Positions 1 to 64,000 of a stretch of DNA of 64,000 nt are shown here, piece by piece; the stretch's first letter is position 1; each line of letters starts with the position of its first letter. The DNA is from Amanita rubescens (lineage: Eukaryota > Basidiomycota > Agaricomycetes > Agaricales > Amanitaceae). Where the stretch lies: contig WION01000014.1 of the NCBI GenBank assembly GCA_015039365.1, positions 434,001-498,000 of the forward strand, written 5' to 3'. A program made the position numbers and the translations under genes. Below the pieces are notes generated by a model that saw nothing but the letters and a program-made list of their open reading frames with translations, did no database searches and was not told the DNA's origin.

Positions 1-1167
1 ATGGGCTGATCGATATAGATTACTGTCATATTTTTGTAAGGACGTGTTCGCTATTTAATTCATATCTTGCTTACCGTTACTGAGGTTGTTCCAGCTGTAC
101 GGAAAATTCAATAGTCGATATATATTTTAAAATCACAAACTAAAGGGGCCCGACCTGTACGGGTTATGTAATATCGTTTGACCGTCGGGTGCAACATGAC
201 AAGGCCCATTTTCTGTTGTCCGTTATATACGTGAATGGAATTTAAATGCATCTAAATCACCTTGAAAAAGACCTATCATGGACGAACAGCCGGGGCCACC
301 GTTTAACCTGTATACAATATATCCGACAAACCTCCTTCAAACAATCCAGATCACGTACCAGAGTGTGAATGGTGCTGTCTCCGCGTTCTCTCGTGCCTCG
401 AAAAACCAGAACCACTGTCAAGAGTGTTCAATAAACTGGTTTAAGTGTGTTGACCGAGAGCATACTATATGCTGTGTGTCTGCGATGTCGACGTAGCCAG
501 ATTTTTGGTGGACGCCAGGGGTCGTCTCGCACACCCCGGAATCAGAAACATAGCGTAACTTGCTATCAGGCTGCGCAACGGAATCAAAAGTTGTGTGCTT
601 GACAGACGTTATGGCATAGACGTAGCTCGCGAGGCAGAGCCAAAGTGGGAACCGAAAGCGAACAAAGACCATTGGAACCGAAAGCCAAACAGGCGTTCCT
701 TTCCCCGATAGTTATACCATCCTCGGGGATGCCGAACCAACGCTAAATAGGTATTCCTTTCCCCGATAGTTATGCCGTCCTCGAGGATGCCGAACCAACC
801 AATAGGGTCCACATGGTGCACGTTACGAAACCGCTGCGAATCTCATTGTGTCAAATCTGTTGTACGAGAACGTTAACGTACGTATTAACAACTTCTATTG
901 AAATCGCCTGAAAACACTCGTTCTGCATCAAATTTCACATGGTTACTTGATTGAGCAGGCCATACTACGGAGATGCGCATCGCTATCATAGTATCAACGG
1001 CGCATTAGGAAGTACTTACAGTAGTAATGAGTTGCTTGTCTAACAGAAATTCAAAACCTGCCTTACTTGGATACTGACATAACTAGGTGGCGTTGTTTCC
1101 AGGGCGGCGATACCGGAAAGCATTTTGGAATGAAGGAGTTGTTGAAACAAGGGAATGGAATATAGCC
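1..1167. other. Intergenic, no gene seen
   Basis: Only short unrelated open frames are present. A stretch near 640-790 carries two similar copies of a 40-60 bp segment built around 'ttcctttccccgatagttat', so it is a small local direct repeat. No family-specific motif or splice-consistent exon chain was found. Confidence 0.6.
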
Positions 1168-1176
1168 AAAAACAAA
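1168..1176 (-). terminator. Pol III terminator of tRNA-Gln
   Basis: Directly after the tRNA 3' end the minus strand runs TTT, G, TTTTT. This is the T-tract expected of an RNA polymerase III stop. Confidence 0.7.
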
Positions 1177-1259
1177 AGGCGCTACCAGGGTTCGAACCTG
1201 GGTTTCGGGAAGTTGAGCACGGTCAGAATCCCGAGTGATAACCACTACACTATAGCGCC
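1177..1259 (-). tRNA. tRNA-Gln(CUG) with an 11-nt intron
   Basis: Minus strand. The acceptor pairs GGCGCTA with TAGCGCC, and the T-arm is CCAGG-TTCGAAC-CCTGG. The D-arm is of the fungal tRNA-Gln type (TAGTGTAGTGGTTATCAC). The anticodon stem CGGGA/TCCCG encloses TTCTGA, 11 extra bases and T. That places anticodon CTG at positions 34-36, with an intron after base 37, the canonical site. Removing the 11 bases gives a normal 7-base loop. The discriminator base is T. Identity as Gln rests on the anticodon and on resemblance to known fungal tRNA-Gln; no covariance score could be run. Confidence 0.9.
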
Positions 1260-3700
1260 TTAACTAAGGCTGGATATCCTATCCAACAAAACCATTGGTT
1301 CTACCGCGCCATCACTTCTCTAAAATATCAAAAGGGTTCCCAAGACATTCAATAAAGGAACTAATAGAGAAGACCGGTGGTGTAGACTTGTAACATCACC
1401 CCTATTAAATATTGACGTTGATGTTATTTTGCCCTTCGTAGTACTCGTAGACGACGGGATAGGCGTTCTGGTCGGTAATAGATTTGTCCAATTCAAGGCA
1501 ACTCCAATGGGCTCGATACGCTATTCCCCAATGTCAAACAAAATCTTCGAGTGTAAGGAAGACCCTACATCGAATGCTGCTTTCAGTTGCGGATAAAACT
1601 TTATAGCCTCCAACATTGTGAAGTTGCTAAGCTCGTGTGTCAAGAATATGGGGCCTATCTGTAATCATAATTGGAATTAAGTGTATGGAAGAGGACGAGG
1701 CGCCATACAGTATTGAACCGATTCGAGACGGCGTCATTAATAAATTGTTGATAATTGGCATCAATATCAGCGGCGGTAACACCGCGCACGCCGAAACGCC
1801 AATCTTCTGAATCATAGCCCCACATAATCGTCCGCAGACCTAGCCCATTGGCAATGGCCCGAATGCGGTCGTCAACGTCGCCGTATGGTGGCTAGTGTAA
1901 GGTCAATCGAATGACCTCAGATATTGCGTGAGCTAGTTACCCGCCAGCACGTCGGCGTTATACCAGTCACTAACTCGATTGCTTGCATCTGAAAATCGTA
2001 TGAGCTAGCGTTATTCAGACGGTAATTTGAGTTACACCTATGTCGTCATCAGGTTAAACGGAGCCGGAGCACATTTGCATCACGTACTATAGTATAGTTC
2101 GGCAAATACATCCTCACTAGTGAACGCGGTCACTACGATACGCTTTGAACAAGGATAGGTGAGATTGTAATCCGGATTCTTACTGTAATGGTGTGACCAG
2201 GTATCTGCGACCGTAAACACCCCACTAGCTAGCAAATAAGGAGTTTACTCACGGGCACACACTTCATGTCCTGACCATCCCATCTGTGTTACTCTCAAAG
2301 CAATTGGCGAAGAAATTAACTTACCATCAGCAGGGGCTCTCTGTGCCTCAAGTGGCCAATCCATGACATTGCTACCGATATAAAACATTGCTGTGGAAGA
2401 AATCCATCAAGAAGACATCATAGTAGGAATTGTCTGACTAACTGGCTCTCTGGTTATTATTGGATAGAAAATCGTAAAACGCGTTATGTGAGCAATTTGG
2501 TCCGTCATCAAAGCCGTATCCCAGCGTGCGTGGCTGACAACCTGTAAGAAGGGTAATGTATACATCAGATAAATTTCCAAACCTCCGGGAGTTGATAGAC
2601 GTCTTGGGGCAAACCCTGATATTTCGGAGTTACACATCCATTAAATGACCACCAGCAGTCAGGATCGCTCCGTGGATACGACCGAAAAGTGCCCGGAGAG
2701 TTCCCAGTTATCGTGCCCTTGCATACAAGGTTAGTAGACGTGGGGACCTTGCTGGAAACGCGTCACCTTAACAGATATATTTGGAATATTGCCGGATATG
2801 GAATTCCACAAGTCGCGTGCGGTATCGTCGTTCGGTAGAATTGACGCGGGGTGCCAAATGGGAGGGAATAACGACAGACTATTCGTGACGAGAGAATACG
2901 AATACGGCTGGCATTCTACAGCACCATCTACAAATACGTCAAAGGGTCAAAATTACAATGTGCGAAATTGCTAATGCGCATACCGCTTATAGCAGCCTCA
3001 CCAGCTTCCGTTGTGCGGTTGTAGGCGAGACTTAGTGGAAAAAGCAACGCAGAAAGAATGAGCCCAGCCCGCTGCATTGTCACCAATGGCGTGTCGCGTT
3101 AACTACAAATACCAAGGAGAATGCGGGGGAGGTTGGGGGGTCAGAACGACTTAGGGGAAGAGTAGGTGAGGTTCATGAAGAGTCGCTTAAAACCGCACTG
3201 ACCGTCTTCGATCATTGCCACAGTGGGATATTGCGTGTATCCATGCGGCTAATTATGAGTCTAGCGTGATTCCGGGTTATCGGCGCTGGCTATAGACGTT
3301 GGGAATAAGTTGAGTCTGCCATGCACCCGTACCTCTGTTTGGGCTGACATTTGCTCCTAACTTAATTTTGACGTAATGAACCCAAGGCCAGCAGTCGTGT
3401 GTTGAAGGCGGATTTAGCCCGTGATAAAATCCCCTAGTTATAGCATTGTCAGTGAAGAATCGAGACGTGGCCATTCGGAGCCGTCATGTATAACGCATCA
3501 GCTTTAGGTGTTCACAAAAAGAGCCGCGCATTCCATTTCTAGACATATTGACTCCTGACTTGTATGTGTATTTGATAAATAACGATAATACTAAGACAAG
3601 ATAAAGCACCTTGCAAGATGATGACCCGGGGGATAAGATATGTCGCACACATCTGCAGATTTGATGCGTAATTCTGGGATGTCAAGGACCCAGAACGACG
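1260..3700. other. Intergenic, no gene seen
   Basis: No open frame over about 80 codons and no recognisable domain. Several GT...AG pairs occur but do not link frames into a plausible protein. Probably non-coding or fully decayed. Confidence 0.5.
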
Positions 3701-3714
3701 CACTCGCGGGAGAA

Positions 3715-3985
3715 CGTGACCCACCTTCATATCCATAGTCGACTCCAATTTCCTTCGCCAATCCAGCACTTTGCGTAGTTAGGATATTGCTCCGCGCCGA
3801 TGATCCGGGCAATTTGAGAACAGGTGGCACCATGTTCCAGTTTCTCTAATTTTCCCGCTCGATACCTGTTCTTTCGACGAAGTTGCTTTCACACTTTTGA
3901 CGAGCTTGCTCTCGTCGTCATCGGAGAATCCATCAAATAGGAGCAGCTGTATATGTATCTCCGCTCGGCCTAGTGACTGCAAGTT
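3715..3985 (-). pseudogene. Decayed copy of the 3' end of the 5.1-7.6 kb gene
   Basis: The minus strand reads VPPVLKLPGSSARSNILT, which matches VPPVPKLPESLARSNILT at the C-terminus of the neighbouring long protein. Similarity continues upstream through the segment equivalent to the EAMLDEAGIERGNKRNW region, but in shifting frames. Only the last ~90 codons are represented and the frame is broken, so this is a partial tandem duplicate, in the same orientation as its source about 1.4 kb away. No function is expected. Confidence 0.7.
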
Positions 3986-4059
3986 GAATTCAGGCGTGCC
4001 ACTCAGGCTGTGATCGTAAGTATCCCAGAGTCACATTCTCACATCTCTCAGGCTCTAGT

Positions 4060-4260
4060 CCAGGATGGACAGCTCCCCGATTTTCCGCCGCTTGACGGAG
4101 GTATACATTGACTCCTTCGCATCTGTGAGTGGCGGGTTGGTCCTATATATATGCCGTCAGCCCCATAACAACAGAAGGATTTCTAGATCATTGGGTAACT
4201 TTTGATCACGAAAACACCGCAGAATGTTATGGGCCTCTTTCCGCCCCACGCCCACCCGCA
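4060..4260 (+). pseudogene. TKL-type protein kinase relic
   Basis: Two pieces match consecutive parts of the intact kinase at 23.6-24.7 kb: EVYIDSFAS (kinase KEYIDRFGS) and HWVTFDHENTAECYG (kinase RWVTLDHKNVAKCYG). Between them lies a GTGAGT...ACAG segment where the intact gene has an intron, but the two pieces no longer join in frame. The rest of the kinase domain is absent. It is a small decayed fragment on the plus strand. Confidence 0.65.
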
Positions 4261-4269
4261 TTCAACCAT

Positions 4270-5136
4270 AGCTCGACAGCAGACATCAAGCTCAGCTTTG
4301 ATATGACGCACCGCCGGATCGCGGGCTCGTGCTTTTCCGTAGCAAGGTGCGTCTCGCATGCTTGCAATTCAAACAGGGTATGCGAGAGTTTGGAGTACTG
4401 CCTCCGCTTGACGACTGGTAGCGAGAGAGGAAGAGGAAAGGAATTGCGTTGCGCGCTGCAGATTTCCTGTGTTTTGTTTAGGTTTTGTAGCCTTGTGAAC
4501 TTTTGCAACACTGTAAACGAATAATTTCAGTCGTGCGGAAGCAGGTCCGAGGGGACCTCTCTGTACCATGGCCAGCATGCTCGACACGCTTTGTGCTCGC
4601 AACCGCATCCGGAAACTACTGAAGCTACTCCCGCTCTGAAGTGGCTCACCTTAGTCGCTGGTCGTGTGATCAGTAGAGGTCGAGCTACTTCTGGGATGCG
4701 TTGGCAGTTCACTAAGAGGTTTCACGGCACGTAAAGAGGCCATCGCCGCTGCGATATATTTGAGGGAATCACTACCAGCGTTAGACTGTACGTTCGTAGC
4801 ACTGTCACAGAGCTCGATCGTGACATACGAAATTAGAAACATCCATGCAATTCATTTTTCTAGAGACCAACTATTGACTTGTATATTTGCACAATAATGT
4901 AGAATAAATACGATAGATGCCAAAACAACCAAAAGACAAAGAAAGCACCTGGCGACGTGAAGACGTTCTGGGGTGTAATGCCAGCAATAATGGTATGTCG
5001 TCTCCCCACCGCTCGTCTGCGGGATTTATCCATAATTCCAAGATATTAACGGCCCAAAACGACGCACTCTCAAGAGAGCGCTACCAGAAAAAAGAAAAAG
5101 AAAAGTTAACGTGACCACTTGCATGCTTCAAAACTT
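4270..5136. other. Intergenic, nothing recognised
   Basis: The open frame at 4129-4524 starts inside the kinase relic and then reads into composition unlike any family known to me. Nothing else stands out before the stop codon of the next minus-strand gene. Confidence 0.5.
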
Positions 5137-7641
5137 TCAAAACTGAATCCAGGTTGTTTCGCCCACCCCAGCACTCTTCAACTGGTTTTGCCGTGTCAAG
5201 ATATTACTTCGCGCCAATGATTCGGGTAATTTAGGAACAGGTGGCACCGCGTTCCAATTTCGTTTGTTTCCTCGCTCAATACCTGCTTCGTCCAACATGG
5301 CTTCCACTCTCTTAACGAACCGTGACCTCGTTTCCTCACTCTTTTGAGGATCCATGAAACTGCCGCGGCTGTATACGCTGCCACTCCACCTGCTCAGCCT
5401 AGGATCCGCACCATCTTCGTGATCTGAATAGTAAATCGTCGATCGTCGCTTATTCGAGAACTCCTTGCTGTAGAAAGATTCGTCTTCGTCCACGTAGCTC
5501 TCGACGTCAGTCCTGGAGCTTGCCTCAGGGGGTGGCACCACAGGAGGTGGTACCACTTCGACGGAAAGGGCTTCGAAGGATCTACTTCGGCCTAGTGCTC
5601 TACCCTCTGCTTCATGCTCATCTCGATGATTAGGCGTCTCCGCGAATCGATCTAGAACGTCTTGCATTTCTTGACCATCAGCGGCATCGCCATCAGGCTC
5701 CGTACCCTTCGAACTGTCTGATTGACGGCGATACTCCGCTCCGTTGACGATCATGCGGTGTTCTGAGATGTGCTGCTTAGAAACTTTTAACCCTCCTTTC
5801 GCTCCATCATTGTTCTTGACACTCTGATAAGAACCCGCTCGAGCACGAAGCCTCGATAAAAAAGGTACATCCCTGCTGCGGTCCGTGGGACTCAAAGAAC
5901 GTATAATCGATGAGCCATTGACGCCGAAAGGATCGTCCTCTCCCTCATTCGGAACCACATCAGGAATCTTGGGCAAAGGAGCATTGGGTGGAGGACTAGG
6001 CGGTGGTATATCGTAGTAAGATAGCGAGTTAGGCGTTGGATATGATAGAGTTCCATTGCTTGTGGAGCATACGGAAGTTGTGTTCGTCCCAGATGGTGAA
6101 GGTACAACCCCTTCCGACAGAGAAATGGGGCTTGGTCCTCTGCCGTTGGTCGAAAGACGTGTCAGTGATGGCGCAATACTTAAATTTGTAGCAACGGTCA
6201 AATTGGAGTACCGAGGCCGGCGAGAAGGCGCCCGGGAGATAGTAGGAGAAGACGGCGCAGATGCAGATGCAACAACCGACAACGAAGGGGGCGAAAGGAA
6301 AGTAGGTGAGATAGGACCTTGCAGGTAAGTGGGCGAAAGCAAAGCAGGCAGCGTAAGAGAAGTATGTTGTCCGCGGCTTTCCAGACCGCCACTTCCAGCC
6401 TGGGGGAAGGGACTAAGGGCACGTAGCGAATCACAGGGGAGGGCTTCGGGCCGGTCCTGGTATTGAATATGGTTGCTGGTTGCTTCCGAAGGCGATGGAG
6501 AAACAGACCTCCCGAGGGGAAGAGAAATGGCAGGAAACTTGGAAGGTGATGCAGGCGATGATTTGGAGCTAGAAAAGAACCGAAGACCTTTATGCTTTGG
6601 CATTCTAGTCTCACGCGAAGGTCCATTGCTGATGTTACTTGTGGAGGACCTGGACGACTCGCCAGATACATGCGAATCTCTAATTCTCTTCTCGGACGAA
6701 ACCTCGCTCTTGAGATCCGTAGATTTGGCCTGGGGAAATGGTGTATTTGACATCGTGGGTGGTGCTGAAACGGGAAGAACCGGAGAAGTATGAGGTAAGA
6801 TAGTGTCTGCAAAACTCGTATCCAAGGATGGTAGCACCGGCAGAGTAGGCAGTTGCGTCGGCCCAATACCAGGCGGTGGCCAGTTCTTCGTCGAACCGGT
6901 CTTGAATGACTTTCCACCAAGCTTAAAGAACGTGGTTCTCGACTTTTTCAACCCAGGACCTGGAGAAGAAACACAGCTGGTATCAGTTTCGTATCCAGCG
7001 GTTTGTTTCTTCTTCTTGCCGAATCTGCTTCTTCGCGAGGGCGCGTCTGTTTCATATCCTTTAAAAGCTAAGCTCTCTCCAGCTTCCGTGCCCTTCTTAG
7101 TCCCTCTGGACGTGAAGCTCGTGGCTCTTTGCCGCTCTACCTCTTCCTTCTTTGCAGACTCCCCCTCTTCTTCCGCGCGTGCTTCCTCATCCTTCGCTTC
7201 GGCCCCTTTATCTCGACCGGCCTTCTTTCTGCCCGCCTTACCGCCGCTCTTTTCCTTCCCCTTTACATCGCTTGCGTATCCCGCATCGCTTTCATAACCG
7301 TCCCCCCGACGTTTTCTCAACTTGGCGGGTATGCGAACTGAAGGTAGGTGCATAGCTGACGCGTCTGGAGATGTCACAGGAGTCAGAGTGAGGATGCCTG
7401 AAGTGTTGGTAGATTGTATTCCTGTCCCGTCGTGCGCGTCGGAAAGAAGGAAAGGTTCTTCAGGGATTGACAATGTACCTGGCACGAAAGATTTTTGCGG
7501 AGAGGAAAAGCTCCTCGTTGACGATGCTAAGGATCTACTGGATGAGGGTGGTGAATATGGGAAACGAGCGGAAGACGTCGAGGACCAGTCTTCTGAAGCA
7601 GCGGAAGAGCCGTAAGTTAAGCCAAGGGAAGAGGTGGACTC
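5137..7641 (-). CDS. Large low-complexity protein, function unknown
   Basis: An open frame of about 835 codons with no recognised catalytic domain. The N-terminal third is rich in Ser, Lys and Glu and has repeated YESDAGYASD / YETDAPS / YETDTSC motifs, followed by basic KKK runs. The middle is Ser/Pro-rich, with many SPSP-type sites. The C-terminal 200 residues are more complex and acidic, ending LARSNILTRQNQL...TTWIQF. This composition suggests an intrinsically disordered scaffold or regulator with many possible phosphosites; that is inference. The frame stays open up to an AG at 7642-7643 with no in-frame ATG upstream, so the start codon probably lies in a short 5' exon I could not place; 7641 is the limit of the open frame. 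A broken copy of its 3' end lies at 3.7-4.0 kb. Confidence 0.75.
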   Translation of the reverse strand, partial: ESTSSLGLTYGSSAASEDWSSTSSARFPYSPPSSSRSLASSTRSFSSPQKSFVPGTLSIPEEPFLLSDAHDGTGIQSTNTSGILTLTPVTSPDASAMHLPSVRIPAKLRKRRGDGYESDAGYASDVKGKEKSGGKAGRKKAGRDKGAEAKDEEARAEEEGESAKKEEVERQRATSFTSRGTKKGTEAGESLAFKGYETDAPSRRSRFGKKKKQTAGYETDTSCVSSPGPGLKKSRTTFFKLGGKSFKTGSTKNWPPPGIGPTQLPTLPVLPSLDTSFADTILPHTSPVLPVSAPPTMSNTPFPQAKSTDLKSEVSSEKRIRDSHVSGESSRSSTSNISNGPSRETRMPKHKGLRFFSSSKSSPASPSKFPAISLPLGRSVSPSPSEATSNHIQYQDRPEALPCDSLRALSPFPQAGSGGLESRGQHTSLTLPALLSPTYLQGPISPTFLSPPSLSVVASASAPSSPTISRAPSRRPRYSNLTVATNLSIAPSLTRLSTNGRGPSPISLSEGVVPSPSGTNTTSVCSTSNGTLSYPTPNSLSYYDIPPPSPPPNAPLPKIPDVVPNEGEDDPFGVNGSSIIRSLSPTDRSRDVPFLSRLRARAGSYQSVKNNDGAKGGLKVSKQHISEHRMIVNGAEYRRQSDSSKGTEPDGDAADGQEMQDVLDRFAETPNHRDEHEAEGRALGRSRSFEALSVEVVPPPVVPPPEASSRTDVESYVDEDESFYSKEFSNKRRSTIYYSDHEDGADPRLSRWSGSVYSRGSFMDPQKSEETRSRFVKRVEAMLDEAGIERGNKRNWNAVPPVPKLPESLARSNILTRQNQLKSAGVGETTWIQF

Positions 7642-7751
7642 CTATATATGGTTGTGGTCAACGAAAGGTGTCTTCTAGGGCATCAGAGTGAGGTAAACAG
7701 AACAAGTTAATCTAGGGTAACGCCGAGAAAATTACCCCTAGCCCATTAGGA

Positions 7752-8209
7752 TTAAGAGCGTCCGTTTGGCTCTAAGCTATGTCCGGCACATATACTTAGT
7801 TCCACGGTATTGTCATAAGTTCGGTAATTGAACGTCTTTACCATGACACCGTGGTCAAATGCCATAAGACAGCGGAGATGTTCGGGTGCCCGAATCAGAA
7901 ATTGAAGGTGTGACAATGCCCACTGAGCCCCAGCCATACAACATATGAAAGCGAAATAATGCAATTCAACATTTGAAAAACTCAACGCACCTCTTCGTCC
8001 TCATGAACGGAGTTGTTGTACACCCAGTCCGTGACAGCACCGTTTGTTCCCATACCGATCTGCATTGCAACATCGAGCACGGACGCCCTCAACAAATTGG
8101 AATCACGCTTGATTGACATATTCCGCGTCGGTGCAATCCTCGGACGGGCAAAAGGAGCCCCTGGGGCGCGCACAGTATTTCCAACGGCACCGATTTTTTG
8201 GCTTTCCAT
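7752..8209 (-). CDS. Small two-exon protein, function unknown
   Basis: Exon 1 (8209-7991) starts at ATG as MESQKIGAVGN and contains SNLLRASVLDVAMQIGMG and WVYNNS. It ends GAG before a strong GTGCGT donor. A 68-nt intron (7990-7923) ends at CTCAG, and exon 2 (7922-7752) continues in phase as WALSHLQFLIRAP and stops at TAA. The product is about 129 residues. The frame is open upstream of the ATG, so a longer first exon is possible. There is no signal peptide or membrane segment, and I recognise no family. The coherent phase and good donor argue that it is real; exon 2 is the less certain part. Confidence 0.45.
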
Positions 8210-9906
8210 GCCTGACGCGAAAATGAAGGGAGATGTTCGGATCGACTTGCGACCGTTGAAAAACACGATAAAGTGAAAAGACCGTTAGACGCTTGCGTGA
8301 AAAGAATGGTAGAGGGTCAGAACAGTCACAAAGCCATGGAGGGAGAACAAGTAGACGAGGGGTTCTCGGGTTTCTACAAATTTAAGTCACGTGACAGGCA
8401 CGCATCAACGGCACGCTTTTTACCGTGGCATGCCGCACGGCCAAGTAGACTCCTCCAGGATTAACGTCCAATCCGTTCCCTTGGCGATGTACCCGGAATG
8501 AATTCATGAAAGCATGGCATGTCTATGATATGGTGGACAAAGTGCGCTTCAACGCCGATACTTGGCATAATGATATCGTAAATGCTACGTGAATGACGAG
8601 AACCCAATTCTTTGGGATTTTCAAGTAAAAAATGGCGAAAACAAGTGCTCTCTTTCGGTTCAGGGCTCCATTGATGGTATGAACCTTAGGTCTGCTCCTT
8701 TTGATCTCATTTCGTCGCACCAACAAGCTTAAGAGTAAGATCGCCGCGCTTGCGTGCGAGATTTCAAGCTTCAAGCTTCAAGGCCACCTATCAACGACTT
8801 ACGTTACATAAATAACGTGCATCGCAAGTGGTTTAGTCTTTTCAGGCTTTCTCGTCTCCACTCTGTTAACTTTGATGTGAAGGTGGTTACTTGAGGTTGA
8901 CACGGGCAGAGATCCTAACGAGGTCGACCATTTGTTCTGTACGCGGTTACTTAACTAGTGATGTAAATGATGAATGATGATAAGTGATATAACCTCCGTA
9001 CGTTTTATGTAACAATGTCCGGCCCATCAAATATGAAAACTGGGCAGCTGGGGAAGCTTTTTTTTTTTCATGATCACTTGCGGCCTCGTACCTTACTCGG
9101 GGACCGAGACAATCATTATTTCATTTCGACGATCGTTGACTGTTGACATGCGCGACACTCCCTAGTATCACGAAACCATAATCATTGCCTCGGGGATATA
9201 CGCCAGTGTTATTACCAGGAATCACTAGACAGAAGACCTCGGAGGCCCTTATCCGTGCACAAAGCCCAAGTAATGAGTAAGATTGGTTGCGATCAAAAGA
9301 TCGTGCCCTGAAATGAGTGACTGTCATTCCAAGACAAGCTCTGCAAAGATCGACATTTGAGTTGCTAGGTTTCTGTTGACAAGTCCCAGTTTAGCAAAAT
9401 TTGGCAAGAATGCGGTTGAGCCGGAATTCATTTTTGCGAGGAAGGTAAGGTAAGGTAAGGAGAGGTTGATGACTTTGTTCACCGTCAACTGTCGGTCCAA
9501 GTCCTGTTCAGTGTTCAAAAGGGTTTTCAAAGCAGTCGCGTGGTCGAAGTGTGCGAATTTTTGCAAGCGGTACTTACTATATAACGCGCGTTTCCCACAC
9601 GGGTCAGCAGAGAAACCTACGTGAAAGGTTCCACATCGAGATGTTGTGCCAAGACGAGGTGGTGACGACTTATGAAGGATGCTATGTCCGTCGCCCAGAC
9701 CATTCCGTGCTTCGATTTGAAAAGAAACGATGAAGAGGCTTCAAGGAGCGACGCGACAACAACGTAAACTTGCCGCGATATGCTTATATCCGATGCGAAC
9801 CTGGGCCTGATTGTGGGGAAATGGGACTGGGGATCTCCTAACGAGGAGAAATTTTACTCAAGTGCGTGCATATAGGATTGGTCCCGATCTGTCATTTTGA
9901 AACACA

Positions 9907-9939
9907 TGATTCACAACTGACATCGTCAGTTGTGAATCA
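9907..9939. repeat. Perfect 15-bp hairpin
   Basis: TGATTCACAACTGAC, a 3-base loop (ATC), then its exact reverse complement. The stem is perfect over 15 bp. No gene is adjacent. It could be the end of a small inverted-repeat element or a transcription-factor palindrome; the sequence does not decide. Confidence 0.8.
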
Positions 9940-10672
9940 GGCCAGAAAGGGTGTAACCTTCGTCGTTATGTAGAGCCCCAAGTCATCCCATCGAACCCAG
10001 GCTGCCAGCCCGCCGCCAACTTAAAGTTAGCATGCACTGGCATCAGGGGTATGCAAACCTAGAATAGCTCAGCTGTAGAGAAATCGTAAATGGTAAATGG
10101 AAACGTCACTACTTCCCACTGAATCCCGGTGCAGAAACTGTGCATAATCGTGATTGTGCGTCTGCACCGCATGTCCAGTCATTTTTTGAACTACAACGAC
10201 ACGTGTCGCGGTAGAAGAGCGTATAGAGCGATGGTCGTTGATCCAATTTCTCACGCTGTGCTCGGGTGAAATGGAAGTTGTGAAAGCTGTATGAACTATG
10301 CGTTGCGGAAAGATAACATTTGACAGTTACCACTTGTTGCTCTCGTGAAACCCGTTTTGTTCAGATGCTATTCAGTGTTATACTACGACTCTACGAGGAA
10401 TACAGCATGGAAGGCAATGCCTAATGGAACGAGTCATTATTTATTCGATCTTCTGAGGAACCTCACGCGTGCTAAACGATGCATAGCAATAAGGTGTACA
10501 CCTAGTATAGTAGACCATCGTGAAAAGCCAGCTATTTGGCCAAATCATCCAGAAGAGCCGGGGTAGCGCTTGTGCATTATGACTCAAGCGAATTCCATAT
10601 GTCGTGTGTGAGACTCCCGTTCATCGGTAACAATTCACGCACCGAAAACAGTCAAAATTGGCGCCGTAAGCG

Positions 10673-10706
10673 AAATATTTTCTCGTGCATAAACGAGAAA
10701 ATATTT
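10673..10706. repeat. Perfect 14-bp hairpin
   Basis: AAATATTTTCTCGT, a 6-base loop, then the exact reverse complement. It lies about 60 bp beyond the 3' end of the minus-strand kinase pseudogene, so it might act in transcript ending or be a relic of a small element. Confidence 0.8.
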
Positions 10707-10763
10707 GTCGTTAGTCGTCTTGGCCATCGGGTATGCTTCTGTGGCAGATGAGGGTTAAAACGA

Positions 10764-11862
10764 TTAAGGGTAGTGACAAAAGCATACTATTAATATTTCC
10801 CTGACTCGGCTTGTGATCGGTCTCACAGTCGGGTTTTGGTCCCAACACTGCTCGAGCATTCTTGAGAGCCATCTACGATTGCGAATGTCTTCAGGTATAC
10901 CGGGACGTTTCCCCTCCCTTATGATTCGCAGAACATCCGGGACCCGCTGCTCTGTCGAAAAGGGGACGTCCTCTGTGAAAATCTGACGATGGTATAATGT
11001 AAAGATAGCGAAAGGGGTCTGAGCAGGGCTTATACCTCAATGACAGTCATGGCGAATGCAAAAATGTCAGTGGCTATGGAATAATCGGGGCTTTCATCTT
11101 CTGAGCCTGCTGAATCGGAGAGCTCTGGTGCCATCCATCTAGCCGCCGCTCGTGGTTCATAGCCAGCAAACTTCCGTGAATCACCGACATGAACTAAGCT
11201 CATAATCCGCAATTACAGCATTTCTTTCCTTGTCCACAAATACATTCGCCTGGCGTAAAACCGTCTCAGCAAATGGATGTCAAGACTTTTCGACTCACGT
11301 ACGCCACGCAAGTCCCCGTGAATGACGGGTTCTTCCAGTGTATGGAGATAGTGGAGTCCTTCTGCTATGCCTCGGATCTATGTATATTAGTCAGTATTGC
11401 ATGCGTGTAACATTGGAGTAATAACCAGATGTATCCTGTGGCTAAATGACATGGTCTTCGCCTTCAGGTATTCAATGACGTTGCCTTGAGCGTAGTATTC
11501 CATGACAAGTGCAGGCATCACTCCGCAATCACGAGTGTATCCATAACATTTTGCAATATTTTTATGATCTAAAATGGCCCAACGGTCGACGTATCGTTCC
11601 AGTCTCTATCGTTAGCATCAAACATAAATGACTACTCCAGTAGCCTAAACAACTTACAGCGGTGAAGGTTTCAATGAACTCCTTGCTCCAAATATGGCGC
11701 GGACGGAATGCTTTGATGGCGAGGACACAGGGCAATGTAGAGTCTGTTAGGCAGGTCAATCATAGTATCCGGCATTAGAAAAGCTGCTTTAAAACTTTGT
11801 ACTGTGTGTGTCCCGGTGTAAAGGTCAGAGAACTGGCCTTCTCCTTCTGGGGTGGCAGACAT
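10764..11862 (-). pseudogene. TKL-like protein kinase with a frameshift
   Basis: Pieces of a kinase domain occur in order on the minus strand. They are GEGQFSDLYTGTH (glycine-loop region), VLAIKAFRPRH (the beta-3 lysine), LHYLHTLEEPVIHGDLRG (catalytic-loop equivalent), ADYELS (where DFG is usual), RWMAPELSD, TDIFAFAMTVIE and a C-lobe ending CWDQNPTVRP. Exons are separated by short introns like those of the intact kinase at 23.6 kb. Near 11193-11196, just after ADYEL, the reading frame shifts by one base before VHVGDSRKF, and the N-terminal segment also changes frame. I treat it as a recently broken paralogue; a sequencing error is the alternative. The start is taken at the ATG of MSATPEGEG. 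Confidence 0.7.
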
Positions 11863-12314
11863 TTTGTGGAGCTTTCCTGTGAGGATCCCGGACGGGGTCG
11901 AGTTCGAGGAGAAGAGACATGCCTTGAGCCCAAAGGAACGACAGCTACGCCGCGTCAAAGTCCCTTTTTAAGCTAGCAAGGCGCCAAATTGGGCTCTGTA
12001 ATAGCAAGGTGGGAAGAAAGGAGCACAGGCCGTATGGGAATGAATCCTTTGTGATCGATGGGCAAAATCGAGTCACGCATAGAGGAGCAGTATAGCTTAG
12101 CGATGCATGCACACTGCATTCAGGGTTGAAGCTAATAACGTTGAATGCTTATCTGAAGAGTCTCTTGCTTTCGATTACGTCGTCCCATGCCACTGCTTAT
12201 CTCACTAGCTCATACGTGCATTATCTGATCAGGACCATTTACACCAGCTGCCGCACCGATCCAGGACTGTTCCACCATGCTGAAATGTTTCCAAAAAGCG
12301 GAAAAAGAGAATAC

Positions 12315-12561
12315 CTCGAGCAGCTCAATGTCCATTCGGTCCTTCAGCGCTTCAAAGCATTCATGAAACTAGTACACCGTTATCAGTCGATGACAAACAC
12401 AGGAAAGCGATCAGTACCGCATTGAGATCTTGAAGCGTCAATACATTTTTTAACGTTCTCGATCCGGCGAAGCGTTGATGAATCTTTTGCATAATGCTAT
12501 CGATACCGTGCTCGTCAAGTACCAGCAGAACCACGTTGCGCAGTCTTCCGTCTAAACTCAT
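12315..12561 (-). CDS. Short helical protein or gene fragment, unknown
   Basis: Exon 1 (12561-12418) begins ATG as MSLDGRLRNVVLLVLDEHG and reads through QKIHQRFAGSRTLK to LQDLNA. A GTACTG...CTAG intron of 49 nt follows, and exon 2 (12368-12315) continues in phase as FHECFEALKDRMDIELLE before another GTATTC donor. The encoded 66 residues are amphipathic and probably helical. Downstream exons could not be placed, so this may be the first part of a gene or a fragment. It lies upstream of, and on the same strand as, the kinase pseudogene, and could once have been its N-terminal region; that is speculation. Confidence 0.4.
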
Positions 12562-14265
12562 GTTTCGCGAGCGTTAATATAAATTTGGCGGGCGATAGCA
12601 ATAGTTTCTATCTCAGTGTCAGTAACAGTCCACCGTCCACGCAGCAGCAAAAGATGCCTCAACTCCAACATTCCTCGACCAGGACGAGCCTAGAAGAGTC
12701 AAAGTTCGTTAGTCATAGGAATAGGAGAAGATGCTGCGCACCTCAATGTATTGTCGAACGAACATTGACTGCAGCTGCAAGTTTCGGAAGCGTGCGACAT
12801 AATACGGTCGAAGGCCGAAGGCAAACGGATGCCAAGGCGCGGGCGCAGGAGTCGCTTGGGCAGAGAAAACGGACATTGCAATCCGACCTTTGGAAATTCA
12901 GGTGCAGTGTGTTGACTCGTCATTGCCCTCGTGAGCAGCGTCAACAATTGCGACAACGGACGGCGGCGAGGGTAACGCTCGAGGACTAGAGACAAGGAGG
13001 CGAAAGACGCCGAGACACGAGAACTGACCTGTCAGGAGTGGACCACATAGGCTCCTGTAACGATTGAGCCGCGGATGAGCGACGTTTCAACTTTCCGAGC
13101 CTATGAGCTACGAGGGGAAATCCATATCGGTCCCCAGAGTCGTCTCGTCTGCAGTACTCTCTCGCACACCCAGTCTCATACCAATGTTAGGCCATTGTCC
13201 CCGAATCCGTTGTAGAAACTACCTGGTCCAACGTCGTCCTCGAACCAGCTGTACCAAGGCTTCTTCGTTTCGCAAAACCACCTTTAGTTGAAGTCACCAT
13301 TGATTTCACAAGGTGTCCTTCGTTCCAAGCCGTCCTTGAACCACTGGTGGAATGTGCCGAGCCTATGTTTGACTCCGAGCCCACGTTCGATCTTGGTGGA
13401 TTCCGTTCCCAAAGAGCAAACTGAGCGGGAGTTTAGAGCGATTTCGCTGATGTCACGGTTGAAGAAACAGCTTACTCTATTCACTGGTTGTGACGATATG
13501 CAATTGTGGGCGTCTATCAAGTGGAAGTTTCAGAAGATGTCCGAAGGTGAAGCATACACAATGGTTGAAACGCAAACAAACTATTCTTTGCTGACGGGAA
13601 TGATCTGGTGGACAAGCGGTTATACTAGTCTTTTTCTTCTTTTTCGCCTCTTTATTTTCTTCCGGTTAGGGTTGGAATATTATTGCATCTATTACATTCA
13701 AGTCGAGATAATCACAGGCATGCGCAATTGTACAATCTTTATGTGACGGCTTAACTGTACTCTATGCAACACAAATGAAGAAGTAAAAGATGCTGCCCTA
13801 AAGAAATCACCATGCTGGTTCACGCCGGTCCATGTTGGTTCACAATGAAACATGATGAACTTGTAAAGAAACATGGATTTTGCCCGATATTGCAAGTCAT
13901 AATCCCTGCTCAATCTTTGTACAGCTGCCGGTTAACGCCCGTTCGCGATGCATCATGTTTTCTTTTGAGTTCGCAACCCTTTGAACCAAGTTCCAGATGT
14001 CGATGCCTTTGGCGCCTCTTCAGGCCTTTCAACTTCCTCAATAGCTCGTTTCTACCATTGTATGCACCCTTGTCAGCAATGGATTGGGACGACAATCAAG
14101 TTCCACAAACCTTTCCCTTCGATGATGACTCTTGCTCTGCCAGCTCTTGAACCCCCTCGCCATCATCAGCCTCCACGTCTGGATGAAAGTCCTTATAAGG
14201 CATCAGAATGTTATCTATGAATATTGACTTTGCATACCATATACTGAACCCCTTTCACCACAGGA
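12562..14265. other. Mostly unassigned; possible coding remnant at 13186-13425
   Basis: No complete gene was resolved. On the plus strand around 13186-13425 a frame runs without stops for nearly 80 codons, including FAKPPLVEVTIDFTR and EPTFDLGGFRSQRAN, with acidic non-repetitive composition that looks coding. It follows a TTAG that could be an acceptor. I cannot tie it to other exons or to a family. The rest is unremarkable. Confidence 0.35.
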
Positions 14266-15843
14266 TCACACCTCAGCCCATGCGATGGGTACACTGTTCT
14301 TTTTCGTTGGGAAGAATAGCTCACCAGTCCAGTCGTTTGCAACTGACGAGGCTGCTGTACTTTCTTGTCCAATGAATACTACTTTCCATGTAATATGCCG
14401 CAATCGATGGGGCAAGTGTTCTCGTACTTTCTTCATGCCGTCAATCAGTGAACCGTGCATAGAACTTATCGTTAGTTGAAACACATGGATATCCTTTTCA
14501 AGCACAAGCGCGCTGTCGATCCCAGGGGCACCCTTGGGTGCAACCCAAAAAAAGGGAGGCACCCCAGTAGTCAAAGCTCTCCACGTTGAGGGAATGACCT
14601 TAGACGAGTCTGTTAACCGGATGACATTGGGACGTTTCTTAGGCTGCATCCATTCGCACTGTACGGGTCTTCCAGCTGCAAAGTAACTGTGGAACAGATG
14701 TTCATAAATGTACCCAGCGGCTGAACGTGTCTCGCTGTGTTGACTCAGTGCTCGGAAGAACGTCAGCCTGACATTGTTGTCAGACTCTCGAAGAGCTTCT
14801 CCTAAGACCTGGCAAATGGTTTCTGTTGGCACAAAGGGTCGGGGAATAGTGCGATCGACCTCGGACTCCCGGGAGATAGACGGCCGGCAAAAGTAAAATT
14901 TCGATGGCGACAGGGCATTCTGCTCTATCGCCAATAGCATGTCCTCGCTTCTTTTCACGGCCACTGGGGCTTCAGCTCTGTACGCGCACTCAATCTCTAT
15001 ATCCGTATCACCTGCTTCAATGAAACCCAGTAGGGTTCGTGGATCACAGCCCCACTTTTTACTCAAAGACGTCATACGATTGACATCAAGATTCAGCAGA
15101 TTGCTGGTAATTATATCAACCCCAACCTATGGAAAGAGTGCGAGTCACTTACGCAAGGATTTCAATCTCATTCAGAGTCCAAAGATCCATAATGTAGCAT
15201 GAAGCACGAGCCTCCTTGCTCCAACTCTTCCACCGGTCTTCCTTCGGCGATGTTGCTTGGATTACACGGACCTTGCCAGGTCTAGACAGAAAGATGGCAC
15301 TGGGACTTCTCATTTGGTAGTTCGAGTCCGAAAGGGCCCACATGAAGTTGAACAAGTTATTAATGGGTGGTAGCATACCATCAAGAGAGTGAGTAGTGAA
15401 TCCTGATTCTTGAAAGAGTGCGTAAAATGGCCTGTCATCCGGAAAATCCAGTGCAACTGGACGCCTCTCCCCGAGAGATACGACAAGCACATAGATAAGA
15501 AAAAGGGTTTTTCCTGGCAGAAGGTATGACGTCCAGCTCCCTAGGTGTGGCAAACAAACCTACCTATGCCGGGTTGTCCTGTGACATAAGCCCCTCGATG
15601 GTACCTAGGTCCCTTCAATGCCTGCAGCGCGTCACGATACTCTTGTCGAACAAATATTTTATCGGAATATACGACGGCGGTGGGAAAGAGCCTCTGAAAG
15701 GCCTCGAGATATCTGCCGAGTTTGATATATTCGATATTCAAGTCAGGGTCCGTGAACAGCACGTGGTTGGATCTACCCCAAACCGCGTGAGTAAACTCGT
15801 GCAGTTGGCCATAGAAGTCTTCCGATGTAGGTTCAGTGCTCAT
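14266..15843 (-). CDS. CRN/RHS-like P-loop NTPase with nuclease-like C-terminus
   Basis: Three exons (15843-15564, 15513-15153, 15103-14266) join in phase to give 492 residues. The first intron splits the Walker A motif and splicing restores GQPGIGKT, preceded by YVT and followed by LFLIYVLV. This is typical of the NTPase module of fungal Crinkler and retrotransposon-hot-spot (RHS) proteins. The C-terminal half contains IDSALVLEKDIHVFQLTIS followed by an H, resembling the restriction-endonuclease-like core of that family, where a D...Q/E-x-T-x-S-x-x-H pattern is common. Such proteins are suspected effectors or selfish/defence NTPase-nucleases in fungi; no activity can be claimed here. The second intron uses the CCAG acceptor at 15104, because the nearer TTCCATAG would give a 26-nt intron and a stop. 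The start is the first ATG, MSTEPTSED. Confidence 0.7.
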
Positions 15844-16330
15844 GATCCCAAAAGGTGAATTAGAAGTTGTCGCTTAGGATGTCTCGGACGTCTTCCACCT
15901 GGAGATCCCACAGTTTGAGCCTTTTATGGCTGGTTTAACATGAATATGACTCACTAGTAATGAGGCTGAGAGTTGCTTTTTCTCGACACCAGCGTTAACG
16001 TTAAATCTTCGCGTAATTGTGGAATCCTGTCGAGAGCAACTAAAAGTTTGCTCGTAGTTCGCTGATGTAAACCATACTATTTTGGGAATCTGACCAGTCC
16101 ATCACTTGCTAAATTATGTAACGTGGGGGTGACGTTGTACACTAAACCGTTGGACGGACCTCTCTTGCTCTTGAAAGAAATATGCAGAATATTCAGAGAA
16201 TTCTGCATTATGTTGTCTTTGGTATTTTCGCGTAAACAAACACACATGAAAGCCAGTGCAAAAGGTGTGAGCGACAGTCGAATTTCTCAATTCTATGCTC
16301 ATGCACGCGGGCGTGGGCAATCACCAGGCT
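15844..16330. other. Intergenic
   Basis: Intergenic between the minus-strand CRN/RHS-like gene and the plus-strand carrier relic. It probably contains the promoter of the former. An inverted run ('ATGCAGAATATTC'/'GAATTCTGCAT') lies near 16180-16210. No exon was identified. Confidence 0.5.
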
Positions 16331-16332
16331 GG

Positions 16333-17611
16333 CCCCCACCGTTGACTTTATCGCTGGCACGCTCTCCGTGAGAGCTCTGACAGCTACCATTTATGGATGT
16401 TCAAATGACTACTCCCAGGGAATCGCTGGTCTCATAGTAGGACATCCATTCGATACCAGTAAGCATCAGAACTTTTCGCCTTAATCATCTTTTCACTCAA
16501 ACGAAAACGCAGTCAAAGTCCGCCTTCAGAGCCCAACAATCGCCGGGAAATATTCTTCTACTCTTCATGCCTTTGTATCTATCGTCCACGAAGAGCGTTT
16601 GCCTGTTCTATTCAAGGGAATCACGTCACCCTTGGTACGCCGTTTCAAATTTCAACCACTATCGGGGGTGCGCTGACAAAGTAGCCAAATGCGTAAATTA
16701 CAGCAGCCCTTTTGAACGGCCTAGGCTCATATTTTCCTCGTATCACTTCTTCCTCAAGGTTCAACGCGAGAATAACGATGCAATACCCGACACCGACGGA
16801 GCTTATCAAGATCCGACAACAAGAACAGCTCGTTCGCACCTCCGCGAGCCAAATCGCGCTCAAAATTTTCAAAGAATCCGGCATTCCGAGACTTTATTGT
16901 GGAATGACAGTCACGACCCTTAGAGATATTGGATACGCAGCCTACTTTGTCGGAGTACGTCTTCCAAACCTGAAAACTCGTTGCCACCTTTGGGCTAATC
17001 GATACCAGTACGAAGGTACTTTACGCTTTTTCCCGGGATCTACCGCGAAGAGTGCGCCCTGGTACGCTACCTTGGTAGCTGGCGGTGTAGCAGGGATAGG
17101 TAAGCTTACTTCGAGAGCAAAAAAAACTCTTACATATATGCGCTCGTTTAGTCGGCTGGATGGCAATGTTCCCTCTGGATGTAGTCAAGACAAGAATGCA
17201 AGGAACGGCTGGGGCATATCACGTCTTGCAGACACACGAACTAGAAGCGACTAGGCCCCAATCTCCTTCCTTGGCACAACAGCCCCATCTGAACACGATG
17301 GGGGCAATAGAGCCTGATCCATACCGTAGTGTGGCCTTGACCATCAGCAACTCCTATAGAGCAGAAGGCGTTAGAGAGCTGGCCCCAACCATCATCTGGT
17401 GAGAGTGCTATTCCAGATTCGCGCATGAGACGAAATCTATTTGAGGTTTCATCAAATTTCACGTGTGCTCGAGCCTAGTTCTATCTTTCTCCAGCCTCTC
17501 TCTCGCCTAGATTAATTCAGCCGGCTAATTGAATGACGCAGCGCTATACCCGTCAACATGGTCACATTTGCCACGTTCGAGATGATGACGGCCTCTTTCT
17601 TTTATTTTTAA
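16333..17611 (+). pseudogene. Decayed mitochondrial carrier (SLC25 family)
   Basis: Exon pieces in order encode TVDFIAGTLSGIAGLIVGHPFDT, a KVRLQ-containing stretch, HEERLPVLFKGITSPL, ALLNGL, TPTELIKIRQQEQL, GIPRLYCGMTVTTLRDIGYAAYFVG, GGVAGIVGWMAMFPLDVVKTRMQGT and NMVTFATFEMM. These carry carrier signature motifs (Px[DE]xx[KR]), and introns between them keep good GT-AG ends. Damage: no ATG lies in frame with the first exon; the frame shifts after ALLNGL; about 30 residues that normally precede TPTELIKIRQQ are missing, which removes a transmembrane helix; and the VFWRG segment near the end is lost. The shift and the deletion happen to leave an open frame, so a short product is not excluded. Its nearest relatives are acylcarnitine-type carriers, by motif only. 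Confidence 0.7.
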
Positions 17612-18181
17612 TCAATCCGCTGGTGTCTAGAGCGGTGTAGACTTGGGTTCCTCAATGCCCTTACTTTTATTTTTTAATCACCCTGCACTTTTTAACATGA
17701 CTCTCTTGATCCATAGACAAAACCTATTATGCCATCTAGTACCCAACAGACTCTGAAGCTTATTTGCCAGTACCGCCAGAGTCGATGAAATGGACCGCCG
17801 TGTCTTCGGAAGTGGCAGCTGCGAGTTGAGTAATGAGAATAGAACGACGACGAGCCTGGCGAAGCATCGTGCCCCATCCTCTAGCCTCTAGCCTCGGGCG
17901 CAACCGGAATTCGTGAGCTCGCTCCGGAGTCCGCTTACAGAACGAATTCCAAATGCTACTTCTAAGGTTGTAGGTGGCTCGAATGGGTCGACCTGGCGAG
18001 GAAGATGAAAGTCAAAACAAAACGCTTGATCCCTAATCGGGTGGGCATGCCCTCAATTAGATGATTTGAACTTCCCTCGCATCCAATTTATCGCGAATCG
18101 AATAAATGCGTGGCATGGTTAATTTCAACTAACTTGGATTAAAAACCGTCAAGATACTTCAATACATAGATAAAGCTAGAT
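17612..18181. other. Intergenic, nothing recognised
   Basis: AT-rich stretches with two copies of a 'tcttttatttttaatca' block near 17597-17680, i.e. a short local duplication. No exon seen. Confidence 0.5.
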
Positions 18182-18861
18182 TCAGAGGTGTTTTTTGAAC
18201 CACACCTTAGCCTTGCCAAACAAGGCAACCAACCCATTCTGGCCCTGGCCCTTTCCGGGTTCCGGGATATTGGGGTTAAAGAAATTCTTTGGATCACCGC
18301 CTATCTGAAAAAAGTTGTCCTTCCAATAGTCGTCGGACACGGAAACAATTTGGATCTCCCTCGGTTTCGCCACCTGTACAAAGTCAAGTGTGTGTGTAAG
18401 AGATGTCTACACGTTCAAATGGTATACTACTGACCGCTGGCCCTGCTTGTACCCAAATGGCACCGGTAGCCAGATCCGCGCCGGGTGCTGTTACAGGGTC
18501 CAAATCTTGGCTGACGGCTGATATTGTGGCCCCGCTGCTATAATGTATTTCAACCTTCATTGCAGATTCATAGGTGGACCATATAAGCTGCGTTATCTTT
18601 GTAGGCACCTGCGAAGGATGTGAGATGACTGCCGACATGGATCCAAAATACCGATATATACCTTCGACGCTGACTGTCAAGAACAGTGTCAGACAGTGTT
18701 TTAGTAAAATAAAAAGTACCGACCGATGGTTTCCAGACGCCACCGTCCTCTGATAACAATTTCTTCCAATCTAGGAACGCCTGGTCTCGCGGTACGTGGG
18801 CTGGCGCCGCGAATGAAAAAGTGATAAACAACGAAAAGAATATTATGTATGAGAACAACAT
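18182..18861 (-). CDS. Small secreted protein, unknown
   Basis: Three exons (18861-18720, 18673-18435, 18373-18182) join in phase to 190 residues. The start ATG gives MLFSYIIFFSLFITFSFAAPA, a clear signal peptide with a cleavage site after the AxA, so the product probably enters the secretory pathway. The mature part has SEDGGVWKPS, TKITQLIWSTYESAMKVEIHYSSGATI and AVSQDLDPVTAP (beta-rich), and a basic tail, FGKAKVWFKKHL. There are very few cysteines and no carbohydrate-active motif I know. An upstream in-frame extension exists but would bury the signal peptide, so the internal ATG is preferred. A small secreted, effector-like protein is a fair label; its function is unknown. Confidence 0.7.
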
Positions 18862-19009
18862 GTTTGAGAATGCGTCAGCCGGCGTTTGATCTGGCACGGA
18901 GAAAAAAAGGGAATGTGCAGTAATGGAGACCAGCTCTGGTGTGTGGTTTGAAGTTAGCACCTTTTATACGTTCGATGCTAATGAGCAATATCAGGGAATG
19001 ATGGTTGTA

Positions 19010-19400
19010 GCAAGGAGGAAAACTTGGATCAGATCATCCAGAGAGAAGTTGCTGTTGGATGCAATCAATGCTGAAGGCTAGGGCTGCAGCTGGCCACAGC
19101 CGCTGCACACCGTACTCGTGCCGTTGCCACTCTACTTGACCATCCAAACTACGGCCGTCAACGGGATTAGACGGCATGGACGGGAACGTCCGAACAAATT
19201 TTATTTCTTTTGATGATGGCAAAAATACTGCAACAGGGAAGGGCATGCTCGAATTTGCGTTGCGTGATGTCGAATTCACATTCCGAAAACTGTTTTTCCA
19301 TTGACATCGGCAGATTGCCGATGTTGTTTTGCAAATGTACCCCAGACACCACTGATTTATAATCAATAATTAATTTCTCGTGTTGCCATTTTAGAAAATA
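19010..19400 (-). repeat. Left arm of a 2.2-kb-spaced inverted duplication
   Basis: Read on the minus strand, this matches the plus strand at 21600-22030. Shared blocks include GTACATTTGCAAAACAACATC and CGAGCATGCCCTTCCCTGTTGC, with scattered indels between them. The two arms are in opposite orientation. The conserved peptide GVHLQNN(I/V)GNLP reads through both, but neither has a complete frame. Confidence 0.7.
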
Positions 19401-21599
19401 CACAATAGTATTGAAATCGTTGCTCCAGACACACAGGTCTCCTCGTAAACGGGTTCTATCTACTTCAGGTCACACCTGGCTGACCTGCTTGGCTCAACAA
19501 AACACTTAGGTGTTTTGCCACCCCGACGCCGAGGCAGGGCACGGCCCTCACGCCGCTTCACCTCTGCGCCCCTCCATCCTAGATTTTCCACCGTTTCCGT
19601 ATCTCCTTGTTCCCTCACATACGCGATGAGATCAACTTGGATGGCCCTTTTTTCCGTTTGTTTAAAGTGGGACGCTGGTGAGAGGATATCGGCCCTCGAA
19701 CCGATTGACCGCAGCCGCCGGATGATGATCTCAGGGGAAACTCCGTTGGATAAGCGAGTTCGAATCGGATTCTAGACGACATACTAATGACTATACAAGT
19801 CGTCAATAAAAAAACAGAAACGAGCGTAACGGTACGCTCACCTGAATCCGACTGACTCCAGCTCTGAACCCTTTCCTGTGCGACCCGAAGCTGCTCCTCT
19901 GAGACGAGCCCTTCAATAGCAACATACCATATTGAAGCCCTTCGGGCTCTAGAACGGCCCAAGGAAACAACAGCGAGTCGATGCGGGCCTCACGCCGCTC
20001 TATCCGTCTGTGCCTGGCACCTGCCCATCCCACGCAGGTCGTTCCAACCCTCCAGCTGAAGAGCGTCTCGCATCAGCTGGTCCAGTCCTTTACGCAGTCG
20101 AGCTGAGGATGTTGTCAGTATTCTGCTCAACCCGAGTGCCATTATGTACCCACCTAAACCCATGGTGGTATTCACAAGGCTGGCACCTATTCTCAAACCT
20201 GTTGGTCGTCCGGTTAACGTCCCTCATCGTTGGGATAGCAACAAGCTCTCTTGGCGGGCTCAATTCAAACTGCTGAACCACATGGCTAGACGACACAATA
20301 CTAACGTTGTCAACACACTGGCAAGTATCAATTCGAGCATCACAAAATGCTCACCTTTGCCGAGGGTAGCGAATGCACTACCCGCGTTTCTGCCCAAGAC
20401 AGTGTGGAGGGCGGATTTTCACGGAATGTTGGGCATCGAACTGGCCTGGCACGCTCGTAGTAAGCTACCCAATGTTGTAGTTAATTCGAGATGACAAAAT
20501 TATCTTGACGTCAATAAAATGCAGTTCACTCACTTTTATACCGGGCGATACTGATACTGCCCAAATGAATTATTTGAATATTGCAATGCTCGAAAAATGC
20601 CTGACACCGAAGCGACGGCTGAATCAGGTCACTTGCCGACCCACGAGCGTCCCGCAAAACCATCGCCCAGTCACCACTCGCTCGTCTCGCTCGTCGCTGG
20701 TTTCGCAGTGATCCAGAGCCATCCAAACTTGTAAAATTATGAAGATATTATCAGCGAAACGACCAGATTCGACTCGTGGACTCACAACTTACCTAATCAA
20801 CATAATTCAAAGGAAACACGCCAGAGTATCCACGCACCTGATTCTAAACTCCCTCTTCTTGTGGGAGCGGGATGGGACTCGGGCAAGTTGATATCGATTC
20901 GCTTTGAGGTACTAATCATCAGAGAGTTACTAAAGTTAACTGAGAACATACGGATCCGGGATGACTTACCATCAAGTCTTCTGATCCACCAGCTAGACCT
21001 CATTGTGGACTCGAGAAAACCGCGCTAGTGGTATCCTGTCCCACAGACAATAAGTATTAAGAAGTAAGGAATATGAAAGGAGAACTTAGAGACATACAAA
21101 GCCATACTAGTCCCGTAAATGGTTAGATATAGCTATGAGAATTGGTTAGCGAGAAAACGAAAGAGAGAGAGAGACGAAAAGAACATACCCTCTCCTCAAA
21201 CTCGTCCCGTGCATCCTTCTGCTTGAGTCAGTTCCCTGTCCATAGATAACGACACATGGGCTGCACGTAGCCCGATCCCATCCCGTTCGCGTTGGTTCAT
21301 TCAAGAACGAAGGCATCTACTAATACGACGTGGTTAACGAACGTTAAAGGAAGCGGAATTGAGGGACTTACCTAGTCCCGAGGCCGCCCCCACGCAGTTA
21401 CATCCTCTCCACTCCCTCAGGCTCTCCTTTGCGTCTTGAATTGTGTGGAGCCGTACTACGAGAGAGGCCGACGCCAAGGTGACTCTATGCGACATTTCTC
21501 TCGCCTTCTCGGATCGGCGAAGGTGAGCTTCGACGTTGTCAAATTTCATTTCATTTTCAAATTTCAAAAAAGGCAATGAGAAGATAATAATTATTGATT
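19401..21599. other. Gene-poor block between inverted arms
   Basis: Minus-strand open frames occur with many possible donor and acceptor sites (for example EGLVSEEQLRVAQERVQSWSQS near 19860 and DINLPESHPAPTRRGSLESG near 20870). I could not chain them into one protein without stops. This could be a degenerate multi-exon gene or the inner part of a transposon whose ends are the flanking arms. No transposase motif was recognised. Confidence 0.4.
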
Positions 21600-22030
21600 G
21601 GTAATGAGTGGTGACTGGGGTACATCTTCAAAACAATGTCGGCAATCTGCCGAAACAAACGGAAAAATGGATTTGGGAAAGTAAATTCGAGCATGCCCTT
21701 CCCTGTTGCAATACAAAAATACTTATTGATTGTCCATCTCCTGAGCTGATGCCGCTGAACACCGTGTGCATGCCGGCCGTGCTTTTTATTTGGTGATGAT
21801 GTCAAGCAAGAAATGGGCGGAACAATTGGAAAGAAATCACTAGGTCGCTCCAACTTGAACACACTGTCGCCGAGGAAGTAGCTGGCAATGTGGTCCTAGA
21901 TCAGGTTGATTTGTCATGTCGATGGACAGTCAAGCTTGAGTTACTGTCTCAGCGGTCAGAAGAATTGTTCATCGAAGCTCAACGCGAGCAGCCGCTGCTA
22001 TTGCTGCAGAAAATCTTGATGAGTTTAGTA
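21600..22030 (+). repeat. Right arm of the inverted duplication
   Basis: Counterpart of 19010-19400 in inverse orientation. Identity is highest over about 21605-21730 and becomes patchy toward 22030. The two arms with their 2.2-kb interior resemble the layout of an old fold-back or terminal-inverted-repeat element, but no target-site duplication could be defined. Confidence 0.65.
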
Positions 22031-23551
22031 AGTAATTTCATTCCATCATATTTCCGGCACATTGTACAGCACCGCTAAGCGCAAACGAGTAAGTCTACCC
22101 ACAACGATCAGGCAGATATTGATGTAGATGACGGCGATTTTGCATCCGATACTTCTTCTAGTGTTGCCGCCGAGTCAGCTTAGCTCAGCCAAACGGGCAA
22201 TGGCCTGCGCATTGCTCTCCCCTCTCCTTTCGCCGGTGCGCTCTTGGAACTAACTTTCCTGCCATCCCATCATCGGTTGAGAGTCGTTCCTGGAAACTCT
22301 GCTTGCAGTAGTTGCTTACTGGGGTCTGCTATCAGTCTATCAAGGGTCACCTGCTGCCTGCCACCTACACCTGTGATCTCATCAACGTGCGTGCTAGTTG
22401 AGTCCTCTGCCACGGAAAAGGTACCCCACTTATATTTGTTTCGTTCCTCTGCCGCCCAAAAGGTTCGTAAATCCCCCGCTAATTTGTCAACTGTTTCGTT
22501 ATCTAACAGACTCGGAATCTGCACTCTCCGGCTTCGTGTCGCCCGCTGCACACACCGCGCGCACACTTTCACCTGCTATCACCTGGTGCTGCCATTCGCA
22601 CCTCATCTGCATGCTCCAACCCTCCACCCACTGCGCACACCTGCTAGTCGTGTTCTCGAGGCAGAACCGACCCTTCCCTCTCCTATGCGCAATACCCCCC
22701 AACATCATACCCACACGCTCCCCACGGTCTCCTCAATGACACCCAACCTTCGGAATGCGCAGGCGATCATGACTGAAGGACCGTAAGTTCATCAGGAAAA
22801 CACTGGGGTCCACTTTGGACCACTTTGGCCTCTTTGGACAAGAGGTCAAAGCACTAAAGCGGTCAAAGAGGTGACCACTTTCCAAAACTAGGAACATCCG
22901 CTCTGAAAGCGGTCAGAATTGCTTTCGTAGAGGGTGTGGCGCTTTCCAGAGAGATTTAGCTCCGGTGATGGGGGGGGCATTTAGGTACACCAGTTATAAA
23001 TAGAACATAACTACAACATGCAATAATGCGACTCGTACTAATAGTAATACAAATATAGTTACCAAACAATACAGTGTGATGATTGGAGCGACATGCGGAA
23101 GGAAAGTCCTCTTCCTCAGACTAGGCCAGCGCGGTTACCGATGACGATGTTGAACTCGAGTGCGATTTCCGGCTTGGCATTGTTGTCCGTAATTGTTGTC
23201 CGTCAAGAAACTCGACTAGGTCATAACCGAGGGTGTGGGTTAACAGGGCACTTCAACCCGCCTGTGGGGCAACAGCCTGAAAAGGTATCTAGTACCTTAA
23301 TCTCTAGCATAACTACCCTCACGCACAATTCGTACTGTACATCGAGTCACTGGTCAATGGGCGTTAATCCACCAAGCTCAACTAAAACAAAAAATACTGT
23401 GTACGAATCCGGATATAGAATGACAGAAGAAATGATACTAAAACAATGAAAATCACCGCTGAAATCATTTTCAGGTTATTCGTCAAAGTCAATACGGGAG
23501 AATTGAGCGACCGGTTCTCAACGTATTCCTATATATAAGGTAAGTTTAGCG
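22031..23551. other. Intergenic, unassigned
   Basis: It contains a proline/serine-rich open frame at 22244-22786 with no ATG-led family match. Near 22795-22930 there is a cluster of short direct and inverted copies of 'CCACTTTGG/CCAAAGTGG' and 'AAAGCGGTCA'. No gene was resolved up to the stop of the kinase at 23552. Confidence 0.45.
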
Positions 23552-24734
23552 TTAACGGCGGTGACGGAAGCGTACAGTCAGTGCATCCACGACCTGGCTA
23601 GCAGTCGGTCTAACTGCCGGATCTTCGTTCCAACACCGTTGGAGTAGCTCTGAAAACCACTGATGATTGTTGATTTCTTCTGGCACGTCCGGTCTGCGAC
23701 CTTCTGATATCATACGTGCAACAGCCATATCCGACCTTCTTGATGTGAAAGGAACATCCCCCGTGAAAATCTGAAAAGATAGCTTCGTGTTTCAACGATT
23801 GAAGATGAATTTTGAGTAGGTTAATACCTCAATGACAGTCATAGCAAACGCAAATATGTCAGTGGCTGTAGTGAAGTGGGGTCCGTCATCTTCGTCATCG
23901 CCCAACGATAGCTCGGGTGCCATCCACCTAACTGGGCCTGCGGGTTTGGTGGTAGTGAAGTTACTGCGATCAATAACATGGCGAAGCTCGTAATCGGAGA
24001 GTACAGCGTGTCTGTCATCATCTACGAATATATTTACCTGTCACGCAATTCCGTGTAAGCGCAGGATCCTAACGAACATGTAACACACATACACCGCGTA
24101 GGTCTCCGTGTACTATAGGCTGTTCCTGTGAATGTAAATATTCGAGCCCTTGCGCGATATCCCGAACCTATCCACAAAGCTACCGTCAGTATTGAATTGC
24201 AAGCGCAAGGGATCATGATAGTAACCAGAAGAAGCCGATCGTCGAACGACGGGCTTTCATTATTCAGAAATCGTATTATATTGCCTTTGGCATAATACTT
24301 TATGACAAGCGCCGGCAGCGGCGACTGTTTGGTGTACCCATAACATTTCGCGACATTTTTGTGGTCAAGGGTGACCCAACGACCCACACATCGTTCCAGT
24401 GTCTATCGAAAGCGTCATGAATAAACGTGTTACACCAACTTCCAGCACGTACGGAACCAAAACGATCAATGTACTCCTTATCACGAAGATGACTCCCTCG
24501 GAATGCCTTGACGGCGACGACCTCGGGCAAGCCTAAGTAAGTCACTAAGATTATCCCCAGCAACATTAGTAAGATATAAAAACCTTGCACTTCGTGGTTC
24601 GCAGTGTAGAAGTCGGAGAACTCTCCAACGCCCAGAGGTTCACCACTTCTGAGTCGAAGTCTCCCTGTTAAATCCTCAAGCAGGTTTAGCACGGGATAAG
24701 AAAGATGATAAATGGGACACACAAGTTCGGGCAT
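23552..24734 (-). CDS. TKL-family protein kinase (atypical active site)
   Basis: Six exons (24734-24584, 24532-24453, 24402-24226, 24167-24093, 24037-23828, 23770-23552) join in phase to 303 residues, essentially one kinase domain. The glycine-loop region is GEPLGVGEFSDFYT. The beta-3 lysine is K59 in VVAVKAFRG. The catalytic loop reads VHGDLRG (HGD for HRD, D158). The metal-binding motif is D176-Y-E instead of DFG. The activation segment ends VRWMAPEL, with DIFAFAMTVIE and CWNEDPAVRPTASQV after it. Mushrooms carry many such tyrosine-kinase-like proteins. K and both D residues are kept, so activity is possible, but the DYE motif makes a weak or pseudo-kinase possible too. A broken paralogue lies at 10.8-11.9 kb and a fragment at 4.1 kb. 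Confidence 0.8.
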
Positions 24735-25728
24735 TTCAGAGCCAGGTCAAATCTGGGTGGGTCTCCCCGAGGCCAGCCCCCTTTTAAATGCTTGTGGGCG
24801 TCTAGTCTGCAAAGTCTAAAATGCTGTTAGTAGTATGTCGAAGTTTGGTTGAATACAAGGGAGATCCGACACCTGACTTTTTCCAGTACGCGTTTTTCCA
24901 TTGCTGTGAGTTGATAAAGTTTGAGTGATAGTGCATGTGATGGACTTCGCTGTGAACACTACTTATAGAAAGAGGTGACGGTATTATAGCGTTGTTTAGT
25001 ATTGCATGCTGACAACAGGATCTAATGATTCACTGACCCTTGCATACAAAGTTGCCTTTATCGTTGACGATACGGGTCGATGGAATCTCCGTGAATCTCC
25101 TTTCTACGGATATCACCGTCTTCTTACTATGGCAGCTGTGGTGGGAAAAGGGAGTGAATGAAACATTGACTAAACTGCCGGATGAAGAGACCTTGCTGTT
25201 GAACAACTGCCCTGTGCAAGACCTCGTGAAGCTGCAGGCCTGTATGCTACCGGCGATACCGGCTTGCCGGTGCCTCTCTTGGTGTGCGTTCCGCCAGGGT
25301 TTAGGATCCAGTGCACGAAGCCCATGTGGTAAGTACTAAGGACACCAGTTGCACCACAGATGCAAGACTAGATCTGCCCATGTTTTACATCATCTTCAGT
25401 TTTGCGGGAGTTGCCGTCGATAACGCCATTAGAGTAGCGCGCGCTTGATCGAGAACTCAGAACACCAAAGAAAGAAAGAAAGAAAGAAAGAAAACTTATT
25501 TCGCGCATTTACTGTATGAAAAAAGGGGAAAACGCCGCAAAATTGGTATACTTTTAGGTGTTACACTCGTATCGTAAAGAGAGGAGAAATGAAGAATTCG
25601 AGATCGGAGTCGAGAGAGTCTAAGTTAGTGCCCAGTCTTGTCCTAACTATAATAAGTTCGGCGAGGCCGTGCCGTAAAGTAACAAGGACTAGTTGAAGAG
25701 AACAGCATGGAACGCGGAGCCGTGATTA
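24735..25728. other. Intergenic with a microsatellite
   Basis: Upstream region of the minus-strand kinase and downstream region of epsin. It includes an AAAG microsatellite, listed separately. A plus-strand open frame at 25040-25339 has no recognised domain. Confidence 0.5.
25467..25490 (+). repeat. (AAAG)6 microsatellite
   Basis: Six uninterrupted copies of AAAG, about 240 bp beyond the 3' end of the epsin gene. Confidence 0.9.
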
Positions 25729-27637
25729 TTAGATATCAAAGAAAGGCCTCTCGTTATTCTGCTGCTGCTGAGCGAACGGGTTGTGGTGGGAACCTCCAGT
25801 TCGCTGAGCCAGGATGGCACGTCCGGCGTCAGTTTGGCCGTACCTGGAAGCCAAGAGTCAGAAACGCGCACTTCTCCATGCCCCAAAATCACGAACCTCA
25901 GTGTACCAATGTTACCGAAGGTATCTTGGCCATCATCGCGATTCGCAAACAGGTTTGCGAGATGTTGCTCATGTTCTGTGGCTTCTTTTCTTACTTGGAC
26001 ATTGACGGCAGGGTGAGGACTCTGGCGAAGTTGAGATGAAGGTGTCGTGGAGGTCGACAATGTGGATAGATTAGATGTGGAATGGGTGTCGTAAGTTCCG
26101 TGCAGATTAAATTGCGGTTGCTGTTTCTGAGTAGGTTGAGGGGATGGATTAAAGGACGATGGCGTCCCAGTTGGTTGGGGCGGAGCGAATGGGTTGTTTG
26201 ACCTGCCAGAATCCGTCAGCTGGGATCCACAGGCAATCGTGTTAGTTACTGACCCAAATCCAGTGGGCTGTGCAGAAAGCTGTTGCGCTTGTAAAAATAG
26301 ATTCTGGTGTTGCTGTTGTTGTAATTGTTGCTGTTGTAACTGTAGCCGCTGCAGTTGTTCTTGTTGTTGTTGCATCTGGAGCAACTGTTGCTGGCGTAAC
26401 CATTCTTCCTGCTGCGCTTGTTGTTGTGCCTGCTGTTGTGCCTGCTGCTGTTGAAGGAGGAACGCTTGTTGTTGACGCAGATACTCAGCCTATGACGTGG
26501 GTCAGGGTCACGAAGGTAGGCCTATCATTGTAACATACTTGAGCGGCTTCTTGTTCAGCTTGTTGTTGATACGGGTTGAACGACGTGAACTGAGTTTGGA
26601 CAGCAGTGAATTGAGGCTGTATCTGCGTGAGCTGAGGCTGCAATCCGACTGCGTAGGGTGAAGGGTCTGAGAAGGGGAAAGAGTTTGATGTCGAAGTCGG
26701 CGAGCTACTATCAAAATGGTTGAGCCATGATTTCGACCAAGTTAATAACGGACTCACAGTTGATTTTGCTCGTCAAACAGGGCGGCAGCATTGGAACTAT
26801 CCACGGCTTCTTTTCTACGTCTCTCCTCCTCCTCGCTGAGCTTGATGGCCCGTTCAACGTCTCTGTCCTCCGCTGCCCTCAGTTCTTCCGCTGCATGCGA
26901 TTTCTTGCTTTCTTCAATAGCACGCTTCAGATCTTCTTCATCCCGGTTAGGTCTCTTACTCGCAAGAGAGCCAGAGGGAACGGCTCCATTTTGTCTATTT
27001 GCGTTCTCGTCATCTTCATATCCATGGTCGTTCTCTAGGCCGATGTCGCCACCACCACGAATCATCCGATCGCGCATTTGCGCTCTCTGCCGCCGAGCCT
27101 CCCGCAGTCGTGACTCGTCCATCAAAAGCGCGGTGATGTCTTTCGCTTTTTGTCTGACGTTTGCACCTTGGTCTTTGCCGTCCTCATCGATGTACTGGAA
27201 CTCTTTGAGCGTCTTGATTATGTACAAATTATCGCGGAAATAAATGACGACATTCTCCGAACCCTGATGCAAGCAATAATCGAGTACTGTCAAGCTCTAA
27301 GTGAAAATCAGTATGTTCGCCAAGTATGACGAGAACCGGAGCACCTTGAATACATGTCGCCAATTCTTGCCCTTGTCATTCAGCCGCTTATCGAGCATTT
27401 CCATGATCTCAACAAAGTCAGTTCTGAATGTCAGAAAGCGGATCAGAGAGGGTGAGGTGATAGATAAGTTTGGTCACTCAACTGGTTGTACGTCAGCTGG
27501 GCGATTTCGTTCATCTGAGTTCCCGATGGGCCCCATGGGTCATTAGACGTGGCATCGCGGACCTTTGCCTGCGTATCCGAGTAACCTTTGGTGTAGTTTT
27601 TTGCCACTCGAAGGGCACCTTTCCCGAAGTGCTGCAT
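25729..27637 (-). CDS. ENT1/2-like: Epsin (ENTH-domain endocytic adaptor)
   Basis: Six exons (27637-27483, 27423-27345, 27296-26758, 26707-26539, 26489-25897, 25843-25729) join in phase to 549 residues. Residues 1 to about 140 form an ENTH domain: NDPWGPSGTQMNEIAQLTYN, RLNDKGKNWRHVFK, LTVLDYCLHQGSENVVIYF, KTLKEFQYIDEDGKDQGANV. Two ubiquitin-interacting motifs follow (EEDLKRAIEES near 197-210 and DVERAIKLSEEEE near 223-237). Then come a long Gln-rich stretch and NPF motifs (NNPFAPP; NPFAQQQQNN near the end) that bind EH-domain partners. The protein ends ERPFFDI. Epsins bind PtdIns(4,5)P2 at the plasma membrane and link ubiquitinated cargo to clathrin coats. The final intron splits the LRYGQ region and is needed to reach the NPF tail. 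The gene looks complete. Confidence 0.95.
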
Positions 27638-27740
27638 CTGTAGAGAATAATAGTGAGACGCAGCTGCGGCGTCGGTTGTAGTAATAGTATTTATTAGTCA
27701 GCATAAGACTGGTGATGTGAAGATGATTATAATTTACAAC

Positions 27741-27812
27741 ACACCGATGGTGAAGCGGTTATCATGCTTGCCTTCCAAGCAAGCGGCACGGGTTCGACTC
27801 CCGTTCGGTGTA
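27741..27812 (+). tRNA. tRNA-Gly(UCC)
   Basis: 72 nt without an intron. Acceptor ACACCGA/TCGGTGT, anticodon arm CTTGC-CTTCCAA-GCAAG with anticodon TCC, and T-arm CGGGTTCGACTCCCG. The discriminator base is A. It lies about 100 bp upstream of the epsin start on the opposite strand. Confidence 0.92.
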
Positions 27813-27814
27813 GC

Positions 27815-27820
27815 TTTTTT
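27815..27820 (+). terminator. Pol III terminator of tRNA-Gly
   Basis: A run of six T begins two bases after the tRNA 3' end. Confidence 0.8.
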
Positions 27821-27917
27821 GTCCAGTCACAACCACGCGTCGCCGCACGCCTTCATTGTCCCCCGGGACCGACGGCATGCTACTTACATCACCCTTCGTT
27901 TGCACCGATTCAAAGCC

Positions 27918-28614
27918 ATGGCAGTGAGCGCCTCTAGACCTCCTCACAAACGTCTTAGGACCTCCGCCTCTCCAATTCCTACCATCTCTTCCATTGACTC
28001 CGCAACGTCACGTACAGCACCTGTCCCAAGCAAATCTCCTAATCCTCTCGGATGCAGCTCATGCCACCGCTTATTGTCTGTCATGCAAGGACAGCTTCTT
28101 TTCTGCTCTCGGTGCGCGTATAGAAGCGCGTCTAAACGTCAGAGCAAACCAAATTAACAAATTCTATATCCAGGTGTTCTGCACCGACCTGCGCTGTCTG
28201 CTCTCGGACTTGCACCGCACGTGTTCCGTCGCAGCCACCCACACCCCACCTCACCTGGTCGCCCTCGCCTTCACCTCCGCAGTCTCCCCGCTACCCTAAC
28301 ACGTCAGATTTGGAATCGGACGTCCACCTAACGTTCAGCAGTAGTAGCACAGGAAAAACCGGCCATGTCACGGGCAAGCGCAGAAAAGCATCCCAGGACG
28401 ATTTCATAGACCAGATCAGTAACAGCGACGGATCTGAGGACGATTATGGCATCGGACCCGGTTGCGGCCGCACCGTCTGTCGGGACTGCAGCGTTGAGAA
28501 TATCCAAAGGTCGATCATTTTTTTTCATTTTATGTCCGACGTTTTTGATCTCTGACATTTCCCATTTTCACGTGCAGTAATACGATATCCTGTTATGACT
28601 GTTACGGCCATTAA
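27918..28614 (+). CDS. Small CxxC zinc-binding-type protein, unknown
   Basis: Three exons (27918-28111, 28174-28509, 28578-28614) join in phase to 188 residues. The ATG lies in CCATGG, a good context. After a basic, Ser/Pro-rich N-terminus come CSSCHRLL, then CSRCSAPTCAVCSRTC (formed across the first intron), a Ser-rich acidic linker, and CGRTVCRDCSVENIQ with SCYDCYGH as the last residues (made by the second intron). The paired CxxC/CxC spacing is that expected of a structural zinc-binding, treble-clef or RING-like fold. All three exons contribute cysteine pairs, which supports the gene model. I do not recognise the family by name; a nuclear or ubiquitin-related role would be a guess. Confidence 0.75.
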
Positions 28615-29291
28615 GCTAAGTATTATAATGCACGGGTACTCTTAGGACCTGCTCCTCCCGCTAGGGTAATTAATCGCATTCTTTTTCTTTTTTCTTTGAT
28701 ACCGTGATGCCAACATCTAGTTTTCCTCGTTCCTCCAATGTACTGCTACATGCACTTGCACAATACGGCTTCTTACGGTTTAATTAATGTCACTGCTGCC
28801 TCGTTGACATATTCGACGGATAAAGATCTTATCACTCTAGCATGTCATACTTATGTCGTGTGGGCGCGAGCGGTGATATTATGAAACTCCACGGCCTTGC
28901 TCAATGGGGCCCAGGACCATGCCGTCATGCTCAAGGTCGCAGTCTACTACACTTGCGGGGATACTTATTGGGCATTTTTAGTTACGATTTAAGTTCTAGC
29001 TCCTGTTACAGGACTGTTAGAAGCGACACGAGGCCACATGTGATCAAGATCGTCGTTGCGTCACCGAACAAGGCCACGACCAGCTGACTTTTTTGATGAA
29101 TCTTAAGTAAATGCTACAAATAAGTCTATTGTGGGAAGTACCACGAATGTATGTAAATATGTTATGCCAGGTAATGCGGGTTGATGTCTATTGCTACATG
29201 GGCGCAGTACGTTGCGTTATAATCAATAATAACCGAGTCTCGAGAAGCGTCATTCATTTATGGAACCGTACCCAAAGACCGCCCTATTAAA
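28615..29291. other. Intergenic between convergent genes
   Basis: 3' flanks of the plus-strand CxxC gene and the minus-strand P450. No exon or repeat recognised. Confidence 0.6.
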
Positions 29292-31503
29292 TCAAATGAG
29301 CATGACGACATCAAAGTTACTCGGGATTGCACCAACCTTGACATAAAGCGTTAGAGCATTGCTAGGCCAGATCTTTTCAATAGCTTGTCGGCCTTTGCGC
29401 TCTTTCCACTCAGGAGGAGGTAGTGAACCTTCGGGCTGATATTCTGGAGCGAGGGAGAAGGAGGAAAATTGTTGCAAGAGTCGGATCAGGAAATATGTTA
29501 ACTCGTTGTACGCATAATTTTGGCCGAGGCACTAACGATGCACGAAAAGATTAGCCTTGAGAGCGATCAAAGGCCGTAGAGATACACTTACGATACGCGG
29601 GCCCGCGCTGAAAGGCAGGTACATGGTAGGATTGGCTAAGAACTGCGCGAGCCGATCAGGCTCCAACCATCGCTCTGGCTTAAACTCGTCTGCGTCGGCG
29701 CCCCATAGCGCCGGATTACGTTGAGTAAGTAGAGGGAGATAGGTAAGAATGGTTCCTGCTGGCATATAGAAAGATCGAGGTTCCGAGCCTGGATATGTTC
29801 CATCCGCGGGGGGTAGGACACAAGCGGATCTCGATTCGCGCACGTTCAAGGGAACCGGGGGGAACAGTCTGAGCGCCTCGTTGATAACGGCGCGCACTGT
29901 TGAACCGGAGTTATCAACCCTGTGAATATTTTCCTAGACTTGGCTGCGTACCGTATTTCATCTGCTTTATACTTTCGTACGTAGGAACTTGATCGCCGCA
30001 GATATTTAAGACTTCGGCACGCATTTTTGCGGCGACATCGGGATGAGTGGCCATGAAGTAGGTAACAAATGTCAGTGTGCACGACGTCTATTTATTTAAT
30101 CGGCTTTAATAAGTTTGATATATTCCCACTAGTCGGTACTTACTGTATCCCTAGCAGCGAGGAGCATGCTCAGCAACTGGTCTCGAATGAGTACAGGGTC
30201 TGAAATGATCATCAGCGTTCCTCCCAGATGGGTATCAACGGGGCGCCGGCTCACCATCTGTGCTATCTGCCAAATGTTGCAGAAACGTCTTATCCCCTAC
30301 GGGGCTGCTGGTCCCGTAAAATTTGGATCGTTCTTTTTCGTGCAGAGCCATTTTGACGAGGGGATCGAGCCATTCGCGTATACGATGTGCATTTTCTTGG
30401 TTTCTATCCCGGAACAATTCAAATAGCGGCCAATAATAGCCAATCCGTGCTCGTCGTGTGACTTCCTGCTGGGCCATTTCAAACGCTTCCACGAACGAAC
30501 CCCACGTATCTTCTGTGGCGGAGCCTTTGGGACCCATGCGGGTAGAACCTGGAACAGGTAGCGAAGCCGATAGCGTTTCGAGGTTCGTTCCAAATAGAAA
30601 TTCGGAAGCAGCGTCTATCGAGAAGCGTGCGTATAAATCTTGCGCTTCGCACGCTTGATTGGATGATGAGAGGTTACATAGTATCGACAAAGTTTGCGAC
30701 GTGAATTTCTCAAACGTATCAAAATCGGAAATACGTTCTCGGGCAAAAAAGGGCCGCGCGACGGCACGATGCTGATGTTCCGTGAGTGGCTGACCTAGCG
30801 AAAACGGGAACAAGGACAAACCATTTTCCATTGCTAATACACGAAAAAGGCATGAGATAGGAATTATCTGCGATAGTGCGATGCTTACCTCGTCATCGCG
30901 GTTAAAGATGCCTTGGCCTAAAAAGGTCTCCCTGCGCCCAAATGAGCATGACAGCGGCGATAAAGGTTTATTACCCACATTCTCTCCTTTTGCAACTTGC
31001 CCCTCCAGAAGTGATTGAAACCGGAAGCAAGCGCGAATTTCGCGTGCTGCTGATCCATCGTTATGATCTGTCCGTGTCAAGAGCACTGTCAGTTTATAAG
31101 GCACGGAACGAGGAGTGTCACGAACGGTGTCAGTCCAGAGTATCCTTAGGTTAAGCGTAGTACTTCTGTATTCTTCGAAGAGGCGCAAGTATACGTCGAG
31201 GGTATAACTGTTCTTGAAGTCGCGCATCATCTGGAGAAGAATGTCGATATTTCCAGGCCATTTCCCGACGACTCGAGGAATGGGCGCGGCACCTAGTTGC
31301 CGGGCCTCTCGGTGTTGCGATAGCAAAGTCCATTGTCTTCTGGCGATGGTGGACAAAATCATAAAGAAAATATACACTGGGAGGGAGAGCCAACCAGGAT
31401 TCCATTTGGAAAATCGAATAACGGCGACAAAGGCAAGAGAAGGTACAGCGATGGTGCGCCATAGATCAAGGGCAAGTCTGAGACGGAAGTTGGAGGGGTC
31501 CAT
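29292..31503 (-). CDS. Cytochrome P450, CYP63-like
   Basis: Nine exons (31503-31126, 31067-30979, 30931-30889, 30833-30822, 30771-30255, 30199-30144, 30087-29952, 29896-29592, 29531-29292) join in phase to 591 residues. The N-terminus has hydrophobic segments (IAVPSLAFVAVI and LPVYIFFMILST) for ER anchoring. The I-helix is LLAARDTTSCTLTF, the ExxR motif is INEALRLF, PERW follows, and the haem motif FSAGPRICLGQ has ligand Cys513. That Cys is the first codon after an intron. Exon 4 is only 12 nt and encodes QWKM, needed to restore the usual WKxHR pattern before ARPFF. The nearest group by pattern is CYP63/CYP52-like alkane or xenobiotic hydroxylases of wood-decay fungi. A TATAAA lies on the minus strand about 30 nt upstream of the ATG. 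The substrate is unknown. Confidence 0.93.
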
Positions 31504-33250
31504 TGTGAGGAAAGTAGTAGGATTGATTGAAATTTATAAAGCTTCGCGTTCGGGCACTGTAGTCCTGCATCGTGATTTGCAAAGTCCACATGAGAAATCG
31601 GGAACAGTCGTGATGCGCAGGGTTGATCAGGGTCATCTATGTCGGAGTAAACAGGACCAAACCGGATATTGCCCTGAACCGACCGAACCCACGTGTAATA
31701 TGTCTGTCGGACGTCCCCGCATCAGAACTTTGCCCGAGCGCAGTGCCCGGAACAAAGGTCTTGAGGCGCCAAGCACCAGTGCGCCATGCCGAGGTCCCGT
31801 ACAGACATACGGATGCCCGGCTATCTGACATAGGCGGACCAGGGCGGACCTGAACATTGGCCTTTATCGGTTTCCTGATTCTTAGTCTGATCCCATACCT
31901 AAGCTAGTTTGACCCTGCATTCCCAACTGGCTTGTGAATACTTACCTCGCGGGTTTCACGGGCAGCATAATTCGGTTGTCGCCTGTGACCGCGCTGCGAT
32001 AGGCTAGGATAGGCCGTATTTAGATGGTGCCGTTTGACAAGATCATTAGGTAATAGTCGTTTCAACATAAGTCTGTTCCTGTTCCTCACGCCTCTGTCGG
32101 TTCCTCGTTTCCGTTCGGTCATTGCCCGGGGATTGAATATCCACATCCGACTTTCTGTCACACAACTTCCAAACCTGCGCTTGATTGACGATACCGAATA
32201 CCGGAGGCACAACGTCCGAACCTAACTTGCGATGTGCAAACGTGGTACAAGGCAGGTCACGTCAATGTAGCAAAACCGAACGTCATCGATATTGTTTAAT
32301 CGGTCGGTCGGAGACAAATCCCGCAAGCGAAAACGTTATTCAATGCCTGGGTTCATTGGGCGACGCGCTGTCAATTAGCTGGGACGGCTGGAGATGTTCA
32401 TTTTGAGGCCAAAGGCGACTTATTCCCGACATGTTGAATTCATCTGACGGCGCTCCCTGTCCATTCTGTCGGTTAGAATCAGATTATCTACGGCAGATAA
32501 TCGATGGCAAATGACCTAGGATATTTCCTTCTGTGTGTAAACGACTGGCTCCAAAATAGAACAGCGGAAACCTGGTATCGGACCATCTTGCTCTGTTTAA
32601 ACCATCTCTGATCGGAGGATGGGTCGCCGCAACAGAGAACATCAGCGCAAGCTGGAACTTTCATCCTTCCATAATTTGGGGGACAAGAAAGAGATAATTA
32701 GTCAACTCTTAGTGCATCTCGCAGATGTCATGCAAAGACCGCCAACATCACGTATCGTATGACAAAACGCCGTATCACCCTACAAATTCATCAAGACATC
32801 CTTGAATAGAATTGCTGTTCTAAAAGGATATTTCTTGGACGGTTGCGGTCGCGATTAGATTATCTGATGGTATGGAGATGTGCTTAAATGACAACGTCCT
32901 GGCTGCGGCCGTTGACAATGTTTGTTGCTTCTATTCGGTTCACGGCAGGAGCAAACACAATCCGATGACACATGTACCACTTTTGTATGCGTGAAAGTAA
33001 GAAGCTTTCAAGCTCAATCAGTAACGTGCCAGTTTCGTTTCATTTACCTTCTCATTTTCAAACACCCGCAGGGATCCTCGATGTATTTCTTAACACCCCA
33101 CATTTTCGGTCACAACTTGGCTGCCCGTTTGACACTCATGGGGGTAGAATGGGACCGTGATGCTTACTGCGCACAAGAATTTAACGATGATATTAATAAG
33201 GATTCATAACTCATGCCAATACCTTTGTTGGGTAAGGTGGATAAATTAAT
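31504..33250. other. Intergenic, nothing recognised
   Basis: Short antiparallel open frames at 31630-31860 cancel each other and look random. A small stem (GATTATCT...AGATAATC) lies near 32482-32503. No exon chain or repeat family seen. Confidence 0.5.
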
Positions 33251-33264
33251 TTTGGGTCCAAACT

Positions 33265-34010
33265 CAGCGTGCAAACCTGTGTACGCTGATTATTACATCA
33301 CGAGCGCTGAGCGCTGGGCCATGAATGTCGTGGGCGTCTGTATTGAAAACGCTGTGCAAGGTGCTTATTGCAAACACCATTCACACCTACCATGGGCTCC
33401 TTCCCAACTTTTTCTTCGGCTTTTGTCAAGACGGTAGGGACTCGGGCCGCTGCCATTGCAGGTTTATAAGGTGTCGGAGAAACATTCTTACGACTACTGC
33501 GCCCCAGAGGTATATCCCTCTCGCAACTCAACCTTTCTCTCTGATTGCCTTGTATAGGATGCCGTTCGTGAACCGGCAGAGATGTCGACATCTGTAGGGG
33601 GCTTCGGAACAGTACGAGGCTACGAGTGCCTTTCGCTGATCCGACAATCCGATGCCAGACAGACATGTCTAAGTCAGTCGTCTGGTCTATGTTTTATTGA
33701 TGACCTGTAGGTGTTTCTGGAAGGTGATAAAAAAATGATCCGGGAGAAGCTGGCTGCTTATGTTAGTAACCGCCGACCGAGGCACATTGAAAGGGACACT
33801 GTCGATTGCGATATCAAAAATTTCGACTGCCTTGCAAGCACTTTGAATGTCTGTGACTTCGAAAAGGTGAAATTTTAGATTCCCTCCCTAGCGGAATTGC
33901 TGGCACGCCCAGGAAGACGACGAAAGACGAAAAAGAAATCCTCAGGGGAGTTGCGATGGCAACAGTAGTAAACGTAAAGCCATGCTGAGAGCATTTGCTG
34001 CTGTCAAGTC
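33265..34010 (+). pseudogene. Copy A of the helical-domain (4HB) gene family, decayed
   Basis: It aligns by eye with the intact copies at 43.3-44.5 and 54.5-55.5 kb over several blocks: the upstream 'TGCAAACCTGTGTACGC' segment and GTGGGCGTCT, then 'CTTTTGTCAAGACGG...CAGG' (the start of the coding region), GGTGTCGGAGA, and 'TTGAAAGGGACACTGTCGATTGC', equivalent to FERDIDDC. Indels and stops break it throughout. It lies just upstream of HMG-CoA synthase. Confidence 0.65.
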
Positions 34011-34130
34011 ATGCTGGTTCGACGGTTAGTGAAAAGTACACTTTCGCGATGCCAGAAAAACCTGGGGCGCTCTCAGTTTTTTTAATCCTGACTTGTAATG
34101 GACGTCCTGATTAGGGATAACCTCGTCCAA

Positions 34131-34191
34131 GTCTGGAGCTTCTCGACATTATGTAAGGCGTCATATTATATAATGTCCAAAAGCTCTAGAC
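34131..34191. repeat. Imperfect 22-bp inverted repeat
   Basis: GTCTGGAGCTTCTCGACATTAT is matched by an inverted copy ending at 34191, with four mismatches, separated by about 17 bp. It lies 125-185 bp upstream of the HMG-CoA synthase start, so it may be a regulatory palindrome or a small element relic. Confidence 0.6.
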
Positions 34192-34255
34192 GAGAATGGG
34201 AAGAAGTTTGGGATCGTACCATGTGTCTTGTTTATTATTTTCTCAACCTATGGGC

Positions 34256-34262
34256 TATATAA
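34256..34262 (+). promoter_or_regulatory. TATA box candidate of HMG-CoA synthase
   Basis: TATATAA lies 55 nt upstream of the ERG13 start codon, in a CT-rich leader. The spacing is plausible for a short 5' untranslated region. Confidence 0.5.
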
Positions 34263-34316
34263 CCCTGTCACTCTGCTTCTCACCTTATCCTCCGTTGCTA
34301 CTTTTCTTCGACCGAG

Positions 34317-35963
34317 ATGACCATTTCCCTCACTTCCGCTGTCGTTGATATCAATGCGCCCCGCCCAAAAGATGTCGGTGTGCTCGCAATGGAAGTCTAC
34401 TTCCCCCGTAGAGTTCGTATTCACGTGCCTTTTAGTTCACTTGCCCAGAGACTGACGTGTTTTATCTATCCAGTGCGTGTCTGAAGATGCACTCGAAGAT
34501 TTCGATGGTGTCTCAAAAGGAAAATACACTATTGGTTTAGGCCAAGAGTACATGGCTTGGCCAGACGATAGAGAGGATATCAACTCGTTTGCTTTGAACG
34601 GTGAGTACTTGTGTGCATGCGTCGTTGGGCTATCTTCTGAACATACGGGCTAGCTGTTTCTGGTCTGCTCGAAAAGTACAACATTGATCCCAAGACAATT
34701 GGCCGTATCGATGTCGGAACCGAAACTATCATCGATAAATCCAAGTCCGTAAAGACGACTCTGATGGATCTCTTTGCGGAGTCTGGAAACACGGACATTG
34801 AGGGTATAGACTCGAAGAATGCGTGTTACGGCTCCACTGCGGCACTGTTTAACGCCATCAATTGGATCGAATCCGCGTCATGGGATGGACGACTTGCAAT
34901 TGCTGTTGCAGGTGACATCGCTGTCTATGCCGAGGGTGCCGCCAGACCAGCTGGTGGTGCAGGGGCCGTAGCCCTTTTGATTGGCCCTAACGCTCCGGTT
35001 GTATTTGAACGTGAGTCGATCAACTGTTGTTTTCGAATGCACTAACGCGATTTGAAATAGCCATTCATGGTAACTACATGGCCAATACCTACGATTTCTA
35101 CAAACCTCAGCTTTCGTCCGAGTACCCCGAGGTTGATGGACCAGTGTCCGTTGTCACATATATCGCGGCCCTTGATGCCGCCTACTCTCGCTTCCGTGAA
35201 AAAGTCGCACGGGCCACAAAGAAGGCGCAGCTCAACGGCCATGGAAATGGCGAAACTTTTGAAACCGTTTTCTCCCTCGAAGATGTTGATTATGCCATCT
35301 TCCACAGTCCTTACGGCAAGCAAGCCGTCAAGGGCCACGCGAGGCTTACGTATAATGATTTCCTCGCTAACTCGGAAGCTACCCGCTTTGCCAATATCCC
35401 CAACCGCGACGCTCTCCTTGCTATGTCACGTCCCGATTCACTTACGGACAAGAACGTTGAAAAAACGTTTATTTCTGCTTCAAAAGCTTCCTTTGCTCAA
35501 AAGACCAATGCTGGTATGGCTTGCTCACGCCGCCTTGGCAACATGTACACTGCCTCCCTTTACGGATGCCTTGCTTCACTGCTGTCGCAGGTTGAACCTG
35601 CCCAATTACAAGGCAAACGCGTCAGCCTTTTCGCCTTTGGTAGTGGTTGCGCTGCCAGCTTCTTCTGCCTCCGTGTGAAGGGCGATACAACTGATATCCG
35701 GGAGAAGCTTGACTTGATCAATCGTCTTGCAAGCATGAAGGTTGCCTCGCCACAAGAGTTCGTTGACGCCCTTAAAGTAAGTGATGTGTTACTATATTTA
35801 TACCTAGTGAATGCTTATTTCACCTCAGCTGCGGGAAAAGAATCATAATGCCTCCTGTTTCACGCCGGAAGGCTCCGTTGACAATATTTGGCCTGGCGCA
35901 TATTACTTGGAACATATTGACCACAAATACAGGCGAAAATACCTTCGTGCACCGCTCGTCTAA
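34317..35963 (+). CDS. ERG13: Hydroxymethylglutaryl-CoA synthase
   Basis: Five exons (34317-34412, 34474-34600, 34654-35010, 35061-35776, 35829-35963) join in phase to 476 residues, the usual length for the enzyme. It condenses acetyl-CoA with acetoacetyl-CoA to HMG-CoA in the cytosol, the step before HMG-CoA reductase in ergosterol and terpenoid synthesis. Family motifs seen: [56 protein letters not shown] with the catalytic Cys132, [16 protein letters not shown], and the C-terminal [22 protein letters not shown]. The start ATG is the first in frame, following a TATA candidate. The 3' part (from about 35690, including the last intron) has been duplicated to 38.7 kb. Confidence 0.97.
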
Positions 35964-36196
35964 AGCATTGCATTCGTTATACCCACTTGCATTCGTTCCT
36001 GTCATCTATTAACTGTTAATTTTAACTAATTGAGATTGAGTAACAAATAGGTAATTGGAGTAATTTAGGATTGCATGTACCCGCAAGTTACGTCAACGAT
36101 TATGAACGCGCCTGAACTTGGGTCAAGTTCGGACAAAGGTTTCTTATGTTCTCCCAAACATGGTTCCCTGTATGATATTTCTGACAAAACATTCGT

Positions 36197-37512
36197 TCAA
36201 CGTTCACCACATTCCTTAATCCAATCCTGTACCATTTTCGGTGAAATCCCCACTATATCTAACTCCTTCCTAAACTCCCGCCTGATCTCGTCCCTTCCGT
36301 CGTCGTCATGGCGTGTCTCACCAAGTTCCTTGTCAAAGACCAAACGTAGCTTCACCTTTTCCCAGTTCTCCCAGCACTCCACCCTGACCGGATCCGTATC
36401 TCCTGGGGCAAGTGGCTCCTCTTCTGTAATCTCTGGACCAAGCAGGAACTGTGGGTACGTGTCTTCCCTGTGGGGTCGAGTACCGACACACTCCCAGTCG
36501 ACGATTCCCGTAATTTGGTGTGTTGCCGGGTCGACGAGGATATTGCGAAGAGAAAGGTCGTGATGATGCAATGCAAAATTACGGTGCTGAGATGGGAAGA
36601 GTGCAAAGAGAATCGGTTGGAGCTTGTCCAACGCCTGAATAATGTTTTCCGCATCCTCGGCGAGGTCCTTGTCAAAGTCGCTATGTAAACGGGCGTCTGG
36701 CGATAGTAGTAGCTTCATGTCTTCCAGCTCCGAAGCAGCTAGTGCGGCGATATACTCTGTATCGTTGGAGTACGGTCCGAGATCCCTAGGTACACGCAGT
36801 TTGCGCCCCCCAGCAAACATGTAGGGTGTGACGAGAGGACCGAGGACATATTTCTCATCCTCCACGCGTAACACGCGAACTGGGGCGTTGAACGTATCGA
36901 TCTCTTCACGGAAATAGAGAGTTCCAATCCCAGTGAAGCACCGTCGGAGATCTCGAAGTTGGCTCACATAGCCCACGACGGACCTCGTCACCTTATTCTT
37001 AGTTTCTGGGTCAATGTCACTCCAAGCATCTGCCAGAGCAACCCCTGGGATCTTTTCCATGAGGGTCCACTCGTAGCCAACCTCATTATCTGAGGTAGAG
37101 CTGTGGGCAATGATGCGTGGTACTGGAATAGAAGTATGTTCCTGTAGGTAGGAAAGGGTCGTGACCTCGCCTGCGGTCTTGAAGAAAGGCTCCACGGGCG
37201 CAGTTGCGCGGAATATGTACTGAGGGGTGCCGAGGGTGCTACTACCGCTATTGGAAACGGTGATAGTGAACAATTTATTGAAGGCCCCTTCTGCGAAGAA
37301 GGTTGCAGAAATGTGATCGCCCGCAGAGAGCTGGAGGTGCTTCCTGGCAACTGATTCGATCGCGGTAACATTGGGAGGCGAGAGCCAGCGCGGAATGGGA
37401 CCCCAGATGCCAGATTCCCAGATAAATCGGGGCTGGTACACGAACTGGCAGGTAAGGCAAAGTTGAGGTATAATCTAGAGCTGATACTCACCGTCGTCTG
37501 TGGACTTGACAT
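36197..37512 (-). CDS. APH-family phosphotransferase
   Basis: Two exons (37512-37492, 37444-36197) join in phase to 422 residues. The first exon encodes only MSSPQTT. The domain has a nucleotide-binding N-lobe (GAFNKLFTITVS, IFRAT with the next lobe's E in GEVTTLSYL) and the Brenner-type catalytic loop HHHDLSLRNILVD, followed by ITGIVDWE, which supplies the metal ligands. This is the aminoglycoside/choline-kinase-like fold widely duplicated in fungi. The physiological substrate is unknown, and antibiotic resistance should not be assumed. The gene lies between ERG13 and the duplicated ERG13 tail, converging on ERG13. Confidence 0.88.
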
Positions 37513-38170
37513 GGGCAAGAATGTTCCAAACTACGGATAGTAACGTACTTCATGGAAATTTCTGGAACGCCCGTCCGTTCTCTTGAGGCTCAAGCGCTAG
37601 TGCTCACATTTATACCGAGTTATATCGCGGTTCAGTATTGAAATCTGATTCTGGTAGGTTTCGTGAGATTTCGAGTGGAGCTTTGCCCTCCCACCCATTG
37701 ATTTCTGGATCGTTGTTCTGAACCACATTGATGGCATTCTATTCTATAATCTACACTTCGATTTATGCCGATTTCTCGCTCTTTTGATTTCCATTGATTT
37801 CCTCTATTCCTTTCCATTCCCATTGATTTTCACGCGTCTTCTTGATCCTATGTTGAATTTCTCCAAGTCCGAGTGTATACATGAGTCTTGCATGAAAGCG
37901 GTATGTTGCGAGAAAGTGCATTCATGTGATGGTGTGTAGTAACTGTATCAACACATTGTCACCCACGTCAGCCACCGCCAACTTGATCACGTAGGAAACG
38001 CACCTGAACATTTACTGTCTTGCTGCCTCTGCTAACTTGGGGATAGGTGTTGTTAACGTGCACATCACCATTCCGAGCTTCTCCTCATCCTTCTCGCCTG
38101 ACGAACTGGGCGCGGCAGTTGCCGCATAAAAAGAAAACAAGGGAGAAAAATTTATAAGCGGAGATATCCA
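37513..38170. other. Intergenic
   Basis: Upstream region of the APH gene. 37640-37860 is rich in short ATTGATTT/TTTCC repeats of low complexity. No exon recognised. Confidence 0.5.
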
Positions 38171-38214
38171 CCATCCATATAATTACGCTGTAATGTACGT
38201 AAAAACGGGGAACG

Positions 38215-38420
38215 CAGGACTCGACATGCATCATATGTCCTCCCGGGTCTCTATCCGGTGTGGATGATGAGAACAAAAGACCGGAGTATCGTTCCATGAT
38301 CCATCCGGGTTCTCGACGGCCTGAAAGACGAGGGCGCAAAATCCGCGAGATACAGGATATATCTTGAGAGGGTGATGCGGAGTCCCACCATCGTGAGCAA
38401 AGGCGTTGTATATACAAGTA
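38215..38420 (-). pseudogene. Orphan 3' exon of the helical-domain gene family
   Basis: The minus strand encodes HDGGTPHHPLKIYPVSRGFC and ends RIETREDI followed by a stop. This matches plus 44380-44510 (HEGGTAHHRLKIYPAPRGFC ... VETWEDI), the proposed last exon of copy B. Upstream the similarity stops, and the reading frame runs into unrelated sequence overlapping the antisense of the ERG13 tail copy. It is a displaced terminal exon without the helical part. Confidence 0.6.
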
Positions 38421-38659
38421 CAAATAACTCGCCAAGTGTGCTTTACCGCCTCATTGCTTCTCAATGCGGGCTCGGATATGCTAACATCACTTGCTTCAAA
38501 TACTGGTGTACTTAGAACAGGTCTTGAACTGGCTGTTTGGCACCGGGCAGCTACTTTTTCCACCATGATTACTATTGTTGGCTGGCTCTGTTTTATTATA
38601 GCATCCGGCGAGAAACTTGGGATGACAATAACACTTTTGGGGATATTGGCCAAGGTGGT

Positions 38660-38995
38660 TTTACTATCCGGGAGAAGCTTGACTTGAACAAGGTTGCCTC
38701 ACCGCAAGAGTTCGTTGACGCCCTTAAAGTAAGTGATGTGCTACTATATTTACACCTAATGCTTATTTCACCTCAGCTGCGGAAAACGAACCATAATGCC
38801 TCCTGTTTCACGCCGGAAGGCTCCGTTGACAATATTTGGCCTGGCGTATATTGGAACATATTGACTACAGGCGAAAATACCTTCGTGCACCTCTCGTTCC
38901 TGGCATCTATTAACAATGAACTAATTGAGACTGAGGAACAAGTAGGTAATTGGAGTGATTTAGGATTGCATGTACCCGCAAGTTGCGTCTGTTCG
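38660..38995 (+). pseudogene. Partial duplicate of the ERG13 3' end
   Basis: It matches 35690-36095: ATCCGGGAGAAGCTTGACTT, the AAGGTTGCCTC...GACGCCCTTAAA block, the whole last intron with its splice sites, and the final exon through GSVDNIWPG and the KYLRAPLV region. It then continues past the stop into the 3' flank (GATTTAGGATTGCATGTACC). Carrying the intron and flank shows DNA-level duplication, not retroposition. It has lost 21 bp after GACTTGA and several codons at the end. There is no 5' part, so no enzyme. Confidence 0.9.
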
Positions 38996-39522
38996 GATCA
39001 AAGCCATGTAGGATTGTCGTCTCTTCGCATGGGGTAGTTTCAAGATCACAGACGATTCAGCTTCAGATTAAAGGCAAGACCTGGTATGCAGAGGGGTATA
39101 TACTAGCGCAGATAAGCTGGACGGGGCTGATTGCCGTGGATGCCGCAGTAGCATAGATTATATATTCAATTCCGATACTTGTATGGTGCAAATGACAGGA
39201 CAACCTGCAGGGTTATTACTAACTTCAAGTTCCGGTCATCTACGCCACTCATATCAATTATCAACCTCCGGTTTGTAGTGACATGCGCAACATATCGGAA
39301 GACTCGGTGCTGAGGGTGCCCACGTTCCTGAGTTTCCCCGCATCGAATTTGAGCCGTCCTCTTAGTGAAATACCCGAGTCGGGCATGTGAAATAGGACAT
39401 TCGGCCGGAACAAGCGGAGTTTCGGTCCGCGCGGCCACAGTGCTGGCGGGGTTTGTCGGGACTTAATACAACGTGCTGCTGCTAGACTAAGTTCTCTCTT
39501 CCATCGGCCACCTCCTCGCTTC
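38996..39522. other. Intergenic, promoter region of the REG1-like gene
   Basis: No exon seen. Short overlapping open frames on the minus strand show no family motif. Confidence 0.5.
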
Positions 39523-42500
39523 ATGGCAAATTACCTGCCAGTCCTTCTGGTATCAGTTACAAATGCTAGCATCGTACCAGATGACTCATCCGTGTCCACC
39601 TTACCTCGCGGACAAGTCGATTATCTCTCCCATGACTGGCAGGAAGAAGATGTTTGGAGGTCATGGAGGAACATGACCAGGCAGAAGAATGAGATTGCAA
39701 ACGGTGTTAGGCTCGAGAATGCTAGCTGGAGGACATGGTGGAAGCAGAGGAATAAGCTGAAAACTGTCACTCCAGAAACACTTAATTGGTGAGTGCTCTG
39801 AGCCGATGTCGTTTCTCCCAACTACGCACGGTTGGGACCCGCTCGCCAATTCTCATAATTATGGGTTTATTATAGGCTGAAAGACTCAGACGTCACTTGG
39901 CTCTACGGTCCTCTACATACGGCTACTGAGTGGACCCCACCAGCTAGACTTAAACCTGACGACCCGGAGTCGTCACCAAGGGCAACAGATCAACCGCGAC
40001 ACAAACCTATCCTCAAGTATCGGAGCATAAGCGAATTACTCACAAGCGAATTGCCCACTTCCCCAATCTTCAGCCCTACTGAATCCGAAACTGAGGCAAA
40101 GCCGCAGACCTCGGAGACTCAAAACGTTTCAGTGCTCTACAGGCAAAGCACGCTGTCCAAGCCTCTTAATCCCAAGCGACCTGCTCTTGTACACACCAAG
40201 AGTGACACTCATATCGCGCGTTGGGGTCCTGATCGTGCTTTCCGCAAGGACTCGCCTCCGCGGATAGATCCTCCCGGATCTTCTTTAAGCTGCATAGCCA
40301 CAAATCAAAGTAAATCAAGTGTTGATGGTTACTTCTCTCAATCCCAGATTCGCTCGTCACACTCGCAAGATTCCAACTCAAGTACGGGGACGAGTACGAC
40401 AGGTCTCACTAATCGACGATCACGTCATACAGCCGACAAGAAAAAGCATATTAGCTTTAATACTTTCGTAGAACAATGTATTGCCATCGAGAAGCCTAAC
40501 AACGACGATGATACTCCAAAGGTTTGGGGCGAACGAAAATGGGACTCTGATGATGGGTAGGTCCACGTCATTATTCCCCATGTTGGTGATGATTGACTAT
40601 CTTCAAGTTACGAGGAAGACAAAGAGGATAATGATGAAGACGATGGCGAAATATGGATAAGACATACCCCTCCCCATCTTAGTGGGAGCGCTATCGCTGG
40701 AAGTGATTCAGAGTCCGGGGACGATGAAGGGAAAGAAGCAGAGGAAGAAGACGTGCTGGAGATACGCCCAAGATCATATAGCTACATCAGAGGGACACCA
40801 AGGAAGCAACGTGCGGCTCGTTCACCCTCTACTTCAACCTCGATATCCACACCTTCATCTCGTTCGAATTCAACATCTTCCCCTTCACGTTCGCTATCAC
40901 CTTCATCACCCCGGAAGAGGCAAATGTCTACCTCCACGGCCCGTCCAATAGTACATGCACCCAGAGGGTCGATTCGACGCTCTAGCACTACTAGTGCTTA
41001 TCGTCCCTGTCCCCGTCTATATTCTACCTCTCATCACCCATTCATGCGAACGCGGGCACGCGGCGGGAGTATCAGCGGCTCGAATAACACCCACAATAGA
41101 AATGCCCCGCATGTCCATGTAACGATCGCCCCAATAGCGCCGACAGTTCTCAAGACAACTGATTCTGCTTTTGACGGTTGGGCCGAAGGTTTTGGAGATG
41201 AAGGTGGCAGCGACGATGGCCTCTGGGGTAGCAGATGGGGTGCATACAATGACGGAGAGGGATGGAAGGAGCACGACAAAGTTCAAAGTCAGGACGATGA
41301 GGCAACACCTGTGGAGTTGGTCTATGTTCCACCACCGCTTGTGGGCCGCCATTCCGTTGGTTCGGACGACGAAGAGGATCTCGATACCGACAGATTTCAG
41401 GAGCAAAAAGACGACAATACCCCTCGCGCATCATCTAGCTTTGTAACACCGCGAATCGTTGATGACGCACCAATCGCCGAAAGCCCACAGTCAACAATAA
41501 ACAAGTTGCCTTCTGTTTGCACTGTAACGCCTCCTACCCCAACCGTCGTTGTAGAATCTCAGCCTCCCCAAACAAGTGAAGCGCAGGAGCATTCTACCTC
41601 TGTATCCGTGAATGAAGTGGCATCGCGCAGTCCTTCAAATGGCCGAGATAGTCTATCACACCGGCCATCTAGTCCAGAATATAGACGTTCTACCTCTCGA
41701 TCCAGTTCACGAACTCACTCAAGATCCCGCACGCCGTCGCCCGCTGTCAATATACCCTCCTCTGAGACATCCAGAAATGTCGCAGCGCCAATACCCTTAT
41801 CAGCTCGCGGACGGAGTTCATCCACTTCCCCTCCAGAACCCCCATCCTCTTTGCTGTGCCCGCCTGTGCAACGTGGAAGGAGTGTATCATATCAGGACTT
41901 ACCCTCACGGAGTCAACGGGGCAGGTCAAGCACTCGAACGCCACCATCTTACTCAGATCGCGAACGTCAAGGAGAATCGCCGATAGGTAGCTTGTCGCCC
42001 GACAGCTCATTTGTCCGCGTAGCTGGCATCGTTGGTGGCGTCTATGCCGGTGGGAGGACAGATAAGGAACGCCAGAAAGAGAGGCGAGAGGAGCAATATA
42101 GAGACAGAGGAAGAGAAGGGGAGCGGGGAAGAGATCGGACTGGTAGGACGCCAAGTCAAAGCTTGAGTCCTGATGTGGATACGAAGACCTCGAAGAGGGA
42201 AAGTTTATCTCCTGGAGGAAGGGCTGATGATAGTTCCGCTCCTCCGATTAAAAAATCTTCAACCTCGGGTGTCGTCGGTAAGCCCAAGTCTGATGTTCCA
42301 GCCAAGTATCTTACCGCTTTCCCTTTTGTCAGGAACTGTGCAGGCACCTACAACGACTCACCCTCAGGAAGCCTCACGCTCATTGTATAAATCTCCATTA
42401 CTTGTACCCCCACCTCATCCCGTAGAGCCAAGTACATCATTAAGCATATCACCGCCAGGGCCTATTCAGTCATTACTCGTCAAGATACCCCAACAACCTC

Positions 42501-42592
42501 AAAGCCTTGCAAGTCCGACAGAAAAGGAATCGACGATAGTCGAGAAGATCGTGTCAAGTGCAGGTGCCTTCCTGGGACTGTGGCACCCATAA
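39523..42592 (+). CDS. REG1-like PP1 regulatory protein (DUF1752)
   Basis: Four exons (39523-39788, 39876-40556, 40608-42277, 42333-42592) join in phase to 958 residues. The N-terminus carries a DUF1752-type block (DVWRSWRNMTRQKNEIANG, LENASWRTWWKQR, WLKDSDVTWLYGPL). Near residue 220, KKKHISFNTFVEQCIAIE matches the conserved core of yeast REG1/REG2, where the F-containing segment docks type-1 phosphatase Glc7. The middle is acidic (EEDKEDNDEDD), then Ser/Arg/Pro-rich and probably disordered. The last exon ends VEKIVSSAGAFLGLWHP, also a family feature. By homology it targets PP1 in glucose repression and Snf1 control. The last intron is required to reach the conserved tail. Confidence 0.85.
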
Positions 42593-43310
42593 CACCGGCG
42601 GTATGTTGTTATTGATGCCAGCTACTGTATCGTTGCCTGATAAGCGGTAGACATCACTACTACTTGCTTGATAGCAAACACACACCGCCCTGTCGACCAT
42701 GACTTGGCTACGACTATAACGAAGACCACTTCTCAATCTCCCATCTCGTCCTCCTTTTCTTGCGTGCTATCTTCGTTGTCTGCATAATGGACTTTGCCGT
42801 AATCAATTTTTTGTTACTTTTTACTCGTATACTGTGCTACTGTTGTTTTTATTTTATTCACACATTCTCGGACTGATTGTGCCCAGCGCGGAGATTTTGC
42901 CTTTATCCTTCGTGAGCTGGGTGCGAATGGGCCTTGGTGTCTTTAAGTAGTAATTGCTTTTTTTTCTTTTTTATCTTGTGTACAAGGTTCAATTCAGTGG
43001 ATATTTCCACAGTACATATCTTATTTTTTTTTCGTATCTTGTTTCGACGAAAAGAGGGCTTCTTAGACCTCATGTCCCATAGTTATTGATGTATACGTAT
43101 ATCCTGTATCCCCTCATGCTGTTCTGGAGAAAAATATATGAATATATGTTGTTGACGACAATACTTAAATTCCTGCCACTTTAGAAACCGACTTGAAAGA
43201 CGCCACATACGACCTGTTGTAACTTACATTTTCAAGCATTACTGTACGCACGTAATGAACAGGGATCATTCATGATCCCCGACGTCACGCTTAATACGAC
43301 AACTCTTACC
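42593..43310. other. 3' flank of the REG1-like gene, T-rich
   Basis: Several T runs (near 42805, 42960 and 43025) typical of a long 3' untranslated region. No exon. Similarity to the upstream flank of the 54.5-kb copy begins at about 43310. Confidence 0.5.
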
Positions 43311-43523
43311 ACAATATGCCCGGTTCAACAGCTGATATTGATATCCTGTATTGCGGTTTGCAGGTGGATGGATCACTTGTGTTCGAGAACACGGAATGCA
43401 AATCTGTATGCGCCGTGGACGCTGTGGGCGTCTACATCAAAAAAAGCTGTGGAAAAGCTGTGAAAGGACTCGAGGGCGCTAAATCGCATACCTTTCCTTT
43501 GCGTCGATTTCCATGAGCCTGCC

Positions 43524-44510
43524 ATGCGTTTCTTTAGGACCTTTGCCTCAGCTTTTGTTAAGTCGGGGACGCAGGCCGCTGCCGTTGGAGTCCCAGGCGG
43601 CTTAGGAGGTGTCGGAGAGATCCTCTCTGTCATTATCATGCTGTCCGACAGCGTCCCCCAGAATAGGTACATAAGATACCTCTCATGGCGCGATTATTCT
43701 CTGATTGGTTTATATAGGGATGCTTCACGCAAGCTTGCAGAGAGATGCCAGCAACTGCACAAGGCTTTGGAGCAGTACGAGCAAATGCCTTTGCCTGATC
43801 GCACAGTTCGGTACCGGGCTGACGTGTTTGAGTTCGTTGTCTGTCTCCCGACGATACAATTTTACTCACGAAGTGTAGATGTCTTAAGAAGGTCAAGGAT
43901 ACGATGGAGAAATGGTCCGGGCAAGGCTGGGTTCGCATGTTAGTAAATCAAGGGAAATTTGAAAGGGACATCGATGATTGCAATAGCAAAATATCTGACT
44001 GTTTTACAATCTTCATGGTGAGTACTATGCGTCTGGATTGTGAAAGGGATGGTGATTTTTAGACTGCCTCCCAAATGGAATTACTGGCACAGTGCCAGGA
44101 AGAAGTCAAAAAAGGGAATAAAGGCCTGACAAAGAGTCGTAATGGCGACTGTCATCGAGATCGTCAAACGAGTCTCTTTAGAGAGTTTGACGCTGTCAAA
44201 TTCAGTATTCACGACCCGACGGGTAATGACAAATATGGTTATAGCCTCGGCCCCTTTTTTTTTTATGTAGTCGGAGGTACACGTTTCACGTTCCACTATA
44301 GAAAACAATTGGGGGCCGGGGCGGCCTGTTTAAGTTGTTTGTACTTGTATATACAGCGCTGTTCACATTGAGCTGGACTTGGTTGCTCACGAGGGTGGGA
44401 CTGCGCATCACCGTCTCAAGATATATCCTGCTCCTCGCGGATTCTGCGCCACTCGTATTTCAGGCCATCGAGAACCCAGATGGATTGTAGAGACCTGGGA
44501 GGACATATGA
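43524..44510 (+). CDS. Helical-domain protein, MLKL-NTD-like (copy B)
   Basis: Exons 43524-43666, 43718-43831, 43879-44017 and one from 44063 join in phase. The protein begins MRFFRTFASAFVKSG, has VPGGLGGVGEILSVIIMLSDSVPQNR, SRKLAERCQQLHKALEQYE, LKKVKDTMEKWSGQGW and FERDIDDCNSKISDCF, then MELLAQCQEEVKKG. The order (amphipathic N-terminus, small-residue loop, then several long helices) resembles the four-helix N-terminal domain found before kinase or STAND NTPase modules in mushroom proteins and labelled MLKL-NTD-like; this assignment is by pattern only. Here it stands alone. A last exon from about 44357 encodes HEGGTAHHRLKIYPAPRGFC and ends ETWEDI; the donor joining it is not certain. Membrane or cell-death roles are known for related domains and are inference here. 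Confidence 0.65.
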
Positions 44511-44658
44511 CGCATGTCGAGTCCTACATTCATGATTCTATGCTTCCTAACATATAATCCTTCCCTAGTAGGTCGTCTGAGACTTTGTTATGCCTCAAAT
44601 TTTCTCCTAAATTGCCATGCCCAGTTCATCAGGCAAAAAGGATGAAGAGGGGCTCAGA

Positions 44659-45998
44659 TAGTGTTGCCGTCGGCTAGGCTCAAAGCTGTTAGTCAGCTTA
44701 GCCGAGCCGTTGAGTAGCCGAGCCGGAGTCTAAATTTAGCTCGGGGCTCATCGCCGGCTAAAGCTGGCTATAGCCGGTATATAGGTCACCTTGAACCCAG
44801 AGCGACGCTGGCCCTCCCTAGCCACAAATATCGGTCGGGAGGCTCACCTTTCAACCCCTCAGTGCCCCAGGATGGATGGGAAGCAGCTGTACAACTGGAG
44901 GACGTGTAGTGGGCGCTATAGATGAGGTCAAGGACCAGGTGAGCTTGATAACGCCATAACTCATCCGTTTCTGCACCGATTCGCTTCAACCAGGGATCGA
45001 TTGAAAGCGCCTTCAGAGGGCTTTCTTCCAGTACAAACCGCTTGACAAGATCCCTTTTCATTCCTTCACAATTCCATCTTTTCTGTCATTGGGACCACTC
45101 TGGACGACTTTTTAAGCCATATATCACTCATTTCTTGTCGGATTCCCCTCAATTATGCATCAAAATGAAGGTTTCTAATGCCCTTTCTCGATTAATGAAC
45201 TGCTTAACAATCGGTTCTCCCGTTCTTCCGCATTCAAGTAATTATCCCCATCCACCATCATCTGCCCATATCTCCCTTATTCCTGCTTGGATTGTTATCG
45301 GTATGGCATCAATTTCTAGTGGTTTTACCCTTCTTTCTCACTGTGCTAACCGCTTGTCAGGCCATCCCTTCATTCTCCCATTATTCGACAAACTCATTGC
45401 AGGCCCTGCAACAACTGTCCTCAAGGCATATCTCAGTCAATTCCTACTGGATTTTCTTCAACCAGGCATCGATTTCAATGGTTTTTATTCCTCTCCCTCG
45501 TCGTACTATCCGTTTGACGAGCGGTGCGTCCGTTCCTTTGTTATTCCCTTTTTTTCGCCCAAGTGACCAGTTTGGTCTTTCCTATTTCAGCCATATCTCA
45601 TCCATCCCCCCCTCAAATCCTCATGAATCATGCATGTATTCATTCATTACCATTGTCCTATCTTAGCTACACCTTTGTACATAGATAATGAATGTAGATT
45701 ACTACTTATACTATGAAATGAACGACATTGCAAAAGATTGCCTGGCCTGCCTACCCCAGCTGCATGCTAGGGCACTAAAAGTGTCCATCTGAACCCCACA
45801 GATGCGTAATTAAGTGCGCAAACATGGGCGAGGGCTGTGCGCAGTTGACAAGCCCTTCTGCCTTAGCACAACTGGGCGTGCTGACAAATCAAGCACTTAG
45901 TCGGCTAGAGCCGGCTCCCTGAGACCGGCTTAGCCGAAAACTCGGCTCCAGTTACTTACTTAGCCGCAGCCTAGCCTAGCCTAGCTTCGGCAACACTA
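44659..45998. mobile_element. Non-autonomous hAT-like transposon, 1340 bp
   Basis: The ends are perfect 10-bp inverted repeats, TAGTGTTGCC...GGCAACACTA, of hAT type. Many subterminal TAGCCG/CGGCTA motifs follow within 120 bp of each end. The element is flanked on both sides by GGCTCAGA (44651-44658 and 45999-46006), a perfect 8-bp target-site duplication, the hallmark of hAT insertion. Inside there are only short frames (a 91-codon minus frame at 44786-45061 and a hydrophobic plus frame at 45042-45566) and no transposase DDE or dimerisation motif, so it depends on an autonomous relative. The perfect duplication suggests a fairly recent insertion. Confidence 0.9.
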
Positions 45999-46297
45999 GG
46001 CTCAGATTAGATGCCAGAATGGTGATGCACATGTTAAAGGACATCCTAGAAACAATATCCCCAAGTTAGCGGAGGCAGCAAGACTGGGGTTGCAGATGTC
46101 AGTGAGCAAAAAGATATAAACTCGATGTAAATGCCATCGCAAGGGAGATGAGAGCATTGCTATATCTGATTTTCTGTGTGAATCAAAATATGGAAAAGGA
46201 TATACTGAAGGATCAGTTCGACTATGTTTTACAGTGAGACACATTCATAACTGCATGTTCAAGTTAACTGAATGTGCCTGCATAGGGATCTTTCCCA

Positions 46298-46486
46298 CAT
46301 CAGGAAAATTCTCATTTGGCTTAAAATGACTTATTTAAAATAAGGCCTAATAAGTGTCAAAAGTGGGGGGGGGGTGCCCTATCCCAACCTTATTTAAGGC
46401 AAAAATAAGGCACCCCCCCACTTTTGACACTTATTAGGCCTTATTTTAAATAAGTCATTTTAAGTCAAATGAGAATTTTCCTGATG
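46298..46486. repeat. Fold-back element (MITE-like)
   Basis: Two arms of about 80 bp (46298-46378 and 46409-46486) are near-perfect inverted copies, starting CATCAGGAAAATTCTCATTTG and ending in a G/C homopolymer run (10 G against 7 C). The 30-bp loop repeats CTTATTTAAGGC-like sequence. There is no coding capacity. It lies 372 bp beyond the stop codon of the G-domain gene and could form a long hairpin in any read-through transcript. Confidence 0.9.
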
Positions 46487-46857
46487 CATATCAACCAGTT
46501 TGTGAAAGAATGTTCAATGGATGGCAAAATGACAAGTTTGATGGTGGAACTTGTAAAGTGTGACCTGGGCAGCTTGCGGCAGTCCTTAGTCACATTTGGG
46601 GGAAATATGAGCAATGGAATTCAAATTACAACACCAACAACCATCATATGAATGTCTACATCAGAGAGAAAATTTGAGACAGATGCCTGGGCAGCCAAGG
46701 GAATGCATAAGAGAAAGTTGATCTATGTGCAGATAAATATGATCTCAATGCAGAGGTGTGGTGCAGCTGATGAATCACCTGGATACCAGTGGCATGCCAT
46801 GTGTTTCAGCCTGCCATAAATTGTTCATAAGTAGTCCATGACTAGGCAAAGTACATA

Positions 46858-49800
46858 CTATCCATCAATATGAGTTGGCACCTGCCTATGGAGTAATGTG
46901 ACAAAGTCACCATGATGACCAGAGTGCATAAAGTCAGGAGTAATGTTAGTCTTCAGCTTCTGGACATAGCCTTTTTGCTTGTATTGATCCAAGGCCTCTG
47001 TGACTGATGGCAGAAATGGTTTATTGATCCAAAAGGATAGCTTGGCAATGATAATAATTGCTTGAGAGTTTAAGCACAAATACAGTAAATGAAAGAAATA
47101 ATTTACAAATTAAGATCTGGAAATCAGTTGTCTCATTCTGCAATGGCATCAGTTGTTTACTACACCCCAGAAAAGAACAAAAAAAACCTTGATTGCAAAG
47201 TTCCTTTCCTTGTCTCTAAACATGAACTTGCTGGCTGCAAAGTCCCTTCGCTTGTCTCCAAACATGGAGCAAAGTTCACCCTAGTACTTATCAGATAGAA
47301 TAAAGCATCCAATGTATCATAGACCTACAGGCTAGCATGCAAACCAATATCAACATCAATACCTCATGAACCAGCACCACTCACCTGGAAATCAAGGAAA
47401 GTGATATAAGTGAGACCAATGATCACATGAGGTGGGAGTGGGCCAGCTGAAACCTTACAATCTGTGATGATAATGTGACTAATGTAAAAGGAAGACATGG
47501 AAAAGACATGGCAACATGCTCACTTTCTGATGTATGTATGTATGTACATAGGGTATAATGATATATTGAACATTAGTGAATTGAAGAATACTGAGAATGT
47601 ACTAAGATCAGAAAATTTGCAATGTCACTCACAAGCTGTTGGTCAAAGGAAAAGAAGTCATGAGACTGCCTGTTACAAAATGTGCAATGTCATTCACTCC
47701 CTGTCAGTCACAGGAAAAAATGTGAAGAGACTGCCTTGGAGAATATACAATGGAGTCACTCACTTGCTATCATTGGTCATAGGATTGAAAGAGCTTTTCA
47801 CAAAATCTGCAACATTGGCACTCACCAACTGATGGCCATAGAAAAAGATGGATGAGACTGCCTTTCTCAAAATGTGCAATGTCACTTACTTCCTGTTGGC
47901 CATAGTGATGAGACTGCCTTTCATAAAATGTGCAATGTCACTCACAGACTGTTGATCATAACAAAAATATGATGAGAGACTGCCTTTCACAAAATGTGCA
48001 ATGTCACTCACTTGCTGTTGGTCATAGGAAAAAATCTGATGAGATTGCCCATCACAAAATGTGCAATGTCACTAACTCGCTGTTGGTCATAGGAAAAGAT
48101 GCAATGAGATTGGTTTTTTCACAAATTGTGATAATGTCACCTACAGTCTGTTGGTCATAGGAAACAATAATGAGACTGCTTTTGAGTCATAAAATATTGT
48201 CACTCACTTCCTGTTGATTGGATGTGATGAGACTGCCTTTCACAAAATGTGTAAAGCCACTTACAAGCTGTTGGTCATAGAAAAAGATGGAGTCATGAGA
48301 CTTCCTTTCACACAATGTGCAATACAGTAACTTACAGACTGTTGGTCATAGGAAAAGATGTGATGAGACTGCCTTTCATAAAATGGGTAACAGTGTCACT
48401 CACAGACTGAGTTGGTTATAGTACAAGACTGCCTTTCACAAAATGTGTAATGTCACTCACAAGCTGTTGGTCATAAGAAAAGATGTGATGATACCACCTT
48501 TCACACAATGTGGAATGACAGTCACTCACTCCCTGTCAATGATAGGAAAAGATGTGATGAGATAGCTGTTAACAAAATGTGCAATGTAAGTTATTCACTT
48601 CCTATTGGTTATAGGTCATGAGGCTGCCTTTCACAAAATGTGTGGCAATGTCACTCACAGACTGTTGATCATAGGAAAAGATGTGATGACACTGCCTTTC
48701 ACAAAATGTGCAATGTCACTCACTTGCTGTTGGTCATAGGAAAAGATGTGATGACACTGCCTTTCACAGAATGTGCAATGTCACTCACTTGCTGTTGGTC
48801 ATAGGAGAAAATGTGATGAGACTGTTTTTCACAAAATGTGCATTGTCACTTGCTCGCTGTTTGTCATAGGAAAAAATGTGATGAGACTGCCTTTCACAAA
48901 ATATGTAATGTCACTTGCATACTGTTGGTAAAAGATGTAATGAGACTGCCTTTCACAAAATGTGCAATGTTACTCACAGACTGTTGGGAGTTGTTGGAAA
49001 AGATGTGATGAGATTACCTTTCGCAAAATGTGTTACTGTGTAATATTACTCACTTGCTGTTCATTGTAGGAAGAGACTCTGTCTTGTCTTAAATTGTGCA
49101 ATGTCACTCACAGACTGTTGGTGATTGGAAAGATGTGATGAGACCTTTTTTCACAAAATGTCCAATGTCACTCACAGACTGTTGATCATAGAAAGATGTG
49201 ATGAGGTTGTCTTTCACAGATTGTGCAATGTCACTCACAAGCTGTTGGTCATAGGAAAAGATGTGATGAGACTGCCTTTCACAAAATATGTAATGTCACT
49301 CACTTCCTATTGGTCATAGAAAATATGTGATGAGACTGCAGCACTGCCTTTCACAAAATGTCCATTGTCACTCACTTGCTGTTGGTCATAGGAAAAGATG
49401 CAGTGAGGTTGTCTTTCACAAAATGTCCAACATCACTCACATGCTGTTGATTATAGAAAAAGGTGTGATGAGAGTGCCTTTAACAAGGTATCCAATGTCC
49501 CTCACTTGCTGTTGGTCATAGGAAAAATGTGATGAGACTGCCTTTCACAAAATATCCAATATTACTTACTTCCTGTTGGTTGTAGGATATTGAAGGTGAG
49601 TAATGAGACTGTATTTTACAAAATGACCAATGTCACTATGTTACTCACAGGCTGTAAGTCACAGGAAAGCATGTCATGAGACTGCCAAGTTTCACAAATG
49701 TGCAATGTCACTCACAAACTATTGATCATAGGAATAGGTAGATGTCATGAGACTGCCTTTAACAAATGCCCATCCAATGTTACTATGTATGTCACTCACA

Positions 49801-52800
49801 AACTGTTGGTCATAGGAAAAAATTGTGATGAGCCTGCCCTTCACAAAATGTCCAATATCACTCACAAGCTGTTGGTCATAGAAAAAGATGTGATGAGACT
49901 GCCTTTCACAAAATGTCCAATGTCACTCACTTGCTGTTGATTATAGGAAAAGATGTAACAAGACTGCCTTCACAATATATGGCAGCAATGTCACTCACAA
50001 GCTGTTTTTCATAGGAAAAATATGATAAGACTGCCTTGAACAAATGTCCTATGTTGCTATGTCACTCACTCGCTGTTGGTCATAGGAAAAGATGTGATGA
50101 CTCAATTGCCTTTCACAAAATATGCAACCATGTTACTCACCTGCTGTTGGTCATGGGAAAAGATGAGATGAGACAGCCTTTCACAAAATGTGTTGAAAGT
50201 CACTCACTTCCTGTTGGTCATAGCCGGGAAAGTACTTCCTTTCACATAATGTGCAATGTCACTTACTCTCTGTTAATCATAAGGAAAGGCTCGGATGTGA
50301 TGAGACTGCCTTCCACAAAATATGCAATGTTACTCACATGCTATTGGTCATAGGGTAATGTGTGATGAGACTGCCTTTCACAACATGTGCAATGCCACTC
50401 ACTTCCTGTTCATTGTAGGAAGAGATATCTTTCTCAAATTGTGCAATGTCACTCACAGACTGTTGGTCATAGTAAAAGATGTGGTGAGACTGCCTGTCAC
50501 AAAATGTGCAATGTCACTCACAAACTGTTCATCATTGGAAAATATGTGATGAGACTGCCTTTCTCAAAATGTGCAATGTAACTGACCCCCTGTTGGTCAT
50601 AGGGAAAGATGTGATGAGACTGCCTTTCACAGAATGTGCAACTTGAATGTCACTCACTTGCTGTTTATGATAGGAAATTAAAGATGTGATTTCACAACAT
50701 GTGCAATGTCACTCACAGACTGTTGGCCATAGCAACAGATGTGATGAGATTGCCTTTCACAAAATGGCCATGTCCCTCACATTCTGTTGGTAAAAGATGT
50801 AATGAGACTGCCTTTCACAAAATGTAAAATGTGCAATGTCACTCACTTCCTGTTGGTCATAGTAGGAAAAGATGTGATGAGATTGCCTTTCACAAATTGT
50901 GCAATGTCACTCACAAGCTGTTGGTCATAAGAAAGATGTAATGACACTGCCTTTTACAAATTGTGCAATGTCACTCACTTGCTGTTGGTCATAGGGAACA
51001 ACATGATGATACATACTGCCCATCACAAAATGTGCAATATCACTCACTCGCTATTGGTCATGGGATATGATGAGAGTGCCTTTCACAAAATGTGGAACAC
51101 AGTCACTCACTCCCTATTGGTCATAGGAAAAGATGGGATGAGACTCCCTTCCACCCAAATCTTCAATGTTGCTCACATCCTGTCAGTCATAGGGAAACAA
51201 TACATATGTAGGACACCTTTTCAGGAATATTTGCAATGTTACTCACATACTGTTGGCCATAGGCAAAATTTTGGTGAGGTCATCTTTTGAATAACTAAAT
51301 CAGCTTGACATGCTGCTAACCACCTATGTTTTAGTATAGGAAGACATGTGATTTTGCTGCTTTTCACAAAACTTGCAATATCACTCACAATCTGTAGAAC
51401 AAATGAGTTTGTCCAAATTGCCCTGTAGCAAAATGGCCATCATCACTCACTTCCTTTTAGAATGGAATTAGCACCTTGAATTTGGAAAAAAGAATGCACT
51501 GCCACTGACTCTCTTTTGCTATAGTGTTCATATGATGAATTCACATCTCACAAAAGGATCACATACATCCTGTTTGTCTTGGAATAGCTTGTGAAGAGGC
51601 TTTGAAAAGGAGAAATATTTACTGTCTGTTGTTTTGGGACAAGATGTAATGCTTATGAGCAAACAGGAAGGAAATGTCACTTACTTTCTATTATTAATTC
51701 AATGAAGTTGAGATTCTCTTTCAGATAATTATATGTCACCCAACTTTCTATCATTCATTGAGTTATGTCTGATAAGCTGCACAAAAACCAATGTTGCTTA
51801 CTTTCTTTAAGCAGGTCAGATGTGGTGTGAAGCAGTGTTGTATTACTCACTCCCTGTCCATGAGAGACTGGATTAACAACTCTGCTTACAATGATAGATC
51901 AACTCACTTGCTATTGGTCATATGATGCACCATAGGACCATTTACAAAAAAATTCAAAATTAAGTTGGCATGGCACTCACTTCCTGTAGTAGATTATGAC
52001 AACACTGTTGATCACAAAAGGAAGCATTACTCACAAACTGTTGTCATGAAATGATACATATATGTATCAGATCTATGCTAGTTCAATGTCACTTACCCAC
52101 TGATATCAATATCATCAGATCTTGCATCAAGAATATGGTGACTTGAACTAACCTGTGTTTCACCCAGTTGTTCATTGATCATCTGAATCATGACTAATCT
52201 TGTTTTCATGTGAAGGCATTGGAGTGTTACTTACTTCCTGATGAACTTTGAAAGTATTTATCATTCCATATGAAGGCCACCTACTGCCCTGTCCACCTAT
52301 TACCATTTAAAGTTTTCTGTGCTGATGTGCAGTCTGACAAGAATACACACCCAGAAATGTGGAAATTTTGAAAAAACTACAAGAATGACTTGATCCCATG
52401 TCCACCAATCTTTGTGTTTCAGAACATGTCTGAAGTTTGAACAATGTTGATGTTAATAAGTAACATGTTGAATGTTTAAGTGACCCTCACTGAAGTGCAG
52501 ATTTAACACAAAGGTCAAGATTATTCATCTGTGTTGAAACAAATAGTTGATGTATGCTGTCATCATCTATTACATCAGCAGTTTTCTGAGTTAATTCAGC
52601 ACAATTATTGTCCAGTAAATCCATGTCTATGAAACAATATTAATGCCATCTTTTGGCAAAAAGAAAATTCTTACCTTCCAATCGTACATATGCCTTGGGA
52701 GGATATTTGGTGTTCAAAACTTTAGGAAGATATGCTGTCTGAAAAGTGGTTTCAGCAACTTCCCTGGCTCTCCCCCACTTATCTTCATCATGTGCATCAG

Positions 52801-53655
52801 TCAAGTTGACAAATTCACTGGATATTTGACCATCAAATTTAGTGAATATAACCACCAAAGGAACTGTTAAGGAAATATTTACTGGTCAGCACACTGTAAA
52901 ATTAGTATTTAGCAATTTACCTTTGCCTGTTCCTTTATTAAAGAATTTGAGTTCTGCAGGTAGGATGGGACGAGGACTGTCCATGGGTATGCAGTACCTA
53001 CAGGAAGCCAGGTCAGCCAGTACTGTAAAGAGATAGAGCAAGATACCAAATTGCATGCAACTGGTTTTTCAGCTCAGTTTCTGCAGACTTCTTTTCAATG
53101 AACCTCCAAGCAGCATCCAATTCCTCAGTTGAACCTGATTCAAAACCCTGAGAGTCATGGAAGATAAAGTTACTTCCAGGGTATGTAATTTGATGCTCAA
53201 TTTCATGCAGGCCTCTCTGTTAGAGTCATTTGCATGTGAATAAGTCCATACATCATCATCTAACTCACCTCATGTGATGGCACCAAATGAATAGGAGACT
53301 GTACAAGCTGATTACCTGCAAGAAATTCAAAATCAAAGGAAGCACAAAACTCAAACTGACTGTAGTACCACTCTTGTCATATATGATGGCAATTGTCCCC
53401 TTTGCTACACCACAAACCTTCTCAAGGATGGTTGTCTTGCCTGCATTAGCCCTCCCAATAAGAAGAATGTGAAAGTGCGGGCATTGATAGCGTTCCCTGA
53501 GCTCTTGAACATGTGTCTCAGAGTCTGTATCTGCAGTGATATGTGTCAGCCAAGGATTAGCAATGCTAGATCACACAAATTAGCCTACTACTCAAAGAAC
53601 TTGGAGGTGCACCACTAGTTGTAGTAGCTGCCATGACTGAAGATGAAGTACTCAT
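46858..53655 (-). CDS. G-domain GTPase with 74 single-codon exons
   Basis: Normal exons at the 5' end (53655-53592, 53530-53372, 53315-53269, 53216-53047, 52997-52921, 52863-52675, 52626-52491, 52429-52351, 52296-52285) encode a GTP-binding domain. It has P-loop GRANAGKT (residues 47-54), HDSQGFE (DxxG), NQLHAIWYCIPM and TKFD, then PPKAYVRLE, HQLFVSTQMNNLDLC and a helical WWTWDQVILVVF tail. A 3-nt exon (52237-52235) and a 30-nt exon (52182-52153, MINEQLGETQ) follow. Then come 73 exons of exactly 3 nt between 52099 and 47329, all in phase 0 and none a stop. Exons 47280-47188, 47137-47107 and 47060-46858 finish a conserved-looking C-terminus (IIIIAKLSFWINKPF...). The model gives 87 exons and 503 residues with every junction in frame. 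P-loop proteins of this kind are expanded in mushrooms; their role is unknown. The outer exons are secure; splicing of the 3-nt exons is unproven. Confidence 0.7.
47329..47331 (-). other. Last single-codon exon of the series (CCT)
   Basis: On the minus strand: AG, CCT, GTAGGT. It is the lowest-coordinate member of the 3-nt exon series. Its neighbours upstream are ATT (47461-47459) and AAA (47526-47524), lying in introns that are not copies of the tandem unit. Confidence 0.5.
47384..47385 (-). promoter_or_regulatory. Recursive splice site (zero-length exon)
   Basis: Within the 127-nt intron 47458-47332 the minus strand reads TTTCCAG directly joined to GTGAGT. An acceptor fused to a donor with no exon between is the form of a recursive splice site. 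It sits where another 3-nt exon would be expected by spacing. Confidence 0.45.
47633..51249 (-). repeat. Tandem array of ~65-bp intron-plus-codon units
   Basis: 56 recognisable units in one orientation. On the minus strand each unit runs from a GTGAGTGACATTG donor region through ...GGCAGTCTCATCA... to a CCTATGACCAACAG acceptor (62 nt), then a variable 3-nt codon before the next donor. Neighbouring units differ by point changes and small indels inside the 62-nt part. The consensus period is 65 bp, not a multiple of three, so no long open frame crosses units on either strand. The donor is GT in all but two units (48856-48854 and 48921-48919), which use GCAAGT, the known functional GC variant. 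All acceptors are AG. Confidence 0.9.
51250..52237 (-). other. Diverged part of the single-codon exon series
   Basis: Fourteen further 3-nt exons (from 51323-51321 up to 52099-52097), plus one at 52237-52235, are separated by 46-70 nt introns that are no longer alignable to the array consensus. Each still has GT...AG ends and exactly 3 nt between AG and GT. The 30-nt exon at 52182-52153 interrupts the series in phase. One donor (GTTGGG at 51744) is weak. Confidence 0.6.
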
Positions 53656-54500
53656 GTTTTGCTAGGATCAAGATCAGATTGTTTGATTGACTCAAGTCTC
53701 GAGACTCGGAGGGGTGGTGAAAGGGAAATGCCCACAAGAGATAATGGAAAAAGGCAGAGACAGCTGGGTGTGTGAACTTGAATCAAGACAGAGGCAACAC
53801 TGGATGACTCTGTATCTGAACTCTGGATTAAGATAGCAGCAAGTTCAATGATGTGGCTTGACCTACCAGTACGTGAAGGTAGATGGCGTGTGCTGGGTCG
53901 AGATCAGATGACCGTGGGATAGGTGACAGCTGGCCAGAAACGATGCGTTTCAAGGTCAAGACTAGTACTTGGGCTTGAGCGCGCACAGACTCGCGATGCG
54001 AGTGTACTGCCTGGCGCAAAATCGAACAGTGCGTCTGGTCAAAGGGTCGAGAGCGCGCGGGACTATAACTTGTTCACGAGGCTGCACTGACCCCAGGAAG
54101 CTCTCAGGTCCAGTCACATTACATATTTGGATATCTTCTCCATTCAGTAACGTGGGTTACCCCGTCCCGTATTCCTTCCGATATTCTAGCTCTTTCTCGA
54201 AACTACGGAACTCTCAGGTGACGCAATTCACTACGACGGGCGTTCGCTCAAGAGCTCCGTCCCTGGATCGGATGGCGTTAGTCCATAACAGGGTCACTAG
54301 TAGGTAACTACTGTGGGTCCCCGACTCCCCGTGCTGAGCTCAGATCATGATCGATGATCGACGATCGTCTATATAGTAAATGAAGTACATTCGACCACTT
54401 TTCTCCTCCCGATTTGCCACCACTGGCCAACTCTACACTTTCAGGTTCCGCTCCTCAGGCTTATCTCAACGACGCCCGTATTATTTCCCTAGAAACTATA
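53656..54500. other. Promoter region between divergent genes
   Basis: 5' flank of the minus-strand G-domain gene and of the plus-strand copy C. CpG dinucleotides return to normal frequency here, in contrast to 46.5-53.4 kb. A palindromic ATGATCGATGATCGACGATCGTC cluster begins near 54348 and a related one lies near 55525, i.e. on both sides of copy C. Confidence 0.55.
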
Positions 54501-54735
54501 CGATCAAATCCTATAACAGCTGTTCTTGATACCCTGTATTGCGGTCTTCAGATCACCCTATATTCGCAAACATGCAAATCTGTACGCGCTCGTCATCGCG
54601 TTGCATGATCATGCGCCATGGACATTGTGGGTGTCTATCTTGAAAAAAAGCTGTGGAAAAGCTGTGACAGGACTCGAGGGCGCTAAATTGCATACCTTTC
54701 CTTTGCGTAGATTCCACGACTCGAAGCCTGCCACC

Positions 54736-55484
54736 ATGCGTTTCTTTCAGACCTTCGCCTCAGCTTCTGTAAAGTCAGGCACTCAGGCCGCTGCCGTTGC
54801 AGTCCCAGGCTTAGGAGGTGTCGGAGAGATTCTCTCTGCCATTATCATGCTGTGTGACAGCGTCCCTCAGAACAGGTACATAAGATACCTCTCACGGCGC
54901 AATTATTCTCTGACCGATTTACATAGGGATGCTGCCCGTAGGCTGGCAGAGAGATGTCAGCAACTGCACAAGGCTTTGGAGCAGTACGAGCAAACGCCTT
55001 TGCCTGATCGCACAGTCCGATATAGGGCTGACGTGTTTAAGTCCGTTATCTGTCCCTCGACGATAAAATTTTACTCACGAAGTGTAGATGTCTTAAGAAG
55101 GTCAAGGATACGATGGAGAAATGGTCCGGGAAAGGCTGGCCTCGCATGTTAGTAAATCAGGGGAAATTCGAAAGGGACATCGATGATTGCTGTAGCAAAA
55201 TATCGGACTGCTTTACAATCTTCACGGTGAGCACTTTGCGTCTGGATTGTGAAAGGGATAGTGTCATGATTTTTCAGACTGCCTCCCAAATGGAATTGCT
55301 GGCACAGCGCCAGGAAGAAGTCGAAAGGGGGAAAAAAGGCCTGAAAGAGAGTCGTGATGGCGACTATCATCGTAAAACGAGTTTCTTCTTGAGAGAGTTT
55401 GACGCTGTCAAATTCATGTCGGCCCGGCTAGTGACAAATATGGTTATGGATAGCCTCGGAGCGCCCTCGGCCTTTTTTTTTTAA
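54736..55484 (+). CDS. Helical-domain protein, MLKL-NTD-like (copy C)
   Basis: A close paralogue of copy B with the same intron positions (donor after CAGAACAG, after GTGTTTAA and after ATCTTCACG). It starts at the ATG in CCACCATGCG: MRFFQTFASASVKSG, then VPGLGGVGEILSAIIMLCDSVPQNR, ARRLAERCQQLHKALEQYE, LKKVKDTMEKWSGKGW, FERDIDDCCSKISDCF and MELLAQRQEEVERGKKG. After REFDAVKF it diverges and stops in a T-rich run (SAFFF). It lacks the ETWEDI exon of copy B, so it may be 3'-truncated. The 200 bp upstream are also shared with copy B, showing duplication of gene plus promoter. Domain naming is by pattern, as for copy B. Confidence 0.65.
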
Positions 55485-55801
55485 GTCGTTTGGTCTTCAC
55501 AACCGTTCATCTCATCGATCATCAATAATCGATGATCGATGATCGTCGATCACGCTAACCTTCAGGCATATAAAAGCAGTACATACTATGAATACAGTTC
55601 GACCCTTAGTTTCAGGAATAACGCGTGTCGCGTTGCTAAAACATCTAATATGCTGGCAAGCGATTGAGATACAGAGCCAAACCGAAAAATGTAGAGTTGG
55701 GTGGTGGCAACTCGGGAGATATACTATTCAATCAAACCATCAAATACCGTTATCTGGATGCCACTAATATTAGATCCTAACAATTACAAATAGATAACAT
55801 C
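55485..55801. other. Intergenic, promoter of BUD32
   Basis: It contains a CATCGATCATCAATAATCGATG-type palindrome cluster at 55508-55550 similar to the one at 54348, and a TATAAAAG at 55569-55576. No exon. Confidence 0.55.
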
Positions 55802-56709
<908 letters not shown>

Positions 56710-56730
56710 CTTCCCACCGTTAGTTTAGTT

Positions 56731-59700
56731 ATGCAGTCTCTCGAAACATTAACTCTCACACGAAGACGTAGTTGGGGTCAAGCCAGTTCAAATGTTGTCT
56801 CTCCCATGAACCTCGATACTTTCAACCACGACCCGCATGTCGTCGACGCCTTTGAAGACACTGAAGATGATCAAGCTCGTCTCACTCAAAACATTTCACT
56901 CACAATCGACACTTCCCTTAGCCATGATACAGAACACCGCGCTGGAATGTCCCCTCGTTCTCGTCGCCGCACAAAACGTTACACTCCGGTCAGTCCAGTG
57001 AAAATGACTGGAAATGTAGTCAAGTCCGTTTCCAGGAGTTTACATAGGGCGTCACTCCGCGTCGTCAATCTATCAAACGCTGGTCTTTCGAGCCAGATTC
57101 GACTACCGGACGATGATGACGAGGAAGAGAATGAGGAGCAGGACGAGCCTTTGCAGCAGGAGCAGGAACAGCGGAGGAATACCCCATTACGTGGTCGGAC
57201 CCTCGGGTTCTTTGGTCCAGAGAGTAGGGTCCGCTTGGCTTTGAATACGTTCCTTCTGAATAGGTACGTCATACTTAATGTCTGGTGGAGTCGATTGACG
57301 ATCTTATCAGGTGGACGGAACCTTTAATACTCGTGCTGATCATCATTAATGTCGTTGTCCTCACTATGCAATCTGCGCGTTCATTAACGTTACCATCTAA
57401 TGGTACGATCACCTCGCAAGGCTACTTTCATACTTGGGAGGACTTTGCACTTTTCGTCATCTTCGCAGTATATACGTAAGTGACGCTTTCAAATGTGTAG
57501 GTGTTTAGTCTGACCCTCCGTAAGCTTGGAAGCTTTCTCCCGGATGTGTGTATCCGGTTTCCTCTTTGACCCAGAGGTTCCTATCTCTTCCTTATTTTCT
57601 CCCCGGAATTGGGAGAACTCTTCAATCACCCCTACCTCTGCAACTACATCTCTATCCCGCCAACCATCTCTTTCCCGCGATACATCCATAAGAAGGACAT
57701 TTTATAAAATACAACGTGTTCTAGTACGACCTTTTACCCTTGCACCGGCTGCGAAAGGACATTACTCTCATCCATCCGTATCTCCCTCAACCACTACCAT
57801 CGTTCCCGAGAAACTAAAACGCGCACATGACGCTTTCCGCAACCTCTCTCCCCAAACATACTTTTCCAATTTTATCAAGTCCGATTCCGACAAGCTTGCA
57901 CTTCCTTTTCGTCTCAACGTCAATCAAATCCATGACCAAACGCGTCGAAATCTGCCCTACCTCCGCAATAGTTGGAGTAGGATCGATTTCGTGGCTATCG
58001 TCAGTTTTTGGATTTCGTTTGCATTGGCATCTGCGGGGTGGGAACGAGGCGCGCACCATATTGGCGTGTTCAGGGCGATGAGTGTGATTAGGTGCGCCCG
58101 ACTGTTGGCTGTGACGGCTGGAACGACGGTGAGCCGCTCCGTACGTGACTAGGTTTTTTTTTTCAACTGATGACGATTTCGTAGACTATTATGCATTCGT
58201 TCAAGTTGGCTGCGCCACTTCTCGGGAGCACAGCCTACTTTATATTATTTGCCATGATGTTATTTTCGTGAGTGTACACATTCATCATCGTTCCCATTTC
58301 CTGATTAGGTTTTAGTATTATAGGTGTACAGAGTTTTCGAGGTTCCCTAAGGCGCTCGTGTTATTTGCAGCCAACGCTAGGGGAGAACCAAACACAGCTA
58401 CAACAGTTTTGTGGTGGGTTTATAAATGCCACCACGTTGGAAATTTCGCCCTATGTCAAGATGGATGGATCCATCTCCTCGACCGCCAAGGGGTTCATTT
58501 GTCCCCTCGGGCAGGTCTGTATTGTGAGTCGCATCTTAGTCTCTCGGCCGATTCCGCAATATTAAAACGAGACACGCGCCTAGGAAGCAGAAAATCCCAA
58601 CAGCAACATTGAGAGTTTCGATACGATTTACAATTCTGCTTTGCAAGTGATCGTCATTGCCAGTGCGAATACGGTGAGTCGCTCGTAATTAATGCCGGAT
58701 CGTCACTCAAAACGAAAAAAAAAAAAACAGTGGTCGCAACTTATGTATTATACGCTTGACGCAGAGTACTTTGTCTCGTGCATTTTCTTTATCATATGCA
58801 TCGTCGTCTTGAACTTTTGGCTGTTAAACCTTTTCGTAGCTGTTATCACCAATACGTTTTCGTCCATCAGGACGGTGACGAACAAGAGCGCCTTTGGTGC
58901 TGCACCGTGAGAGTCGTGATTAAAGTCTTCTCTTTTGGATGAGCTAACGTCGTCGTTTTCTAGCCTTGCAGCAAGCGTAACGGACGAACAAGATGACGAG
59001 TACTCCAAGGCAGGACGAGTCATTCCTAGGCGTAACTGGGCCTACACAGCTGTTCAACACACAGAATGGTGCTGGATCCTCCTCGCCCTCGCTTCCACCA
59101 TACTCCAAGCTACGAGAACGGTGGGGATGAGCAGCTGGCGAGAAACCCTTCTTTACTACGGCGAACTGGTTATCACTTTCGCCTTTGACTTGGAGATATT
59201 GTTGAGGCTTTTCGCTGCGTTGCCGGACTGGAGAAGCTTTTTCTTGCATGGGAGGAACGTGTTGGATTTGGTCCTTGCTATTGGGTCAAGTGTGATTCAG
59301 CTGCCGGTTATTTATTCGTCCCCGGTGTATCCCTGGTTGACCGTCTTCCAATTGGCGAGGTTTTATCGTGTGATATTGGTTTGGCCGAATATGAAACCGA
59401 TGATGGTCAGTCGTATTTGTGCACTCGACTCGTGTTGTATGCTGTATGCTGATTTTTGCGACTTCCTAGCTCGCGGTGTTTGGTAACCTGTACGGGTTAC
59501 TCAACATGACTTTCTTTTTGCTTCTCGTCAACTTCATCGCGGCGCTCGTAGCTGTCCAATTTCTGCGAGGAGACGTTTCAAATTCACAATTGATGGACTT
59601 TGGAAATGTTTACAATTCCTTTTTGGGTGTTTACCAGCTCTGTTCTTCAGAGAACTGGACGACGGTTCTTTACGGCGCTGCCACGTCTGAAGTCCCGTTT

Positions 59701-62700
59701 GGTCAAGTGGTCCTCACAGTGGTCTATCTTTCGTTTTGGCTGTTGTTCTCGTACTGTGCGTCTCTGTTCCTTGTATAGGCAACATAACTGACCGGTGGAA
59801 CAGTTATCATTCTGCAGATGTTTATTGCCGTTATTAACGAAAACTTTCAAGTGGCAGAAGAGATTAAGAAAAGTAAACAAGCATCGAGTTATTGGGCGAT
59901 GCAGAGAAGCGAAGAAGCTAGGCCAAATTGGATGCGCAAGCTTAACCCATACAGATGGATCAAGGCGAATCCTGTTACCGTCAAAGTGGACAATCTACCT
60001 TCGAACCTTGTCCTGCCGATGCAAAAATCATTGGTGCAGGACTATAATCGCGTTCCGGTGTTTGAACGGTCCAAGAGTGTTTGTATTCCGTGTGTTTTGG
60101 GGCTGTGGAATTGTTTTATTGACGATCGTTTTAGAAATCGCAAAGGCCGTCCAAGCCAGGGCATTATGTGTCCAGATCGATAACGGCCCTTCATCGGTTA
60201 TTTGTTGGGGAGACACATTCGAATGATATTCCGTTAAAGAATCTGCGGCATGCTCGGGAGGAGACAAGCGCAGAAAGATTGATGCAGGATGAAGATGAAC
60301 CAGACCGTAATCTGTACGTGATTGCTTCACAATGCGCGGTGTTTTGTCTGATTCGGAGATAGGGCGCTATTGGCTGCCATCAACGGGGCAGGGGCGAGCA
60401 GCGAAGATCTCAATGACGTTTTGTACGAGCGAAGAGCACAAAAGGCTGATTTCATTCGTAATCACCCTTCGTACGACGAGACGTTTTGGATGTTTTCGCA
60501 AAATAATCCACTTCGGAAGATGTGTCAAAAGCTGGTGCAGCCTGCAAATGGGGAGCGGCTATTTGGCACGCCATGCTCTCCCGTTGCTCATCCGATCTTT
60601 CAGCTCGTTTTGTTGTTGGTCGTACTGGGAGGTATAGCTGTAGAAGGTGTCGCGACGCCCCTCTATCGGCGTGCGTGGTATGCGGAGAATGGAACGACCC
60701 GCGGTTCTTGGTTCGATATCACCAATACGGCATTTGGGCTCACCTTGGTCGTCGAATTTCTGATCAAGATTATCGCCGATGGATTCTTGTTCACCCCAAA
60801 TGCATATATCAAGAGCGGATGGAACATATTGGACTTGTTCATCATGACCGGTGTTCTCGTCAGCGTCGCGACTGGTCTTGTGTTCATTGGTGGTCTCAGC
60901 AGATTGACGAGGGCACTCAGGGCACTTCCAGCTCTCAAGTTGATCACGCTGATCGACAAGATGCGGTATACCTTCCAGTCATTGCTTATCGACGGCGCAC
61001 CAGGTATCCTGCACGCTGCCCAGCTCTGTATTCTGTATATGATACCCTACGCTATCTGGGGTCTGAACATCTTTGCTGGGAAAATGAACGAATGTACGGA
61101 TACCGCCGCCCATGGGATGTCCGACTGCATATACGAATACAACAACAATGTCATTGGCAGTGCTTTCGGCTTCACAGCTCCTCGCGCTTGGAACAATCCC
61201 GCGCCATCGACAGTCTTTTCGTTTGATTCGTTTCGAGATTCGTTGTTGATCCTTTTCGAGATTGTATCTTTGGAAGGATGGATAGACGTGTTGAACGTCG
61301 CGACCAGCATCACTGGGACAAATTTACAGCCTCAGATGCATTCATCACCGGCCAACGCAATCTTTTTCGTAATCTATAATTTGCTAGGATGTGTTGTTCT
61401 TTTGACGATATTCGTTAGGTGGGTTTTGTTTTGTCGTTCTTTGAAGGTCAAGCATACTTATGGTGGCGGCTTCGTAGCATCATCATCGGTAATTTCAGTG
61501 CGCGGACTGGGATGGCGTACCTCACCGGACCTCAGAGGGAGTGGATCGACTTGCAAAAGCTTATCAAGCGCCAACGACCTTCAAAAAGGCCAAAAGTCAA
61601 ACCGACGAACCCGATTCGGGCTTGGTGTTTTGACCGCGCTGTGCAGAAGCACGGATGGTGGTCTAGAGGGATAACTGTCATGATCGTTTTCCATATCATC
61701 GCGTTGATGTATGTTCGTTAATTGCCATCGATCAACCCATCTAACAAGAGAAACAGGACGCAGACCTACAATTCCGCCGGGAAGAAAGACCGGATTCTCA
61801 GTGAGTTTGGTATTCTCTTCTTTTCAGTTGTTTGACCGTCACACTTAGACTACTTTTTCCTGGCCTTTACTGCCATTTACATTGCGGACGTTGTGGTAAG
61901 GTCTTTTGGCCTGGGCTGGTTGAGCTTCAGAGCGAACGGCTGGAACATCTTTGATGTCTTTGCATCCACCGGAAGTTTCATTACAACTGCGATAGTGCAA
62001 TCTGGATACACTGGATATGCTATTGAGCAGTTGCAAAAGCTTTTCTTGGTCAGCGTTGCCTTCAAACTCGTTCAGAGGGCGGACAGCCTGAATATGCTCT
62101 TCAAAACATCCGTGTACGTTTATGCTTGCTGTTATTAAACATGACGTTGACTTTTTCTTACCAGCGCGAGTTTGCCAGCAATTTTAAGTTTGGTTGGTCT
62201 ATGGGCGGTGTTCTTCATCTTTTTCGCCATCCTGTATCTGGAAGTGTTCGGCATGACCAGGTGGGGCACAGCCGAAACTAGATACCAAAACTACACCTCT
62301 CTTGCGAGATCTATCGTGATGTTGATCTTTATGAGCACAGGGTACGTAGTGACTTGCGGATAATGCGGTTAGAGATTCATACATCACTTCAGGGAAGGCT
62401 GGAATCAATATATGCACGATTTGTGGGTACATATTTGATTACATCGTCCATCCGTTCTGATGCGTCTTAGCACACTGGAATACCCTCATTGCACTGAAGA
62501 AGGAGAAACTGACTGTGGTAGTGCCGCTTGGTCGTTCTCGTTGTTCATTGCGTGGAACTTGTTGAGTATGGTAAGCTCAGTATATTATTCGACTTGCCTG
62601 AGCGCTCAATCTTCCTTCTAGTACATCTTTGCCAACTTGTTTACCGGTCAGTATCGCCTGCTAAATTCTTTCTTTGATTACTGAACGAATTCTCAGGTAT

Positions 62701-63908
62701 CGTCGTGCAAAACTTTTCCTATGTGTTCCAAGCTTCGGGCAGCGGCTCCAAAGCAATTACGAGAGAGGAGATGCGTGCATTCAAGAAAGTCTGGGCAGAA
62801 TTCGCTGATCCCAAAACTGGTTACTTGCTTCCGAATAACTTTGGGCGATTCTTCTCCGTATGTTTTCCACGTGCTCGATGTTGTCTATACATACTCACGA
62901 TGCATCAAGCGGCTGAAGGGGATATTTGAAGTTCGGATCTATCCAGTTGAAAATAGCGTTGCCAACATTAGATCGTCCTGTCAGGCCGATGAACGGTCGA
63001 AACAGGGAAATGTTGTGGATGGCCTGGATGTCCGTAAACTGGCGAAGAAGCTTAGCAAGATTGATCACAAAGCTATCAGAAAGCGCAAATTAATATACAG
63101 TCGACTCTTCCACGAAGCCCGCATATCACACGAGGGGCAAGGTATATCGTTCAGGGGGATGCTTACTTTGTTGGCTCATCACAAAATTATTGTCGACGCT
63201 GATGCATTGGTGTAAGTTTGAACAGAACTACGTGTGACCGAGCTGACGCGGTTGTGTAGCTTGAAAGATCTTCTGATCCGAACGGAAACGAATAAACTCG
63301 TTACAGATTTAGTCAACTTGGACCTTGTTCGATCTCTGCTCAGAATGCTCACAGTGCGTCGTAGATATACAGAGGAGCGAGATAAGAGAAGAATGGGTAT
63401 GCTTTCATCACGATATGCGATACATTAGGCACTGATAGTCCTATGATGCACAGCTGACATACCCTCAATTATTGTCGATGTCATGCCCAGCACACCACCG
63501 TCCTCTAGCAGAGACATATCCAGTGCCTTGCATGATTTGTCGCCATCCTCCTTTTCTGGAAGCTTTGCGTCAGAGGATCGATATAGCCCGTCTGACGTAT
63601 CTTTTGCTCTGGAAGACGTGACTGGACTTCGCAGAGGCCCGAGAAGAACCAGCGAAATCAGCATGCTGTCTGCTGATCTTGGCTCTCGTTCTCCGTAAGT
63701 TATCGCAATGCTATCTACTTTCGAATTTGACGCGGGTTTTTTTTAGTCGCGTTTCCTTTCAAGAAGATGATCCGCAGACCATTCTATCATCTATCAAAAA
63801 TTCCATGTGGGGAGGTGAGAATAATGCCAACATTGAAATCAACAAGTGCTAATCGTATCTCAGAACTCATGCGAGAAGCTACCGAGGAAGAGGAAAATAG
63901 ATCTTGAG
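56731..63908 (+). CDS. CCH1: CCH1-type voltage-gated calcium channel alpha subunit
   Basis: A multi-exon gene (about 20 short introns, not all placed) of roughly 1,900-2,000 residues with four 6-helix channel repeats. Repeat [17 protein letters not shown] to [13 protein letters not shown] (57.3-58.9 kb). Repeat [16 protein letters not shown] to [15 protein letters not shown] (59.0-59.9 kb). Repeat [17 protein letters not shown] to [13 protein letters not shown] and its S6 (60.6-61.4 kb). Repeat [15 protein letters not shown] to [16 protein letters not shown] (61.6-62.8 kb). An EF-hand-like and cytosolic tail follow, ending EEEENRS. Pore signatures read SANTW (I), SSENWTTV (II), SLEGWID (III) and STGEGWNQ (IV). 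The protein mediates high-affinity Ca2+ entry at the plasma membrane with MID1. The first in-frame ATG is only 21 bp after the BUD32 stop; a start at MNLDTFNHD (56806) is possible. Confidence 0.92.
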
Positions 63909-64000
63909 CATCCAAAAAACGGACTACAATCTACCTATTACCATCTCACGATACCCGAACATGCAAGGAACTCATTAATTTATCAATCATACGGTATATG

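Follow-up and report, generated by a model that had tools for sequence, protein, structure and literature searches.

The window (the whole 64-kb stretch of DNA analysed here), from the mushroom Amanita rubescens, carries on its minus strand a predicted G-domain gene of 87 exons, 74 of which are 3 nt long (Table 1). Its coding sequence of 1515 nt translates into 504 amino acids with a single terminal stop, and every one of its 86 introns is of the GT-AG or GC-AG type (46–127 nt, median 61.5 nt). The predicted protein contains the motifs GRANAGKTT, DSQG and TKFD, which we take to be the P-loop and other G motifs of TRAFAC-type G-domain proteins. Pfam and PDB sequence searches yield only weak G-domain matches, the MMR_HSR1 match of the related protein P0007 being below the cut-off (16.1 vs 21.9 bits), and the fold resemblance to immunity GTPases (IRG fold compared) is weak. 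The precomputed annotation of the public NCBI model P0001 is PF01926. A NACHT or NB-ARC domain was found in none of P0007, P0048, P0053, P0071, P0121 and P0122 (Pfam, E up to 1). Gene prediction can lose segments of the kind described here: P0001 stops at the exon 52491..52626, ahead of the array of single-codon exons.

The initial annotation had proposed 74 exons of exactly one codon, none of them a stop. Our recount agrees, with 74 AG-NNN-G(T/C) units between 52237 and 47329, of which 72 have GT donors and two (exons at 48921 and 48856) have GC donors; GAA and CAA occur 11 times each, TCT 9 times and CTT 7 times, and TAA, TAG and TGA are absent. The spacing of the units ranges over 49–138 nt and not 46–130 nt; the gap of 138 nt contains the 30-nt exon 52182–52153. 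One single-codon exon (52237, GAA) precedes this 30-nt exon and 73 follow it. If the array is left unspliced, the frame hits a stop after 11 codons.

Table 1. Parts of the predicted gene, with positions in the window.
Feature	Position	Strand	Basis or remark
Complete predicted gene from start codon to stop codon (504 aa in 87 exons)	46858..53655	-	1515-nt CDS, 86 introns all GT/GC-AG
Exon 1 (MSTSSSVMAATTTSG...)	53592..53655	-	Gene model; start shared with NCBI model P0001, whose later splicing differs
Exon with P-loop GRANAGKTT	53369..53530	-	Gene model
GTPase exon (NQLVQSPIHLVPSHE)	53269..53315	-	Missing from model P0001; homologous segment present in P0002
GTPase exon with HDSQGFESG	53047..53216	-	Gene model
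GTPase exon (YCIPMDSPRPILPAEL)	52921..52997	-	Gene model
GTPase exon with TKFD	52675..52863	-	Gene model
Exon ending NNLDLCVKSALQ	52491..52626	-	End of NCBI model P0001
Exon HVLKHKDWWTWDQVILVVFSKFPHFW	52351..52429	-	Segment also in P0007, P0048, P0002
12-nt exon VDRA	52285..52296	-	Gene model and spliced alignment
First single-codon exon GAA (E)	52235..52237	-	E of P0048 fits; P0007 without matching residue
30-nt exon MINEQLGETQ	52153..52182	-	Aligned to VTNEQLSETK (P0007) and MANKQLSEAQ (P0048)
17 single-codon exons W F E Q G K K K T D R E I V Y D G	51111..52099	-	P0007/P0048 alignment
Hypervariable core of 53 single-codon exons, the introns between them being diverged versions of the 62-nt consensus	47633..51050	-	
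Single-codon exon TAT, GC donor	48919..48921	-	
Single-codon exon CGA, GC donor	48854..48856	-	
Three final single-codon exons: K (47526), I (47461), P (47331)	47329..47526	-	Colinearity with P0122
93-nt exon GELCSMFGDKRRDF...	47188..47280	-	
Exon (NE)TTDFQILI	47107..47137	-	P0122 and P0130 suggest a later acceptor in the same frame, 6 nt into the exon (47131)
Final exon IIIIAKLSFWINKPFLPSVTEALDQYKQKGYVQ...HIDG plus stop	46858..47060	-	Gene model and paralogs

The intron family and probable exchange between copies

One 62-nt consensus intron is common to all 20 array loci examined (alleles included). This family of sister genes, and the copying of their introns from one sequence, lay beyond the reach of the single-locus view of the initial annotation. 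Genome-wide, with both haplotypes counted, the pattern ACCAACAG-N(0-12)-GTGAGTGACATTG has 1063 exact matches, and a reversed control pattern has 0, which exceeds what chance would give. Nineteen of the 20 arrays abut sequence of the GTPase; L022, the exception, is accompanied by the C-terminal exons of this gene; the last exon 46858..47060 is present in 17/20 loci at 68–100% identity, its own copy counted.

Junction calls of 3, 6 or 9 nt account for 1038/1065 in the 20 loci. With L012 and L015 left out, 952/957 calls in the remaining 18 loci are multiples of three (932 of 3 nt, 16 of 6 nt, 4 of 9 nt), although 286/854 introns of 45–80 nt in these loci differ from 62 nt; in L012 and L015 together, 21 exons have lengths not divisible by three and one has zero length. 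Stop codons are absent from the 1064 array codons of the 20 loci (non-redundant subset: 761 codons in 14 loci), and within one exact context, counted across the genome, CAA or CGA occurs 423 times vs a single TAA or TGA. However, TTA and TCA are likewise rare (0 in the 1064 codons; elsewhere 2 TTA and at least 2 TCA), hence part of the stop deficit reflects a general scarcity of T-first, A-third codons. A Fisher test of 423:1 vs 17:2 gives P = 0.005, with rows that are not independent. The rarity of TTA and TCA thus weakens the lack of stops as a stand-alone proof; we still count it in favour of selection for coding.

Introns and codons of the arrays differ in their diversity. In eight arrays, some of which are copies of each other, the introns are 98–99% identical (pi 0.006–0.022) and the codons diverse, with pi at the codon positions of 0.54–0.71 in seven of the eight and of 0.23, 0.68 and 0.29 in L012. 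As a control within the intron, positions 29–31 read GCA in 68/68 introns of L010, whereas the exon shows 12 different codons. This contrast is weaker in older arrays, where the same intron positions show 6 variants in 37 units vs 13 in the exons (L018), and 8 variants in 23 units vs 11 (L024). That all units arose by simple tandem duplication alone is ruled out by the difference in codons between such similar introns. Steady codon hypermutation is ruled out as well, since in older pairs the exons change about as fast as the introns and no faster (L017/L018: 3.1% vs 4.8%; L009/L014: 8.0% vs 10.2%).

Several comparisons point to exchange. In L010 a block of 18 units is duplicated together with its intron variants, and between L020 and L021 the differences are limited to two neighbouring codons and 6/3191 intron bases. 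Divergence between L012 and L019 is 1.2% upstream and 9.2% downstream of the array, and that between L012 and L015 is 6.2% upstream and 0.1% downstream. A discordance test flagged 6/136 pairs; L014/L022 was dropped, because its upstream parts do not match, and the remaining five may represent one or two events, because all of them involve L012. Codon blocks and gene halves thus appear to have been exchanged between copies, and on this basis we infer that the introns may act as frame-neutral recombination tracks.

The intron family may also suggest a different history, in which repeated insertion of a mobile 62-nt intron split a formerly ordinary exon of low complexity into single codons, such that the codons would predate the introns. 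A single consensus in arrays of every age, with 41/47 introns of L012 identical to it, would be expected from such a process, as would codons that are already diverse between nearly identical introns, and a relative in C72 and C1 aligns with exons of 69 and 33 nt in addition to single-codon W, E, G and F. However, insertion does not explain the exact 3-nt spacing in phase 0, nor does it account for a codon usage that is mostly restricted to codons ending in A or T. An nhmmer search of the 64-kb window (E up to 1e-3) returned 49 intron copies at 47636–51388 and none outside the array. Moreover, some paralogs with a gene-body divergence of 0.8–1.7% differ in most aligned array codons (26/40, 22/33), although L019 and L020, at 1.7%, differ in only 4/42. 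Taken as a whole, this origin seems unlikely.

Intron-free reading frames at the array ends

Intron-free public ORFs, whose source label (jgi) leaves transcript origin unstated, cover the ends of the array, none spanning it as a whole, and stem from relatives or a sister locus, not from the window gene. P0007 and P0048 read 17 consecutive single-codon exons after the 30-nt exon, none skipped, each with 13/17 identical residues. Fewer single-codon exons came out of an initial spliced alignment, in which introns were penalised more heavily; the milder penalty was picked afterwards, with shuffles as control, and yields a score of 153 for P0007 (shuffles: mean 94.8, max 116) and of 148 for P0048 (shuffles: mean 85.8, max 93.5). 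This 5' codon chain is found, whole or in part, in 19/20 loci with a score above the listing threshold: L025 has the first seven exons only, L014 is without the F, and L022 lacks the chain. The source sequences of P0007 (1446 nt) and P0048 (1903 nt) are shorter than the matching unspliced stretches of the window (~2.4 and ~2.3 kb) and hence hardly represent unspliced genomic DNA; the intron-free ORFs are likely cDNA. Beyond YDG, the tail of P0007 is unlike the array (-8.7 bits), and P0048 becomes intron-like inside the array region and then stops.

At the 3' end, P0130 is identical in every letter to the sister locus L028 over three exons downstream. It reads ten 3'-end micro-exons of L028 in order (CAA, CTT, CAA, TCT, CAT, CTT, GAAGCA, GGA, (GACCAACAG)GAA, CTT), none skipped and eight of them single codons, as Q-L-Q-S-H-L-EA-G-(DQQ)E-L. 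The first CAA, put at 3141 by the aligner, was placed by hand at 3404, adjoining CTT. P0130 takes an extra upstream in-frame acceptor and thereby gains three codons; the 16 residues at its start are intron-like. In P0122, a stretch of roughly 50 residues that resembles the array (+13.6 bits, boundaries chosen by eye) leads into LKIC-DELFSMFG, and the L at 47635 together with the last three single-codon exons is colinear with this LKIC (score 75.0; shuffles: mean 63.7, max 69.5); some of the paralogs have single-codon exons that read L-K-I-C or something similar. P0048 and P0125 have the same source-sequence length (1903), as have P0094 and P0122 (2135). If each pair shares one source sequence, the array would be only partly spliced there.

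Together with the uninterrupted flank-to-flank frame through all 74 units, these ORFs at both array ends support the reading as single-codon exons given in the initial annotation. They also bear on whether each mRNA might use a different subset of codons, such that one gene would produce many linkers. Any array donor joined to any later acceptor stays in frame, an alternative acceptor that keeps the frame is used in P0130, which also has intron-like residues, and P0007 is without a residue for the exon at 52237. On the other hand, P0130 takes the last ten micro-exons in order, and P0007 and P0048 skip 0/17 after the 30-nt exon, in a sample with too few sequences to gauge skipping. We regard such a generator of isoforms as quite improbable.

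Still less credence is given to coding at the two conserved ends only, with the core as an intron-like tandem repeat that is mostly skipped or retained, whereby the core codons would not matter. The early end of P0001, the loss of the array pattern in P0007 and P0048, both of which end inside the array region, and a frame that is kept whatever number of units is skipped would be consistent with it. Against this, exon lengths are multiples of three in 952/957 calls of the 18 loci although one-third of the introns vary in length, the 1064 codons contain 0 stops, and P0130 and P0122 carry codons of the core type that share one frame with the C-terminal domain. An artefact of assembly or consensus can practically be dismissed: tandem repeats are hard to assemble and the odd exon lengths of L012 and L015 would fit, but near-identical arrays on different contigs agree in their aligned exons (L010/L011/L013: 0 differences), L027 and L028 are identical, P0130 matches L028, and errors would not stay confined to exons.

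The predicted linker and comparable systems

Based on this dataset, we hypothesize, with a probability of about four in five, that the 74 units are one-codon exons of the G-domain gene and that the run is spliced in order into a variable linker. The spliced segment would be a fast-changing connection between the GTPase domain and the conserved C-terminal domain, and the middle of the array would be translated as well. If spliced through as predicted, the family as a whole would display an extreme fragmentation, with 74 one-codon exons and 86 introns per 1.5-kb CDS in the present gene. This raises the testable questions of how the spliceosome processes dozens of exons so short that both splice sites cannot be bound simultaneously, whether introns can be selected as a recombination substrate, and how a genome can alter a peptide one codon at a time with no risk of frameshift.

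More tentatively, the arrays may act as a codon shuffler, in which exchange among about a thousand units produces a new in-frame peptide that is read out by splicing. The near-identical introns would serve as homology tracks between units, and any pair of units could undergo unequal crossing-over or gene conversion, with whole codons added, dropped or swapped as the result. As the exons are of 3 nt and the introns of phase 0, such an exchange leaves the frame intact; selection might purge out-of-frame units and maintain codon diversity. In other fungi, fast-diversifying repeat families serve recognition. By analogy, it is our guess that the linker might be used in recognition of self, partners or parasites.

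Microexons of 3 nt in animals and plants demonstrate that single-codon exons do get spliced. To our knowledge they are isolated cases, whereas the array, equally made of single codons, forms a run of tens. In the literature searched on micro-exon genes and on introns of this kind, no run of tens of one-codon exons was found. According to a study on Schistosoma (PMC10526429), micro-exon genes contain tiny exons, mostly multiples of three and mostly of 15 nt (minimum given as 3 or 6 nt), have introns between 100 and nearly 5000 nt long, and are hard to annotate automatically. The present gene resembles them in its run of short multiple-of-three exons (74/87 of 3 nt) and in its poor automatic prediction, and it differs in having exons of exactly one codon, a fungal GTPase-linked product and introns of about 62 nt copied from one sequence; long introns are not found in the gene model (46–127 nt).

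Introners and fungal introner-like elements are described as near-identical spliceosomal introns in hundreds of copies in unrelated genes (PMC4457414, PMC9860276). The 20 loci likewise contain many near-identical spliceosomal introns from one consensus, but these lie head to tail, 3 nt apart, in one GTPase gene family. In the WD40-repeat het genes of Podospora anserina (HET-D/E), which carry a NACHT domain and have a proven function in allorecognition, repeats are homogenised within and between members and reshuffled by recombination, while a few codons diversify (PMC1805685). Homogenised repeats with diverse codons are found here too, as judged from pi of introns and codon positions; however, what is repeated in the GTPase gene is one codon together with an intron, and in HET-D/E it is a coding repeat. 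With regard to the array peptides themselves, helical periodicity was not found in 13 loci (lowest P 0.07), and pooled residue identity peaks at offset 18 (z = 2.2).

Gene model and intron-free sequences of relatives

The top protein match of the GTPase part of the gene in the window is F5887DRAFT_1271767 (P0001) from Amanita rubescens, a public model that stops at NNLDLCVKSALQ, upstream of the array. The initial annotation had described this array, on the minus strand from 52237 to 47329, as 74 candidate one-codon exons; its units, donor types and codon counts were all reproduced by a recount. Joining the 74 units to the upstream and downstream exons yields an 87-exon model with a CDS of 1515 nt and a single stop, located at its end, and all 86 introns start with GT or GC and end with AG. 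Left unspliced, the frame reaches a stop after 11 codons. The last exon is present in 17 of the 20 array loci examined (L009–L028, alleles and the window copy, L009, included), and aligns to the C-terminal domain of the relatives P0053, P0071 and P0121.

Two open frames with source jgi, P0007 and P0048, come from contigs 1446 and 1903 nt long, respectively. In a spliced alignment each of them follows 17 successive one-codon exons in the window and is identical at 13 of the 17; the exon at 52237 is matched by a residue in P0048 and lacks a counterpart in P0007. Such an alignment is free to pick among many AG/GT sites, and shuffled peptides, the control for that freedom, scored far below the real ones. 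Both sequences depart from the array pattern and then stop, hence incomplete splicing is probably present too. On the C-terminal side, P0130 (contig of 993 nt) is identical to locus L028 in three downstream exons and reads ten micro-exons: eight measure 3 nt, one measures 6 nt, and the remaining one reaches 12 nt owing to a new in-frame acceptor. P0122, a C-terminal protein, displays about 50 array-like residues followed by LKIC-DELFSMFG; its own locus was not found in the genome, the best match being 90% (150 of 225 candidates scored). From the lack of introns and the size of the contigs, we infer that these sequences are cDNA. The predicted fold of P0007 (mean pLDDT 70, residues 322–386 below 50) shows weak matches to IRG-type and septin-type GTPases.

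Copy number, exon length and codon content

Genome searches returned at least 65 match rows for the array DNA (40 of 200 candidates scored), at least 73 for the GTPase DNA (40 of 240) and at least 150 matched places for P0122 (150 of 225). An exact junction pattern occurs 1063 times genome-wide, versus 0 for the reversed control. Because several loci are near-identical, both haplotypes seem to be represented in the genome, so the number of loci does not equal the number of genes. The array beside the C97 GTPase (G000 C97:46348-58354) is interrupted by about 8.5 kb; since the near-identical copy on contig C108 is contiguous, this suggests a large insertion.

Among 1065 junctions called in the 20 loci, exon length is 3 nt in 1017, 6 nt in 16, 9 nt in 5, not a multiple of three in 25 and zero in 2. 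Loci L012 and L015 hold 21 of the 25; without them, 952 of 957 exons measure 3, 6 or 9 nt, and 286 of 854 introns (of those of 45–80 nt) differ from 62 nt. The cores of these two arrays (contigs C13 and C749) display exons of 0, 1, 2 and 4 nt beside those of 3 nt, separated by near-identical introns of about 62 nt, and may be arrays freshly made or broken.

No stop codon was found in 1064 array codons of the 20 loci. About 61 would be expected under position-wise independence, an overstatement because sense codons with T first and A third are rare as well. In one exact context, CAA and CGA together count 423 genome-wide versus 1 for TAA and TGA; CTA counts 17 and TTA 2. The codon alphabet of the 20 loci is restricted, with A or T at the third base in about 94% of the 1064 codons, and T-first, A-third codons (TTA, TCA, stops) are scarce.

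Divergence and probable exchange between arrays

One 62-nt consensus intron is common to all 20 arrays. An internal AG (GGCAG) is followed, at positions 33–62, by 30 nt free of stops (SHHIFSYDQQ) that run to the usual acceptor; exactly these residues are contained in P0130. Eight arrays, including several that are copies of one another, have an intron diversity of 0.006–0.022, and codon-position diversity is 0.54–0.71 in seven of the eight (L012: 0.23, 0.68, 0.29). In older arrays (intron pi about 0.11–0.19) the codon/intron ratio drops to about 3–6.

The gene bodies on contigs C13, C254 and C228 are 0.8–1.7% apart. L012 and L019 differ in 26 of 40 aligned array codons and in 0.7% of intron positions, L019 and L023 in 22 of 33 codons and 1.4%; however, L019 and L020, likewise 1.7% apart, differ in only 4 of 42 codons. 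The near-identical L010, L011 and L013 show no exon differences in aligned units.

L010 carries an 18-unit duplication in which intron variants accompany their codons, codon differences among L019, L020 and L021 form contiguous blocks, and the upstream and downstream flanks are discordant in five pairs, each including L012. These sequence patterns point to recombination between arrays through their introns. With 3-nt exons and phase 0, such exchange would be frame-neutral; it does not account for the origin of new codons.

Some one-codon exons may be older than the arrays, because the best spliced alignment of the P0121 relative (contigs C72 and C1), restricted to phase-0 introns and run without shuffle control, contains one-codon exons for W, E, G and F beside exons of 69 and 33 nt. 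As a guess, the number of copies, the diversity of the codons and the resemblance to Podospora het genes (PMC1805685) might hint at a role in recognition.

Literature and neighbouring features

Among the matches listed from the open-access literature (subscription papers mostly fall outside this scope), none dealt with a series of consecutive one-codon exons.

Other open reading frames in the window
Feature	Coordinates	Strand	Source
ORF, one of two similar, flanking the gene on the opposite strand	43524-43943	+	
ORF, the other of the two	54526-55152	+	
Ion_trans domain ORF	60370-61671	+	Pfam
ENTH-domain ORF	26757-27293	-	Pfam
Phosphotransferase (APH) ORF	36200-37441	-	Pfam

The two similar ORFs gave no Pfam match at E up to 0.01. 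The Ion_trans ORF probably belongs to a large cation-channel gene.
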